A stretch of 64,000 nt of DNA, taken from Oscillospiraceae bacterium. GTDB taxonomy: Bacteria; Bacillota; Clostridia; Oscillospirales; Acutalibacteraceae. Under the pieces are notes generated by a model. That model was given only the letters and a program-made list of their open reading frames with translations, made no database searches and was not told the DNA's origin. Position numbers and translations under genes: made by a program. The DNA is taken from assembly GCA_015066365.1 (NCBI GenBank), contig SVON01000002.1, forward strand, positions 62,001 to 126,000. Direction: 5' to 3'. The first letter of the stretch is position 1. Every line of letters begins with the position of its first letter. This document shows positions 1 through 64,000 of the stretch, one piece after another.

Positions 1-83
1 AAACGCGCAAAGAAACGTGGTATAATGAGAGGGTAATTTGGGAATGCAAGACCCCCTTTTCCCGGAAAGGAGTGCCTAATAAT

Positions 84-320
84 ATGAAAAAGATCATTTG
101 CAAGGTCGAGTACGATACCGAGACGGCTCAGCTGATCGGCAAGGTTACCTGCGGCGAGTTCGGCGATCCCGCCGGCTACGAGGAGAGCCTGTATCTGACC
201 GAGGACGGCAAGTATTTCATCTATGTCAACGGCGGCGCCGAGTCCATCTATAAGAAAGAGGACATCAAGCGTCTGGCGAAGGACAAGGTGAACGCATGGA
301 AGGCTGAGCGCGGCATCTGA
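84..320 (+). CDS. small hypothetical protein (~78 aa)
   Basis: ORF with ATG at 84 preceded by GGAAAGGAG; followed by a hairpin terminator around 335-370. Confidence 0.6.
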   Translation: MKKIICKVEYDTETAQLIGKVTCGEFGDPAGYEESLYLTEDGKYFIYVNGGAESIYKKEDIKRLAKDKVNAWKAERGI

Positions 321-336
321 TTTGCCAAAAGAAAAA

Positions 337-371
337 CAGCGTACCGACTGTTCGGTACGCTGTTTTTTTGT
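337..371. terminator. intrinsic terminator
   Basis: aacagcgtaccgactgttcggtacgctgttttttt hairpin plus T-run between convergent genes. Confidence 0.8.
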
Positions 372-899
372 TTATTTCAGCATCGCCTTTGCCCGCTGTA
401 ACACGGGGACCTCCCGGGCATAAAGCAGCCGCCCCAAGGGGGTGTCGGCGGCGGTTTCATAGGCCGAAACCGCCTGCTCATAGGTCAGCTTTTGGGGTGC
501 TAAGCGAAAGCGGTTTTCCTCTTCGTTGGTCAAATTCCTCTCACCAAACCCGATGACTTTGCACAGGAAATAATGGCTCACGTTGTGGCGGTGAATAAGG
601 TGGTAATCGTCCTCCACCACCCCGATCTTGCCCAGAATTTTCGCCTCGGCGCCCAGCTCTTCTTTCAACTCCCGGAGCAGGGCGGCGGACAGCTCTTCCC
701 CCTCCTCGACCCCGCCGCCGGCGGTCTCGATGAAGGTGCCGGTGCCGAATTCGTCCTCCCGCTCCACCTGCACGAAATAGAACGCTCCCCCCTCGTCCAC
801 CACGATGCCCCGGACGATCTGACGGCTGTGGGTGATGCCGTCAAAGGGCCATTCGGTATCCTGCAAACACAGATGGATTTCCTGCGGATTTTGTGGCAT
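372..899 (-). CDS. NUDIX hydrolase
   Basis: Nudix box GGGVEEGEELSAALLRELKEELGAEA; likely start is the internal Met at ~899. Confidence 0.85.
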   Translation of the reverse strand: MPQNPQEIHLCLQDTEWPFDGITHSRQIVRGIVVDEGGAFYFVQVEREDEFGTGTFIETAGGGVEEGEELSAALLRELKEELGAEAKILGKIGVVEDDYHLIHRHNVSHYFLCKVIGFGERNLTNEEENRFRLAPQKLTYEQAVSAYETAADTPLGRLLYAREVPVLQRAKAMLK

Positions 900-1019
900 A
901 CGCCCCCTCCTTTCTGCCGATGACAAAAGGCCCGGAGCCCTTGAAAACAAAGGGTTCCGGGCAGGTAACTCTGTAGTGAGAAAAGGTGTTATGGTCAAAC
1001 GCAGAGAAGCCGGATCCCT

Positions 1020-2507
1020 TTAACAGATCTCAATCGTCCATATAGCGTTCGGCTTAACGTTATAATGATATTTTTCATCTTTATGAAAGCCGGTTTTGTT
1101 GGTGGGCACCGCAATAACACTACGCGTTTCAGAATGATTAAAGCCCGCCTTTTGCAGTTTATAGGTCTTGGTGTCGCACGCATTATAATAGGCTTCACCG
1201 ACTTTTCGGTTATTCTTGTCCAGCACCTCGATTAAGACGCTGCCGTCGATGATGGCCTCCTGTCCTAACAACGTGATGGGCTCTAGAACCTTCACCGACA
1301 CCTTAAGCGATAGATTGAGCGTTTCCTCCATCAAAGAACCGACCACCGTGAACCTCAGCTTGCCAAAATCAGACTCCATGCAATCGTCGTTAATGAGCGT
1401 CTTTTGAATGGCGTCTGCGTACTCTTTTAATTTGTTGATTTCGCCTTCTATGCCCTTTAATTTTTTCCTTTTGGCATCCATTACCGCTCCTGGATCATAC
1501 CCATTTTCGATCAGGCTGGTATTATACTTATCCACTGCGTTATTATAGTTCACAGTTTCTTCGTGAGCCATGGATGCTGCTATAACACCCGCGCCGGGGC
1601 CTGCAATTCCCTCGGCAATTCCGCCGGCCCATCCCCAGTTATCCTTTTTGTGATGCTTAAAAGGCGCAAACTCATCAATCTTCTCGATTTCTTTGTATTC
1701 CGCTTGTTTGCTTTTGATTTTTTCTTCGATGATGCTGATATACTTACGCTTACCGGTTTTTTCACTACGTGTTTTTTCAAAGACGTATTCTTGGCGTTCT
1801 TCTTCGCGCTTTTTTTCAATTTCTTGCTTTGCCAGGAAATCCTTTTTCTGCTCTTCGGCCAACTTGGCCTTCTTATTATTTTCGTTGTAGGTTTTTGCTT
1901 GCTCCTGACCTTTACGGTAATTCTTGATGGCCTGCTCCAAGGTGGTATAACCGAAATTCTTAGCCACTAACAACAACTTCTCCTGATCGTCTTTTTTGTC
2001 CGTGCCGTATATTTTGAGCGAAAGACATTTGTTATAATACTCATCGATGTTCTTTCTAACGGCTTCCTTTTTGGCGTTTCGCTTAGTCTTGAAAGAATAA
2101 ATACACACAGCAAAAGGAATCACAATCAAGAAGGTTACATAGGCCAGCAGTATTAAAACACCGCCAATGTCAAAGTTTCTGTAGATTTCATCGCTTAAGT
2201 AAACCGAGGCGATATAACTCGTGTTGACCCAATCGTCTTCGTCGTCAAGACACACCTCAGGGCCGTCACCTTGTACATAAATCTTAGATCCTTGGTGATA
2301 TAAATCAACTTCATGATAAAACAGATCCATATCGATATATTCATATTCTAAAACGACGGTCTCTCCGTAATATCCTTCGTTTATATTCTTTCCCACATTC
2401 TCGAATTCTCTTTTCGCAATGCCCTGATCAATTCGAAGACCACTGAGTAAAATCGCAATAACCGCACAAAAATATAGAACCTTAAAAATGAATGAAATGA
2501 CTTTCAA
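1020..2507 (-). CDS. hypothetical membrane protein with two N-terminal TM segments and a charged coiled-coil region
   Basis: long ORF; TM-like segments; TTG start at ~2507 preceded by GGGGGG; Lys/Glu-rich central region. Confidence 0.5.
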   Translation of the reverse strand: MKVISFIFKVLYFCAVIAILLSGLRIDQGIAKREFENVGKNINEGYYGETVVLEYEYIDMDLFYHEVDLYHQGSKIYVQGDGPEVCLDDEDDWVNTSYIASVYLSDEIYRNFDIGGVLILLAYVTFLIVIPFAVCIYSFKTKRNAKKEAVRKNIDEYYNKCLSLKIYGTDKKDDQEKLLLVAKNFGYTTLEQAIKNYRKGQEQAKTYNENNKKAKLAEEQKKDFLAKQEIEKKREEERQEYVFEKTRSEKTGKRKYISIIEEKIKSKQAEYKEIEKIDEFAPFKHHKKDNWGWAGGIAEGIAGPGAGVIAASMAHEETVNYNNAVDKYNTSLIENGYDPGAVMDAKRKKLKGIEGEINKLKEYADAIQKTLINDDCMESDFGKLRFTVVGSLMEETLNLSLKVSVKVLEPITLLGQEAIIDGSVLIEVLDKNNRKVGEAYYNACDTKTYKLQKAGFNHSETRSVIAVPTNKTGFHKDEKYHYNVKPNAIWTIEIC

Positions 2508-2923
2508 AAGAATCCCCCCAAATGAATAGAAAGTAACCCGTGCGAAAACGCATAAACATACAGCGTGATTATAACATAACCTCCCGGCCGTTGCAATACC
2601 CAACCAAAAAAACGACCTTATGCGCCAAAGAACAACCGGCCACAAAAATGGTTCGGTTTACACCTTTTTCGGTTTGGGGGGCATACGCCCCTCCTGCTCT
2701 TGCACCGTTTCTTCTGCTCACCATGGCAGCGCAAAGCGGCATCTTTTCCTCGCGCATTTACACAGCAGATCTCTTTCTCCGCGACAATTTCCTTTGATTT
2801 TTTGAAAATCTGTGTTACAATGAATTGCATGGTACTTTCGCTCTCTTTCCGTTATTCTAAAATGTTAAAATCAGTTGCTTGCCAAGTGGGCTCAGGCACA
2901 TTATAATCATGGAGGAAGATTTT

Positions 2924-4507
2924 ATGTTCGGGAACAAAGTGAAAAAATTCAGAAAAAGGATGAATTTGTCGCAAGAGGACCTGGCGCTCAAGCTGTGCGT
3001 TGTACGACAAACGGTCTCAAAATGGGAAAAGGGTCTTTCTGTGCCGGACATCGAAACCTTACTGAAACTGGCCGAAGTTCTGGAAGTGCCCGTCAATCAG
3101 CTTCTGAACAACGACGACTTGACAAGAAAGGTGAATCCGCAAATGAAGTATGACGTAATCATTGTTGGCGCCGGACCCGGCGGTATTTTTGCCGCCTATG
3201 AGTTGATCCAGCGCAACGCGGCTCTACAGGTGGCTGTGTTTGAGACGGGGCACGCGCTGGCTCAGCGCAAATGCCCCATCGATGGTGACAAAATCAAAAC
3301 CTGCATCAACTGCCAATGCTGCAGCATCATGAGCGGCTTTGGCGGTGCCGGTGCTTTCTCCGACGGCAAATACAACATCACCAACGATTTCGGCGGCACG
3401 CTCTACGAGTATATCGGCAAAAAGCAGGCGCTGGACCTGATGAAATACGTGGACGAAATCAATCTGAAATTCGGCGGAGAGGGCACCAAACTATACTCTA
3501 CCACCGGCACCCGCTTCAAAACCGAGTGCATCCAGAACGATCTGCATCTGCTGGACGCTTCGGTGCGCCACCTGGGCACCGACATCAACTACGTCGTTCT
3601 GAACAATCTGTACGCCTATCTGAAGGATAAAGTGGACTTTTTCTTTGATACGCCGGTTCTCTCGGTGACGGACGAAAACGGGACCTATAAAATCATCTGC
3701 AAAGACGCCGCCTACACGTGCGATAAATGCATTATTTCTGTGGGCCGGAGCGGCAGCAAATGGATGGAGTCTGTGTGCCGGGAATTGAACATCCCCACCA
3801 GATCCAACCGCGTAGACATCGGTGTGCGGGTGGAGCTGCCCGCCGCGGTTTTTGCCCACATCACCGACGAACTCTATGAGAGCAAGATCGTATACCGCAC
3901 CAAGGAATACGGCGATAAAGTGCGCACCTTCTGTATGAACCCCAAGGGCGCGGTGGTCAACGAGAACACCAACGGCATCATCACTGTTAACGGGCACAGC
4001 TACGAAGACCCCGCCAAGCAAACCGAGAATACCAATTTTGCTCTGCTGGTGGCCAAGCATTTCTCCGAGCCCTTCAAGGACTCCAACGGCTACGGCGAAT
4101 CCATTGCCCGCCTGAGCAATATGCTGGGCGGCGGCGTCATCGTCCAGCGGTTTGGCGACCTAATTCGCGGACGCCGTTCCACCCCCGGCCGCATTGAAGA
4201 GGCCTTTATCACCCCCACCCTCAACGCCACCCCGGGTGACCTGAGCCTGGTGCTGCCCAAGCGGCTGCTGGACGGCATCATTGAGATGATCTATGCCCTG
4301 GATAAGGTGGCCCCCGGCACCGCCAACGAGGATACCCTTCTCTATGGCGTAGAGGTTAAGTTCTACAATATGGAGGTCGAGGTAGACCGGCATCTGGAGT
4401 CCCAGCACAAAGGACTATACATCATCGGCGACGGCAGTGGCATCACCCATTCTCTCTCTCACGCCTCGGCCAGCGGCGTCCACGTGGCTCGAAACATTAC
4501 GCAATAA
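2924..4507 (+). CDS. XRE-family HTH domain fused to FAD-dependent oxidoreductase (COG2509-like flavoprotein)
   Basis: N-term HTH (RKRMNLSQEDLALKLCVVRQTVSKWEKGLSVPDIETLLKLAEVLEV) followed in the same frame by a Rossmann motif (YDVIIVGAGPGGIFAAYEL); GGAGG RBS. Confidence 0.8.
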   Translation: MFGNKVKKFRKRMNLSQEDLALKLCVVRQTVSKWEKGLSVPDIETLLKLAEVLEVPVNQLLNNDDLTRKVNPQMKYDVIIVGAGPGGIFAAYELIQRNAALQVAVFETGHALAQRKCPIDGDKIKTCINCQCCSIMSGFGGAGAFSDGKYNITNDFGGTLYEYIGKKQALDLMKYVDEINLKFGGEGTKLYSTTGTRFKTECIQNDLHLLDASVRHLGTDINYVVLNNLYAYLKDKVDFFFDTPVLSVTDENGTYKIICKDAAYTCDKCIISVGRSGSKWMESVCRELNIPTRSNRVDIGVRVELPAAVFAHITDELYESKIVYRTKEYGDKVRTFCMNPKGAVVNENTNGIITVNGHSYEDPAKQTENTNFALLVAKHFSEPFKDSNGYGESIARLSNMLGGGVIVQRFGDLIRGRRSTPGRIEEAFITPTLNATPGDLSLVLPKRLLDGIIEMIYALDKVAPGTANEDTLLYGVEVKFYNMEVEVDRHLESQHKGLYIIGDGSGITHSLSHASASGVHVARNITQ

Positions 4508-4521
4508 GTTTCGCAATAACA

Positions 4522-4567
4522 GCAAAAAACGGCTTGGAAGCGGTTGCTTCCAAGCCGTTTTGATTTT
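4522..4567. terminator. intrinsic terminator of the FAD gene (native convergent terminator next to guaA before insertion)
   Basis: aaaaaacggcttggaagcggttgcttccaagccgttttgatttt. Confidence 0.75.
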
Positions 4568-4572
4568 ATTCA
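4568..4572. repeat. 5-bp target-site duplication, left copy (ATTCA)
   Basis: ATTCA immediately left of the TGT terminus; the same 5 bp lies immediately right of the ACA terminus at 20435-20439. Confidence 0.8.
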
Positions 4573-4735
4573 TGTTAAAAGACAATCCCAAATATCCTAA
4601 AAAAGACAATATTTAGTATTCTCTCAATAACACATAAATCACTGTAAATGTTCTATAGAAAAGCAACTATATTTTAGCCAATAGGATAATCAACTCAAAT
4701 GCCAATAAGCCAAGTAATATCAAGGGTTCCCATAC

Positions 4736-4766
4736 AGCCTGTGGGCACCATCGAGTGGGAATAATT
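4736..4766 (+). other. decoy guaA 3' end (agcctgtgggcaccatcgagtgggaataatt, encodes PVGTIEWE-stop)
   Basis: matches the 3' end of the real guaA (20441-20470 minus strand) with two mismatches. Confidence 0.9.
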
Positions 4767-4771
4767 TGGCA

Positions 4772-4814
4772 TAAAAAAAGCGCCCTTGTGATTGCTCACA
4801 AAGGCGACTTTTAT
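4772..4814. terminator. bidirectional intrinsic terminator inside left module
   Basis: aaaaaaagcgcccttgtgattgctcacaaaggcgactttt. Confidence 0.75.
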
Positions 4815-5011
4815 ATATGTCACAGGCTACGCAAATTTGTCTTTTTTAGACTATTGGCGTTTGTTTGTTGACATAGTCGCCTTCGAATAAATTATAGTGT
4901 ATTTCTCTCTAAGAGTCAACTAAAAAGAAAAAGTTGAGCATAATTAGTTGATTTTTCACCCATTTACCCCTTATAATAACTCTCCAATAATTTTTGAGTG
5001 GAGGGATGTAT

Positions 5012-5614
5012 ATGGGATGCAAAGTTATTGCAATGGCGTATATTGAACAGTGGTTTGGCGAGTTTGAAAAGGGTAACTTGTATGCTCTTGCTACCAGAGC
5101 TGGCGTAGGTAAAACTCACTTTGTTTTAGCTCTGGCTGGACACTGGGCAAAACTTGGTCGCAAAACTCTCTACATTAGTGACTCTATGAATGAAGAAACC
5201 TTTGAAAGAAGGTTAACTTCTCTCGAACCGTACTACCACGAGAATGTTGATTTTAAAGAGTGTTATAAGCTCACGATTGAAAGACTCTCCCAGTGGTTGG
5301 ATGCCAATAATTATGACTTGGTTGTTTTGGATACTTTTGATTTGTATTGCTGGAATGTTGACATTGGAGAGTTGAAGGAATTGGCTAAAGAAAAGGGCGT
5401 TTGTGTATGGCTTACCAAAAGCCTTCCCTTTAGTGAAGAACCTATCAACCTGTCTCATCTTCACTTTCCTAATGAAGAAATCAAGGATAAGTTCATTGCC
5501 TATACAGATATGATTTTGTGTGGATATCGTAACCTCGAACACGACTCCGTTTGCCTGCGAGCACTCAAGAACTTGACAGGCGTTTTTGGTCAAGAATTAG
5601 AACTTCATAAATAA
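5012..5614 (+). CDS. RecA/DnaB-like P-loop ATPase (stand-alone)
   Basis: Walker A ATRAGVGKTHF, Walker B YDLVVLDTFDLY; GGAGGG RBS 7 nt upstream of ATG 5012. Confidence 0.6.
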   Translation: MGCKVIAMAYIEQWFGEFEKGNLYALATRAGVGKTHFVLALAGHWAKLGRKTLYISDSMNEETFERRLTSLEPYYHENVDFKECYKLTIERLSQWLDANNYDLVVLDTFDLYCWNVDIGELKELAKEKGVCVWLTKSLPFSEEPINLSHLHFPNEEIKDKFIAYTDMILCGYRNLEHDSVCLRALKNLTGVFGQELELHK

Positions 5615-5615
5615 C

Positions 5616-5650
5616 AAAGAGGGCATCACATTGATGCCCTCTTTTATTAT
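5616..5650. terminator. bidirectional intrinsic terminator between convergent genes
   Basis: aaagagggcatcacattgatgccctctttta. Confidence 0.8.
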
Positions 5651-8600
5651 TTACACAACGCCAAAATACTTCTCGAAGAAAGCCATTAGCTTATCAATGA
5701 TACCCTGTTTCTTGTTGGCACGGTTGCCACCACCAAAGCGAGACACAGGAGGCATCAACTTATCAATATCGGTGCCAGTGGTCTTCACAGAGCCATCACG
5801 GAAAGCATTTTCAATATACTTTCTTGTCTCTTCTTCCTTGAGGTTCTCTTCGGCAATTAGTGTCGTTAGGTCGGTTTCCTTTTGCTCTAAGACGAACTTT
5901 CTCCAATCTTGGCTAACATCGGTCTGAGCGTTAATGGTGGCGATAAAGCTATCAATCAGCTCTTTCTTAGAACGCAACTCAATACTGGATTTGATAGCTC
6001 GGTCAATGGCGATTAGGATTTCCTTATCCTCACAATTAGACTGGTGGTACTTGGCAACAAGCATCAAGATGTAATCAATGTTCACCTCGATTTGTTTGAC
6101 CAATTCCATCTCAAAGACAATATCATCGTCAATGTTCTCAGCCTGTGCTTTGGGACGGAACTCCATATACAAGTCATTGTAGAGACCAGTATAGTTTTGC
6201 ATATCCATCGGAGAAAGAATCTCGTTACCTGCAAAATCATCAAAGGTGGACAAGATATTTCTCAATCTCAAGATATTACCAAAGGCAACAATGAACTCCT
6301 TCTTGGCTTTCTCACCCAGGATGTCCTGACCCAGGGGATACTTTTGGATAAGCTCGGCAATACGCTCTTCATAGCCTTTTTGATGCTTACCATCCTCATC
6401 ATAGCCATAGTAATAGTCATCGTAGGACTTGAGCAAAACGATACCAGAAGCATTCTTATCGCCAAATAGAGCAATAGCATCATCAGTCTCTTTTTGCAAG
6501 TCTCTAAAGCAAATGATATTACCAAAGGTCTTCACAGAGTTTAAGATGCGATTGGTTCTGGAAAATGCCTGAATCAATCCGTGTTGTCTCAAGTTCTTAT
6601 CTACCCAAAGAGTGTTCAAGGTAGTGGCATCAAAACCAGTCAAGAACATATTCACAACAATGAGCAAATCCACTTCACGATGCTTCATTCTCAAAGACAA
6701 GTCCTTGTAGTAATTGGGGAACTTCTCACTGGAAGTATCGTAAGCAGTGTTGAACATCTCATTGTAGTCCTTAATAGCTTTGTCAAGGAACTCACGAGAG
6801 GTCAAATCCAGACCATCCGTGTTGTCGGATTCCTCATCATCAATAAAGCCATCAGGGTCATCCTCATTTTGACCATAGCTATAGATAGTGGCAATCTTGA
6901 TTGCCTTTTCAGGATGCTCGGCCATTTGTCTCTGGAACTCCATATAATACAACTTTGCCGCCTCGATAGAGGACACCGCAAAGATGGAGTTGAAACCATT
7001 TAGTTTGACCTTGAGTTTCTCTTCCTTGGCATCTTGATTCTTAGCCACGGCCTCAATGTTGGTTAGTTTGCTATAGGTGTAGAAACCTGTGTTTCTCTTG
7101 GTTTTATGGTCAAAGTGGTCAAGGATATATTCGACAATCTCAGAGATGCGCTTAGGTGCTAACAAAGCCGACTCCGTATTGATAGCCTCTACCTTTTTAT
7201 CCTTGCCCCCCTCCTTCTTCTTGACCGTGTTTACATAGTCAATTCTAAAGGGAAGAACATTGCCATCATTGATAGCATCCACAATGGTATAAGTGTGGAG
7301 CTTGTCGCCAAAAGCCTGCTCAGTAGTACGCAGGTTGGGGTTGCCACCACTCTTCGCATTCTTGGCAAAAATGGGCGTGCCTGTGAAACCAAAGATGTGA
7401 TAGTTCTTGAAGAACTTAGCAATCTTGATATGCATATCACCAAATTGGCTACGGTGGCACTCATCAAATACCAAAACAATGTGCTTGTCCAAGACAGGAT
7501 GCTTGGGGTTCTTGGTCACAAAGTTGTCCAACTTTTGAATGGTGGTAACGATGATTTTATACTCGTGAGGGTTGCCCTTGGCATCCAAGTCCTCCAGTTG
7601 TCGTTGCAACACCTTGGTGCTCTTGTTACCATTAGCCGCACCACGCTCAAAGCGGTCATACTCTTTCATTGTCTGATAGTCAAGGTCTTTTCTATCTACA
7701 ACAAAGAGCACCTTGTCAATGTAGGGTAATCTCGATGCCAATTGAGCCGTCTTGAACGAAGTGAGAGTCTTACCACTACCAGTGGTGTGCCAAATGTATC
7801 CACCTGCATCGGTTCTTCCCAACTTCTTATAGTTGGTGGAGACCTCAATGCGATTGAGGATGCGCTCGGTGGCAACAATTTGGTAGGGACGCATCACCAA
7901 CAAGAGATTCTCACTGGTGAGGACACAATACTTGGTAAGAACATTGAGCAAAGTATGCTTTTGGAAGAAAGTGCGAGTAAAGTCCACGAGGTCGGGAATC
8001 ACCTTGTTATTGGCATCCGCCCAGAACGAAGTGAACTCAAAACTACTACTGGTCTTTTGAACTTTCTTCTTGCCATCCCGCTCCTTGATAGCACTTACAC
8101 GAGTGGTGTTGGAATAGTATTTGGTGCGTGTACCATTGGAGATGACAAACAATTGCACATACTCATACAAACCACTACCAGCCCAGAAGCTATCTCTTTG
8201 ATAACGCTCGATTTGGTTGAACGCCTCTTTTAGAGCAACGCCACGGCGCTTAAGCTCAATATGTACCAACGGGAAACCATTAACCAATACCGTAACATCG
8301 TATCGATTGTCATAGTTGCCACTATTCTCTACATATTGGTTGATGACCTGCAAAGAGTTGTTGTGGATGTTCTTCTTGTCAATTAGGGTGATGTTCTTAC
8401 TGGTGCCATCATCACGCTTTAAGACCTGCACATTATCCTCTTGGATAAGACGAGTCTTCTCCACAATGCCATCATTGCCATTGGCTAAGCACTGGGTAAA
8501 GAAACGATTCCACTCATCATCGGAGAATTGATAGTTATTGAGTTTTTCCAATTGCACTCGCAGGTTCTCTACCAACTCATCCGAATTGTGGATTTGGAGA

Positions 8601-8749
8601 TAGGTATAACCTTGCTCGGTCAATTGCTTAATAAAAGCGGCTTCAAGAGCAGCCTCACTTTGATACGCATCAGAGCGAGTCAATTGAGGTTCGTATTCGG
8701 ATACAACAGTCGCTTCCGAAGTGGAAACGATGATATTATATTGGCTCAT
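5651..8749 (-). CDS. hsdR: type I restriction enzyme R subunit (HsdR)
   Basis: DEAD-like helicase motifs (TGSGKTLTSFKTAQL, VFDECHRSQFG, FGFTGTP) and N-terminal nuclease region (NRYDVTVLVNGFPLVHIELKRRG). Confidence 0.95.
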   Translation of the reverse strand: MSQYNIIVSTSEATVVSEYEPQLTRSDAYQSEAALEAAFIKQLTEQGYTYLQIHNSDELVENLRVQLEKLNNYQFSDDEWNRFFTQCLANGNDGIVEKTRLIQEDNVQVLKRDDGTSKNITLIDKKNIHNNSLQVINQYVENSGNYDNRYDVTVLVNGFPLVHIELKRRGVALKEAFNQIERYQRDSFWAGSGLYEYVQLFVISNGTRTKYYSNTTRVSAIKERDGKKKVQKTSSSFEFTSFWADANNKVIPDLVDFTRTFFQKHTLLNVLTKYCVLTSENLLLVMRPYQIVATERILNRIEVSTNYKKLGRTDAGGYIWHTTGSGKTLTSFKTAQLASRLPYIDKVLFVVDRKDLDYQTMKEYDRFERGAANGNKSTKVLQRQLEDLDAKGNPHEYKIIVTTIQKLDNFVTKNPKHPVLDKHIVLVFDECHRSQFGDMHIKIAKFFKNYHIFGFTGTPIFAKNAKSGGNPNLRTTEQAFGDKLHTYTIVDAINDGNVLPFRIDYVNTVKKKEGGKDKKVEAINTESALLAPKRISEIVEYILDHFDHKTKRNTGFYTYSKLTNIEAVAKNQDAKEEKLKVKLNGFNSIFAVSSIEAAKLYYMEFQRQMAEHPEKAIKIATIYSYGQNEDDPDGFIDDEESDNTDGLDLTSREFLDKAIKDYNEMFNTAYDTSSEKFPNYYKDLSLRMKHREVDLLIVVNMFLTGFDATTLNTLWVDKNLRQHGLIQAFSRTNRILNSVKTFGNIICFRDLQKETDDAIALFGDKNASGIVLLKSYDDYYYGYDEDGKHQKGYEERIAELIQKYPLGQDILGEKAKKEFIVAFGNILRLRNILSTFDDFAGNEILSPMDMQNYTGLYNDLYMEFRPKAQAENIDDDIVFEMELVKQIEVNIDYILMLVAKYHQSNCEDKEILIAIDRAIKSSIELRSKKELIDSFIATINAQTDVSQDWRKFVLEQKETDLTTLIAEENLKEEETRKYIENAFRDGSVKTTGTDIDKLMPPVSRFGGGNRANKKQGIIDKLMAFFEKYFGVV

Positions 8750-8765
8750 ATTTTAAATCCTTCCA

Positions 8766-10274
8766 TCAGGAATTTAGAATTTCTTCTATCATTGGCTCAA
8801 CACCTATATTCTTGATGTCCTCAATTAGGTGTTGTGCGGAAAATCTTCCGACATCCCATGCAACAAAGCGCAATATATTAGCGGCAGTTTCGTTTACTAC
8901 ATATGGAAAACCACTACAAAGCACATCATACGAAAAAGAAGCAAATGGGTCATATGCTTCGTAACTTCTGCCGCAAACCTCCTGATATGATTTATCGACG
9001 CTTTGGATAATATGCAAAGCGTGTTCTTCGCTGGTTTTCATAAAAGAAATTAAGACCTCTACAAATCCTTTTTTGTGATGTAAAATCGCTGTAGATATTT
9101 TTTCTGCACTTAAATCATAGATAAACCCTTCAACCTCATCATCAAAGATTTTCCTGGAAATTTTTTCATTTATTCTTTCCTGATTTTCCGCATTTTGTTT
9201 ATAGGCTACTGTTTTTTCGAAAAAGATGGATAATTGACTTGCATCGGCATAACGATATGCGGCATCTGAATTTGTGGCTTTTTCTGCAACACTTCTGTAA
9301 ATATGATGTGAGTTTCTGGGGTCTCCTGTCATAATAAAGTTAATCACACGACCAAGAGAGTATACATCACTTCGCTTATCACCGTCTTTGAGCATCATAA
9401 ACTGCTCTGGTGCACAATAATAAAACTGTCCTACCGCGTGGGTGTGCATCGTTTGATGGGAGGTAAATACATTCAAGTCTTTTCCCAAACCAAAATCAGC
9501 AATTTTTATCATGCCAGAATTAATAAAGATGTTGTTAGCACTAATATCACGATGGATAATATCGCGTTTATGTACTTCCGTCATAATATGCAGAATTTGC
9601 CGAATACAAGTCAACTTTATTTCTTCCGATAAGGTGTTGTATTTAACATACTTTTCTAAAGTCGTTTCAGCATATTCCATCGTATAAGAGCAGTTTCCTT
9701 CGTCAAACGAATAAACTTCAATAATGCCAAATGCATCCTGCAAAGATTTCGTGATGTTGTATTCTCTCTTGAAACGGCTTCTTATACCAGCATCAGTCAA
9801 ATAATCGTCTTTGAGTTTCTTTACTACTAAACCTGTAGATTTCTGCCGATAAACATTAGCGAACCCACCATTTCCGATTGGTTCTAAATCATCATTTTCC
9901 TTAACAAGATGATAGCGACCGTTATTACGAGTTATTTTGCATAAATCTCTATGGAGAATATGGTTGAATTCGGCGTATATGCGTTCGCTTTTTTCTGCGG
10001 CTTCTACTTCGGATAACGCCTGTTCCTGCATTAAGTAGTTTTTGCCAAGGACAATACTAAAAAACCTATCAATTTGACGACTGTTAATTAAATCCACAAG
10101 TTTATCGTGAACATATGCCCACCTTGACGGAAACCCAGATTGATAGACATCTTTAGTCCCGAAATTGGAGTTAAAGAACTCTACAAGTTTATACCCCTGC
10201 TTATATGTGTAAAAGCCTTCAGTATCTCCACAAAAAATATTTGAAATCTCTTTCAGCGAATCTGAACTAATCAT
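8766..10274 (-). CDS. Ser/Thr protein kinase with N-terminal AbiJ-NTD-like region and C-terminal unknown domain
   Basis: IGNGGFANVY loop, VVKKLK, HRDISANNIF, ADFGLGKD, APEQF, DVYSLGRV; N-term FCGDTEGFYTYKQGYKLVEFFNSNFGTKDVYQSGFPSRWAYVHDKL resembles AbiJ N-terminal domains (recalled, not searched). Confidence 0.85.
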   Translation of the reverse strand: MISSDSLKEISNIFCGDTEGFYTYKQGYKLVEFFNSNFGTKDVYQSGFPSRWAYVHDKLVDLINSRQIDRFFSIVLGKNYLMQEQALSEVEAAEKSERIYAEFNHILHRDLCKITRNNGRYHLVKENDDLEPIGNGGFANVYRQKSTGLVVKKLKDDYLTDAGIRSRFKREYNITKSLQDAFGIIEVYSFDEGNCSYTMEYAETTLEKYVKYNTLSEEIKLTCIRQILHIMTEVHKRDIIHRDISANNIFINSGMIKIADFGLGKDLNVFTSHQTMHTHAVGQFYYCAPEQFMMLKDGDKRSDVYSLGRVINFIMTGDPRNSHHIYRSVAEKATNSDAAYRYADASQLSIFFEKTVAYKQNAENQERINEKISRKIFDDEVEGFIYDLSAEKISTAILHHKKGFVEVLISFMKTSEEHALHIIQSVDKSYQEVCGRSYEAYDPFASFSYDVLCSGFPYVVNETAANILRFVAWDVGRFSAQHLIEDIKNIGVEPMIEEILNS

Positions 10275-10288
10275 GTTATCTCCCTCAA

Positions 10289-11443
10289 TTATGCTGGTTC
10301 AAAGGTTAGCAACTTGTCACGGTAATACTCATATTGTTTCTGTCTTGCTTCAATCTCGGCAGGAAGACCTGCGGAAATATCGTTGCAGAGAGCATCAAAT
10401 CGTTCCAAAATTTCAACAATTCGCTCCTGCTCTTCAATAGGTGGAACGGGTATCTTCGCTTTCAAAATATTATCGTTGTACAGTCTGGCAATAGTACCGC
10501 CTGTTGAGATTTGCCACGGTTGCTTTTTGTAGCAATAAAACAGATATTTGTTGGTGACGATTGTGCCATCGTGTTCTAACCATACGATATTAGAATCTTG
10601 GAAATAAGCAGGTTCACCGTCAAAAACAACAGTTCTTCCAATTGTACCAGAGCAAGAGATTAGAATATCGCCCTTTTTAGGGTATGAATACTTTGCTCGG
10701 AACTCCTCAAACAACTCTTCGGTAATATAAGCATCAGGGGCCTTGCCAAAGGTGCCGATTTTATAAAAAGGAATACCACCCGTTTTGTTAGTTTGCTCTT
10801 TTAAAATTCTTTTGCACATCTTTACGGAACCGATTTCACCAAGAGTAAGCATTTTTACATTATCGCCGAAGTTCATCAGGTGTTCGGTATAATAATCGTA
10901 CTGCTTTTTTCTCGCTGTAAGCTCCGCTGTAAGCTCCGCTGTAAGCTCCGCTGTAAGCTCCGTGAAATTGTCCAATATACGGACAATTTCACATTGAACC
11001 TCAATGGGGGGTACAGGGATTTTGATTTTACCCATAACATTGCTCATTAACTTTGGGTTCCCCATTCCACTACTTACATACTTGGGAGCCTCAACAGACA
11101 ATGTGTAGTACAAAAATCTAAGAAGCAAATGAGGTGTATTTACTTTAAGAAGCCCACAAACATTCGTTACGCTAAACTTTCCTGTTCGATAGAATACGGT
11201 TCCTGCATTTGCTCCATCAGTAGTCCAAGTTAAATACTCTCCGTCATACATATAGGTGTTTATCTTTCCCAGTTCGCCATTGTTTTCAGTCTGAGAAGAA
11301 TAAACAGGATAGTTACCCGCATTTTGTTGGATAAAATCCTTAGATATTACTCGGCCTCTAGAAATTTCGCAAACATCCGCAACTTTCTTATACTCAACCC
11401 CACTCGGACACAATTGATTTACTAACTCTTCGTACTTGCTCAT
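10289..11443 (-). CDS. hsdS: type I restriction specificity subunit (HsdS), two TRDs
   Basis: two TRD halves with IPVPPIE and central/distal conserved helices; TAEL repeat spacer. Confidence 0.95.
   Translation of the reverse strand: MSKYEELVNQLCPSGVEYKKVADVCEISRGRVISKDFIQQNAGNYPVYSSQTENNGELGKINTYMYDGEYLTWTTDGANAGTVFYRTGKFSVTNVCGLLKVNTPHLLLRFLYYTLSVEAPKYVSSGMGNPKLMSNVMGKIKIPVPPIEVQCEIVRILDNFTELTAELTAELTAELTARKKQYDYYTEHLMNFGDNVKMLTLGEIGSVKMCKRILKEQTNKTGGIPFYKIGTFGKAPDAYITEELFEEFRAKYSYPKKGDILISCSGTIGRTVVFDGEPAYFQDSNIVWLEHDGTIVTNKYLFYCYKKQPWQISTGGTIARLYNDNILKAKIPVPPIEEQERIVEILERFDALCNDISAGLPAEIEARQKQYEYYRDKLLTFEPA
10914..10961 (-). repeat. 4 x 12-bp perfect tandem repeat in hsdS encoding (TAEL)n
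   Basis: gctgtaagctcc repeated four times in perfect tandem. Confidence 0.97.
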
Positions 11444-13005
11444 TATTGCACCTCGATTTCCGCAATAATCTTGCTAATCTCAGTGCGCAATACATTTTCA
11501 CGAGCAACAATCTCTTCGATATGAGTGTTCAACTCTACAATGTTGATAACCTCTCGGGTATCTTCCGCCTCGACATAGGTGCTAACGGACAAGTTATAGT
11601 CGTTTTCTTTAACCTCAGCATAAGAAACCAACCGAGCAAAGTGGTCTTTGTCTTCACGGCTGGCATACTCATTCACAATGTTGTCAATGTTCTCAGGAGT
11701 TAACTTATTATTGTTGGTTATCTTAATGCACTCATTGGTGGCGTCAATGAAAAGGATGTTGTTATCCTTTTTGCCTTTCTTTAACACCAGAACACAAGTG
11801 GCAATAGAAGTGCCATAGAATAAGTTGCTGGGCAACTGGATAACGCAATCCACATAGTTGTTATCAATCAAGTATTTGCGAATCTTTTGCTCAGCGCCAC
11901 CACGATACATAATGCCAGGGAAAGTAACAATAGCAGCCGTACCATTGGAAGCCAACCAAGAAAGGCTATGCATAATAAAGGCAAAGTCTGCCTTGCTCTT
12001 GGGTGCCAAAACACCAGCAGGCGCAAAACGAGGGTCATTGATAAGGGTGGGGCTATCATCGCCCTCCCACTTGATAGAATAAGGGGGATTGGAAACGATG
12101 AGCTCAAAGGGTTCATCATCCCAATGGGCAGGATTCAACAAGGTGTCTTCACAAGCCACATTGAACTTATCAAAACCCACATCATGCAGGAACATATTGA
12201 TACGACACAAGTTAAAAGTGGTGATGTTGATTTCCTGACCAAAATAGCCCTGACGAACGCCCTCTTTGCCCAAAACGCTCTGAGCTTTCAACAACAAAGA
12301 ACCAGAGCCACAAGCAGGGTCATAAACTTTATTGACTTCGGTCTTGCCTACCGTGCCAATACGAGTGAGCAACTCAGACACATCGGAGGGGGTGAAGAAC
12401 TCACCACCAGACTTACCTGCATTAGAGGCATACATCGTCATCAAATACTCATAGGCATCACCAAAAGCATCGATGGCGTTGTCCTTGTATTCCAACTTCA
12501 TCTCAGCAATGCCATTGAGAATCTTGACCAAGCGTTCATTTCTCTTGGCAACCGTGCCACCCAGTTTGTTGCTATTCACATCAAAGTCGGCAAACAAACC
12601 TGCAAAGTCATCCTCGGCCTCGCTACCCTTAGCACTATCTTCGATATTGTTAAAGACCCGCTCCAGAGTCTCATTCAAGTTCTCATCCAAGGGAGCCTTA
12701 GCACGAACATTGCAAAACAACTCAGAGGGACGAATGAAGAACCCCTTTTCCTCTATCAAGCCAGAACGAGCTTCCTCAGCATCAGCATCCGACATCTTTG
12801 CATAGTCGAAAGTAGTGTTACCTGCCTCAATTTCACCTGCATTGATATAGGCAGTAAAGTTCTCGGAGATATAGCGATAGAACATAGCGCCGAGCACATA
12901 GTTTTTAAAGTCCCATCCATCTACTGCGCCACGCAGGTCATCAGCAATTGCCCAAATGGCACGATGGAGTTCGGCTCTTTCTTGCTCTTTTCTCTTATCA
13001 ACCAT
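11443..13005 (-). CDS. hsdM: type I restriction modification N6-adenine methyltransferase (HsdM)
   Basis: NPPYSIKW motif, DPACGSGSLL SAM motif, N-terminal HsdM helical domain. Confidence 0.95.
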   Translation of the reverse strand: MVDKRKEQERAELHRAIWAIADDLRGAVDGWDFKNYVLGAMFYRYISENFTAYINAGEIEAGNTTFDYAKMSDADAEEARSGLIEEKGFFIRPSELFCNVRAKAPLDENLNETLERVFNNIEDSAKGSEAEDDFAGLFADFDVNSNKLGGTVAKRNERLVKILNGIAEMKLEYKDNAIDAFGDAYEYLMTMYASNAGKSGGEFFTPSDVSELLTRIGTVGKTEVNKVYDPACGSGSLLLKAQSVLGKEGVRQGYFGQEINITTFNLCRINMFLHDVGFDKFNVACEDTLLNPAHWDDEPFELIVSNPPYSIKWEGDDSPTLINDPRFAPAGVLAPKSKADFAFIMHSLSWLASNGTAAIVTFPGIMYRGGAEQKIRKYLIDNNYVDCVIQLPSNLFYGTSIATCVLVLKKGKKDNNILFIDATNECIKITNNNKLTPENIDNIVNEYASREDKDHFARLVSYAEVKENDYNLSVSTYVEAEDTREVINIVELNTHIEEIVARENVLRTEISKIIAEIEVQ

Positions 13006-13115
13006 ATCGCAAAATCCCCCAATTTTCGAATTCTAAGCCCAGTATAGCACCAAATCACAAATAACTCCAGTATTTTTTATATTTAAATATACAACACACA
13101 AAAACTAATAAAAGA

Positions 13116-13155
13116 TAAAGGGATGCGAATCAATCATCGCATCCCCTTTTTATAA
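13116..13155. terminator. intrinsic terminator between hsdM and serine recombinase
   Basis: aaagggatgcgaatcaatcatcgcatccccttttt. Confidence 0.75.
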
Positions 13156-13226
13156 ATAATTTAAAATTTAATTTTCGAAAAAATTAGGTTCCTTTTTCAC
13201 ACAAAAGTATATGAGAAAGAGTTGAT

Positions 13227-13898
13227 TTACGCCATCAACTCTTTTTTGTATTTATAGAAGCTATTGCGAGACACACCACACAATTGCATAACTTCACCAT
13301 CATCCAAAGAACCACCAAAAGAACGAGAGTGCTTGAGGATAATCGCCTTGGCCTCTTTGCTTTTTTGGGTTTCCACGGTAGTTCCAGTAGTTCTGCCCAA
13401 TACCGTTCCATTTTCCTTAGCAACCTGCAACCCTTCTTTAACACGAGTTCGCAAAAACGACACTTCTTTTTCAGCCTGTTCAAAAGCTAACTTGATTTGC
13501 TCTCTTGCCAAAGCCATAAGGTATTTATTTACGCCTTCGATGATAAAGTCTACATTCGTGCCTGTTTTAGAAATGGTGCTATCCAATGCACACTGATAGA
13601 CCGAAGTGTTGATATGCGGTTCTTTCAAGAAGACTAAGGCCACTCCTTTTTTGTAAAGTTCTTCGTAGATTTGGAAACCTTCTTCGGAATCTCTACTCAT
13701 ACGACTAACCTCATCAAACACAATGGTGTCACCGCTTTGCACTTTTCTCATCAACTTCATCCACTCAGGTCTATGCATTGATGTTCCAGTAAAAGCTTCT
13801 TTGATAATGATGGCCGTCGGATATGCCCGCAGAACATTTTCAATTTGACGAGAAAGGTTCTGGCGTTGTGTGCTGACCCTGCAGTAGGAAAAAATCAT
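13227..13898 (-). CDS. serine recombinase (resolvase/invertase family, TniR-like)
   Basis: MIFSYCRVSTQRQNLSRQIENVLRA catalytic N-terminus; VFDEVSRMSRD; C-term HTH (CGVSRNSFYKYKKEL). Confidence 0.9.
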   Translation of the reverse strand: MIFSYCRVSTQRQNLSRQIENVLRAYPTAIIIKEAFTGTSMHRPEWMKLMRKVQSGDTIVFDEVSRMSRDSEEGFQIYEELYKKGVALVFLKEPHINTSVYQCALDSTISKTGTNVDFIIEGVNKYLMALAREQIKLAFEQAEKEVSFLRTRVKEGLQVAKENGTVLGRTTGTTVETQKSKEAKAIILKHSRSFGGSLDDGEVMQLCGVSRNSFYKYKKELMA

Positions 13899-14235
13899 CT
13901 TAAACCTCCAAAATACAAGTATCAAATTAGACATTCGGACCAAAAGTATTAAACTAATGTGCTTTTAAACACTTTTAGGGTTGTTTCTTTAAAAAACACA
14001 GTACCAAATTGAACTTTTGTTTAAGTTGGTAGCGCAAACAGGTATCTCTCCGTTTCTTGTATGGTTGAACAAGCACAATTGCAAAGCCGTCCTTTTGTGC
14101 AAATTGTAGATTTTTTGATGTTTTGAAAAAATTTTTGAAAAATCGCCTTTTTTTGCATTTTTGCATTGTATATCACTTTGAAATCGATGAGATGTTTACA
14201 AAATTCAAACATTTTTAAAACAAGGAGACAACAAA

Positions 14236-15057
14236 ATGAGCGCAAGAGAAACAAATTTTCATCACACGAGTTCTAACTCAACATACTGGAGAACATTTGA
14301 TGAATGTATCAAGTTCGCAACAAGAATTCGCGCAAAGGTTTGGCGGTTATGTGAGAAAAAAGATTATTCGTGTTTAGGGATTATGGGTATCAGTGAAAAC
14401 GACAAAGACCAAGGGTCTGTCCAAGTTGGATATCGAGGATATAAACGGTTTGTGGGTAATAGTAAACAGGTTTACAAAACCAATCCTCACATTCATATGG
14501 TAACACTGGCAAACCCAGGAGAGAGTATTTCTCGCCAAATAACATCTTGGTTCACACATAACTCTGGAGGCAAAAACGCATTCCACAACAATTGCAACCA
14601 CTATTTACCTACGGCCGTCCATTATCTAATGGCGCAAAGTAAGAAATTCCGAACGGTAATGTATAATGTGGACAAACTCCCCAAAGAGGATGTTTACACA
14701 TTTTGTTGGTTAGTAGAGAAGGAGAATGTTCAAATGGGTGGAGTGAAACCCATCTTCAAAGGGTTGTCCGATGAGATTTTTTACTCTTTAAAAAACAACT
14801 TTGATGGTTCTCAAAATGAGGTGTTTACAAATGATTACGATGAAGACACCTTGAAACCCCTTGACATCACTGGGGAAAGCGCTATAAACACACCCTCTGA
14901 AACACTACAATGTAATATATGTGCCAACAACTATACTAACTACACTCACTATACAGGTAACACTTGCCACTATCCCCAATTAAGTAATCCCTTCACTATA
15001 TCATTAAGTAAGTCCGTTCACTCTTGTGATTCCATTCAAACTAACAACACTTCGTGA
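14236..15057 (+). CDS. hypothetical protein, possible HUH/Rep-like endonuclease domain with low-complexity C-terminus
   Basis: ORF with AAGGAG-type RBS; NPHIHMVTLANPG motif resembling HUH signature; Thr/Asn/Ser-rich tail. Confidence 0.5.
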   Translation: MSARETNFHHTSSNSTYWRTFDECIKFATRIRAKVWRLCEKKDYSCLGIMGISENDKDQGSVQVGYRGYKRFVGNSKQVYKTNPHIHMVTLANPGESISRQITSWFTHNSGGKNAFHNNCNHYLPTAVHYLMAQSKKFRTVMYNVDKLPKEDVYTFCWLVEKENVQMGGVKPIFKGLSDEIFYSLKNNFDGSQNEVFTNDYDEDTLKPLDITGESAINTPSETLQCNICANNYTNYTHYTGNTCHYPQLSNPFTISLSKSVHSCDSIQTNNTS

Positions 15058-15095
15058 ATACATACTACTAACTAAACTACTGGAGGTAACAAATA

Positions 15096-15605
15096 ATGTT
15101 TCTAACTAAACTTTTTCCTGTCAAACTATCTCACATCTGGAATGTGGAGCTAAATGTGGATGATTGTTCGGATGATGAATATTTTAGGAAAATCAAAGAA
15201 GTTTATCTTTACATCCAACAATACATAGACAATTGGATATCTCAACATCGCTATTTAGGCTTAAAGACATCTACAACTATCTATGTGGATATTGGCAATT
15301 ATTACATCTTGGATGATGAGGCGGTTCGATATCAACTCAAGCCTGTTATCCATATTGCTATTACTGAAGAAAACAAGAGTCGTGCTAAAGGATATTTCAA
15401 TGACTTGTTGAAGAGTAGCTTGCCTTGTTCCGTTACTTCTTATCCTGGGGTAGGCTCCATCCTTAATCACTCCAACAAGAAGATGTTGTTCAACAACACT
15501 CTCGTTAGTAAAACTTATAAAATATCAAGAGATTCTAAAGTGCGTATCATTGAGAAAAACAAACCGAAGTCTATGGTCTACAAATCTATAGCTAAGCCAA
15601 TGTGA
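15096..15605 (+). CDS. hypothetical protein (169 aa)
   Basis: ORF with GGAGGT RBS, in tandem with the upstream ORF. Confidence 0.55.
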   Translation: MFLTKLFPVKLSHIWNVELNVDDCSDDEYFRKIKEVYLYIQQYIDNWISQHRYLGLKTSTTIYVDIGNYYILDDEAVRYQLKPVIHIAITEENKSRAKGYFNDLLKSSLPCSVTSYPGVGSILNHSNKKMLFNNTLVSKTYKISRDSKVRIIEKNKPKSMVYKSIAKPM

Positions 15606-15638
15606 ACACTCTATTGAAATGGCTTTTTCTCATAATGG

Positions 15639-16661
15639 TTATGTTGACCGATGCAATCGGTTCTTCATTAACACTTTACAATAATCGTAGGCCATGCCTT
15701 GTTTCTCTGAGATTTGCCTGTAGTTCATACCTTGGGCTTTTAGTTGAAGAATTTGATTGTCAAAGTCAACTATATGATTAGTGTTGATGGTTATATCTCT
15801 GGTCACTAACTCTGTAGCATCTATCCCCAAGAAAAAACCAAGCAAAGATACTTCAAAAGGATTTACTCTATAACCTGAAAACATCTTTTCTAATTGCCAA
15901 GCGTGTCCAAAGCCAAAAGTGTCCATATCTTTATAGAACTCTTGAAAGTCTTGGGATAATAGTTCAATGTATCTCTTTACTCCCCTTGGAGAGATATATT
16001 TAGTTCCCATCAATTTGTGATGAAGATATATGGGTGTGGGTATCTTTGATAAAGTATCTACTTGCATCACCTCGATAATATAGTCACTAAATGCTCGTTC
16101 TTGGTCATTTAGGCTTATTACGATGGGAGTGGTGTCTACACACTCCTCGGCAGTAATAAGTGCTGGTGGAGCATTAGAAAGCAAGGATATAGAGGATTTT
16201 AGTAAATGGCACTTATGTCTATGACAAATGGAAAGCTCTGGAATTTGATGAGAACGATGCCAATAAGTTTCTTGTAACTTCTCTCTATCTTCAAGAACAC
16301 ACAATGGGCAATATTTTAGCGAAAATCCTTTTCTCTCTCTATGCATAGGCAATACATTCACTAAGCTTTTCAAATCCATATTGTAAGCAATGTCTCGAGC
16401 CCTAACTTGCTTGTCTGGAGTGAGAAAAGCGCTATAGTAGTTTAGCATTGTATGGTTAGATATAAAAGTTTCGATGCCATCAATTTGATGAATCACATTA
16501 GGGGTGAGAGCGTTGCAAAATTCCATATTGGGTTTTACATTAGGATTTGCAAAAAGGTCTTCTGCGACACTTCGATAATGAACATAGCCACTTCTAACAA
16601 AGTATCTGCTCCATACACTATAAGCCAACTCATCTTCGTAAGGAGCGGGCAAAACTAACAT
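15639..16661 (-). CDS. tniQ: TniQ/TnsD-like target-selection protein
   Basis: TniQ start (LPAPYEDELAYSVWSRYFVRSG) and zinc-finger signature CPLC...WHRSHQIPELSICHRHKCHLL; overlaps tnsC-like ORF. Confidence 0.85.
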   Translation of the reverse strand: MLVLPAPYEDELAYSVWSRYFVRSGYVHYRSVAEDLFANPNVKPNMEFCNALTPNVIHQIDGIETFISNHTMLNYYSAFLTPDKQVRARDIAYNMDLKSLVNVLPMHRERKGFSLKYCPLCVLEDREKLQETYWHRSHQIPELSICHRHKCHLLKSSISLLSNAPPALITAEECVDTTPIVISLNDQERAFSDYIIEVMQVDTLSKIPTPIYLHHKLMGTKYISPRGVKRYIELLSQDFQEFYKDMDTFGFGHAWQLEKMFSGYRVNPFEVSLLGFFLGIDATELVTRDITINTNHIVDFDNQILQLKAQGMNYRQISEKQGMAYDYCKVLMKNRLHRST

Positions 16662-17839
16662 AGAGCAACAACCTCCACAATGATATGTTGTTTTAAATAT
16701 TCAATAGGCTTTTCACTTGCTTTAGCATCTATTGCAAAAGTAGAAAAGGGACAAAACACAGCCTCTCTTTTAATGGAGATGAATTCTTTTGTATGAGAAG
16801 ACTTTTTAGTCGTCAAAACTTTTCCGTTTTCATTGTATAAGTAATTGTGAAGCATCTGGAATCTTTGTTTGTAAGCCATTTCTAAAGTAGTCACATCAAC
16901 CCTCTCTAAATCACTCAAAATAGCAATTTCTTGTGCTGCGTGGAGTAACCCCACCACGATGGCCACAATGCCCTTAGAGTGCAAATACAACCATTCTACA
17001 AGGTGAGGAGTGAGCGCTGTGCGATGTCTGGTGTATTGGTATGTAAATAGTTCTTCACACAAGCTAATGAAGTTATCATCAAAGTCCATTTTAGAACACT
17101 CTAACCCCACTGAACGACGAGCTAAATGAAATGCTGATTCAAAGAACTTTTTACTTTCTGGCGTACCAACAAACACAAGAGAGATACCTGAGTTGTTGAT
17201 AAGTTGGACTAATCCACTTGCTAATGTTTTCCCATTCTTAGCGAGTAAGTTTTGGGCTTCATCAACCACTAATACACCAATGTGATTTAGGCACACTTGA
17301 GCCACCAAGCCAATGAGCAAATCTACCGTTGCACCAGTGCGAGTAGCATCTCGATAATAATGAGTCTCCAAAGCACTATCCACAAGTCTAATCACTTCTA
17401 ATAGCAATCCTTTTAAAGATGCATCACAAGGTGTTTGAACCACTAAAAAGGGGATAACACAAGCATCTTGCACTCCATTAGTTATGACACTTATTGCTCT
17501 ACTAATGGAGGAAGATTTTCCAACACCACTGGCTCCAATAATAGTGAAGGAGTCTCCCCCACCAATGATTCCGTCACATCTCACTTTGCTATGATTAAGA
17601 TAGCCTTGTTGGATAGTCTTTTTGTTTCTCTTCTTTTTCATTGCTCTAACATATGCAAGGTAGAGCTTAGTATAGATTTCACAAGTCATCGAAGTAGGAT
17701 GGAAAGCATCATACAAGTCGTTGAGTGCTAACAATCTCTCTTCACTTGTAGCATATCGAATACTCTCATCATAGAGAGGTTTGACTCTCAAAGCATCCAA
17801 CAACTTATCACCTGCTAACAAGGGCGTAATGTTTTCCAT
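16655..17839 (-). CDS. tnsC: TnsC/TniB-like AAA+ ATPase
   Basis: Walker A GASGVGKSSSISR, Walker B IGVLVVDEAQNLL, sensor FVGTPES; between tniQ- and tnsB-like ORFs. Confidence 0.88.
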   Translation of the reverse strand: MENITPLLAGDKLLDALRVKPLYDESIRYATSEERLLALNDLYDAFHPTSMTCEIYTKLYLAYVRAMKKKRNKKTIQQGYLNHSKVRCDGIIGGGDSFTIIGASGVGKSSSISRAISVITNGVQDACVIPFLVVQTPCDASLKGLLLEVIRLVDSALETHYYRDATRTGATVDLLIGLVAQVCLNHIGVLVVDEAQNLLAKNGKTLASGLVQLINNSGISLVFVGTPESKKFFESAFHLARRSVGLECSKMDFDDNFISLCEELFTYQYTRHRTALTPHLVEWLYLHSKGIVAIVVGLLHAAQEIAILSDLERVDVTTLEMAYKQRFQMLHNYLYNENGKVLTTKKSSHTKEFISIKREAVFCPFSTFAIDAKASEKPIEYLKQHIIVEVVALC

Positions 17840-17845
17840 TTCAAA

Positions 17846-19633
17846 TCATCCTTCAATGCGTTTTTTAATTCTCTCTTTTCGTCTCGTTGCACGAACATTT
17901 GAAGCATCAACTCCTTGTCTTTTAGGATGGACATTGGCGATAGCTTCAATATCTTTGACTAAAGCAATTCTTGCCTGCATACATTCTTCTTCAAAAGTTT
18001 TAGTGAAAGCCTTCTCTTCGTGCACTTGTTCCTTAGCTTCTTGAAAAGAGATATTATCAAAGCGTTTATCTATTAATGCAAACTTTGTGTATTCACCATT
18101 CTCATAAAGCCAAATATGAGAGGTTTGATTGGGGTCGTAAGCAACTACACAGTCTCCCCCAACTAAGAATCTCTCTGTAAAACCATTAGCAACATATCTA
18201 AGGTTCTTGAACACTAACCCTCTTCTTGTGAAAGTGCCGTTCCCTCGAGGGAACATCGTGAGAGTTAGTTGTTCTTTAGACACTTCAATTAAGTTTGCGC
18301 CAGGGTGCTTAAGAGAATAATTCCATATCTCATTTGAAAAAGGTTTTACACCATCACTAAAAAGCTCTTGAGAATATTGTTTAGCATCAAGCACTCTCTT
18401 CGTGTTGTAATAGAGAATACATTTTACAAGGATGGTTTCTAACTCATTAAGCGTTAAGCAAGCGTTTTGTCGATAGTCTTGAACTCCTCTCTCTTGAAAG
18501 TTAGGCTCAACCACACCATATGCTTTTAAATGGGGTTTAAACAAGTTTTGAATGACATTGAAGAATTGTTCTACCCTACTCTTCAAGTCTGGTCTAAAGG
18601 GTGGAAGATTGATAATACTGACACCTAAATCTGCAAGTTGTTCAAAGTTGCAAGAAGTGTATTCTCTACCTTTGTCGGTAACTAAAATGGCTGGGAGCTT
18701 ATCACAATTCCATTCATCTTTTTCAATGCAAATGCCAAGTGATTTGCAATGCTCTACTTTGTCACAAATGATATTCTCCATAAGGGATTTGAGACTATAG
18801 ACACCACCCTCCCAAGTGAGAGCATATCCACAACATAAACTCGTATATGCGTCAATACAAGTGGTAAGAATGGGTCTTCCAACCAACTGGCCTGCATCAT
18901 TGACTAAATAAATATCCAAGATAGTTGAATCAAGCATTCCTGTTCCAATGGAGGGGGCAAACTCTTGAACACCATCACCCAAGAGAGGTCGATGGTTTCT
19001 TTGATAATCACTTAGTCCATCGCGAGAGATATAGAGTGATTGTAACTTCTTAGTTTTGTTGAAGAAATAGCGATAACGATGGAAGGGTGGATAACCCTCT
19101 CTTAATTGTCCATTAGGGGTTGTATAACACTCTTTTAGCATAAGAGTGTAAGAACCAATAAGTGTGTGTTTTAAGGGCGAATAGTAGTATCTATTGAGCG
19201 CCCAACGAAAGTTCTTTTCATCATTGCTAAGAGGTCTTTTAGAGATATTTTTCAAGGGCACTAACCGACCAATATCTTGATAGGCTAAATAAAGACAAAG
19301 GTACTTGCGAACAGTTTGCTTTGTGACATTTTCTTTGTCTGCGATTTTAGCAATCAAGTGAGTTCTCATATAGTCATCGGAGACAAAAGGTAAAATAGGT
19401 GCAATCATTGTATATCTCTTGTGAGCTAAGCTCTTTTGCTCTTGAGAAAGCAAATCATATTGGGGTGTGTTGTATGCATTATCTCCTGACACAATCTCTT
19501 CTAACTCAAGAGTTTTAGGAATCCATTTAGGCATTGTTAAAGACTCACAATCAACGACTAACATCTTATTATTGGAGATGGCTAACACACGATGAATATG
19601 GTGGTTGCAAACCACCAAATCAAGTTCGTTCAT
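17846..19633 (-). CDS. tnsB: TnsB/TniA-like DDE (rve) transposase
   Basis: DDE core: LDSTILDIYLV, VTDKGREYTSCNF, FRPDLKSRVEQFFNVIQ; Mu-C like C-terminus. Confidence 0.9.
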   Translation of the reverse strand: MNELDLVVCNHHIHRVLAISNNKMLVVDCESLTMPKWIPKTLELEEIVSGDNAYNTPQYDLLSQEQKSLAHKRYTMIAPILPFVSDDYMRTHLIAKIADKENVTKQTVRKYLCLYLAYQDIGRLVPLKNISKRPLSNDEKNFRWALNRYYYSPLKHTLIGSYTLMLKECYTTPNGQLREGYPPFHRYRYFFNKTKKLQSLYISRDGLSDYQRNHRPLLGDGVQEFAPSIGTGMLDSTILDIYLVNDAGQLVGRPILTTCIDAYTSLCCGYALTWEGGVYSLKSLMENIICDKVEHCKSLGICIEKDEWNCDKLPAILVTDKGREYTSCNFEQLADLGVSIINLPPFRPDLKSRVEQFFNVIQNLFKPHLKAYGVVEPNFQERGVQDYRQNACLTLNELETILVKCILYYNTKRVLDAKQYSQELFSDGVKPFSNEIWNYSLKHPGANLIEVSKEQLTLTMFPRGNGTFTRRGLVFKNLRYVANGFTERFLVGGDCVVAYDPNQTSHIWLYENGEYTKFALIDKRFDNISFQEAKEQVHEEKAFTKTFEEECMQARIALVKDIEAIANVHPKRQGVDASNVRATRRKERIKKRIEG

Positions 19634-19970
19634 TAACCACAACACCCCAATCTACAATTCCCCTTTTGTGCCAATAGATATGCGAAGCATCAAGCAATCT
19701 AATGGTTCGAGGTTTTAACAATTTATCTTGTGTCACACACTCTCTCACGGCATAATCACCATCATTTTTGACAATAAGAAAGTCCGTGGTAAAAGCACCT
19801 TCCATATCTAATCCTGTGAGAGGAACATTACATTCAAAAGATACTATGGATTCATCTTCATCAAGCTTCTTGGCATAAGCAAATTGCACATCACTATAAG
19901 CTCGACAAACCTGCTCACATTTATTGAATTTATGTTTGATAACTCGAACATTACTCTTTTGATTGCGCAT
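19620..19970 (-). CDS. tnsA: short TnsA-like endonuclease (N-terminal domain only)
   Basis: position upstream of tnsB with overlapping frame; GAFTTDFLIVKNDGDYAVRECVTQDKLLKPRTIRLLDASHIYWHKRGIVDWGVV resembles TnsA nuclease core. Confidence 0.6.
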   Translation of the reverse strand: MRNQKSNVRVIKHKFNKCEQVCRAYSDVQFAYAKKLDEDESIVSFECNVPLTGLDMEGAFTTDFLIVKNDGDYAVRECVTQDKLLKPRTIRLLDASHIYWHKRGIVDWGVVVNERT

Positions 19971-20132
19971 AAAAATCTCCCTAAATTTGCTAAAAATCGA
20001 CTAAAAGCGAAGAAAAATCCCTAAAAACAAATCACTTTTATCATTTTTAGGGGCATTTTTAGAAAAATAGCGACTAAATCTATCAGTTTTAGAAAAAATG
20101 GACACTAAAAAAGTATTTTTAGAAAAACACTA
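19971..20132 (-). promoter_or_regulatory. AT-rich repeat array, candidate transposase-binding sites overlapping the tnsABC-tniQ promoter
   Basis: repeated TAGT(G/C)...TTTTTCTAAAA motifs on the minus strand (TAGTGTTTTTCTAAAAAT, TAGTGTCCATTTTTTCTAAAA, TAGTCGCTATTTTTCTAAAAAT, TAGTCGATTTTTAGC). Confidence 0.55.
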
Positions 20133-20296
20133 TGTTAAAAGACAATCCCAAATATCCTAAAAAAGACAATACTTAGTATTCTCTCAATAACACATAAATC
20201 ACTGTAAATGTTCTATACAAAAAGCAACTATATTTTAGCCAATAGGATAATCAACTCAAATGCTAATAAAGCCAGTAATATCAAGGGCTCCCATAC

Positions 20297-20328
20297 AGCC
20301 TGTGGGCACCATTGAGTGGGAATAATTG
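20297..20328 (+). other. decoy guaA 3' end (agcctgtgggcaccattgagtgggaataattg)
   Basis: 31/32 nt identical to the real guaA 3' end, including 3 nt past the stop codon; opposite orientation to guaA. Confidence 0.92.
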
Positions 20329-20332
20329 GGCA

Positions 20333-20374
20333 TAAAAAAAGCGCCCTTGTGATTGCTCACAAAGGCGACTTTTA
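20333..20374. terminator. bidirectional intrinsic terminator inside right module; minus strand has a 7-T tract facing guaA read-through
   Basis: aaaaaaagcgcccttgtgattgctcacaaaggcgactttt. Confidence 0.8.
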
Positions 20375-20434
20375 TATATGTCACAGGCTACGCAAATTTG
20401 TCTTTTTTAGACTATTGGCGTTTGTTTGTTGACA

Positions 20435-20439
20435 ATTCA
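20435..20439. repeat. 5-bp target-site duplication, right copy (ATTCA)
   Basis: identical to 4568-4572. Confidence 0.8.
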
Positions 20440-20440
20440 A

Positions 20441-21451
20441 TTATTCCCACTCAATGGTGCCCACCGGCTTCGGGGTCAGGTCCATCAGCACGCGGTTGAT
20501 GCCCTCCACCTCGCTGGTGATGCGGCCAACGATCTTATGCAATACGGGATAGGGGATCTCCTCGACGGTGGCGCTCATAGCGTCGGTGGTGTTGACCGCG
20601 CGGATGATGGCCGGCCAGCCCTCGTAGCGGCTCTCATCCTTGACGCCCACAGACTTGATGTCCGGGATCACCACGAAATACTGCCACACCTTCTCCGCCA
20701 GACCGCAAACGTCAAACTCCTCACGCAGGATGGCATCCGCCTCACGCAGGGCGTGGAGACGATCCCGGGTGATGGCACCCAGGCAACGCACGCCCAGACC
20801 GGGGCCGGGGAACGGCTGACGGTAGACCATGGCGTGGGGCAGACCCAAAGCCTCGCCCACGACGCGCACCTCGTCCTTAAACAGCAGCTTAATCGGCTCC
20901 ACCAGCTCAAACTGCAGGTCCTCCGGCAGACCGCCCACGTTGTGGTGGGACTTGACCGCCTTTTTACCCTCGGCCGCCTTGATGGACTCCAGAATGTCGG
21001 GGTAGATGGTGCCCTGTGCCAGATAGGTGATGTCCTCCAGCTTGCGGGCCTCATCGGCAAACACCTCGATGAACTCCTTGCCGATGATCTTGCGCTTACT
21101 CTCGGGGTCAGCCACGCCGGCCAGCAGATTCAGGAAGCGGTCGGTGGCGTCCACGTAGATCAGGTTGGCGTCCAGCTCGTCCTGGAACACCTTGATGACG
21201 TTCTCGGACTCGTCCTTACGCATCAGGCCGTGGTTCACGTGTACGCAGACCAGCTGCTTGCCGATGGCCTTGACCAACAGAGCGGCCACCACAGAGGAAT
21301 CCACACCGCCGGACAGGGCTAGCAGCACCTTTTTATCGCCTACCTGAGCGCGGATGGCCTCCACCTGAGCGTCGATGAACTGGTTGGCCAAATCAAAATT
21401 GACGATGCGCTCCATTTCTTCGGGGCGGATGTTAGCGTTGAAATCGATCAT
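20441..21451 (-). CDS. guaA: GMP synthase, ATP-pyrophosphatase subunit (no GATase domain)
   Basis: LLALSGGVDSSVVAALL PP-loop; C-term KPVGTIEWE; ORF begins directly at the ATP-PPase domain. Confidence 0.9.
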   Translation of the reverse strand: MIDFNANIRPEEMERIVNFDLANQFIDAQVEAIRAQVGDKKVLLALSGGVDSSVVAALLVKAIGKQLVCVHVNHGLMRKDESENVIKVFQDELDANLIYVDATDRFLNLLAGVADPESKRKIIGKEFIEVFADEARKLEDITYLAQGTIYPDILESIKAAEGKKAVKSHHNVGGLPEDLQFELVEPIKLLFKDEVRVVGEALGLPHAMVYRQPFPGPGLGVRCLGAITRDRLHALREADAILREEFDVCGLAEKVWQYFVVIPDIKSVGVKDESRYEGWPAIIRAVNTTDAMSATVEEIPYPVLHKIVGRITSEVEGINRVLMDLTPKPVGTIEWE

Positions 21452-21470
21452 TAATGGTCCCTCCCTTTTA

Positions 21471-22670
21471 TCAGTTGGTATAGTTATCAAAATAGCCCTG
21501 CACCAGCACGACGGGGGTGCCCTTGTCGCCGGAGCCGGAGGTCAGGTCGCACAGCGAGCCGATCAGATCGGTCAGCTGGCGGGGGGTGGTGCCCTGAGAG
21601 GCCATATTACCCACCAGATTCTCGTTCTTCTGACGGATGCTGTCCGAGATGGCCTGCTTCAGTTCTTCGCCGGACAAATCCTTAAAGTCGTTGTCCGCCA
21701 GATATTTCAATTTCAGCTCGTTGGGGGTGCCAACCAGACCGTCGGTATAGGCCGGGGAGACCACCGGGTCGGCCAGCTCCCAGATCTTGCCCTGGGGATC
21801 CTTAAAGGCACCGTCGCCATAGACCATCACCTCCACGTGCTTGCCGGTGGCGTCCATAATGCGCTTCTGGATATCCAGCACCAGGGGCTTGCACTCCTGA
21901 GGGAACAGTTTAACGGTGTCCTCGGTGGACTTGTTGGAACCCAGCAGACCGTAGGCAACGTTAAAGCCGCTGCCGTTCACCGAAGAGGTGAGAATATCGT
22001 CCAGACCGCACACCACCTTGGCCCCGGCGGCCTTGAGGATCCGCTTGGTGCGGGCACGGGTGTGAATGTCGCAGGTCAAGATGCAGTCGGCATAATCCAG
22101 AATGGCCCGGGGCTGGTTGGCGAAGAGGATCTCCACCTCGGCACCGGCCTCACGGATCAGGTCGCCGTAATACTGGACGTAGTCCACGCCGGTAAACTCG
22201 TGCACATTCTCGCCGAACAGCTCTCGGTATTTCTCCAGAGTCAGCACGTCGGAATAGGGGTTGATGCCGGCCTCGTCCAGCTGATCGTAGGTCAGCAGAT
22301 GGTTGCCCACCTCGTCGGAGGGATAGCTGAGCATCAGCACCACCTTTTTGGCACCCATAGCGATGCCCTTCAGGCAGATGGCAAAGCGGTTACGGGACAG
22401 GATGGGGAACATCACACCGATGGTGTCGCCGCCCAGCTTCTGCCGTACGTCCTCGGCAATCGCCTCGACGGAGGCGTAATTGCCCTGAGCGCGGGCTACG
22501 ATGGACTCGGTGATGGAAATCACATCCCGGTCGCGAAGAGAGAAGCCCTCGCTCTCGGCGGCGGCCAAAACGCTGTCCGCTACGATAGCGGCCAGGTCAT
22601 CGCCCTGGCGGATGATGGGGCAACGGATACCGCGGGATACGGTACCAACCAAACGCGTTGAATCTGCCAT
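21471..22670 (-). CDS. coenzyme F420-0:L-glutamate ligase-like (CofE family) protein
   Basis: TRLVGTVSRGIRCPIIRQGDDL...DVISITESIVARAQGNY and overall family resemblance. Confidence 0.7.
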   Translation of the reverse strand: MADSTRLVGTVSRGIRCPIIRQGDDLAAIVADSVLAAAESEGFSLRDRDVISITESIVARAQGNYASVEAIAEDVRQKLGGDTIGVMFPILSRNRFAICLKGIAMGAKKVVLMLSYPSDEVGNHLLTYDQLDEAGINPYSDVLTLEKYRELFGENVHEFTGVDYVQYYGDLIREAGAEVEILFANQPRAILDYADCILTCDIHTRARTKRILKAAGAKVVCGLDDILTSSVNGSGFNVAYGLLGSNKSTEDTVKLFPQECKPLVLDIQKRIMDATGKHVEVMVYGDGAFKDPQGKIWELADPVVSPAYTDGLVGTPNELKLKYLADNDFKDLSGEELKQAISDSIRQKNENLVGNMASQGTTPRQLTDLIGSLCDLTSGSGDKGTPVVLVQGYFDNYTN

Positions 22671-22989
22671 AAAGTATCGTCCTTTCGCTCGGCGGTAACG
22701 CGGCTTTTCCCTCCGCGCACACGCCATATAAAATTGCAAATTACTACCGATATATCATACTCTTATTGTGCGCTTATGTCAATATTTTGACGCGGATTTT
22801 TTGAATAATAGACGGAATTTTTTTGCCAAAAAACAGCAATTTTTTCACGCAAAAAGCCGTTTTTTCTTTCTTTTTTTTCGCGCAGAATTTTTATGAGAAA
22901 AATACTGGACAAATGAGGAAAAGTAGGTTATAATAACAAAGATTACTGTCCGGTTGTGTTCCGGGCATTCCTTAAGGAGGAACACCATT

Positions 22990-24231
22990 ATGAAAAACAC
23001 CATTCGCATTCTGAGCGCTGTGCTGGTGCTGTCTATGCTGCTGACCGGCTGCTCTCTGTGGAAGCCCGTAGTTTCTTCCACCCCCGACGTGGCCGCCACC
23101 TACGGCGACGGTCAGACCATCGCCACCGGTGAGTATCTGGCGTATCTGTACAACGCCATCAACGATACCATGTCCACCATGTATCAGGCCGGCAAGGACG
23201 CCACCACCGAGAAGTACACCCTGGGTGACAAGAAGGACCTGACCTTCGACGAGTACATCCCGCTGCTGGTGGAGCAGAACATCAAAAAGCAGATCGTCCT
23301 GGACAAGCTGATCAAGGACAACGGCATCAAGTTTGAGACCGAGGAGGATTTCAAGTCCTTCACCGGTCTGCACGATACCTATCACAGCCTGGAGGAGGCC
23401 CGCAAGGACTATGAGCCCGGCTGGATCCTGTCCCTGGGCATCAGCGATGCCAGCTACACCGCCGTGGAGGATAAGCTGGTGCTGAACGAGGATACCGCCT
23501 TCTTCGGCCTGTACGGCAAGGGCGGCGCCGAGGAGATCGAGGACAAGGTGCTGCGCGAGTATTACGGCAAAAACTACATCTCCTACAAGGTCATCGCCAT
23601 CAGCCTGGATCTGACCGACGAGGAAAAGGCCGCGGCGGCGCTGACCAGCGAAGAGAGCAAGGGCCTGACCGACAAAGAGAAGAAAGAGGCCGAAGAGAAG
23701 AAGCTGAAAGAGGCCGAAGCCAAGAAGCTGAAAGAGTCCAAGGAGAAGCTGGAAGGCTATCTGAAGATCGTCAAGAAGGAAAACTTTGAGAAGGCGATGG
23801 ACCAGTACCGCAAAGATCTGCTGAAGGAGCAGGAGGAAGAAGCCGAGGCCAACAAGACCCCCACCGAGGAAGAGGAGTTTGAGCCCTCTACGGACAAGGA
23901 TAACCGCGTCAACGCCCACCGCGACGACGAAGAGGATAGCCTGGAAAAAGAGCTGGACAAGATGAAGAACGGCGAGGTTAAGCTGATCGAGAAGCTGGTG
24001 TATGCCGAGGCTCCCTACGCCGTCGTACTGCAGAAGCTGGACATCAACGAGCCCAAGACCGTGTTCGACGATTTCTATGAGGCCATTCTGAAGAACGTCC
24101 AGAACGAGGCCTTCCAGAAGATGCTGGATAAGATGATCCAGGACGTCAAGATCGAGTTCAACCAGGAGGTTCTGGACACCTGCACCGTCGCTCAGATGAT
24201 GGAGGATATGGAGAAAGCCTCCGCTCAGTAA
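22990..24231 (+). CDS. SurA/PrsA-like lipoprotein with charged Lys/Glu-rich segment
   Basis: lipobox LLTGCS; PrsA-like N-terminal region; KEAEEKKLKEAEAKKLKES segment. Confidence 0.6.
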   Translation: MKNTIRILSAVLVLSMLLTGCSLWKPVVSSTPDVAATYGDGQTIATGEYLAYLYNAINDTMSTMYQAGKDATTEKYTLGDKKDLTFDEYIPLLVEQNIKKQIVLDKLIKDNGIKFETEEDFKSFTGLHDTYHSLEEARKDYEPGWILSLGISDASYTAVEDKLVLNEDTAFFGLYGKGGAEEIEDKVLREYYGKNYISYKVIAISLDLTDEEKAAAALTSEESKGLTDKEKKEAEEKKLKEAEAKKLKESKEKLEGYLKIVKKENFEKAMDQYRKDLLKEQEEEAEANKTPTEEEEFEPSTDKDNRVNAHRDDEEDSLEKELDKMKNGEVKLIEKLVYAEAPYAVVLQKLDINEPKTVFDDFYEAILKNVQNEAFQKMLDKMIQDVKIEFNQEVLDTCTVAQMMEDMEKASAQ

Positions 24232-24288
24232 TCTTTACAAAAGCAAACAGCACCGTCCCACGTTGGTGGGGCGGTGCTGTTTTTTTAC

Positions 24289-24597
24289 TCAACTGGTATA
24301 ATCCTCCAGCAGCACCGATAGTTGCGCCTCGTTATAGGCGGGAACCCCTTGTGCGATCTGCCGGCGCAGATCCTCCGGCAGGGTGCTGACCGCCACGTCA
24401 AACACCTGGGTGGGGGTCATCTGCGTCCCCTCAAACACCGCCACCTGACCCTCCCACACCCCGATGGTGTATCGGGGCGGTGCCGGCTCCCGGGTGGGCT
24501 CCGGTAGCACAAACCGCACCACCACAAACAGCAGCACCGCCACCACCACCGCCGATACCAGCACCGCCCATAGCAACGGCCGCCACACCTGTTGCAT
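24289..24597 (-). CDS. hypothetical single-TM protein (BofC-like C-terminus possible)
   Basis: TM segment; YTIGVWEGQVAVFEG...TLPEDLRRQIAQGVPAYNEAQLSVLLEDYTS. Confidence 0.5.
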   Translation of the reverse strand: MQQVWRPLLWAVLVSAVVVAVLLFVVVRFVLPEPTREPAPPRYTIGVWEGQVAVFEGTQMTPTQVFDVAVSTLPEDLRRQIAQGVPAYNEAQLSVLLEDYTS

Positions 24598-24865
24598 ACC
24601 CTGGCCACTCCTTTCGCCAACTTGTTTTTCTCTAAGAGTGTACCCGTTTTCACCCGGAATATGGGGGGCGGAAGCGGTTTTATCCTGTTTTTTCATAAAA
24701 AAGCAGAAATTTACGGGTTTTTTCTGCATTTTAGGTTTGACTTTTTGCCAATTTTGCAATACTATTAGAGTGCGTATATATTTATTAAAAATCCTTTCAT
24801 TACATTCAACCGCTTATCCTCATCGGAGCGGGGCTGTGGCCCGCCGACAGAAAGGAGTTGTTCTG

Positions 24866-27313
24866 ATGAGTTTCCAAAACCATTCTGACAAAAACGTTCC
24901 CCTGAACCCCAACAGAAGTGCCCATAAGAAAGCGAGCCAAAAGCCGCGCAAGGAGAAAGCCCCCCGCGAGAAGGCCGAAAAGGTCAAGTCCGGTATGCCT
25001 CTGTGGGTGCGCATCCTCATCATCTGTATGCTGGTGCTGTTCCTGTTTGTGATTTTGGCGGTGACCGCCGCCATCGGCTATTTCAAATTCCTGGAGGCTT
25101 CTTTTGACGCAGAGGAGGCCATCCAAAACGGCGACATTCCCATCCTGGGCAAATTCTCAATGGATACCCGCTCCACCATCTACGTCAAGGACGCCAACGG
25201 CGAATGGGTGCTCCACCGAGAGCTATCCGGCGGTAACGCCATGTGGGTGGATCTGGACGAGATACCCAAGTATATGAAGGACGCCGTGGTCGCCATCGAG
25301 GACGAGCGTTTCTACGAACACGAGGGCGTGGACTGGAAGCGTACCACCGGTGCGATGATCAACCTGGTGCTCAACCGCACCTTTAAGCTGGGCTCCACCG
25401 AATACGGCGGCTCCACCATCACCCAGCAGCTCATCAAGGTGACCACCCAGAACAACGACCACAGCGTCTCCCGTAAGCTCAACGAGATCCTGGCCGCCTC
25501 GGCTATGGAGTCCCAAGTGTATTCCAAAGACCAGATTCTGGAGGGCTATCTCAACAACGTGCCGCTCACCGGCGATCTGGTGGGCGTGGGCATCGGTGCC
25601 CGCTCCTATTTCGATAAAGACCTGCAAGACCTGACCCTGGCGGAATGCGCGGTGCTGGCCAGCATCACCAACAACCCCAGCGTTTACGACCCCTTTGAGC
25701 ACCCGGAAAACGTCCGTCAGCGCCAACAGCTGGTGCTGGCCAAGATGTACGAGTGCAACTTTATTAACAAGGATGAATACCTCAACGCGCTGAACCAGGA
25801 GCTGGTGTATCAACACAGCTCCGCCAAGGTAGAGGTGATGGACTACTACGACGACCTGGTGGTAGAGGACGTCATCAACGCGCTCATCACCCGCAAGGGG
25901 ATGAGCAAATCCGAGGCCACCAATATGGTGTATTACGGCGGTCTGACCATCTACTCGGCCGAGGACGTTGACCTGCAGGCAGACGTAGAGGCGATCTTCG
26001 CCGACGAGGATAACTATCCCGACCACATCAAGGGGGACGAGGAAGATCCCCAGGCCTGCTTCTTTGCCACCGACTATACCGGTCGGGTGATGGTCACCAT
26101 CGGTGGCCGGGGCGAAAAGACCGAGAACCGCGTGCTCAACCGGTCCACCCAGTCCAAGCGTTCTCCCGGCTCCTCTATGAAGCCGATCGCCTCTTACGGC
26201 CCCGCCATCGCAGACAACAAGGTACACTATTCCTCGATGGTGAAGGACGCCCCCATCAAGCTGCCTAACGGTAAAAAGTGGCCCTACAACTACGACCGCA
26301 GGTACTCCAATAAAGATACCCTGCTGGGTGTGGCGCTGCAGAAATCTCTCAACACCGTGGCAGCCCGCCTGATCAACGAAAAGCAGTATCTGAACGGTCC
26401 CCAGCGCAGTTACGAATACCTTACGAAAGAGTTTGGTCTGACCACTCTGGTCGAACGCGAGCAACGCGGCGACCAGGTATTCTCGGATATCGACCTATCT
26501 CCCCTGGCGTTGGGTGCGTTGACCGACGGTGTCACGGCCCGAGAAATGACCACCGCCTACGGTGTGTTTGGCAGCGGCGGTTACCGCAACGAGCCCTATA
26601 CCTTCTATAAGATCACCCAGGGTGTGGGTGACGATGCCGTAACGGTGCTCACCGGCGGTCAGAACTCCACCCCGGCGGAAAAAATGGACGCCCAGTCCTC
26701 CTACGTAATGGTCAGCCTGATGCGCCGCGTCATTGAGCAGGGCACCGGTTGGAACGGCGTGGGTCAGAACTGGAAGGGCTGGCAGGTATACGGTAAGACC
26801 GGTACCTCCGACAACCAGCAGGACGTGTATTTTGCCGGCGGCACCGCCTATTACTGTGCCTCCTCCTGGTTTGGCTACGACAACAACCAACGCCTGGCCA
26901 GCTCCCAGACCGGCTATGCCAAGAGCCTGTGGAACCTGGCGATGAAACGCCTGCACCAGGGGCTGAAAGCCAAAGACTTTGAGAAGCCGGAGGGCGTAGA
27001 GGTGCTGAAGTACTGCACCGCCACCGGTAAACTGGCTACCTCCAGCTGTAAAAAGACCGACAAGGGTGTCTACAAGAGTGACTTCAAGCCGGGCACGTGT
27101 GACAAGTGCGGTAAATCCACCGGCACCACCCCCTCCACCGGCACCACCCCCTCTACCGGCAGTACCACCGCCTCCAGCACGACGGACAGCACCGTCTCCT
27201 CCGGTACCGCCGGGTCTACCAGCGCCTCCGGCGCTTCCGGCAGCGAAGCCGGCACCACCGGCACCACCGCACTGCCTCCGGCTCCTGCGGCGGTCAATGA
27301 GGACGAAAACTAA
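24866..27313 (+). CDS. class A penicillin-binding protein (transglycosylase/transpeptidase) with Ser/Thr-rich tail
   Basis: EDERFYEHEGVDWKRTTGA, STITQQLIK, SPGSSMKP (SxxK), KTGTSDN. Confidence 0.92.
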   Translation: MSFQNHSDKNVPLNPNRSAHKKASQKPRKEKAPREKAEKVKSGMPLWVRILIICMLVLFLFVILAVTAAIGYFKFLEASFDAEEAIQNGDIPILGKFSMDTRSTIYVKDANGEWVLHRELSGGNAMWVDLDEIPKYMKDAVVAIEDERFYEHEGVDWKRTTGAMINLVLNRTFKLGSTEYGGSTITQQLIKVTTQNNDHSVSRKLNEILAASAMESQVYSKDQILEGYLNNVPLTGDLVGVGIGARSYFDKDLQDLTLAECAVLASITNNPSVYDPFEHPENVRQRQQLVLAKMYECNFINKDEYLNALNQELVYQHSSAKVEVMDYYDDLVVEDVINALITRKGMSKSEATNMVYYGGLTIYSAEDVDLQADVEAIFADEDNYPDHIKGDEEDPQACFFATDYTGRVMVTIGGRGEKTENRVLNRSTQSKRSPGSSMKPIASYGPAIADNKVHYSSMVKDAPIKLPNGKKWPYNYDRRYSNKDTLLGVALQKSLNTVAARLINEKQYLNGPQRSYEYLTKEFGLTTLVEREQRGDQVFSDIDLSPLALGALTDGVTAREMTTAYGVFGSGGYRNEPYTFYKITQGVGDDAVTVLTGGQNSTPAEKMDAQSSYVMVSLMRRVIEQGTGWNGVGQNWKGWQVYGKTGTSDNQQDVYFAGGTAYYCASSWFGYDNNQRLASSQTGYAKSLWNLAMKRLHQGLKAKDFEKPEGVEVLKYCTATGKLATSSCKKTDKGVYKSDFKPGTCDKCGKSTGTTPSTGTTPSTGSTTASSTTDSTVSSGTAGSTSASGASGSEAGTTGTTALPPAPAAVNEDEN

Positions 27314-27341
27314 ACGACCCAAACAGAAAAGGAACACCATT

Positions 27342-28574
27342 ATGATTTCTATTGCTATTCTAGGCCACGGTGTGGTGGGATCCGGCGTTGCCGAGGTGCT
27401 GCTGCACAACGAAAAGGGCATCACCGCCAAGGCCGGTGACAAGATCCGGGTCACCCGGATCTTGGATCTGCGCTCCTTCCCCGATCTGCCCTATGCCGAT
27501 CTTTTTACCACCAACTTTGACGACATCCTGAACGATCCGGACATCCGCATCGTGGTGGAGACCATGGGCGGTCTGCACCCGGCCTACGACTTTGTCAAAG
27601 CCAGCCTGCTGGCCGGCAAGAGCGTGGTCACCTCCAACAAGGAGCTGGTGGCCGCCAAGGGCGATGAGCTGCTGGCCATCGCCAAAGAGAACAACCTGAA
27701 CTTTCTCTTCGAGGCCAGCGTGGGCGGCGGTATCCCGATCCTCCGTCCCATGGATCAGTGTCTGGCCGCCAACGAGGTGTTTGAGGTGGCGGGTATCCTC
27801 AACGGTACCACCAACTTTATGCTGACCAAGATGATCCGGGAGGGAATGTCCTTTGACGGTGCCCTGGCTCTGGCTCAGAAGCTGGGCTACGCCGAGCGGG
27901 ACCCCTCTGCTGACGTAGAGGGGCACGATGCCTGCCGTAAGATCTGCATTCTGGCCTCTCTGGCCTTCGGCAAACACGTGTTGCCGGAGGAGGTACATAC
28001 CGAGGGCATCACCAACCTCACCGAGCAGGACGTGGCCTATGCCGCCGCCTGCGGCGGTGTCATCAAGCTGGTGGGACGCGCCACCCGCACCGAGGACGGA
28101 CACCTGTTCTGCTACGTGGCCCCCATGATCCTGCCGAGGGACAACCTGCTGGCGGATGTGAACGACGTATTCAACGCCATTATGGTGCGGGGCGACAGCG
28201 TGGGCGACGTGGTGTTTGTGGGACGCGGCGCCGGCAAGCTGCCCACCGCCAGCGCGGTGGTGGCCGACGTCATCGACGAGGTCAAACACCTGAAGGCCCG
28301 CAAGTACCTGTTCTGGGGTCCGGGCGAAAAGGGACACGTTCGCGACCATCGCCTGGCTCCCACCCGGCTGCTGCTCTGCTTCTCCTGCGAAGAGGATGCC
28401 GGCGCGCTGGTGCAGATCGGCCGAATGTTCGGCGACGTGCGCATGATCAGCATCCCGGACGCCCCGGACAACGAGGTGGCGTTTGTCACCCCCTGTATGC
28501 CGGAGTATCTGCTGGAAGAGAAGATCGCCACCTTTACCGGCATGACCCTCACCCGCCGTCTGCGGATGTACTGA
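27342..28574 (+). CDS. hom: homoserine dehydrogenase
   Basis: IAILGHGVVGSGVAEVL; GILNGTTNFMLTKM; C-terminal ACT region. Confidence 0.93.
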   Translation: MISIAILGHGVVGSGVAEVLLHNEKGITAKAGDKIRVTRILDLRSFPDLPYADLFTTNFDDILNDPDIRIVVETMGGLHPAYDFVKASLLAGKSVVTSNKELVAAKGDELLAIAKENNLNFLFEASVGGGIPILRPMDQCLAANEVFEVAGILNGTTNFMLTKMIREGMSFDGALALAQKLGYAERDPSADVEGHDACRKICILASLAFGKHVLPEEVHTEGITNLTEQDVAYAAACGGVIKLVGRATRTEDGHLFCYVAPMILPRDNLLADVNDVFNAIMVRGDSVGDVVFVGRGAGKLPTASAVVADVIDEVKHLKARKYLFWGPGEKGHVRDHRLAPTRLLLCFSCEEDAGALVQIGRMFGDVRMISIPDAPDNEVAFVTPCMPEYLLEEKIATFTGMTLTRRLRMY

Positions 28575-28637
28575 TTCTGTTTATAATCGGAACACCAATC
28601 CGTTTATTATTTTAATTCACCAAAGGGGTGCAAAACT

Positions 28638-29843
28638 ATGTTAGTCGTACAAAAATTCGGAGGCAGCTCGGTGGCGGATGCCCAGCGCGTGATGCGCGTG
28701 GCCGGCATCATCACCGATACCTACAAACAGGGCAACGACGTGGTGGTGGTGGTATCCGCTCAGGGCGATACCACCGACGACCTGATCGAAAAAGCCCGCG
28801 AGATCAATCCCCGGGCCAGCAAGCGCGAAATGGATATGCTGATGTCCGCCGGTGAGCAGATCTCCATCTCTCTGCTGGCTATGGCCATCGACGCCTTAGG
28901 CGTTCCCGCCATCTCCCTGCTGGGCTGGCAGGCCGGCTTTGAGACCAACTCAAAATACAGCGCCGCCCGCATTAAGCGGGTCAACCCGGAGCGTATCCGG
29001 GCCGAGCTGGATAAGAACCGCATCGTCATCGTGGCCGGCTTCCAGGGGCTCAATCGCTACGACGACATCACCACCCTGGGACGGGGCGGCTCCGACACCA
29101 GTGCGGTGGCCATCGCCGCCGCCATGCGCGCCGATCTGTGCCAGATCTATACCGACGTAGAGGGCGTCTATACCGCCGATCCCCGCAAGATCCCCGGTGC
29201 CCGTAAACTGGACGAGATCACCTATAACGAGATGCTGGAGCTGGCTACCTCCGGCGCCCAGGTGCTGAACAACCGCTCGGTAGAAATGGCCAAAAAATAC
29301 AACGTCGAACTGGAGGTCCTGTCCAGCATTACCCGCGCGGCAGGCACCAAGGTCAAGGAGGTTACCAAAATGGAGAAAATGCTGATTAAAGGTGTTGCAA
29401 AAGACGACAGTGTGGCCCGTGTGGCTCTGGTGGGTGTGCCGGACAACCCCGGTATCGCCTTTAAGGTCTTCTCTCGCGTGGCGAAGGCACACATCTGTGT
29501 AGACAACATTCTGCAGTCCGTAGGTCGCGACGGCACCAAGGACATCGCCTTCACCGTCCCCGCCGCCGATGCGGATGCCGCCGTGGAGTCTCTGCGCGAC
29601 TACTGCGAAATGGTGGGTGCCCAGAACCTGCTGGTGGAGAAGGACGTGGCGAAGATCTCCATCGTGGGCGCCGGTATGGAGACCCACGAGAACGTGGCTG
29701 CCGGTATGTTTGAGGCGCTGGCGGATGCCGGCATCAACATCCAGATGATCTCCTCCAGCGAGATCCGCGTGTCCGTCCTGGTGGATAAGAAGGACGCTGA
29801 CCGGGCCGTGGAGGCGGTACACCGCCATTTCTTCGGCGCGTAA
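28638..29843 (+). CDS. lysC: aspartate kinase
   Basis: LVVQKFGGSSVADAQR; TLGRGGSDTSAVAIAAAM; ACT domains. Confidence 0.95.
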   Translation: MLVVQKFGGSSVADAQRVMRVAGIITDTYKQGNDVVVVVSAQGDTTDDLIEKAREINPRASKREMDMLMSAGEQISISLLAMAIDALGVPAISLLGWQAGFETNSKYSAARIKRVNPERIRAELDKNRIVIVAGFQGLNRYDDITTLGRGGSDTSAVAIAAAMRADLCQIYTDVEGVYTADPRKIPGARKLDEITYNEMLELATSGAQVLNNRSVEMAKKYNVELEVLSSITRAAGTKVKEVTKMEKMLIKGVAKDDSVARVALVGVPDNPGIAFKVFSRVAKAHICVDNILQSVGRDGTKDIAFTVPAADADAAVESLRDYCEMVGAQNLLVEKDVAKISIVGAGMETHENVAAGMFEALADAGINIQMISSSEIRVSVLVDKKDADRAVEAVHRHFFGA

Positions 29844-29849
29844 TTTTTC

Positions 29850-29898
29850 AAAACCCAAAAGCCGGGCAAAGTCTTTGACTTTGCCCGGCTTTTTTTGT
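29850..29898. terminator. intrinsic terminator
   Basis: aagccgggcaaagtctttgactttgcccggctttttttg. Confidence 0.85.
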
Positions 29899-29964
29899 AT
29901 ATTTTGCGCCTTTCTCCGCATAGTAACACCGGATGCCCATAGAAATCAGTAAGGAGTATGAACC

Positions 29965-30930
29965 ATGAAGCGATTTTTCTTAGTTCTTCTGTGCGTGTTT
30001 CTGCTGGCGGGTCTGGTGGCCTGCGGTGAGGAGGAAACCCCCGCCGGAGATGGTGATCGAGCCGACCGAAAGCTTGGGGTGAGTGCGGTGGTCACCACCA
30101 TGATGGACGGAGTACACCGCACCCGGGTCAAGGGGACGGTGGCGGCGGTGGTGCTGGACGCCGACGGCAAGATCCTGGACTGTAAGCTGGACGAGGTAAC
30201 CTTCACCGCCACCCTACAGGAGGGGGTACACACCCCGGTGGCAGACCTGTCCACCAAGGAGGAGTTGGGTGACCTGTACCGCCCCACCGAGGAGGACCTG
30301 GGCGGCGAGGAAGGCTCCACCGCCCCCTGGCACGAGCAGGCAGAGAAATTCTGCGACTACGTGGAGGGGAAAACCGGAGCCCAGGTGGGGGCGATTGCCG
30401 CCACCGACGGCAGAACCGAGCAGATCCCCGGCTGTGACCTGACGGTCACCGACTTCATCACCGCCGTGGTGGAGGCCGCCAACCGGGCCAAGCCCTTTCC
30501 GGTAGGGCGGGAGGACGATCTGGAGCTGGCGCTCACCGCCTATCACGAGCCAAACAACAACGCCAAAAAGATCAACTATGCCCTGGATCTGGCGGCGGTA
30601 ACGCTGGACGAACAGCACCGCATCACCGGCTGTGTCACCGACCAGGCGGAAATCCGCCTCACCGTCGAGGAGGACGCCTTCACCACCCTGTCCGGTCTGG
30701 TCAAGACCAAGCGGCAGTTGGGGGACGGCTATGGCATGAAGACCGCCTCCCCCATCGGGAAAGAATGGTATCAGCAGGCGGATGCCTTTGATGCCTACGC
30801 CGTGGGGAAAACCGCCCAGGCTCTGGCCGGTCTGTCCCTCAACGAGGGTAAGACCGACGCTGTCTCCGGGTGTACCATCACGGTGAAAGAGATGCTGAAA
30901 AACCTCATCAAAGCCGCCCGTCAGGACTAA
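29965..30930 (+). CDS. lipoprotein with duplicated FMN-binding-like domain
   Basis: lipobox LLAGLVACG; two internal repeats ending IPGCDLTV and VSGCTITV; similar to the 37721-38689 product. Confidence 0.65.
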   Translation: MKRFFLVLLCVFLLAGLVACGEEETPAGDGDRADRKLGVSAVVTTMMDGVHRTRVKGTVAAVVLDADGKILDCKLDEVTFTATLQEGVHTPVADLSTKEELGDLYRPTEEDLGGEEGSTAPWHEQAEKFCDYVEGKTGAQVGAIAATDGRTEQIPGCDLTVTDFITAVVEAANRAKPFPVGREDDLELALTAYHEPNNNAKKINYALDLAAVTLDEQHRITGCVTDQAEIRLTVEEDAFTTLSGLVKTKRQLGDGYGMKTASPIGKEWYQQADAFDAYAVGKTAQALAGLSLNEGKTDAVSGCTITVKEMLKNLIKAARQD

Positions 30931-31115
30931 CCCTGTCCAACACCGTCCCGCTACCATAAGCCAGCGGGACGGTGTTCCATTTTATCCCACGGGAAAGATT
31001 GTTAAAACTTGAACGATGGTTGACACCCGCCACCATATAAGGTAGTATATATAATGAAGTATTTTGCGCTTAGCATATTTCTTGTTTGGCAAAATAATAA
31101 GTTAAAGAAAGGTGA

Positions 31116-32441
31116 ATGAGCATGGCATTTTCCCTTCATGGGGTTCACGTACCCCACAGAAAACATACACGACACGTTCCGGTGCTGCGTATGGAGCTCC
31201 CCGACCGGGTGATCCTCCCGATGGCGCAGCACATCGGCAAGCCTGCCACCCCCATCGTCAAGGTGGGCGACCAGGTCAAGGTGGGCCAAAAGATCGGCGA
31301 GATGAGCGGGTATATCTCCTCCCCCATCCACGCCAGCGTCTCCGGCAAGGTGAGCAAGATCATCGACCACCGGCAACACGACGGTTCCACCGTTCCGGCG
31401 GTGGTGATCGACTCCGACGGGTTGATGACGGTGGATGAGTCCATCGCCCCGCCCGTGGTGAACAACCGCGAGGACCTGATTGCCGCCATCAAAGAAGCGG
31501 GCATCGTGGGTCTGGGCGGCGCCGGCTTCCCCACCTACGTAAAATTCGACGTGGACCCGGAGCGCATCGACTACCTTATCCTCAACGGCGCCGAGTGCGA
31601 GCCCTACGTCACCAGCGACACCATCACCATGATCAGCCGCGGCGACGATATGGCCACCGCCCTCAAGGCGTTGGCACAGCATCTGGGCATCCGCAAGGCC
31701 ATCATCGGCATCGAGAACAACAAGCCCACCGCCATCTCCAAGATGAGAGAGTTGGCCGCCTCCCTGACCGACTGCGACCTGCAGGTGAAACCCCTGCCCT
31801 CCGTCTATCCCCAGGGTGGCGAAAAGGTGCTGATCTATCACACCACCGGTCGGACGGTACCGATGGGCAAATTGCCCATCGACGTGGGCTGTGTGGTGGT
31901 AAACGTCACCACCCTGGCCGCCATCGGCGCCTATCTCACCACCGGTATGCCGCTGGTGGAGAAGTGCGTCACCGTAGACGGCGGCTGCGTGACCAAGCCC
32001 CAGAACGTCATCGTTCCGGTGGGCACCCCCCTCTCCAATCTGTTTGAGGCCAGCGGCGGTCTGAAGCACGAGGCAGAAAAACTCATCTACGGCGGCCCCA
32101 TGATGGGCATCACCGTCCCGGACGCCTCGGTGCCGGTGCTCAAGAGCACCAACGCCATTATGGCACTGACCCGCAAAGAGGCTAAGCTGCCCAAGACCAC
32201 CGCCTGCATCCGGTGCGGGGCCTGCACCAACAGCTGTCCCTTTGGTCTGGCTCCCGCCGCCATCTCCAAGGCTTACGACAACCGGGACGCCGCCCAGCTG
32301 GAGGCGTTGGCGGTGAACGCCTGTATGGAATGCGGTTGCTGCAGTTTCGTCTGCCCCGCCAACCGCCCCCTGGTCCAGAAGAATAAGCTGGGCAAGGTGC
32401 TGCTGCGGGAAGAGAAAGCAAAGGAGGCAAAGAAAAAATGA
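31116..32441 (+). CDS. rnfC: Rnf electron transport complex subunit C
   Basis: GGAGFPTYVK; two CxxCxxCxxxC clusters (CIRCGACTNSCP, CMECGCCSFVCP). Confidence 0.95.
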   Translation: MSMAFSLHGVHVPHRKHTRHVPVLRMELPDRVILPMAQHIGKPATPIVKVGDQVKVGQKIGEMSGYISSPIHASVSGKVSKIIDHRQHDGSTVPAVVIDSDGLMTVDESIAPPVVNNREDLIAAIKEAGIVGLGGAGFPTYVKFDVDPERIDYLILNGAECEPYVTSDTITMISRGDDMATALKALAQHLGIRKAIIGIENNKPTAISKMRELAASLTDCDLQVKPLPSVYPQGGEKVLIYHTTGRTVPMGKLPIDVGCVVVNVTTLAAIGAYLTTGMPLVEKCVTVDGGCVTKPQNVIVPVGTPLSNLFEASGGLKHEAEKLIYGGPMMGITVPDASVPVLKSTNAIMALTRKEAKLPKTTACIRCGACTNSCPFGLAPAAISKAYDNRDAAQLEALAVNACMECGCCSFVCPANRPLVQKNKLGKVLLREEKAKEAKKK

Positions 32442-33376
32442 GCAAGCTGCATAAAATTGCCGTTTCGCCCCATATTCACAGCGGTCAGTCCACCTCCGGT
32501 ATTATGCGGGACGTGCTGATTGCCCTGCTGCCTGCCACCGTGGCCGGCGTGGTGCTGTTCGGTGCCCGAGCCGCTCTGGTGCTGGCGGTGTGCGTCGCCG
32601 CCTGCGTGGGCTTTGAGGCTCTGTTTAATTGGATAGCTAAAAAAGACCAGACGGTGGGAGATCTGTCCGCCGCCGTCACCGGCCTGCTGTTGGGTCTCAA
32701 CCTGCCGGTCAATATCCCGCTGTGGCAATGCGTGATCGGCTCCCTCTTCGCCATCGTGGTGGTGAAGTGCCTGTTTGGCGGTATCGGTTGCAACCTGGTC
32801 AACCCCGCCATCACCGCCCGTGTGTTTATGCTGGTGGCCTTTGACACCACCATGTCCGGTGTCGCCAACTATCCCACCCCTGCCGGGGTGGACGCCATCG
32901 CCGGTGCCACCCCTCTGGCGGATAAGGCGCCGGTACGCCCCCTGCTGGACCTGCTGTTCGGCAAGCACGGCGGCTGTATCGGTGAGGTGTGCGCGCTGGC
33001 TCTGCTGGCCGGCGGCGTATATCTGGTGGCCCGCCGGGTGATCACCTGGCAGGTGCCGGTGACCTTTGTGGGTACCGTCTTTGTCTTCTCTCTGCTGATG
33101 GAGGGCTTTGACCCTGTTGCCGCCACCGCCGCCATTCTGTCCGGCGGTCTGCTCATCGGTGCCATCTTTATGGCCACCGACTACGTCACCTCTCCCCCCA
33201 CCCCCTGGGGCAAGGTGGTCTTCGGCATCGGGTGCGGTGCCATCACCTGCCTGATCCGGTATTTTGGCTCTCTCCCCGAGGGCGTATCCTATGCCATCCT
33301 GTTTATGAACATCCTGAACCCCTATATTGGCAAGTGGACCAAACATAAGGTGTTTGGTACGGGAGGTGCTCATTGA
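32438..33376 (+). CDS. rnfD: Rnf complex subunit D
   Basis: multi-TM; position between rnfC and rnfG; ATDYVTSP. Confidence 0.93.
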   Translation: MSKLHKIAVSPHIHSGQSTSGIMRDVLIALLPATVAGVVLFGARAALVLAVCVAACVGFEALFNWIAKKDQTVGDLSAAVTGLLLGLNLPVNIPLWQCVIGSLFAIVVVKCLFGGIGCNLVNPAITARVFMLVAFDTTMSGVANYPTPAGVDAIAGATPLADKAPVRPLLDLLFGKHGGCIGEVCALALLAGGVYLVARRVITWQVPVTFVGTVFVFSLLMEGFDPVAATAAILSGGLLIGAIFMATDYVTSPPTPWGKVVFGIGCGAITCLIRYFGSLPEGVSYAILFMNILNPYIGKWTKHKVFGTGGAH

Positions 33377-34557
33377 TGAAAAAGCATATCAAAAGCGTGA
33401 TATCCCTGGTGGTGATCGTGGCGGCTATGAGCCTGCTGCTGGCGGTGACCAACTCCATCACCAAGCCCATCATCGACGCCAACAAAGCAGCCGCCGGTAA
33501 CGCGGCGCTGCAAGCGGCTCTGCCGGACAGCACCGGCTTTGAAGAGGTAAAGATGGAAGGCCACGACCTGCCCAAGACGGTGCAGAAGGTGTATCGCGAA
33601 ACCTCCGGCAAAGGGTTCGTGGTAGAACTGCAAACCTCCGGTAACTACGCCGCCTTTACCATCACCTGCGGTATTGCAGACGGCAAGATCGTCAGCGCCA
33701 ACTATACCGAAACCAACGCTACCTATGAAACCGCAAAAACCTATTATAAGAACTTTATCGGCAAGGACCTGGCGGGGGTGGACGGCGTGGACGTGATCGC
33801 CGGCACCACCAACGCCACCACCGCCTATAAACAGGCCATGAAGGACGCCCTCAACGCCGTCACCATCCTCAGCGGCGGCACCGCCGACACCCGCACCGAA
33901 GAGGAGATCTTTGCGGATAATCTGAAGGCGGCTCTGCCGGAGGCCGACGCGCTCCACCGTTGGGTCGCTCTGAAAAAGGACTCCGCTGTCACCGCCTTTG
34001 ACCAGGTCTATCGGGCCGAGAACGGCGCCGGCGTGGTGTGTGTCCTCGATAAGACGTTTATCGGCGTGGACAACACCGGCAAGGTGCTCACCGAGGGCGT
34101 GCCCGCCAACCTGTCCGAAAAGGCGGTCAGCATCGCCAACGAGGTGATCCAAGCCAAGCTGACCAAGGTGGACTACACCGACAAGAACAAGATCCTCCAG
34201 GCAGCCTATCGAGCTGCAGACGGCACCTACGTGTTCTATCTGGATGCTCACGGCTACGGATGGTACGACGACAACCACGGTTACGGCGAGCAGCGGTTTG
34301 AGCCCATCGAGATGTGCGTATCCATCGCCGCCGACGGCACCATTGTGGACTGCCTGACCATCGCCCATAAGGAGACCGGCGGCTACGGTGCCGTGGCCGG
34401 TACCAAAGAATATTACAGCCAGTACAAGGGCAAGACCGAGGCCAACTACCAAGAGGTGGACGCCATCGCCGGTGCCACCTATACCACCGACGGCTATCGG
34501 GAGGCCATTCAAGTCTGCTTTGACACCATCAAAGTTCTGGAAGGAGGTGCCCAATAA
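33376..34557 (+). CDS. rnfG: Rnf complex subunit G (FMN-binding)
   Basis: DAIAGATYTTDGYREAI flavinylation motif near C-terminus. Confidence 0.92.
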   Translation: MKKHIKSVISLVVIVAAMSLLLAVTNSITKPIIDANKAAAGNAALQAALPDSTGFEEVKMEGHDLPKTVQKVYRETSGKGFVVELQTSGNYAAFTITCGIADGKIVSANYTETNATYETAKTYYKNFIGKDLAGVDGVDVIAGTTNATTAYKQAMKDALNAVTILSGGTADTRTEEEIFADNLKAALPEADALHRWVALKKDSAVTAFDQVYRAENGAGVVCVLDKTFIGVDNTGKVLTEGVPANLSEKAVSIANEVIQAKLTKVDYTDKNKILQAAYRAADGTYVFYLDAHGYGWYDDNHGYGEQRFEPIEMCVSIAADGTIVDCLTIAHKETGGYGAVAGTKEYYSQYKGKTEANYQEVDAIAGATYTTDGYREAIQVCFDTIKVLEGGAQ

Positions 34558-35246
34558 TGAACCAAAACAGTAACGCCGCCACCCTGTGGCGTGGCATTCT
34601 AAAAGAGAACCCGGTGCTGGTGCTCATCCTGGGCACCTGCCCCACCCTGGCCACCACCAAGACGGTGGACGGTGCCTTTGGTATGGGTATCGCCGCGATG
34701 GTGGTGCTCATCTGCTCCAACGTGTTTATCTCTCTTTTGCGCCGGTTTATCCCTGAGACGGTGCGCATCCCCTGCTATATCGTCATCATCGCCGGCTTCG
34801 TGACCATCGTTAAGCTGTTTATGCAGGCGTATCTGCCGGATCTGCACAAAGAGCTGGGCGTGTTCCTGGATCTGATTACCGTTAACTGCATCATCCTGGG
34901 TCGGGCCGAGATGTTCGCCAGCAAAAACCCGGTGGTGAAATCCGCTCTGGACGGCGTGGGTATGGGCATCGGCTTCACCCTGGCGTTGCTGGCTATGTCC
35001 CTGGTGCGGGAGGTGCTGGGTGCCGGCACCTTTGCCGGTAATCCCGTCCCCTTCCTGCAGGACTACCACGTTAAGTTCCTGCAAGAGGCTCCCGGCGGTC
35101 TGCTGGTCTACGGTCTGCTGATCGCCCTGGTGTACGTCATCACCAAGGGCAGAGCCCCCGGCAAGAAGAGCTTTGACTGCGCCGGCTGTCCCAACGCCGC
35201 CACCTGCCACACCGGCTCCTGCCAAGAGAAAGGAGCGGATGCGTAA
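34557..35246 (+). CDS. rnfE: Rnf complex subunit E
   Basis: ENPVLVLILGTCPTLATT; multi-TM. Confidence 0.93.
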   Translation: MNQNSNAATLWRGILKENPVLVLILGTCPTLATTKTVDGAFGMGIAAMVVLICSNVFISLLRRFIPETVRIPCYIVIIAGFVTIVKLFMQAYLPDLHKELGVFLDLITVNCIILGRAEMFASKNPVVKSALDGVGMGIGFTLALLAMSLVREVLGAGTFAGNPVPFLQDYHVKFLQEAPGGLLVYGLLIALVYVITKGRAPGKKSFDCAGCPNAATCHTGSCQEKGADA

Positions 35247-35842
35247 TGGATATGAAGAATTTTGCCTTTATTCTGTTTAGTGCCATCCTGGCCAACAACT
35301 ACGTGCTCAAGCAGTTTTTGGGCATCTGCCCCTTCCTGGGCGTATCCAAAAAGCTGGATCAGGCCACCGGTATGAGCATCGCGGTCACCGCCGTGATCCT
35401 GCTGGCCACCGCGGTGACCTGGCCCATCCAGCACCTGATTCTCAACCCCCTGAATATGGGGTATATGCAGAACGTTTCCTTTATTCTGGTTATCGCCTCG
35501 CTGGTGCAGATGCTGGAAATGCTGCTCAAGAAATTCTCCCCCTCCCTGCATAAGGGACTGGGTGTGTATCTGCCCCTGATCACCACCAACTGCGCGGTGC
35601 TGGGCGTGACCACCATCAACATTGAGAAAGAGTACACCTATCTGGAATCTCTGGTGAACGCATTGGGTGCCGGTCTGGGCTTCCTGCTGGCGATGGTGCT
35701 GTTCTCCGGTCTGCGCTCCCGCATCGACGAGTGCAACATTCCCAAGCCGTTCCGCGGCCTGCCGGTGACCCTGATCGCCGCCTCCTTTGTGTCGTTGGCG
35801 TTTATCGGGTTCGGTGGCGTTGTGGAAAGCATCTTTACGTAA
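35246..35842 (+). CDS. rnfA: Rnf complex subunit A
   Basis: NNYVLKQFLGICPFLGVS. Confidence 0.94.
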   Translation: MDMKNFAFILFSAILANNYVLKQFLGICPFLGVSKKLDQATGMSIAVTAVILLATAVTWPIQHLILNPLNMGYMQNVSFILVIASLVQMLEMLLKKFSPSLHKGLGVYLPLITTNCAVLGVTTINIEKEYTYLESLVNALGAGLGFLLAMVLFSGLRSRIDECNIPKPFRGLPVTLIAASFVSLAFIGFGGVVESIFT

Positions 35843-35857
35843 AGGAGGGTGCCGATT

Positions 35858-36700
35858 ATGAACGATATTTTGATTGCCGCGCTGGTGATTTCCGGTGTCG
35901 GCCTGGTGTTGGGCATCCTGCTGGCCATAGTTTCCCACTTCTTTGCGGTGCCGGACGACACCACCTTTGTCACCATTCGCGAGTGTCTGCCCGGCATCAA
36001 CTGCGGTGCCTGCGGCTATAAGGGGTGCGACGACTACGCCCACGCCCTGGCAGAGGAAGAGGGGGTCAAACCCAACCTGTGCATCCCCGGTGCTCAGACG
36101 GTCGCTGACCAGATCGGCGGCATTCTGGGCGTGGAGGCTGAGCCCTTTGAGGACGTGGTGGCCTTTGTGGCCTGCAACGGTCATTGTGACGCCACCCACG
36201 ATCAAAACCGCTACGACGGCGTGAAAACCTGCCACGCCGCCGCCCAGGTGCACGGCGGCCCCGGTGCCTGCAACTACGGCTGTCTGGGCTACGGCGACTG
36301 CGCCGCCGCCTGTCCCGCAGGTGCCATCTGCATCAAGGACGGCATCGCCCACGTGGACACCAGCCGGTGTCTGGGCTGCGGTCTGTGCGCCAAGGTGTGC
36401 GCCAAGGGCATCATCTATATGGTACCCCAGGACACCCAGGTGGTGGTGATGTGCAGCAGCAAGGCCAAGGGCGCCGATGCCCGCAAAGCCTGTCAGAACG
36501 CCTGCATCGGCTGCAAAAAGTGTGAGAAGAACTGTCCCCACGAGGCCATCCACGTGGCCAACAACCTGGCCTTTGTGATGTACAGCAAGTGCACCGGCTG
36601 CGGTCAGTGTGTTGAAAACTGCCCCACCGGCTGTCTGAAAAAGGTGTTCTTCCCCGACCTGCCGGAGGGCACCGATCCCAAATCTCTGTTGGAAGAATAA
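35858..36700 (+). CDS. rnfB: Rnf complex subunit B (ferredoxin-type)
   Basis: NCGACGYKGCDDYA; multiple 4Fe-4S motifs. Confidence 0.95.
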   Translation: MNDILIAALVISGVGLVLGILLAIVSHFFAVPDDTTFVTIRECLPGINCGACGYKGCDDYAHALAEEEGVKPNLCIPGAQTVADQIGGILGVEAEPFEDVVAFVACNGHCDATHDQNRYDGVKTCHAAAQVHGGPGACNYGCLGYGDCAAACPAGAICIKDGIAHVDTSRCLGCGLCAKVCAKGIIYMVPQDTQVVVMCSSKAKGADARKACQNACIGCKKCEKNCPHEAIHVANNLAFVMYSKCTGCGQCVENCPTGCLKKVFFPDLPEGTDPKSLLEE

Positions 36701-36704
36701 CTCT

Positions 36705-37088
36705 ATGGCAACGAACAAAACCAAACGCAAGGTCCGTAACGACCTTATCTTTATCGCCGCTCTACTGGCGGTGGTGACGGTCGCCGGTGCCTGCCTGTTC
36801 TTCCTGCGGGGAGAGGGCACCACCGTCACCATCAAGGTAAATGCCAAAACCGTCGGGGTCTATTCCCTGTCCGAGGATCGGGTGGTGGAGATCCCCAGCG
36901 ACCGGGGGCATAATCGCCTGATCATCCGGGACGGCACAGCCTATATGGAGACCGCCACCTGCCCCAACGGCATCTGCGTGGCCCACCACCCCATCCACCG
37001 ACAGGGCGAGAGCATCGTCTGCCTGCCCAACCAGGTGGTGGTGGAGATCTCCGGCGACCAGACAGAGGCGCCGGACGTAGTCCTATAA
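36705..37088 (+). CDS. NusG domain II-containing protein
   Basis: single TM plus ...IRDGTAYMETATCPNGICVAHHPIHRQGESIVCLPNQVVVEI. Confidence 0.75.
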   Translation: MATNKTKRKVRNDLIFIAALLAVVTVAGACLFFLRGEGTTVTIKVNAKTVGVYSLSEDRVVEIPSDRGHNRLIIRDGTAYMETATCPNGICVAHHPIHRQGESIVCLPNQVVVEISGDQTEAPDVVL

Positions 37089-37101
37089 GGGAGGTGCCGG
37101 G

Positions 37102-37605
37102 ATGAACCGTAAAACCAAACAAACCGCCCTGTTGGGGCTGTGCGCCTCCCTCGCCCTGGTGCTGGCCTATGTGGAGGCGCTGTTGCCCCCCATCGTGGCG
37201 GCGGTGCCCGGTGTCAAGCTGGGTCTGCCCAACATCGTCCTCGTCTTTCTGCTGTACCGCTGTGGGGTCAAGCAGGCGGCGGTGGTGTCGCTGGTGCGGA
37301 TTGTCTTACTGTTGTGGCTTTTCGGCAACGCGATGTCCTTTTATTACAGCCTGGCCGGTGCCACCCTCAGTCTGGTGGCGATGGCGCTGCTCAAACGGTG
37401 GGATTTTCTCTCCACCGTGGGGGTCAGCGTAGCCGGCGCCGTCCTGCACAACGTGGGTCAGATCCTGGTGGCGATGCTGCTGCTGAATACCGCCGAGCTG
37501 GGGTATTACCTGGTGGTGTTGGCGATCACCGGCACCGTGGCCGGTGTTCTGATCGGGCTGTGTGGGGCTCTGGCCATCCGCCGGATCCCTAAAAAGCTGT
37601 TTTAG
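37102..37605 (+). CDS. Gx transporter family / heptaprenyl diphosphate synthase component I-like membrane protein
   Basis: ALVLAYVEALLPP...PGVKLGLPNIVLVFLLY. Confidence 0.75.
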   Translation: MNRKTKQTALLGLCASLALVLAYVEALLPPIVAAVPGVKLGLPNIVLVFLLYRCGVKQAAVVSLVRIVLLLWLFGNAMSFYYSLAGATLSLVAMALLKRWDFLSTVGVSVAGAVLHNVGQILVAMLLLNTAELGYYLVVLAITGTVAGVLIGLCGALAIRRIPKKLF

Positions 37606-37720
37606 TATAGCAGAATTTCAAGATTTTCAATCAACTTCGTATATTGACAAAAAATAAACAATTCATTATACTGAATGTAGGTGTGAATAACGCCCAACAT
37701 AATAAGAGGAGGATACCCTT

Positions 37721-38689
37721 ATGAAAAAGTTTCTTTCCCTGATTCTGTGTGTTATAATGCTGTTCTCCGTGTGTGCTCTGGCCGGCTGCGGTGCTGAGCC
37801 CGTTGAGGAGAAGGCCGCTGCTAACGTGAAGTTTGGCGCCGGTGCTGTCGGCTCTCTGAAGGTGAGCGACGCCACCGACAAGAAGGGTCCCGTGGGCACT
37901 CTGGAGATGAGCTACGCCACCGTGCTGGTGGATGCCGACGGCAAGATCACCGCCTGCGCTCTGGACGCCATGAAGATGGAGACCGAGTGGAAGGACGGCA
38001 AGTTTGTCCCCGTGCAGGACAAAGACCTGAAGTCCAAGTACGAGCAGAAGGATGCCTATAACATGGTCGCCTGGGGTGGCTCTGTGGCCGAGTGGTACGC
38101 TCAGGCCGACACCCTGGAGACCCTTATCATCGGCAAAAAACTGGATGAGGTCAAGGCTCTGGTGGTGGAGGGCTACAAGCCCAACGCCGACGTACAGGCT
38201 GCTGGCTGCACCATCGCCATCGGCGACCTGGTCAAGGCGGTGGAGAACGCCTACAACAACGCCAAGACCGAAGTGGCCGCCGACGCCACGCTGAGCATCG
38301 CCGGTCACGGCACTCAGAAAATCGCCGAGATCATCGCCAAATATGATGGTCAGAACAAGGTGGAGGCCTATATGTCCGCCGCCGCCAAGGATAAGGACGG
38401 CAAGATTTTGGCCATCGCCAGCGACTGCATGATGGGCGATTTCCGCGCCAACGCTGAGGGCAAGGTCGAGATGGTTCAGTGCGACCCCGCCCGCACCAAG
38501 CGTCAGCAGGGCGACGAGTACAACATGGTCGACTACGGTGGCGCCAAGGCTGAGTGGTACGTTCAGGCGGATAGCTTTGACAAGACCTGCATCGGCAAGA
38601 CCGCCGCTGAGATCGCCGCGATCACCGCTGAGGCTGCCGGTTGCACCATCACCGTGGATGGTTTCGTGGCCGCCGCTTCCAAACTGTAA
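37721..38689 (+). CDS. lipoprotein with duplicated FMN-binding-like domain
   Basis: lipobox ALAGCG; two repeats each with (Y/N)MV.(W/Y)GG.(V/K)AEWY.QAD and AAGCTI(A/T). Confidence 0.65.
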   Translation: MKKFLSLILCVIMLFSVCALAGCGAEPVEEKAAANVKFGAGAVGSLKVSDATDKKGPVGTLEMSYATVLVDADGKITACALDAMKMETEWKDGKFVPVQDKDLKSKYEQKDAYNMVAWGGSVAEWYAQADTLETLIIGKKLDEVKALVVEGYKPNADVQAAGCTIAIGDLVKAVENAYNNAKTEVAADATLSIAGHGTQKIAEIIAKYDGQNKVEAYMSAAAKDKDGKILAIASDCMMGDFRANAEGKVEMVQCDPARTKRQQGDEYNMVDYGGAKAEWYVQADSFDKTCIGKTAAEIAAITAEAAGCTITVDGFVAAASKL

Positions 38690-38700
38690 TTTTCGCTACA

Positions 38701-38737
38701 CCGAAAAAACGGGAGGGGTTTCCCCTCCCGTTTTTCT
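38701..38737. terminator. intrinsic terminator
   Basis: aaaaaacgggaggggtttcccctcccgttttt. Confidence 0.8.
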
Positions 38738-38753
38738 CTCCGGGGAGTGCCTT

Positions 38754-39797
38754 ATGAAACGATTGTTTTGTGGCCTTTTGGGGCTGTGTCTATGCCTTTC
38801 TTTCACCGCCTGCGGTGAACCCAAAAAAGAAAAATTCTCGGCCTATTCCTTTGATTATTTCGACACCTCTACCACGGTGACCGGCTACGAAGAGAGCCGG
38901 GCCGAGTTTGACCGGGTGTACGCTGAGGTGGAACGGCAGCTGGGGGAATACCACCGGCTGTACGACATCTATATGCCCTACGAGGGGGTCAACAACCTCT
39001 ACACCGTCAACCAACTGGTGGAGGGGCAGCACCCCACCGTCCGGGTAGACCGCAGGATCATCGACCTGCTGCTGTACGCCAAAGAGATGTATGCAACGAC
39101 CGCCGGCAGGATGAACGTGGCCATGGGCAGCGTATTGCGGCTCTGGCACGACTATCGCACGGTGGGTCTGGATGACCCGGAAAGCGCCTCTCTCCCCTCG
39201 ATGGACAGGCTGGAGGAGGCCGCGGAGCACACCGCCATCGACAACCTGGTCATTGACCAGAAAAACAGTACCGTCACCCTCACCGACCCGGGGATGCGGT
39301 TGGACGTGGGCGCCATCGCCAAGGGCTATGCGGTGGAGCAGGTGGCCCGGTGGCTCACGCAGGAGGGCAAGACCGGCTATATGCTCAACGTGGGTGGCAA
39401 CGTCCGCGCCGTGGGAGAAAAGCCGGACGGCACCGCCTGGGTGGCCGGCCTGGAGAACCCGGAGAACCCCTCCGGGGCGTACACCGCCCTGCTGGAGCTC
39501 GACCACCAGGCGTTGGTCACCAGCGGTTCCTATCAGCGCTATTATCAGGTGAACGGCAAGCGGTATCACCACATCATCCACCCGGACACCCTGATGCCCG
39601 CCGAGGGCTATTTAGCGGTGTCGGTGGTGTGCCCGGATTCGGGGATGGGTGACGCTCTGTCCACCGCCCTGTTCTGTATGCCGCTGGAGCAGGGTAAGGC
39701 GCTGGTGGCCTCCCTGCCCAACGTGGAGGCTCAATGGATTGCCGAGGACGGCACCAAAACCGTCTCGGCCGGGTGGAACAAGTATCTTAAGAAGTAA
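38754..39797 (+). CDS. apbE: FAD:protein FMN transferase (ApbE)
   Basis: FDYFDTSTTVTGYE; DVGAIAKGYAVEQVARWL; MLNVGGNVRAVG. Confidence 0.93.
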   Translation: MKRLFCGLLGLCLCLSFTACGEPKKEKFSAYSFDYFDTSTTVTGYEESRAEFDRVYAEVERQLGEYHRLYDIYMPYEGVNNLYTVNQLVEGQHPTVRVDRRIIDLLLYAKEMYATTAGRMNVAMGSVLRLWHDYRTVGLDDPESASLPSMDRLEEAAEHTAIDNLVIDQKNSTVTLTDPGMRLDVGAIAKGYAVEQVARWLTQEGKTGYMLNVGGNVRAVGEKPDGTAWVAGLENPENPSGAYTALLELDHQALVTSGSYQRYYQVNGKRYHHIIHPDTLMPAEGYLAVSVVCPDSGMGDALSTALFCMPLEQGKALVASLPNVEAQWIAEDGTKTVSAGWNKYLKK

Positions 39798-39809
39798 GGA
39801 AGTGGGACT

Positions 39810-40181
39810 ATGTTTGACGCGTTTATCGACAACTACGAGCACATTCTGCACAACGTAGCAGAAGTGTCTGCCCTAACGCTGGAATTCATTGGCGTCATCA
39901 TCATTGTGATCGGCTCGATCAAAGCCCTGTTCCATCTGGGTGACGGCCTGATCAAGCACCGGGCCATCAATATCGTGGTGGAACTGGGCAAGACCCTGGC
40001 GCTGGCTCTGGAATTCAAGATGGGCGCCGAGATCATCAAGACGGTGATCGTCCACGATCTCAAGGAACTGGCGGTCCTCGGCATTGTCATCCTCATCCGT
40101 GCCCTCTTGGCCTTCCTCATCCATTGGGAAATGAAGATGGAAAAGAAGGACGAAGAGGACAAAACGGAAGAAACCGAATAA
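39810..40181 (+). CDS. DUF1622 family membrane protein
   Basis: two/three TM segments; ALEFKMGAEIIKTVIVHDLKELAVLGIVILIRALLAFLIHWEM. Confidence 0.75.
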   Translation: MFDAFIDNYEHILHNVAEVSALTLEFIGVIIIVIGSIKALFHLGDGLIKHRAINIVVELGKTLALALEFKMGAEIIKTVIVHDLKELAVLGIVILIRALLAFLIHWEMKMEKKDEEDKTEETE

Positions 40182-40301
40182 AAAAACGGGGAGAAGAGTT
40201 TTTGTGCTTCTCCCCGATTTTTTGTGCAACAAAGTGTTGAAATGCCCCCTCGCCTGTGCTATACTAGTGTATTATAGTCCAAGATGGGACGGAGGAATAT
40301 T

Positions 40302-41597
40302 ATGTTAGATATTAAATTCATTCGGGAAAACCCGGAGATTGTCAAAGAAAACATCCGCAAGAAGTTTAAGGACCACAAGCTGCCGCTGGTGGACGAGGTC
40401 ATCGAGCTGGACAGCAAAAAGCGTGAGGTGAACACCCGCGCCAACGACCTGCGCGCCAACCGCAATAAAATCAGCAAGGAGATCGGCGGTCTGATGGCCA
40501 AGGGTCTGCGGGAAGAGGCCGAGGCAAAGAAGCAGTTGGTCTCTCAGCAGGCGGCGGAACTGGCTCAACTGGAGCAGCAGGAGGCCGAGCTGGCCAAAGA
40601 ACTAAACGACCGGATGATGAAGATCCCCAACATCATCGACCCCTCCGTGCCCATCGGCAAGAACGACGAGGACAACGTGGAGGTAAAGCGGTACGGCGAG
40701 GCCGCTGAGGCCACCTTTGAGATCCCCTATCACACCGACATTATGGCGAAGTTTAACGGCATCGACAAGGCCGCCGCCGGCAAGGTGGCCGGCGAGGGCT
40801 TCTATTACCTGATGGGGGATATTGCCCGCCTGCACTCCGCGGTGCTGAGCTATGCCCGGGACTTTATGATCGACAAGGGCTTCACCTATTGCATCCCGCC
40901 CTTTATGATCCGCTCCAACGTGGTCACCGGCGTGATGAGCTTTGAAGAGATGGACGCCATGATGTATAAGATCGAGGGCGAGGACCTGTACCTGATCGGT
41001 ACCAGCGAGCACTCCATGATCGGTAAGTTCATCGACACCTTTACGAATGAGAGCGAACTGCCCCTGACCCTGACCAGTTATTCCCCCTGCTTCCGTAAGG
41101 AGAAGGGTGCCCACGGCATCGAGGAGCGGGGCATCTACCGTATCCACCAGTTCGAGAAGCAGGAGATGATCGTCATCTGCAAGCCGGAGGAGAGCATGGA
41201 GTGGTTCAACAAGATGTGGAGCTATTCCGTGGAGCTGTTCCGCTCGCTGGATATCCCGGTGCGTACCCTGGAGTGCTGCTCCGGTGATCTGGCCGACCTG
41301 AAGGTAAAGTCCTACGACGTGGAGGCTTGGTCCCCCAAGCAGGGCAAATACTTTGAGGTCTGCTCCTGCTCCAACCTGGGTGACGCTCAGGCCCGCCGTC
41401 TGGGCATCCGGGTCAAGGGCGCCGACGGCAACAAGTATCTGGCCCACACCCTCAACAACACGGTGGTGGCGCCGCCCCGTATGCTGATCGCCTTCCTGGA
41501 GAACAACCTGCAGTTCGACGGCGAGAAGTACTCGGTACGCATCCCTGAGGCCCTGCGCCCCTATATGGGTGGCAAAGAGGTCATCGAGGAGAAATAA
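40302..41597 (+). CDS. serS: seryl-tRNA synthetase
   Basis: MLDIKFIRENPEIV; class II aaRS motifs (YRIHQFEKQEM, NNTVVAPPRMLIAFLENN). Confidence 0.97.
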   Translation: MLDIKFIRENPEIVKENIRKKFKDHKLPLVDEVIELDSKKREVNTRANDLRANRNKISKEIGGLMAKGLREEAEAKKQLVSQQAAELAQLEQQEAELAKELNDRMMKIPNIIDPSVPIGKNDEDNVEVKRYGEAAEATFEIPYHTDIMAKFNGIDKAAAGKVAGEGFYYLMGDIARLHSAVLSYARDFMIDKGFTYCIPPFMIRSNVVTGVMSFEEMDAMMYKIEGEDLYLIGTSEHSMIGKFIDTFTNESELPLTLTSYSPCFRKEKGAHGIEERGIYRIHQFEKQEMIVICKPEESMEWFNKMWSYSVELFRSLDIPVRTLECCSGDLADLKVKSYDVEAWSPKQGKYFEVCSCSNLGDAQARRLGIRVKGADGNKYLAHTLNNTVVAPPRMLIAFLENNLQFDGEKYSVRIPEALRPYMGGKEVIEEK

Positions 41598-41603
41598 TGA
41601 CTG

Positions 41604-41647
41604 GATAAAAAATCCCGCTATCCGTTTGGATAGCGGGATTTTTTGTC
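41604..41647. terminator. intrinsic terminator
   Basis: aaaaaatcccgctatccgtttggatagcgggatttttt. Confidence 0.85.
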
Positions 41648-41648
41648 T

Positions 41649-42383
41649 TTATTCCATTGTTAGTTTATCTAACCATTTTTTGTTCAAAACATACTCTACA
41701 TCGTCAAGGGTAATAGAATAGGCTTTATCGTCAAAGGATTTTACTTCCAAAGGAATCACCACGTTGATATCTTCCTGCACAACACCGCAAACATAGCCGT
41801 AAATATAACAATTATTTAATATCCCACTTGGTTGTCTCACCAAATCGTACAATCCGGCCTCTTCTGCGGTTTGTCCACTTTTTATTTCATTCAGGAACTG
41901 TTCGCATTCGGTAATGCTTTTGTTGGAAAAGGTTGCTTGTGCATTGTCTCGAGGAGCTTCTTTTAAAAATGCAAATCTTATGCAATTTTCAAGAACTATT
42001 TCGGTTTTAAGCAAATCAGACCGCACATATACGGCAGGAAATTCGTTATCGGGAAAATAACGCACCAGCACGTCCTGTTTGCCGCCAACAGAATACATGC
42101 CTGTTTTAATCTTATTATCCACACTAAGGTGAGAAAACTCTTTTTTCTCGCCCGCTACATGACCAATAAATTCCCACTCGCCCAAGCACCAAACTTCATA
42201 TTCAAGTCCAACATTAATATATTCTGTTCCATCTTTTGCTCGTATGGCTTGATTTTCGATTTCCGTGAATGCACCATCTGCACCGCTTTCGTTTTCCGAA
42301 AACGCGGAATTGTCATTGTTGCTACAAGCACTAAAAGAAAACGCAAGGATCATACAAATAAAAACAGCGCACACTTTTCTCAT
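41649..42383 (-). CDS. hypothetical lipoprotein
   Basis: signal peptide plus lipobox FSACSN; AT-rich relative to neighbours. Confidence 0.6.
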   Translation of the reverse strand: MRKVCAVFICMILAFSFSACSNNDNSAFSENESGADGAFTEIENQAIRAKDGTEYINVGLEYEVWCLGEWEFIGHVAGEKKEFSHLSVDNKIKTGMYSVGGKQDVLVRYFPDNEFPAVYVRSDLLKTEIVLENCIRFAFLKEAPRDNAQATFSNKSITECEQFLNEIKSGQTAEEAGLYDLVRQPSGILNNCYIYGYVCGVVQEDINVVIPLEVKSFDDKAYSITLDDVEYVLNKKWLDKLTME

Positions 42384-42519
42384 AGTATTACCCCACTAAC
42401 GTATGTATCATTATGCTATGTCGTATTCTCAGTATAGCACAACTAATTTTGTTTGTAAAGATTCCCTCCCTTAGCGGGACGTCGAGGGCGCCGTCCCCTA
42501 CGGTGTTGGTTTTGGGTTT

Positions 42520-42655
42520 GCGCGGGGCGTCAAGGCTCCCTCTGTGAGGGAGCTGGCAAAACCATCGGTTTTGACTGAGGGAGTTCTTTTACTCCCTCCG
42601 GTTTCGCTATCGCTCAACCACCTCCCTCTGTGAGGGAGGCTACGCTCGATTCACC
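42520..42655. repeat. palindromic intergenic repeat (ctccctctgtgagggag ... ctgagggagtt; cctccctctgtgagggagg)
   Basis: two copies of ctccctctgtgagggag palindromes with an additional gagggag arm in one intergenic region. Confidence 0.7.
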
Positions 42656-42670
42656 CTTCTGCTAATAAAA

Positions 42671-42703
42671 AAGCAACCGCCTCTCGGCGGTTGCTTTTTT
42701 GTT
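42671..42703. terminator. intrinsic terminator of dnaJ operon
   Basis: aaaaaagcaaccgcctctcggcggttgctttttt. Confidence 0.85.
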
Positions 42704-43854
42704 TACGAAAAATGCTTTTTGATGGTGTCAAAGAAGGTTTTGCGCTTCTGATACTGCTTGTCGCCGGTGGCTTCCTCAAACTCTTTGAGCAGTTTCTTCT
42801 GCTCCTTAGAGAGGTTCTTCGGCACCTCCACCACGATGCGCAGCAACAGGTCGCCGGTGCCCCGACCCCGCAGATAGGGAATGCCCTTGCCCTTGACCCG
42901 GAAAATATCGCCAGGCTGGGTACCCTCTTTGATGGTGTAGTTCATCTTGCCATCCAGGGTGGGGATCTCCACCTCTGCACCCAACGCCGCCTGGGCGTAG
43001 GTGATGGGCAGGTCGCACCAGATATTATAGCCGTCCCGCTCGAACAAGGGGTGAGGGCGCACCGCCACCTGCACCTGCAGGTCGCCGGCGGGTCCGCCAT
43101 TGGTGCCGGCGTTGCCGTGGCCGGGGATGGTAATCACCTGGCCGTCGTCGATACCGGCGGGTATGTTGATGCCCACCTCGCTCTTGCGGCGCACCCGACC
43201 CTGACCATTACAGGCGCCACAGGGGTTCTCTACGATGCGGCCACGACCCTGACACCGGGGACAGGGGGACTGGGTCTGCATCACGCCAAAGGGGGTGCGC
43301 TGTTGCCGCGCCACCTGACCGGAGCCGCCACACTGGGGACAACTGGTGGGGCTGGTGCCTTTTTTGGCGCCGCTACCACCGCAATCCTCGCAGGTGCACA
43401 CCCGGTCCACCGTCACCTTTTGCTTGGTGCCCCGGGCCGCCTCCTCAAAGGTGACGAACACGTTGACACCGGCGTCGGTGCCCTGCCGGGGGGCGTTGGG
43501 GTTCTGACGGCGACCACCGCCACCAAACCCACCGCCAAAGAAGGAGGAGAAGATGTCGCCGATGTCGCCAAAATCCACATTGACGCCACCGCCGCCCCAG
43601 CCACCGGCACCGGCGCCGAAATTGGGGTCTACGCCGGCGTGACCGAACTGGTCGTAGCGGCTCTTCTTCTGAGCATCCGACAGCACCTCATAGGCCTCGC
43701 CCACCTCTTTGAACTTGGCCTCCGCCTCTTTGTCGCCGGGGTGCAGATCCGGGTGATATTCCTTCGCCATCTTGCGATAGGCTTTTTTAATTTCGTCATC
43801 CGAGGCGCTTTTGCTAACGCCCAGCACCTCGTAATAATCGCGTTTATCCGCCAT
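42703..43854 (-). CDS. dnaJ: chaperone DnaJ
   Basis: J-domain [29 protein letters not shown]; CxxCxGxG zinc motifs. Confidence 0.97.
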
Positions 43855-43942
43855 AGGAAATTCTCCTGTCTAAAAGCAGGCTACACCACCCGACAAAAGC
43901 CGGGTGGTGTCCCGTTTGAAAAATTACTAGCCGCAGTTACGC

Positions 43943-45766
43943 TTAGTTCACGGTACCGTCGTAGAAGCCCTCGCCGTCGGGGGTGGCGGCACCGTCGGGG
44001 CCCACGCCGCCCTCGGGAGCGCCCTGGGCAGCCGCGGCGGCCTGATACAGCTTTTCGCTGACGGCATAGAAGGACTTGGTCAGTTCCTCCTGCTTCGCCT
44101 TGATGGCCTCCATATCCTCGCCCTTCAGCGCCTCTTTCAGGGCATCAATCTTGCCCTGCAGCTCGGTCTTGTCGGCCTCGTCGATCTTGTCGCCCATCTC
44201 CTCGATGGTCTTCTCGGACTGGTACACCATCTGATCGGCGTTGTTGCGGGTATCCACCGCCTCGCGGCGGGCCTTATCCTCGGCGGCATACTGCTCCGCC
44301 TCGCGCACCGCCTTCTCCACGTCCTCTTTGGACATATTGGTGTTGGAGGTGATGGTGATCTTCTGCTCACGGCCGGTGCCCAGATCCTTGGCGGACACGT
44401 TCACGATGCCGTTGGCGTCGATGTCAAAGGTAACCTCGATTTGGGGCACACCGCGGCGGGCCGGGGCGATGCCGTCCAGGTGGAACAGACCCAGGGTCTT
44501 GTTGTCCCGGGCAAACTCGCGCTCACCCTGCAGCACGTGCACCTCCACAGAGGGCTGGTTGTCGGCGGCGGTGGAGAAGATCTGGCTCTTCTTGGTGGGG
44601 ATGGTGGTGTTGCGGTCGATGACCTTGGTCATCACGCCGCCCATGGTCTCCACACCCAGGGACAGGGGGGTCACGTCCAGCAGCAGCAGGCCCTTGACCT
44701 CGCCGCCCAGCACGCCGCCCTGCAGAGCGGCACCCATAGCCACGCACTCGTCAGGGTTGATGCCCTTAAAGGGCTCCTTGCCCATAAACTTCTGGATCGC
44801 TTCCTGCACCGCAGGGATACGGGTGGAACCGCCCACCAGCAGCACCTTATCCACCTGAGCGGCGGACAGACCGGAATCGGCCAAAGCCTGACGAACGGGG
44901 CCCATGGTGGCCTCCACCAAAGAGGCGGTCAGCTCGTTGAACTTGGCACGGGTCAAATTCAGATCCAGGTGCTTGGGGCCGGTAGCGTCGGCGGTGATAA
45001 AGGGCAGGTTGATGTTACTGCTGGTAGAACCGGACAGCTCGATCTTAGCCTTCTCAGCCGCCTCGCGCAGACGCTGGACCGCAATCTTGTCGGCGGACAG
45101 GTCTACGCCGGTCTCCGCCTTAAAGGAAGCCACCATCCAGTCCACGATCTTCTGGTCGAAGTCGTCGCCGCCCAGACGGTTGTTACCGGCAGTAGCCAGC
45201 ACCTCCTGCACGCCGTCGCCCATCTCGATGATGGACACGTCGAAGGTGCCGCCGCCCAGGTCGTACACCATCACCTTCTGGTCGTTCTCCTTATCAATGC
45301 CGTAGGCCAGGGCCGCGGCGGTGGGCTCGTTGATGATACGCTTGACCTCCATACCGGCGATCTTACCGGCATCCTTGGTGGCCTGACGCTGCGCGTCGGT
45401 GAAATAAGCGGGCACGGTGATGACCGCCTCGGTGACGGTGTCGCCCAGATAAGCCTCGGCATCCGCCTTCAGCTTCTGCAGGATCATCGCAGAAATCTCC
45501 TGAGGGGTGTAGGTCTTACCGTCGATGGTGACCTTGCGGTCGGTGCCCATATCCCGCTTGATGGAAGCGACGGTGCGGTCGGGCGCAGACACAGCCTGCT
45601 GCTTGGCCACACGACCCACGATGCGCTCGCCGTCCTTCTTAAACGCCACCACAGAGGGGGTGGTACGCGCGCCTTCGGCGTTGGGGATAACGACGGCCTC
45701 GCCGCCCTCGATCACCGCCACGCAGGAGTTGGTGGTGCCCAAGTCAATACCAATAATCTTTGCCAT
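43943..45766 (-). CDS. dnaK: chaperone DnaK
   Basis: [24 protein letters not shown]. Confidence 0.98.
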
Positions 45767-45844
45767 AATGATTACCTCCAGTAAAAATAGTTGTTGTTTG
45801 TTCGAATGGTTTATCTAATCGGTTTCCCGTAATTAGCCTTTGGA

Positions 45845-46384
45845 TTAATTCTTGACCTTGACCATGGCGGGGCGCAGAACCCGGTCGCCCAGTTTATAGC
45901 CCTTTTGGAAGACAGCGGAGACGATCTCCTTCTCCACGTCGTCGGCATCCTCCCGCATCACGGCGTTGTGTACGTTGGGGTCAAAGGGCTCGCCCTCGAC
46001 ACCCACCGGTTCCAGGCCCAATTTATAAAGGGTATCCATAAACTGTCGCAGCACCATATCCACGCCGGTCTTGTATTCGTCACCGGCGGGGGCGGCAATC
46101 GCCTTTTCCATATTGTCCACGCTGACCAGCAGTTCGGTGAGCAGCTCCGCCTTGGTAAAGGCGCCGATCTGCATCTTCTCCTGCTCGGTGCGGCGCTTAT
46201 AGTTGGCGTATTCTGCCAACATCCGCTGATACTGATCGGACACTGCCGCCAGTTCCGCTTCCTTTTCCGCCAGTTTTTGTTCCAGAACGGCGGTCTTGGA
46301 TGGCTTTTTGGTCTTTTTTTCTTCTTTCGGGGTTTCTGCCGGGGCTTCCTGCTCCGGCTGTACCACCTTGTTCTCAGCATCCAT
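45845..46384 (-). CDS. grpE: nucleotide exchange factor GrpE
   Basis: ANYKRRTEQEK...GYKLGDRVLRPAMVKV. Confidence 0.95.
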   Translation of the reverse strand: MDAENKVVQPEQEAPAETPKEEKKTKKPSKTAVLEQKLAEKEAELAAVSDQYQRMLAEYANYKRRTEQEKMQIGAFTKAELLTELLVSVDNMEKAIAAPAGDEYKTGVDMVLRQFMDTLYKLGLEPVGVEGEPFDPNVHNAVMREDADDVEKEIVSAVFQKGYKLGDRVLRPAMVKVKN

Positions 46385-46399
46385 ACGCGCTACCTCCTA

Positions 46400-47449
46400 T
46401 CAAACGTCCAGAGCGGCGGTTTCGTCAAACAGCTCGCTCATCATCCGCCCCAGATGAGCGGCAAAATACTCGATCCGAGGGATGGCCTCGGCGTAGTTCA
46501 TCCGGTTGGGGCCCAGCACGCCGATGGTGCCCTGCCCCCGCTGACCCAGAGAGTACCGAGCCAGGATCATACAGGAGCCGCCCATATAATAATCGTCGTC
46601 GTTGCCGATGAACACCTGCACCCGCTGATCGGGAGCCATCTGCTCCAACAGATCCTGCTGGTTGGCACGGTCCGCCATATAGGTGGTTAGCCGTCGCGCC
46701 TGGTCGGTGCTGTAATCGGGATGGCGCATCAGGTTCATGGGACCGGCTACCGCCAGCTTGGCCCGCTCGCTCTCCTGCGCCAGCTCGTAAAACGCGGACA
46801 GGATGGGGGCCACCGCCAGACCGGCCTCGCCCAGCTCCAACATAATCTCCTGCATAGCCGCCACCGTCACAGCGGTGATATCCTCACCCTGGAAGCGGCG
46901 GGAGAGATACTCGGTCAGGGCCACGGTGATCTTGCTGGGGATGTCCCGCTGACAGCGGCACATCCGGGTGCGGATAAAGCCGTTATCCTGCACCAGCACC
47001 ACCGCCAGATTGCGGGGGGAGGTCTGCATGACGTCCACCCGGCTGATGCGGGAGCCGACCCCCTCGGGACAACCGGCGAACACCATTAGCCCGGTGAAAT
47101 CCGCCAAAGCGCGGCAGGCATCCTCCAACAAGCGGGTGCCGTCACCGGAAATGGTGGCCAACACCGCCTTGATGTCCACCTTATCCTGCAGGGTGAGGGG
47201 GCGGCGATCCATCAACTCGTCCACGTAAAACCGCAGGGCCGCCGCGGTGGGCAACCGTCCTGCCGAGGTGTGGGGCTGGGTCAGATACCCGGCCAGAGTC
47301 AGGGCCGCCATATCGTTGCGGATGGTGGCGGAGGAAACGCAGTTGCCCAGCATCTCTGCCAAAGCCTTGGAGCCCACCGGCTCACCGGTGTCTATATAGC
47401 TCTCGATGATGGCCGCCAAGATGCGACACTTGCGAAAATCCAGCTCCAT
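46400..47449 (-). CDS. hrcA: heat-inducible transcription repressor HrcA
   Basis: Tn-term wHTH with IIESYIDTGEPVGSKAL; SSATIRNDMAAL. Confidence 0.95.
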   Translation of the reverse strand: MELDFRKCRILAAIIESYIDTGEPVGSKALAEMLGNCVSSATIRNDMAALTLAGYLTQPHTSAGRLPTAAALRFYVDELMDRRPLTLQDKVDIKAVLATISGDGTRLLEDACRALADFTGLMVFAGCPEGVGSRISRVDVMQTSPRNLAVVLVQDNGFIRTRMCRCQRDIPSKITVALTEYLSRRFQGEDITAVTVAAMQEIMLELGEAGLAVAPILSAFYELAQESERAKLAVAGPMNLMRHPDYSTDQARRLTTYMADRANQQDLLEQMAPDQRVQVFIGNDDDYYMGGSCMILARYSLGQRGQGTIGVLGPNRMNYAEAIPRIEYFAAHLGRMMSELFDETAALDV

Positions 47450-47503
47450 ACGTCCCCTCCTCTCCGGTGGTGCGCTTATGTTAGCACTCTCGGTTTTTGA
47501 GAA

Positions 47504-47530
47504 TTAGCACTCTCTGTGCCTGAGTGCTAA
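47504..47530. promoter_or_regulatory. CIRCE operator
   Basis: TTAGCACTC-N9-GAGTGCTAA exact; overlapping degenerate half-sites at 47481-47507. Confidence 0.95.
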
Positions 47531-47674
47531 TTCTAGTTTATCACATTTTTTCAAAATGTCAATAGGTGATTTGTGAATTCTTTGTGAACGCGCTGTTTTT
47601 GGGGCTATTTTCCGCTGTCGCTGTTATCTTATGTGAAAAGTGGCATACTATACGGGACGAAAGGAGTGCTGTGT

Positions 47675-47920
47675 ATGAAAGGCGTCCAAATCCACGATTT
47701 CGATTTCAACGCGCTGATGGAGTTTGTGAAAACCGCCCAGGGGAACGTATTTCTCAAAACCGACGAAGGGGACGTGCTCAACCTAAAAAGTCAGTTGACC
47801 GCCTTGCTGGTGCTGTCCGGCGCTCTGGAGCAGGGCGAGATCCGGGAGGCTACCGTAGAATGTGAGCGGAGCGAGGACGAAAGCCGGCTGTTCCGGATGA
47901 ATCTGTACGGCGAGGCGTAA
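47675..47920 (+). CDS. small hypothetical protein
   Basis: ATG at 47675 after AAAGGAG; followed by terminator 47921-47958. Confidence 0.6.
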   Translation: MKGVQIHDFDFNALMEFVKTAQGNVFLKTDEGDVLNLKSQLTALLVLSGALEQGEIREATVECERSEDESRLFRMNLYGEA

Positions 47921-47979
47921 AAAAAGAAACCGACGGAACTCCGTCGGTTTCTTTTTTATTTAATTAAGGATAGGATATC

Positions 47980-49890
47980 TTATCCTTCCGCCTCTACCTG
48001 CGTCGGCTCGGTAGGTTCGATAATGGTCTCCGTGCCGGAGGTGGGCTCGGCACTGGTCTCCGTGCCGGAGGTGGGCTCGGTGCTGGGCACCGTGCTGGAG
48101 CTGGTCGTGGTGGTCGACTCCGTCGTAGAGGTGGTGGAGGAACTGGTCGTGGTGGTCGTGGTGGTGGTAACGGTGGCGCTCACCAACAAGGTGATGGTGT
48201 CGCCCTTACGCTTCTCCGTACCCGACTTCGGATCGGTACCTACCACGTAGCCCTTATCGTAGGCGGTGGACTGTACCTCCTCTACCTCAACCTTGAAGCC
48301 GTAGGCCTCCAGCAGGTCGATGGCCTGATTCTCTTTCCAACCCGCCACGTTAGGCACCTTCACAACGTCGTCCAGCTTGCCGCTGATCACCAGGCGGATT
48401 TCGCTGCCCGCCTGGATGCGGGTGCCGGGAACAGGATCCTGCTCCAGAATGATACCGGGGTCAGACTCATCCTCCCGCATCTCCACCAGCTTCAGCGTTA
48501 CCTGCAGGTTCTCGCTGCCGCTCAGGTCGTAGTAGTTCACGCCGATCAGATTCGGTGCCTCGATCTCCTCATTGCCGTACGGAGAGGTGGTATACACGTA
48601 GGTGGGATCGTAGCTGGGGCTGTTGGGGTTGTATTGAGGGATATAGTTGGGGCTGGCCGGGTCGTTCCAACCGGAGGGAAGCAGAGAAGCGTCCACGCCG
48701 GCAGGGGTCATCCAACTGCTGCTGGGCGTGGTGCCGCCTTGGCCTTCCTTGTCGTCATCGTCGCCCCCCAGCACATCGCCAAACACAAAGTAGAGAATCA
48801 CGCCGACCAACAGCATCACCGCCAGACAAATGCCGAACACGATCAGCATATTCCGCAGGCGGTGATCCGCAGGCTCCTCGTCCTCCTCTTTCATCCCCAT
48901 ATCCTGCTCGGCCTCGTTGACCAGAGCCGCCACGTTGGGGGTGGTGGAGAGCTGATCCCGCAGAACAGCCACCTTAGCGGTGCGGTTCTCGGTGGGGACC
49001 AACAGAGCGTTGAACAATGCCGCGCACACCGGTTGGCTCAGCTCTTGCGCCACCTCTGCGGACATAAACAGATCGTCGGAGTTCTTGGCGCGGTTGTCAC
49101 CGGCGGGCAGTTCGTTGCCGGTAACGGTGCGGAACAGCGTGGCCGCAATACCGTATACGTCGGTGTAATCGCCCATCGGCACGTCTGCCTGATACTGCTC
49201 CGGAGCGGCAAAGCCGGGCTGGAGCATCGGCTTCAGGTTGGTGCCCGCCTGATGGGAGGCCGGCAGAGAGAAGTTCCGCAAGCGGGCCTTGCCGTCTGCG
49301 CCGATGACAATGTTGTCCGGGCACACCGCCATATGGTAGATGCCCGCCTCGTTAAGCTGAGCCAGGGTGGACAACAGCGGCATAAACAGCGGCCGTGCCT
49401 CGGACCAGCTCAGACGGCCACCGGACAGCTTGATCTTTTTGGTCAGGGTCATCCCCTGGCAATAATCCGACGCTGCATAGACGGTGCCATTCTCCTCAAA
49501 AATGTCGTACACCGGCACCAGAGCGGGCAGCTCCCGCAGACGGGCCAGGGTGCGCATATTGTTGCGGAACCAGTCGGCAAAATTCTCAAACACCTGGTCG
49601 CAACCCTCGTTGGGCTGAACGCCGCCGATGGTATCCCGGTGGCAAAGACCATCCGGGTAAAACTCCTGAATAAAGCAGGGTTCCCGCAGCTGACGGTCAT
49701 AGGCCAAATACAGCAGATGGTCGCTGTACGCCCCCAAGCACCGACCCACGATATAGTGCCCCTGCAGGGCGGTGGTGATGGGCAGACAATGCTCCGGGTT
49801 CTGCTCCTTAGCCAGATCAAATCCACAGACGGCGCACACCGTCGTGCCCTCCGGCAACGGATTCATACACCCCATACACAGTTTTGCCAT
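47980..49890 (-). CDS. zinc-ribbon / Ser-Thr (pseudo)kinase-like / TM / PASTA-domain protein with Thr-rich tail
   Basis: CMGCMNPLPEGTTVCAVCGFDL; kinase-like fold with HMAVCPDNIVI and RNFSL replacing HRD/DFG; two PASTA repeats. Confidence 0.75.
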   Translation of the reverse strand: MAKLCMGCMNPLPEGTTVCAVCGFDLAKEQNPEHCLPITTALQGHYIVGRCLGAYSDHLLYLAYDRQLREPCFIQEFYPDGLCHRDTIGGVQPNEGCDQVFENFADWFRNNMRTLARLRELPALVPVYDIFEENGTVYAASDYCQGMTLTKKIKLSGGRLSWSEARPLFMPLLSTLAQLNEAGIYHMAVCPDNIVIGADGKARLRNFSLPASHQAGTNLKPMLQPGFAAPEQYQADVPMGDYTDVYGIAATLFRTVTGNELPAGDNRAKNSDDLFMSAEVAQELSQPVCAALFNALLVPTENRTAKVAVLRDQLSTTPNVAALVNEAEQDMGMKEEDEEPADHRLRNMLIVFGICLAVMLLVGVILYFVFGDVLGGDDDDKEGQGGTTPSSSWMTPAGVDASLLPSGWNDPASPNYIPQYNPNSPSYDPTYVYTTSPYGNEEIEAPNLIGVNYYDLSGSENLQVTLKLVEMREDESDPGIILEQDPVPGTRIQAGSEIRLVISGKLDDVVKVPNVAGWKENQAIDLLEAYGFKVEVEEVQSTAYDKGYVVGTDPKSGTEKRKGDTITLLVSATVTTTTTTTTSSSTTSTTESTTTTSSSTVPSTEPTSGTETSAEPTSGTETIIEPTEPTQVEAEG

Positions 49891-49928
49891 AATGCATTCC
49901 TCCTAATCGTTAGGTAATCTAAGTAAGA

Positions 49929-50909
49929 TCAGCCCATAGACTGACGACGCTTCAATTCTCGAATATCCTTGCCCACGCACAAAAGCGGCACGAATCCGCC
50001 GCCGATGCGGCTGGCCAACTGGTCACCGTACCGCTCTTTGAGGGCGGTGTGGCTCAGGTTGGTGCTGATGACGGTGGGCTTGCCCTCCAACAGGCGGGCA
50101 TTGAGCACGTTATAGAGACTGGCCCGGGAGAAGGGGGTGTCAAACTCCATCCCCAAATCGTCCAGCACCAGCAGATCGCAGGCAATCAGTTGGCTCTCGC
50201 TGTCCCCGGTGGCACGACCAAAGTGCTCCGCCTCCAACTGGCGAATCAGCGGACCCACCGAGCCGTAAATCACGCCAAAGCCCTGCTCAGCCACCCCACG
50301 GGCCATAGCCAGACACAGGTGGGTCTTACCCAGGCCGGTGGCACCCTGCAACAGCAGGCTGTCGTTGTCCGGTGCAAAGCAGGAGGTATACTCCCGGCAA
50401 TAATCCACGATATCCTTCATGTGCTGGCGGGGGGATACGCCCAGCTTGGGGTCCACCCGATCCTCATAATAATCCAGCCGCATAGAGTCAAAATCCGTCA
50501 ACCGCATAGCCGACAGACCGGACAGATGCCGACAGGCCTCCTCCCGGAGCAACTGGCGGTAACAGTCGCACACCGCACCGGCCACGTAACCGGTATCACC
50601 GCACTTCTGGCAGGTGTACACCGGCTCAAAGTTGTCCCGATCACAGCCCAGAGCGTGCAGAATGTCCGCCATCTCCCGCTGGAGCGCCAGATTATGCTCC
50701 CGGATGTCCTCCACCCGCTCCATCTCCCCCGTCAGAATGGCGTGGGTCAACTCCGGCAGAGCAGAGGCTTTCTCGTATTCGATCTCTTGCAGGCGGGGCA
50801 TCTGCGCACACATCTGCTCCCGCAACTGGGTGGCGGTCCGTTCTGCCTCGCGGCGGCGCTTTTCCAGCCGTGCTTTGGCGGCGTGTACCACCTTTTCATC
50901 GTATGCCAC
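49929..50909 (-). CDS. dnaC: DnaC-like helicase loader ATPase
   Basis: LLLQGATGLGKTHLCLAMARGV; CDLLVLDDLGMEF; CQKCGDTGYV zinc motif. Confidence 0.85.
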   Translation of the reverse strand: MAYDEKVVHAAKARLEKRRREAERTATQLREQMCAQMPRLQEIEYEKASALPELTHAILTGEMERVEDIREHNLALQREMADILHALGCDRDNFEPVYTCQKCGDTGYVAGAVCDCYRQLLREEACRHLSGLSAMRLTDFDSMRLDYYEDRVDPKLGVSPRQHMKDIVDYCREYTSCFAPDNDSLLLQGATGLGKTHLCLAMARGVAEQGFGVIYGSVGPLIRQLEAEHFGRATGDSESQLIACDLLVLDDLGMEFDTPFSRASLYNVLNARLLEGKPTVISTNLSHTALKERYGDQLASRIGGGFVPLLCVGKDIRELKRRQSMG

Positions 50910-50921
50910 GGTGTCCCCTCC

Positions 50922-51887
50922 TTATGTATTGGTCTTTTTGTTCTTGTCAAATTTGGGGCGATACTTCAGCAGTTGCTCCTCAAACGCTTCGCTGTTCAGG
51001 CTGCTGTTCTCCGGGTTGGTGGAGGCGGCCCCTTTCTTTTTCGCCACCGGAGCGGGGATGCGGTCGGGTTGGGTGACACCCTCACTATGCCACCGCTCCA
51101 AAATTTTATCCATATACGCCGGGCTAAACTTGTCGCAGTTGTCCAGCGTCAGGGTGTAGGCGTGCTGTAACATGGTCTCGGAAAAATGCCAATCCATCAG
51201 CCATTTGACCGCCAGCTTGGCCTGGGCGGCGTTCAGAGCGCGGGGCAACGCGAGCATCCGCTCTACCGTTTGCGCCGCCTCCCGGGCCTGCTGCAGTTGG
51301 CGGATCTTGCCGTCCACCTGCTCAGGGGTCACGATCTCCTCGTCCGCCCAACCCAGAGCCAGGCTCTCGATATAGCGGATGCTGGGCTTGCCCACCGACA
51401 TGGCGTAACCCACCGCCATCATCACCGAGGCGGTCGGCAGACCGGCGGTGGTGATCAGATACAGCAGGGTGGCGTTGTCACCGTGGTTGAGGGTGCGCCC
51501 CAACCGGGCGCTAACCTCTTGCAAAAAGGCGGTAAACTCCCGGTGCTCCTGCTGATACTTGAGCACCTCCGGCCAGGTAGGCTTGACCGCGGCGGCACGG
51601 GCCACCGGGGTCTTCTCCGGGGCGGGCTCGGTGACCGTCACCGGCTGTCCCACCTCGCTCAGCACCCCTTGCTCGGCCCAAAAGCGCAGGCAGCCCTCGC
51701 ATTCGTCGGGGGCAAGACCCAATGCGGCGGAGCAAGCCGCCGCATCCCACGTCTGCCCTTGGCGGGAGAACCACAGGAGCACCCGAAGCTGTTCCGGAGA
51801 GGCCAAGGTCAGCAGGCGATCGGCCACCAGCGACGGCACCGCAAACACCGCTCCCAGCGCCTCTGCATTCCATCTGTATCGGGGCAT
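50922..51887 (-). CDS. DnaD/DnaB-domain replication initiation protein
   Basis: C-terminal DnaD-like repeats; adjacent to DnaC-like gene. Confidence 0.75.
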   Translation of the reverse strand: MPRYRWNAEALGAVFAVPSLVADRLLTLASPEQLRVLLWFSRQGQTWDAAACSAALGLAPDECEGCLRFWAEQGVLSEVGQPVTVTEPAPEKTPVARAAAVKPTWPEVLKYQQEHREFTAFLQEVSARLGRTLNHGDNATLLYLITTAGLPTASVMMAVGYAMSVGKPSIRYIESLALGWADEEIVTPEQVDGKIRQLQQAREAAQTVERMLALPRALNAAQAKLAVKWLMDWHFSETMLQHAYTLTLDNCDKFSPAYMDKILERWHSEGVTQPDRIPAPVAKKKGAASTNPENSSLNSEAFEEQLLKYRPKFDKNKKTNT

Positions 51888-52050
51888 CCTTCTCCCTCCT
51901 TTCGACAAATCATACCTATTTAGAATACTATACCATACTTCTTTTCCACATTCAAGAGGGAGCAGAAAATTTCCTTGGCACAAACCGCAAAATACGCCCC
52001 TTGACAAGGACGGACAATGGTGGTATCATAGAGCCACAATCAAACAGACA

Positions 52051-52136
52051 AACAAGGGGTGCTGTCCCAAGACGGCTGAGAGAACCTCAGGTTCAACCCT
52101 ACGACCTGATCCGGATAATACCGGCGGAGGGATGTT
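52051..52136 (+). ncRNA. TPP (THI-element) riboswitch
   Basis: ggggtgct...ggctgagaga...aaccctacgacctgatccggataataccggcggagggatg. Confidence 0.95.
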
Positions 52137-52167
52137 TTTCTAGAGAACGTCAACAGCTTTTGGCTGT

Positions 52168-52206
52168 TTCCAACCTCCGCTTTTACCAAGCGGAGGTTTT
52201 TTGTTT
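52168..52206 (+). terminator. intrinsic terminator, likely riboswitch expression platform
   Basis: aacctccgcttttaccaagcggaggttttttg. Confidence 0.85.
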
Positions 52207-52261
52207 GTTTAATTGTATCGGAGTGCACGCCGAAAACCCATAACAGAAAGGAACAAACAAA

Positions 52262-53074
52262 ATGAAACAACAAAAGATGGTTCGCTTGGTGGAAAGCGGC
52301 TTGATGCTGGCTCTGTCCACCGTATTAAGTATGGTCAAGGTGCTGGAGCTGCCCTATGGCGGCAGTATCACCGCCTTCTCTGCCCTCCCCCTGCTGTTGG
52401 TCGCCTATCGCTACGGCGTAAAGTGGGGTCTGTTCACCGCCTTTGCCCACGCACTGCTTCAACTGGTGCTGGGGGCAAGTGTTTTCTCCACGCCCGGCCT
52501 CTCCGCCACCGGCACGGCGGCGGCAGTCGTGCTGGATTATCTGCTTGCCTTTGTCGTTCTAGGCCTTGGCGGCGTTTTCCGCCACCGTTGCCGAAACCAA
52601 GCAACAGCGTTGATGTGGGGCGCGGTATTGACCGGTGCCCTGCGTTATATCTGCCACGTCATCTCCGGCTGGGCCATTTGGGCTCCCTTGTTTGATATGC
52701 CCGCCAGCGAAGCCCTGACCTATTCCTTGGCTTACAACGCCACCTATATGATCCCGGAGACCATCGTCACCGCCCTGGGTGCTTTCTATCTCTCCCGGGC
52801 TGTGGATCTGCGGGAGCAGATGCCCACCCGCGCCAAAACCGCCCCGGTGGCCCCCGCCGCCTTTTGGGTGGGGCTTGCGGGCAAGGCCGTCCTGCTGGGG
52901 GCCGCCGTGTGGAGCGTGGTGGAGATCTTCGCCCCCCTGCAAGACCCGGAGACCGGCGACTTTGTCGTGCGTAACCTCTCGCTGGTGGCCTGGCCCACCG
53001 TGGGCATTGTGCTGGGGGTTGGTCTGGTCTGTTGGCTGATCAGCGACCTTTTGCGCCGCAAGCTGAGCCGTTAA
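52262..53074 (+). CDS. thiT: energy-coupled thiamine transporter ThiT-like (with C-terminal extension)
   Basis: ThiT-like N-terminus (STVLSMVKVLELPYGGSITAFSALPLLLVAYRYGVKWG) downstream of TPP riboswitch. Confidence 0.88.
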   Translation: MKQQKMVRLVESGLMLALSTVLSMVKVLELPYGGSITAFSALPLLLVAYRYGVKWGLFTAFAHALLQLVLGASVFSTPGLSATGTAAAVVLDYLLAFVVLGLGGVFRHRCRNQATALMWGAVLTGALRYICHVISGWAIWAPLFDMPASEALTYSLAYNATYMIPETIVTALGAFYLSRAVDLREQMPTRAKTAPVAPAAFWVGLAGKAVLLGAAVWSVVEIFAPLQDPETGDFVVRNLSLVAWPTVGIVLGVGLVCWLISDLLRRKLSR

Positions 53075-53089
53075 TTCTGCCCCAAAAGC

Positions 53090-53134
53090 AACAAAAAAAG
53101 TCCGTTGTCCCCGTGGGGGCAACGGACTTTTTAC
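53090..53134. terminator. bidirectional intrinsic terminator
   Basis: aaaaaaagtccgttgtccccgtgggggcaacggactttttacg. Confidence 0.8.
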
Positions 53135-53143
53135 GTTTGTGCG

Positions 53144-54505
53144 TTACTCTTTGATCAGCAGGGCACCCAAGGGTTTACATCCCAGTTGCTCCGCCAGCTC
53201 CAGCTCCGCCGCCACCGTCTTGTGACGGGTCACCTCCAGGTCGGCGGTGAGGATCACCGCCTCCGCCTGCGCCAGAGAGGCCAGCGCCTCAGGGGCGGAC
53301 AGGGGGCTGTCGCCGATGTGCAGGGTCACGCCCTGCTGTTCCATCACGTCGGTCAGACCCTCCAGCCGGGCGGGGTCGCCCACCAGATACACCGAGCGGA
53401 TGCCGGCGTTCTTGGCGGTCAGCGCCATCCGGTGCCACAGCAAGAAGTCGGCAGAATCCTCCTCCTGCAGCCAGCGCCGCAACCAACGATCCACGATAAA
53501 GCGCTTCTTGGTGCCGGCCAGCGCGCCAAAGGCAGGCAGGTCGTGCCGCACCGACAACTCTACCGAGGACAGCACACGACCGCAGTAGAGATACCGCAGA
53601 CCGTGCCACAGCGCCATCAGCAGAACGCCGCCCACAAAGCCCAAGATCAAGGTGGTCTTGCTCACCGTGGGGTTAGGATACGTCAAGGTGGGCTCCTCTT
53701 CCTTATCCCGCACAAAAAGGTAATCCTCTTCGGCGGTGGTCAACGATTCGGTGGCCTTTTCCAGTTCTTCACGAGCCTTATCCTGGGCGGTCAGCTTCTC
53801 CTTTTGCAGGGTCTTGACCTCTTCCCGGGTGACCACACCGTATTCATCAAACTCCCAACGGCCGTAACTGCCGCCCACCTCGCGCTGGATCTTCTTATTG
53901 ACTGCATCCGCCATCTCCCGCACCACGTCGGTGATGGCCTCGCACATCTCCTTGGTGGGGGCGATCACCACCAGCTCCACCACCTTGGCGTTGCTGTATT
54001 CCGCCGCATCCTCTTTAATGGTGATGGTGACCAGCTCAGCCAGATGGGCGTTCTCCTCGACCGAGAAACGCTCGGTCAGAGCACTGTACAGCATCTCGTC
54101 CTGCAGACTGTCCTCCAGCAGGGTGGCGGTGACAAAGCTGTTGTTGCCGGTGATCAGATAATTCAGCCGATAGGTGTGTACCGCCTGAAAATTGATCTTC
54201 ATCATCGGGGCGGTGAGGTTATACTCCCGCAGGCTCTCGTAGTTCTTCTGATGCCACTTGACCAGCTCCACGTGAGCCTTGCCGTCGTCGTCCAGCGGCT
54301 CCTCCTCCGGCTCCTCTGCGGCGGTCTTAGCCTTTTCGATGGCATTGTAGCGGTTGGTGTCCTGCCAGAACTTGATGCCGGTGGCCAATACCGCCACCGC
54401 CAGCGCCACCAACAATACGCTCTTCCATCGCAGCAGGACGTAGAGCAGCAGATCCCGGAACCGGACAAAGATGTCCCGGGCCTCGTAAACCGTGTTCTTT
54501 TTCAC
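53144..54505 (-). CDS. Wzz-like polysaccharide chain-length/co-polymerase protein with degenerate BY-kinase-like C-terminal domain
   Basis: two TM helices, coiled-coil, C-terminal Rossmann-like domain without P-loop. Confidence 0.7.
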   Translation of the reverse strand: MKKNTVYEARDIFVRFRDLLLYVLLRWKSVLLVALAVAVLATGIKFWQDTNRYNAIEKAKTAAEEPEEEPLDDDGKAHVELVKWHQKNYESLREYNLTAPMMKINFQAVHTYRLNYLITGNNSFVTATLLEDSLQDEMLYSALTERFSVEENAHLAELVTITIKEDAAEYSNAKVVELVVIAPTKEMCEAITDVVREMADAVNKKIQREVGGSYGRWEFDEYGVVTREEVKTLQKEKLTAQDKAREELEKATESLTTAEEDYLFVRDKEEEPTLTYPNPTVSKTTLILGFVGGVLLMALWHGLRYLYCGRVLSSVELSVRHDLPAFGALAGTKKRFIVDRWLRRWLQEEDSADFLLWHRMALTAKNAGIRSVYLVGDPARLEGLTDVMEQQGVTLHIGDSPLSAPEALASLAQAEAVILTADLEVTRHKTVAAELELAEQLGCKPLGALLIKE

Positions 54506-54517
54506 ACAAGTCCCTCC

Positions 54518-55390
54518 TTACTTCAAATAGTCTGCATAACTGCGCTCGGTATCAAACAGCACCCCGGCGTGATAGGTGGAGTCCTGCCGCATCACCATAT
54601 AATCGCCGTAGGCGGTGGTGAGAATCTCGTCGTACCCGGCAGGGATCACCATCCGGGTGAACTCAAAGGGGACGGTTTGGCTCTCATCAAAGCAATGCTT
54701 GGGCAACACCCAGTTCTCCAACTGATGTCCAAAACTGATCAGCGCCACCCGGGAGCAACCGGTGCCGTTATACTGACGGCAGGCCTGTTCCATCCGGCGA
54801 TACACCCACCGGTAGGGCACCCAACACAGGGCGTAATGGATCAGCGTCTTGACCGGGTTCTTTTTTACACTGCCGGGATACCGGACGGTGGCGGCCAACA
54901 GTTTGACCCACAGACCCACCTGCTTTTGCTGTTTTGCCTTCAGCGCCGGGTCGTCCGGCACCTCATCCAGAGGGAACACATCCAGGAAAATACCCTGATT
55001 AAAACGGTAGTGCCCTTTTTCGGACAGCAGGATGCCGGTGGTGCCGCTGTGCCGCAGTTGCGCGTGGCCCCGGCTGTATTTCTTATCGTTATAGGCGGTC
55101 TGGCAGAAATAGGGGTGCTTTAGTTCCTGCTGGGCGATGACCAGAAATTTCTCATAGTCCTCCCGAAGCATAAACATATCGATGTCGTCATCCCAGGGGA
55201 TAAAGCCCTGGTGCCGCACCGCACCCAGCATGGTGCCACCGCCGGCAAAATAGCGCAGACCGTGGCGGTCGCACAGATCGGTGAACTGCTGCAGCAGGTC
55301 CAGTTCCACCGCCCACACCTTTTTCATATCCGCCGATACGGTATAGCCGCACCGTTCTTCTTCTTGATAAAACTGGGCCGGGATTTCCAT
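54518..55390 (-). CDS. LicD-family phosphotransferase
   Basis: YFAGGGTMLGAVRHQGFIPWDDDIDMFMLREDYEKF. Confidence 0.92.
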   Translation of the reverse strand: MEIPAQFYQEEERCGYTVSADMKKVWAVELDLLQQFTDLCDRHGLRYFAGGGTMLGAVRHQGFIPWDDDIDMFMLREDYEKFLVIAQQELKHPYFCQTAYNDKKYSRGHAQLRHSGTTGILLSEKGHYRFNQGIFLDVFPLDEVPDDPALKAKQQKQVGLWVKLLAATVRYPGSVKKNPVKTLIHYALCWVPYRWVYRRMEQACRQYNGTGCSRVALISFGHQLENWVLPKHCFDESQTVPFEFTRMVIPAGYDEILTTAYGDYMVMRQDSTYHAGVLFDTERSYADYLK

Positions 55391-56866
55391 TTACTCGTCC
55401 TCCTTGGGATGTTGTTTGGTTTTCTTTTTCAGCAGGTCCTTCGCCGCCAGCCAGACCGGGTCACGGAACAAAATCAGCAGGGCGCCGTAGATGACCGCAC
55501 CCAGAGCGATCTGGCAGAGAATGACGTACGCCTCTACCTTGAGGCCCTCGCCCAGGAACTGACCCAGCCAGTAGGTGGGCACAAACATGATCGCCGCAAA
55601 GGCGCCGTAGCGGGCCGCCATACCCAAAAGCTGCCAGGCGGAAATAAACTCGTGAGAGAACTTGAGATACAGGGAAGAGATCACCAGCTCGGCTGCCACC
55701 GACGCCACCACCGCGCCGTAAGCGCCGTAGTGGGGGATCAATACGAGGTTGAGCACCAGATTGGTGGCGGCACCGGCAATGATGGCCCGGTTGCTCCGAC
55801 CACGCTGACCGCTGGGGGTCAGATACAGCGAGCCCAGCACGTTGCTGGTGCCGATGATGAACAGAAGGGGGGCGAACAGCATGATCATATCGCCCGCCTC
55901 AGAAAAGTCAGAGCCGTAAAACTCAATGGCAAACCCGCGACCGCAGGCCACCAGACCGGCGCACAGCGGGAAGGTGAGCATATACATAAACCGGAAGGTA
56001 TCCCGGATGTGGTTGCGGATCTCTTCCTGCTTGTTGCGCCCGAACAGATAGGAGGTGCGCACCCCCACCACCACGTTCAGCGAGGTGACGATGGTGAGCA
56101 GGATGTTGATGATCTTATGGGCGTTCTCGTAAAAGCCGTTTTGCGCCATATCGTTGGTGATGGTGCCGATCATGGTCTTATCCAACACGGTGTATACCGA
56201 GGTGGCGATGGTGGGGATGAAATACACCAGCACCTCTTTGTAGTGGCGGGAGAACCGCAGGCGCCGCCAGGGAATGCGGCGCACCATCTTCTTCAGCTGA
56301 GGCCACAGGATCAGGTTGGAGATAAACACGCTGCCGGTCTGGATGGCGCAATACAGCGCCACGTCATCCGCATCCCGCACCAGCAGGAACACCAACGCCA
56401 TACTCAGCAGCTTCACCGTCAGGTTGCGGAACATCAGGGACTTAAAGTTCTCCTTGGCCTGGAAGAACCAGGTGCAATCCACGCCGGTGGCCAGGATGGT
56501 GAAGCCCACGCCCAGATATACCGGCGTACCCACCTCGTCCCCCGCCCACAGCCAGATGAACAAGAGATACAAAATGCAGCTCAGCGCCGTGTTGGCTAAG
56601 CGGATGATGCTCAACTCCCAGAACAGACGGGAGGATTTTACCCGGTCGTCCCGGACGCGGGATACCTCCCGCAGACCGTAGGAGCTCAGACCCAACGCCG
56701 CAAACAGTGCAAAATAGGTGGCGATGGACAGCGCGAAGCTGTGGGCACCCACGCCCTCCTCCCCCAGCACACGGGCCAGATAGGGCGCCGTGATCAGCGG
56801 GGTCAGCATGGACACGATCTGCACACTGACGTTGTATATATAGTTTTTTCTCATGGTTTTGGTCAT
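55391..56866 (-). CDS. polysaccharide flippase (Wzx/MATE-like)
   Basis: YNVSVQIVSMLTPLITAPYLARVLGEEGVG. Confidence 0.92.
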   Translation of the reverse strand: MTKTMRKNYIYNVSVQIVSMLTPLITAPYLARVLGEEGVGAHSFALSIATYFALFAALGLSSYGLREVSRVRDDRVKSSRLFWELSIIRLANTALSCILYLLFIWLWAGDEVGTPVYLGVGFTILATGVDCTWFFQAKENFKSLMFRNLTVKLLSMALVFLLVRDADDVALYCAIQTGSVFISNLILWPQLKKMVRRIPWRRLRFSRHYKEVLVYFIPTIATSVYTVLDKTMIGTITNDMAQNGFYENAHKIINILLTIVTSLNVVVGVRTSYLFGRNKQEEIRNHIRDTFRFMYMLTFPLCAGLVACGRGFAIEFYGSDFSEAGDMIMLFAPLLFIIGTSNVLGSLYLTPSGQRGRSNRAIIAGAATNLVLNLVLIPHYGAYGAVVASVAAELVISSLYLKFSHEFISAWQLLGMAARYGAFAAIMFVPTYWLGQFLGEGLKVEAYVILCQIALGAVIYGALLILFRDPVWLAAKDLLKKKTKQHPKEDE

Positions 56867-56899
56867 AAGAAAATCTCCTCAGCGCCGAAGCGCCAACGC

Positions 56900-58018
56900 T
56901 CACTCGTGGAATATCGAGCGGTAGGGAAGCACCTGCTCGGTGCGCATAATCACAATGGCGTGGACACACAAGGCGCCCAACAGCACGATCAGCAGAAGTT
57001 TGATCCACCAACGGTCCTTCATCACCGCGCTGTACCGCTCCATCGCTATCGGCAAGGACAACAGCTGCCAGAAGGTGAACAGACGCAGAATGCGGTAGGC
57101 CGCCGGTAGCAGGGCATCAAACAGGCACACCACCACCGCCAGGAACTGCATAATCACCATGGGGTCCAGCCGTTTATCCTGAGCACGGTAGCGGGTAAAC
57201 AGCAGGAAGGCCAACAGCGCCGCATTCATCAGACCACGGGGCCACCCGATGGTGGGCTCGGTGTACATGGCCTCCTTGATGTAGTACAGCAGACGTTCCG
57301 GGAAGAGGATCTCGGCAAACTCCGGCACCACACTCAGCAGAATGTACACCAGCAGAGCGCCGGCACTGAGCAACAGAAGCATCCGGTGCAGGGGGATCCA
57401 TTTGAGCAAAATGAGGATCACCCACACCGCAAAGAACAACAGCATCGCCTGGTGCAGGGTGCTGCATAGGGCGGTCAGCAAAAAGGCCGGTATCCACTTG
57501 CCCCGTCGGATGAAGTGGAAGCTGAGCAGCAGAATGGCCGAGGCCATTGCTTGGCGGAGGTTGTTCAGCGACACGAAGTATTCGCCGCTGACCAACAAAA
57601 TCACAATGCAGAAGGGTAGGTCGTCCACCGCGTCGTAATAAGCCAGCCCCAGGCACAGCATATAAATAAACGAGGTGGTGACAAACACCCATTGGGGGTT
57701 GTCGGTGAACATTCCCAGCACCCGGTTAAACCAGTAGAAGCCGATTTCGTAATAGGTGCGTTCCCCCTCTAAGATCTCCAAAAAGCGAGGGGTGTAAGTA
57801 TAATAGTAGTCGGTGCCGATGCCCTCCCGCACCGCAGAGAGGAAAAACAGCGGTGTCAGGCACAACAGAAACGCCACCATCGACCACAGCCGGTGGGGAT
57901 GGTACACCCGACCGCCGGGTACCCGGTCCACCAAAGAGCGCTCATCCAACGCCGGCACCCAGCGCCGACAGGCAAACACCAGCGCCAAGGTCACGCCAAA
58001 GGTCGCTAAATACAGCAC
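56900..58018 (-). CDS. EpsG/Wzy-like polysaccharide polymerase
   Basis: multi-TM; REGIGTDYYYTYTPRF...YEIGFYWFNRV. Confidence 0.85.
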   Translation of the reverse strand: MLYLATFGVTLALVFACRRWVPALDERSLVDRVPGGRVYHPHRLWSMVAFLLCLTPLFFLSAVREGIGTDYYYTYTPRFLEILEGERTYYEIGFYWFNRVLGMFTDNPQWVFVTTSFIYMLCLGLAYYDAVDDLPFCIVILLVSGEYFVSLNNLRQAMASAILLLSFHFIRRGKWIPAFLLTALCSTLHQAMLLFFAVWVILILLKWIPLHRMLLLLSAGALLVYILLSVVPEFAEILFPERLLYYIKEAMYTEPTIGWPRGLMNAALLAFLLFTRYRAQDKRLDPMVIMQFLAVVVCLFDALLPAAYRILRLFTFWQLLSLPIAMERYSAVMKDRWWIKLLLIVLLGALCVHAIVIMRTEQVLPYRSIFHE

Positions 58019-58051
58019 GCCATCCCCTCCTTTTCCATTAGTTTTTCAACA

Positions 58052-58792
58052 TCATTTTTTCTTGAACAAGATACGGTTTTTTTGGCGACGGAGCCACAAC
58101 CGAGCCCGTCCCTTAAAGGTCTGCTCGGTGTTGTACACCTTCAGCACCTTAACACGCAGCCCCCGGTGGGTCACCCACACGTTGAGCAACCGCTCGGACA
58201 AAAACCCGTACAGCCGTTGCTGATAGGGGGTGTAGCCGGTCATATCCACCGTCTTTTCCAGCTCGCCCAGCACCGCAAACAGCCAAGCGCAATAGGCGTC
58301 GAACTCCTCGCCGGAGGTGATCAGCATATTATAGAGATGCAGACGGTTGCCGGCCATCACCGCGTCGTATGCGGGCAGGACGGCGGCATCCACCGTCTCC
58401 ACCGCCTGACGCAAAGCAATCAGATCCTTTTCGTAGCCGCTGTGAAGGCAAAACTCCTCGTAGGCACTCTCCCGGAGGATCTCCTGCCGGGGAAGCAGTA
58501 TGTGGTAGCGGGACAAAAGATCGGTGATCTCCGGCTCGGTGAGCCGCCCTTGTTTGCCCCGGAAATACCGGCGGTAGTGTACCAAGCCCTTATAGGGGTC
58601 GGCGGTGTTCTTCCACACCCAATACACGCCGGTCAGCTCGCAATAATGGGGGTTTTTGGCGGAAATATGGTCGCCGGTGTTGTCCGGCGTATAGCCCAGG
58701 TCGGCCTTTCCCTCGGCACCCACCTGCAGGGGAATATACCCCGGCTCGTCCGGCACCCGGAAGGCCTTATGGGCGGCAATATATACAGCCAT
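58052..58792 (-). CDS. DUF4422 family glycosyltransferase
   Basis: GDHISAKNPHYCELTGVYWVWKN...VHYRRYF. Confidence 0.88.
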   Translation of the reverse strand: MAVYIAAHKAFRVPDEPGYIPLQVGAEGKADLGYTPDNTGDHISAKNPHYCELTGVYWVWKNTADPYKGLVHYRRYFRGKQGRLTEPEITDLLSRYHILLPRQEILRESAYEEFCLHSGYEKDLIALRQAVETVDAAVLPAYDAVMAGNRLHLYNMLITSGEEFDAYCAWLFAVLGELEKTVDMTGYTPYQQRLYGFLSERLLNVWVTHRGLRVKVLKVYNTEQTFKGRARLWLRRQKNRILFKKK

Positions 58793-59910
58793 CAGGTCAT
58801 CTCCTCATAGGTTTCCTGCATAATGCGGGCCGCCACCTGCACATCGTAGCCGGCGGCCACCATCGCGTCGGTGGTATCCCGGCGGGGGAGGCGGGCACAC
58901 TCCAGCACCCGGTCCGCCCACACCTCCGGGCTATCCGACAGAGGCAGATAGGTCACCAAATCCTCCAGCGGCAGTTCTTTGGTCACGCCGGTGGAGGTGA
59001 CCACCGACAGACCGGTGGCCTGGGCCTCGATGCCCACCACCGGCAGCCCCTCGAAGAAGGAGGGAAGCAAAAACACGTCAAAGGCGTTCATCAGCGCGGG
59101 GATATCCCGGCGAATGCCCAGATACTGCACCCGATCGGCCACGCCCAATTCCTCGGCGTAGGCCAGGGTCTCCTCCAGCAGTACGCCCTCACCGGCCAAC
59201 AGCAGTTTGGCGGCAGGCTCCTTCTTGACAATCTCGGCAAACACCTGCAGAAGATACCGATGGTTCTTCTGCTGGGAGAAGCGGCCCACGTGACCCACCA
59301 CAAAGTGGTCGGTCACCCCTAGAGCGGCGCGGGTCTGCTCCCGTAGGGCGGGGTCGTAGTGCATCACCCGGGTATCCACCGCGTTCTTCAGCACCCGATA
59401 GCGCCGTTTCTTAATGATGGGGGTGGGAAATTTCCACCGAGCCGCCAAATGGGAACAGGCAAAGTAGTCGGTGGGGTATTTTTGGAGCGGATACCAGGAC
59501 AGCATACGGATAATTCTGTACTTGAGATTCACAAAGCCACCGCAATGAGAATGCACCGCCACGTGCTTGGCCCCGCACTTGCGGGCAATCTTGGCGCCGA
59601 TCATCAGGGCATAGGTGCTGCCGGAGTGGATGTGCACGATGTCGTAGTGATGCTGGGACAGAAAGGCGGACACGCCCTCCTTAAAATAGCGGTTGTTGTC
59701 CACGTTGAACTCGTGACCCGCCGCCCACATATGGCCCCCCAGTGACTCCACCTCCTGCTGGGTGGCAGGGACGCGGATCATAAAGGGGGTGAAGAAATCA
59801 AACTGCACCCGCGTGCGGTCGATGTGGCGGTACATATTCATCAGATAACTGTCCTGACCGCCGTTGGAAAAGGGCTCGCCAAAGATCTGCAATACCCGAA
59901 TCGGTTCCAT
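58792..59910 (-). CDS. GT4 family glycosyltransferase
   Basis: VGHVGRFSQQKNHRYLL; PSFFEGLPVVGIEAQATGL. Confidence 0.92.
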   Translation of the reverse strand: MEPIRVLQIFGEPFSNGGQDSYLMNMYRHIDRTRVQFDFFTPFMIRVPATQQEVESLGGHMWAAGHEFNVDNNRYFKEGVSAFLSQHHYDIVHIHSGSTYALMIGAKIARKCGAKHVAVHSHCGGFVNLKYRIIRMLSWYPLQKYPTDYFACSHLAARWKFPTPIIKKRRYRVLKNAVDTRVMHYDPALREQTRAALGVTDHFVVGHVGRFSQQKNHRYLLQVFAEIVKKEPAAKLLLAGEGVLLEETLAYAEELGVADRVQYLGIRRDIPALMNAFDVFLLPSFFEGLPVVGIEAQATGLSVVTSTGVTKELPLEDLVTYLPLSDSPEVWADRVLECARLPRRDTTDAMVAAGYDVQVAARIMQETYEEMT

Positions 59911-59928
59911 AAGACACCTCAATTACGT

Positions 59929-60810
59929 TCAGTCAACATACTCAATGGCCGGCTTAAACCGGAAGCCGGCGAAGAAGGAGGAGAGAATCACCTTCATCTT
60001 CTTCCACTTGTGGTCGGATTTCAGCAGCACCTTCACCAGGTGCAGGCACACCCGGGGCAGCAGATACAGCCAGCCCTTGATGCCCTCACGCCGGTAGACG
60101 TACACCTCGTTGCGGTAGAGATAGGCATACCGCCCCAGCCGGTCGGCGGAATCGGTGGCAATGTTCACCTTGTCGTTGCTCTTCATATCGTGGAGGGCGC
60201 GGCTGCCGGTCACCACGTAGCAGGGCCACTTGCGGGACAGACGGCGGGTGTATTCCAGATCGTCCGACCAAATAAAGAATTCCTTGATAGGCAGGCCCAC
60301 CTCCCGCACCCGCTCTGACGGGATCAGCACCGACACAAACGTAGCCATAATCACCGGAACGAGCGGAGAAGAGAGATCCTCGATCTTGCTCTTGATGCCG
60401 GTTTTCTGAATATTCATATTACACAGACTGCCGTCCTTCCAATACGCCAAGCCGGAGAGAAAGCCGTAGTTGCCCGCAAGCTCCTCGTCCGCCTTGAGCA
60501 ACGCCTCCAGCGCCGACCGCTCTGGGATGCAGTCGTCGTCCATCAGCCACAAAAGGTCGTAGCCGGCCTGCACCGCCAGACGGGTGCCGTACTGAAAGCC
60601 GCCGGCGCCGCCCAGGTTGGACCCGGTGTTGTAATACTGCACCCGGTCGCTCAGCAAGGGTTGCAGTGCTTCGGCGGTGCCATCGGTGGAGGCGTTGTCC
60701 ACCACCAGCACGTCCACCGGCACGCTCTGCCCCAGCAGCGCATGCACCGAGCGGAGCAGATAATCTTTTCGGTTGTAGGTGACCACCACGGCGGCTGTAC
60801 GCTTGTTCAT
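59929..60810 (-). CDS. GT2 family glycosyltransferase
   Basis: AVVVTYNRKDYLLRSVHALLGQS; LLWLMDDDCIP; start at Met 60810. Confidence 0.92.
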   Translation of the reverse strand: MNKRTAAVVVTYNRKDYLLRSVHALLGQSVPVDVLVVDNASTDGTAEALQPLLSDRVQYYNTGSNLGGAGGFQYGTRLAVQAGYDLLWLMDDDCIPERSALEALLKADEELAGNYGFLSGLAYWKDGSLCNMNIQKTGIKSKIEDLSSPLVPVIMATFVSVLIPSERVREVGLPIKEFFIWSDDLEYTRRLSRKWPCYVVTGSRALHDMKSNDKVNIATDSADRLGRYAYLYRNEVYVYRREGIKGWLYLLPRVCLHLVKVLLKSDHKWKKMKVILSSFFAGFRFKPAIEYVD

Positions 60811-61017
60811 TTCGGCACCTCGCTTATTTTCCGTCGCCTTTTGGTATAGGTTGTCCGCTTTTTGCCAAAAACGGCAACCCGTCATCAAAATGACATATAT
60901 ACCCATATTTATTGCATCATACCATAAAGAATGGACAAAGTCAAATATTGTAACAAAATTGTAACTATTTCGTTGCACGAAAAAAACCTCTGCCAAAGGC
61001 AGAGGTTTTCTCTCCTG

Positions 61018-62037
61018 TTACCCTTTTGCTTTCTCCGCAAAGGTGTTGTTGACCACCTTGCTATAATCGGCGGTTTTGTCCAGTTCTCCCGCCTCGGTCA
61101 TCACCGTTTGCAGTCGGTTAAAGCTCTCCTCGCTCATGACAGGATCGGTGTTCCAGGCATCGATGGCCCGGTAGCTGGCCACAGATTTCACCAGCAGGTC
61201 AAATTCGGTGTCCGGGAAGCTGTCCTTCACCGCCTCGGCCACCTCCTCATCGGTGTGGGTGGCCACCCATTGTTGCCCCTTATACACCGCGTTGGTAAAC
61301 CGCTGGATCAGGTCGCTGTTCTCCGCGATGTAACTCTTTTTGGCAAAGTAGGCGGTATAGGGAATGTCCCCGGAGGCCTCCCCTACCGACGCCACGATGT
61401 AACCCTTGCCCTCCTGCTGAAGCATGGAGGCGGTGGGTTCAAAGGCGGTGACGTAATCCCCGGTACCCCCGGTAAAGGCGGCGGTCATCATAGAGAACTG
61501 CACGCTGTTGTCCAGCACCGTGTCCTTTGCCGGGTCAATGCCGTTTTGCCGCAGGACGTGCTCCAACGTCATATAGGGCACCCCGCCTTTGCGCCCGGGC
61601 AGAACGGTTTTGCCCCGCACCTTATCCCAGGTGAAGTTGTCGTCCGGCTCCCGCCCAATGAGGAAGGAGCCGTCCCGCCGGGTGATCTGAGCGAACACCT
61701 GGGTGTAGTCCTCCTTGCCCTCATTATAAACGTAGATGGAGGCCTCCGGCCCGGCAAAGCCCACGTCGATGTTGCCGGACAGCACCGCCGCCATCACCGC
61801 GTCGGCCCCCTGACCGTTGGTCAGCTCGATCTCAATGCCCTGCTCCTCAAAGAAGCCCAGCGAGATCGCCGCATACTGCGGGGCATAGAAGATCGAGTGG
61901 GTGACCTCGCACACCGTCACCTTATCCAACCCGGATTCCTCGCCGCACCCCACCGGAATCAGCAACACCGTCAGAGCCAGCACCACCGCCAGCGTTCTGC
62001 GCCATATCTTGTTCAATACAACCACTCCTCTTTCCAT
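61018..62037 (-). CDS. ABC transporter substrate-binding lipoprotein (NMT1/THI5-like)
   Basis: lipobox; APQYAAISLGFFEEQGIEIEL...GNIDVGFAGPEAS. Confidence 0.85.
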   Translation of the reverse strand: MERGVVVLNKIWRRTLAVVLALTVLLIPVGCGEESGLDKVTVCEVTHSIFYAPQYAAISLGFFEEQGIEIELTNGQGADAVMAAVLSGNIDVGFAGPEASIYVYNEGKEDYTQVFAQITRRDGSFLIGREPDDNFTWDKVRGKTVLPGRKGGVPYMTLEHVLRQNGIDPAKDTVLDNSVQFSMMTAAFTGGTGDYVTAFEPTASMLQQEGKGYIVASVGEASGDIPYTAYFAKKSYIAENSDLIQRFTNAVYKGQQWVATHTDEEVAEAVKDSFPDTEFDLLVKSVASYRAIDAWNTDPVMSEESFNRLQTVMTEAGELDKTADYSKVVNNTFAEKAKG

Positions 62038-62052
62038 TGTTGCGGTGGCGTT

Positions 62053-62874
62053 TTAGCTGTGTCCAAAGCGCTTGGCAACCAGCTTCTGCGCCAGCGCCAC
62101 TCCCTCGTACAGCAGCGCCGCCACCACCGCCAGAATGATGACCGAAGCCATCACCAGATCCATCTTGAACACCTGACCGCCGTACACGATCAGATAACCA
62201 AGCCCCGCCCGGGATACGAGAAACTCCCCGGCGATAACCCCCACCAGCGACAGACCGATGTTCACCTTCAGCGAGTCGAACAGGGTGGGTATGTTGTAAG
62301 GAAGTACGATCTTGCGGAAGATCTGCCCTTTGGTCGCCCCAAAGGTGCGGGCCATCTTAAGCGCCCCCGGGTCGGTGTCCCGAAAGCCGGACAGCATCTC
62401 CAGCACCGTCACCACCAGCGAGATGGCCAGCGCCATAAACACGATGGCCCGGGTGCCTGCCCCCGCCAGAATGATGATCACCGGCCCCAGGGCGATCTTG
62501 GGCAGGCTGTTGAGCACCACCAGATAGGGCTCACTGACCTTAGCCACGAAGGGGCTCCACCACAACACCACCGCCAGCAAAACACCGGCTGCGGCCCCCA
62601 ACAGAAATCCGGCCAGAGTCTCGGTGACGGTGACCTGCACGTGGTAGAGCAGATCCTCCCCCGCCATACCGGCGTAGGTGCGCAGGATGCGGGAGGGCTG
62701 ACTGAAGATGAAGCTGTCCATCCACCGAAGCCGTGCCGCCACCTCCCACAACAAGAGCAGAACCAGCAAAAAGCCCCACCGGCATAAGCGAATGGTCCGG
62801 CTACGGCGCTTGGTCTGCCGCAGATACAGGGCTCTCTCCGGCGAGAGAGCCGACAGCGTCTTCGTGTGTTTCAT
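62053..62874 (-). CDS. ABC transporter permease (SsuC/TauC-like)
   Basis: VTVTETLAGFLLGAAAGVLLAVVLWW; start at Met 62874. Confidence 0.9.
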   Translation of the reverse strand: MKHTKTLSALSPERALYLRQTKRRSRTIRLCRWGFLLVLLLLWEVAARLRWMDSFIFSQPSRILRTYAGMAGEDLLYHVQVTVTETLAGFLLGAAAGVLLAVVLWWSPFVAKVSEPYLVVLNSLPKIALGPVIIILAGAGTRAIVFMALAISLVVTVLEMLSGFRDTDPGALKMARTFGATKGQIFRKIVLPYNIPTLFDSLKVNIGLSLVGVIAGEFLVSRAGLGYLIVYGGQVFKMDLVMASVIILAVVAALLYEGVALAQKLVAKRFGHS

Positions 62875-63631
62875 CCATCCCCAATTCCTTCCATATATAG
62901 TCGAAATAGGAGGCGAAGGCCGGCAACCCCCGGCACCGGGCCGGACTGCGTACCGGCAGGTCAAAGGTGATGGGAAGCGCCTGACGGATCACCGCGGGGC
63001 GGGGGGACAGAATCAGCACCCGGTCGCCCATACAGATGCTCTCGGGTATGTCGTGGGTAACCATCAGGGTGGTGACCCGCTCCCGGCGGATGATGCGGTA
63101 CACGTCTTCGGTCACCTCCATCCGGGTCTGGTAATCCAGAGCGGAAAAAGCCTCGTCCAGCAGCAGGATGTCCGGATTGACCGCCAGGGTGCGGATGAGC
63201 GCCACCCGCTGACGCATACCGCCAGACAGTTGGGAGGGGCGGCTGTTGGCAAACTCCGACAGTCCGTAGGTCTCCAGCAGGTGATCCGCCCGCTCCCGGG
63301 TCTCGGGGGTCAGGTCGTGCCGCACCTCCAGCCCAAACAGCACATTCTGCCGGACGGTGCGCCACTCCAGCAGGTTATCCTGCTGGAGCATATAGCCAAT
63401 GTGGGGGTTGGGGCCGGTGACCGGCTCCCCTGCCACCACCACCTGCCCGGCGGTGGGAGACATGGTGCCGGCGATGATGGACAAGAGGGTGGATTTGCCA
63501 CAGCCGCTGGGGCCCACCAGGCTGAAGAAATCCCCCCGCTCCATAGAAAAGGTAATATCCCGCAACGCCACCGTTTCCCCTGCCGGGGTCTGGTACGCTT
63601 TGCGTACCCCTTCCACGCTCAATACCGCCAT
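62801..63631 (-). CDS. ABC transporter ATPase (SsuB/TauB-like)
   Basis: LVGPSGCGKSTLLSIIAG; LSGGMRQRVALIRTL; ILLLDEAFSALD; start at Met 63631. Confidence 0.93.
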   Translation of the reverse strand: MAVLSVEGVRKAYQTPAGETVALRDITFSMERGDFFSLVGPSGCGKSTLLSIIAGTMSPTAGQVVVAGEPVTGPNPHIGYMLQQDNLLEWRTVRQNVLFGLEVRHDLTPETRERADHLLETYGLSEFANSRPSQLSGGMRQRVALIRTLAVNPDILLLDEAFSALDYQTRMEVTEDVYRIIRRERVTTLMVTHDIPESICMGDRVLILSPRPAVIRQALPITFDLPVRSPARCRGLPAFASYFDYIWKELGMDETHEDAVGSLAGESPVSAADQAP

Positions 63632-63754
63632 ACCGCACACCCTTTCTACCGAAATAGATCTTGCTGCCGCCGTCTTCGCTCTCCTTCTACCAAGGTATGC
63701 GCTCCCACGGTGACGGTGCGGAGTTTTTGCCGCTAAGAAAACCTCGTTAAACCC

Positions 63755-63784
63755 TTGACAAACCCTTTGTGTATGGTGTAATAT
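63755..63784 (+). promoter_or_regulatory. sigma-70-like promoter for a gene beyond the window end
   Basis: TTGACA-N18-TAATAT followed by a ~200-nt leader ending in aggaggtgtatcc at the window edge. Confidence 0.55.
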
Positions 63785-64000
63785 AGTATGCGGTGGTATT
63801 TGTATTTTTTGGTAGTATTTACCACCCAACGATGTTTTGTGCCGTACTCTGTGCGGAACGAGAATAGTTCGCGGCGTCCCCTCGGGGGTTTACGCTCTTT
63901 TTTTGATACATTGCGACCCTTTGGCGGTCTGTGCTTTGACAATTGAAAAAAGTCCCCCGGGACACGCCTTTCCAACCATTATTTTACAGGAGGTGTATCC

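Follow-up and report, generated by a model that had tools for sequence, protein, structure and literature searches.

Inverted guaA-end copies in the LTR-like terminal modules of a Tn7-like element

Introduction

Why would a transposon carry, inside both of its ends, a copy of the gene end beside which it has inserted? The question is raised by a 64,000-nucleotide stretch of an Oscillospiraceae genome (the window), in which a Tn7-like element lies a few bases past the stop codon of guaA. Each terminal block of the element holds a segment closely matching the 3′ end of that gene. A sequence-only reading had proposed that this segment might be an embedded attachment site, part of the element's design. 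Here we describe the element, its relatives and its ends. We favor, at a probability of roughly 0.6, an accidental micro-copy: a lineage-specific inverted guaA fragment that arose in one module, was copied to the second and probably has no dedicated role.

The element and its boundaries

The element spans positions 4573–20434 (Table 1) and contains the Tn7-like gene set, comprising a tnsB DDE transposase, a tnsC AAA ATPase and tniQ, together with a tnsA. Its ends are also of the Tn7 type, with TGT...ACA outer edges, multiple repeats of the TnsB type and a target duplication of 5 bp, which is ATTCA here and TGAAA in family member G145. The cargo includes a type I restriction-modification system (5651–13005), with a Stk2-family serine/threonine kinase gene between hsdR and hsdS. 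None of the seven element ORFs matched a cas family and the Rfam scan returned no CRISPR family, so the element does not resemble a CRISPR-associated transposon.

Two ORFs adjoining tniQ (14236–15605; 273 and 169 aa) had no match in Pfam, NCBIfam or PADLOC. The guaA ORF encodes only 349 aa, and the N-terminal glutaminase domain is seemingly missing. Homologs of the serine recombinase were seen in some family members only, many of whose contigs are incomplete, and the resolvase was not retained as a conserved part of the family.

Table 1 Features of the element and its target in the window.
Feature	Position	Strand	Evidence
Target-site duplication ATTCA, left	4568..4572	.	Sequence reading; same as 20435–20439
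Left terminal module, direct repeat, TGTTAAAAGACAA...TTGTTGACA	4573..4873	+	97% identical to right module; edge inverted repeats
guaA 3′-end copy, left module (29/31)	4736..4766	+	Assembly-wide match search, module comparison
Intrinsic-terminator hairpin, left module	4781..4806	-	Terminator/hairpin search
Left core boundary ACA/TAGTCGCCTTCGAATAAATTATAG	4874..4904	+	Comparison with other members
Serine recombinase, resolvase N-terminal domain	13227..13943	-	Pfam PF00239, E=5e-23
tniQ, target selector, 340 aa	15639..16661	-	Pfam TniQ, E=2e-15
tnsC-like AAA ATPase	16655..17839	-	Pfam AAA_22 and TniB
tnsB-like DDE transposase	17846..19645	-	Pfam Mu-transpos_C; family alignment
tnsA-like protein, 116 aa, E63 to Q and K132 to V relative to Tn7 TnsA	19620..19970	-	Profile and alignments
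Right core end, finishing at CACTA/TGT; probable TnsB sites in three TTTTTAGAAAAA-type repeats spaced 30 bp apart	20054..20132	+	Repeat search, member comparison
Right terminal module, direct repeat	20133..20434	+	Module comparison, inverted repeats
guaA 3′-end copy, right module (31/32)	20297..20328	+	Match search, inverted repeat, shuffles
Intrinsic-terminator hairpin, right module, placed to end guaA transcripts	20342..20367	-	Terminator/hairpin search
Target-site duplication ATTCA, right	20435..20439	.	Sequence reading
Real guaA 3′ end, source of copy	20438..20469	-	Inverted-repeat pairing
guaA (GMP synthase ATP-pyrophosphatase part), target gene	20441..21490	-	ORF translation

The match to the guaA 3′ end

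Within the right module lies AGCCTGTGGGCACCATTGAGTGGGAATAATTG, which is 97% complementary to the guaA end; in the left module the base following the matched segment also differs. Both copies are opposite in orientation to guaA. The best ungapped score between the right module and the guaA flank was 29, compared with a maximum of 9 in 60 shuffles, which rules out a chance match. Across the whole 1.6-Mb assembly, the two module copies and guaA itself are the only sites within three mismatches of the guaA end. Differences between copy and gene fall at wobble positions (CCG/CCT, ATT/ATC) or past the stop codon, and one of them, a G-to-T change giving CCT for the CCG of the host gene, is common to both copies. 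The two copies also carry different substitutions, which makes an assembly artefact an unlikely source. Both copies described in the sequence-only reading are thus upheld, including the further synonymous difference on the left.

Family and target site

Searches with TnsB found relatives in 1–2% of the genomes of the same family, order and class, at about 44–54% identity with a few near 33%, and at ten loci in IMG/VR. A 399-genome sample of the phylum contained none beyond the window's own genome. These searches found no close relative of the window element, the best being approximately 54% identical.

Six members are inserted beside a real guaA (the window, G353, G718, G893, L082 and G1083), with the right end 6–7 bp from the motif GAGTGGGAATA(A/G), although the end in G1083 is less regular. 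Together with the Pfam TniQ match, these six support the proposal that the window holds a Tn7-like element with a TniQ protein and the guaA 3′ end as its target. The 3′ ends of other conserved genes, nrdR and ppdK, appear by reading to be used in G429 and L109, respectively. In L109, near-perfect module inverted repeats lie at the 3′ end of the apparent ppdK (pyruvate phosphate dikinase). In IMG/VR, the sequences matching the guaA end proved to be guaA genes, and one of these (L082) adjoins another family member. The GAGTGGGAATA(A/G) motif was also found in G239, G600, G378 and G683, but there guaA is not adjacent; in G239, for example, the real gene is 12.9 kb away. Since guaA is a known site for tyrosine-integrase islands, the likeliest explanation is later entry of such an island at the guaA end.

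Distribution and placement of the copy

Among the six guaA-site members, only the window element carries the copy. It was found in none of the 16 other fully read modules, five of which are at real guaA. Ten other family modules, including those of G353 and G718 at guaA, were compared with their own targets, and none held a target-sequence copy above shuffles. Reading the modules of G893, G1083, L082, L102, L108 and L109 likewise revealed no copy. Its junction sequence is absent from the rest of the 150 family genomes, and viral contigs contained no exact copy. With guaA-site members lacking the segment, an embedded attachment site as a design feature is not sustained.

The sequence-only reading had further suggested asking whether the segment is better conserved than its flanks, whether it tracks the host guaA allele and whether second elements have inserted in modules. 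The left and right modules differ at ten positions: two belong to the copy, the 164 bp preceding it account for the other eight, and the sequence after it has none, so the copy is no better conserved than its surroundings. The copy resembles the guaA of its own host more closely than that of any genus relative read, and TAATTG follows GGGAA in none of those relatives; even so, the allele is not tracked exactly (CCT versus CCG). No second element has inserted at the copy.

Comparison with G718 indicates how the copy is placed. A 30-bp stretch ending in GTAATATCAAGGG (83%, E=0.003), with CCATACAG after it, is common to the G718 and window modules. Past CCATACAG, G718 continues with ATAAACAAAAAAGACC and leads at once into the A-run of the terminator, whereas the window has the guaA segment followed by ATAAAAAAAG. 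Since the sequence before the copy is shared and G718 goes directly to the terminator, an insert is the best reading of the copy, and it looks like a discrete one of about 30–34 bp.

Terminal modules and TnsA

LTR-like direct-repeat modules of approximately 302 bp form the two ends of the element, and both types of TnsB end are present in each module. Inverted repeats of 37 nt, TGTTAAAAGACAA... and ...TTGTTGACA, border every module, and the TGT...ACA edges mark the modules as the true element ends. In 18 members, the junction between the right core end and the module is conserved as ...(C/A)(T/A/C)(A)/TGT, mostly CACTA or CTCTA, and usually lies about 30 nt past a CCCAAAAAC-type repeat. Direct-repeat modules on both sides were seen in the window and in G145, whose modules are 100% identical over the 216 bp compared. 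Distant relatives whose modules are unrelated in sequence show this architecture as well, which rules out the modules being unrelated MITEs. Repeated end blocks are general to the family, and they are unusual.

Several members depart from a simple two-module layout. In G893, a left module meets the core on contig C59 and a right module does so on C49, with the guaA side found on C9. On C30 a second module, 95% identical, lies immediately outside with AAAA in between, which we read as a solo or tandem module. Contig C33 of G718 has two modules separated by about 5 kb, one intact and the other decayed, and similar core-left sequence follows each; this looks like stacking of cargo blocks at modules. 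The decayed module and core-left sequence there (L096, 12895–13053) lie approximately 5 kb inside the other module, with a 1509-aa ATPase-like gene between. The order core-right, module, core-left occurs in G885 (C70), L108 and L102, and the G302 contig overlaps itself within the module; these arrangements fit circles or tandem copies, with collapsed repeat assembly also possible. In G353 (L028–L029, L047–L049), half of a module lies 28.5 kb from the one on the guaA side and shows the same TCTGAAAT plus ATTCCCACTCG junction, which suggests that one site received two insertions, now separated by an island. In L102, a serine resolvase gene directly follows the core-left motif AACCTTGTAGTATTAGTATAC, about 900–1450 bp upstream of tnsB, and AACCTTGTAGTATTAGTATAC may be the res site of this gene.

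When TnsA cleavage is lost, cut-and-paste transposition of Tn7 becomes replicative. In the literature on type V-K CAST and Tn5053, cointegrates are the outcome without TnsA. Profile alignment to Tn7 TnsA (1F1Z) indicated that of the cut-and-paste residues E63, D114 and K132, the window protein keeps only D114. Across a 17-member alignment, K132 is lost in all 17 and E63 is Q in 15. The TnsA residues and the direct-repeat modules together suggest replicative, cointegrate-type integration that would leave LTR-like ends. Replicative transposition from a one-module circle would give target duplication, module, core, module and target duplication, in that order.

Origin of the copy

Most likely, an inverted guaA fragment would have entered one module by short-range template switching, the right module and guaA being about 110 bp apart. 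Inverted orientation at short range is a signature of this process (PMC7202029, PMC8794818). The second module would have gained the fragment because the modules are copies of each other, either through replicative transposition of a circle of core plus one module or through gene conversion. The guaA copy is then probably without a dedicated role. Three points count against a micro-copy. No close relative was found, TnsB identity reaching at most about 54%, so its status as an insert comes from one distant module, that of G718. The shared CCT places the capture before the last module copying. Lastly, none of the three changes in the copies falls within the ACnATnGAGTGGGAATA core common to real target sites, an outcome that has a chance of about 0.15 and is compatible with retained function.

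A working TniQ site, at which bound TniQ would act as operator or sink, organise the transpososome or offer a portable landing site, would account for every shared target-core base being intact in both copies. We consider it unlikely, as the five other members at guaA do without the copy and conservation is no higher in it than in the rest of the module. The 31/32 identity and the position of the right copy, about 330 bp upstream of tnsA, fit such a site, as does a length similar to the 36 bp bound by TnsD of Tn7 at the end of glmS (PMC2918618). Tn7 target immunity blocks insertion near transposon ends (PMC11406308) and by analogy should bar insertion here, making a portable landing site unlikely while the element is present.

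A broader scheme for this Tn7-like family with LTR-like ends would have a circle of core plus one module integrate by replicative transposition of the module, which would leave direct-repeat modules, with recombination between modules later freeing the circle and leaving a solo module behind. In the window lineage the module would also carry a TniQ-readable copy of its target, and solo modules would thereby be marked as new points for landing or stacking. As a whole, this scheme is quite unlikely.

It is quite unlikely that the copy is the att core of a guaA-targeting tyrosine-recombinase island that once sat in a module, or its captured attR. Known islands do use guaA, such as Tn5801 with 11-bp repeats (PMC4844618) and GIsul2 with the core GAGTGGGA (PMC9376610), and second GAGTGGGAAT cores are present in G239 and G353. 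However, the cores shared in these genomes are about 12–20 bp rather than 31–32, and a search of viral contigs did not find the sequence adjoining the copy. Phage and plasmid matches to that sequence are weak and at chance E-values, and an origin from either was rejected.

We give almost no credence to a module small RNA with a 32-nt guaA guide for RNA-guided targeting without Cas proteins: the shared upstream stretch, guide-length match and hairpin do follow in succession, and the module folds better than shuffles (z -3.2), but the surplus folding comes mostly from the terminal inverted repeats and the terminator, other guaA-site members have no such guide, Rfam gave no match at gathering strength, and the right module showed nothing resembling a promoter or a terminator on the plus strand. 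A coding role for the mini-ORF ending in PVGTIEWE is ruled out by a stop at that place in G718. Pairing of guaA mRNA with the copy as an RNA hairpin gives a strong fold (z -14.9) but was also rejected, since the right-module terminator lies between them and most transcripts should stop short of the copy.

The accidental micro-copy remains our preferred reading, and taken by itself the guaA segment is probably a curiosity. Greater value lies in the modules and the degenerate TnsA. They hint at a life cycle like that of LTR elements, with a cointegrate-type route, long direct repeats, solo copies and stacked cargo blocks; we found no description of such a Tn7-like life cycle in the open-access literature searched, the coverage of which was limited. 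If true, it would offer a simple way for defence islands to be built at guaA, and it would allow the reason for keeping a dead TnsA to be tested directly.

Comparison with known systems

The window element resembles Tn7 (TnsABC+D, attTn7/glmS) in its TnsA, TnsB, TnsC and TniQ genes, TGT...ACA ends, 5-bp duplication and insertion just past the end of a conserved gene. Unlike Tn7, it uses guaA rather than glmS and inserts 6–7 bp from the conserved stop-end motif, whereas Tn7 inserts about 25 bp downstream of the bound region. Its TnsA lacks two catalytic residues, and its ends are long direct repeats with both end types in each.

With the Tn5053/Tn402 family and type V-K CAST, which are replicative and have no TnsA, the element shares a presumed absence of 5′-strand cleavage and a serine recombinase. 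It differs in keeping a dead-looking tnsA, in having no Cas12k and in a resolvase not found in every member. In IS26 translocatable units and pseudo-compound transposons, an inserting circle with one mobile end-block leaves direct repeats of that block on both sides. The window element may be analogous in its directly repeated end-blocks, though its blocks encode nothing and TnsB, TnsC and TniQ act from the core. Finally, the tyrosine-integrase islands Tn5801 and GIsul2 use the same guaA 3′ end, with its GAGTGGGA core; those islands enter by site-specific recombination within the gene end, whereas the window element is placed by transposition beside the gene.
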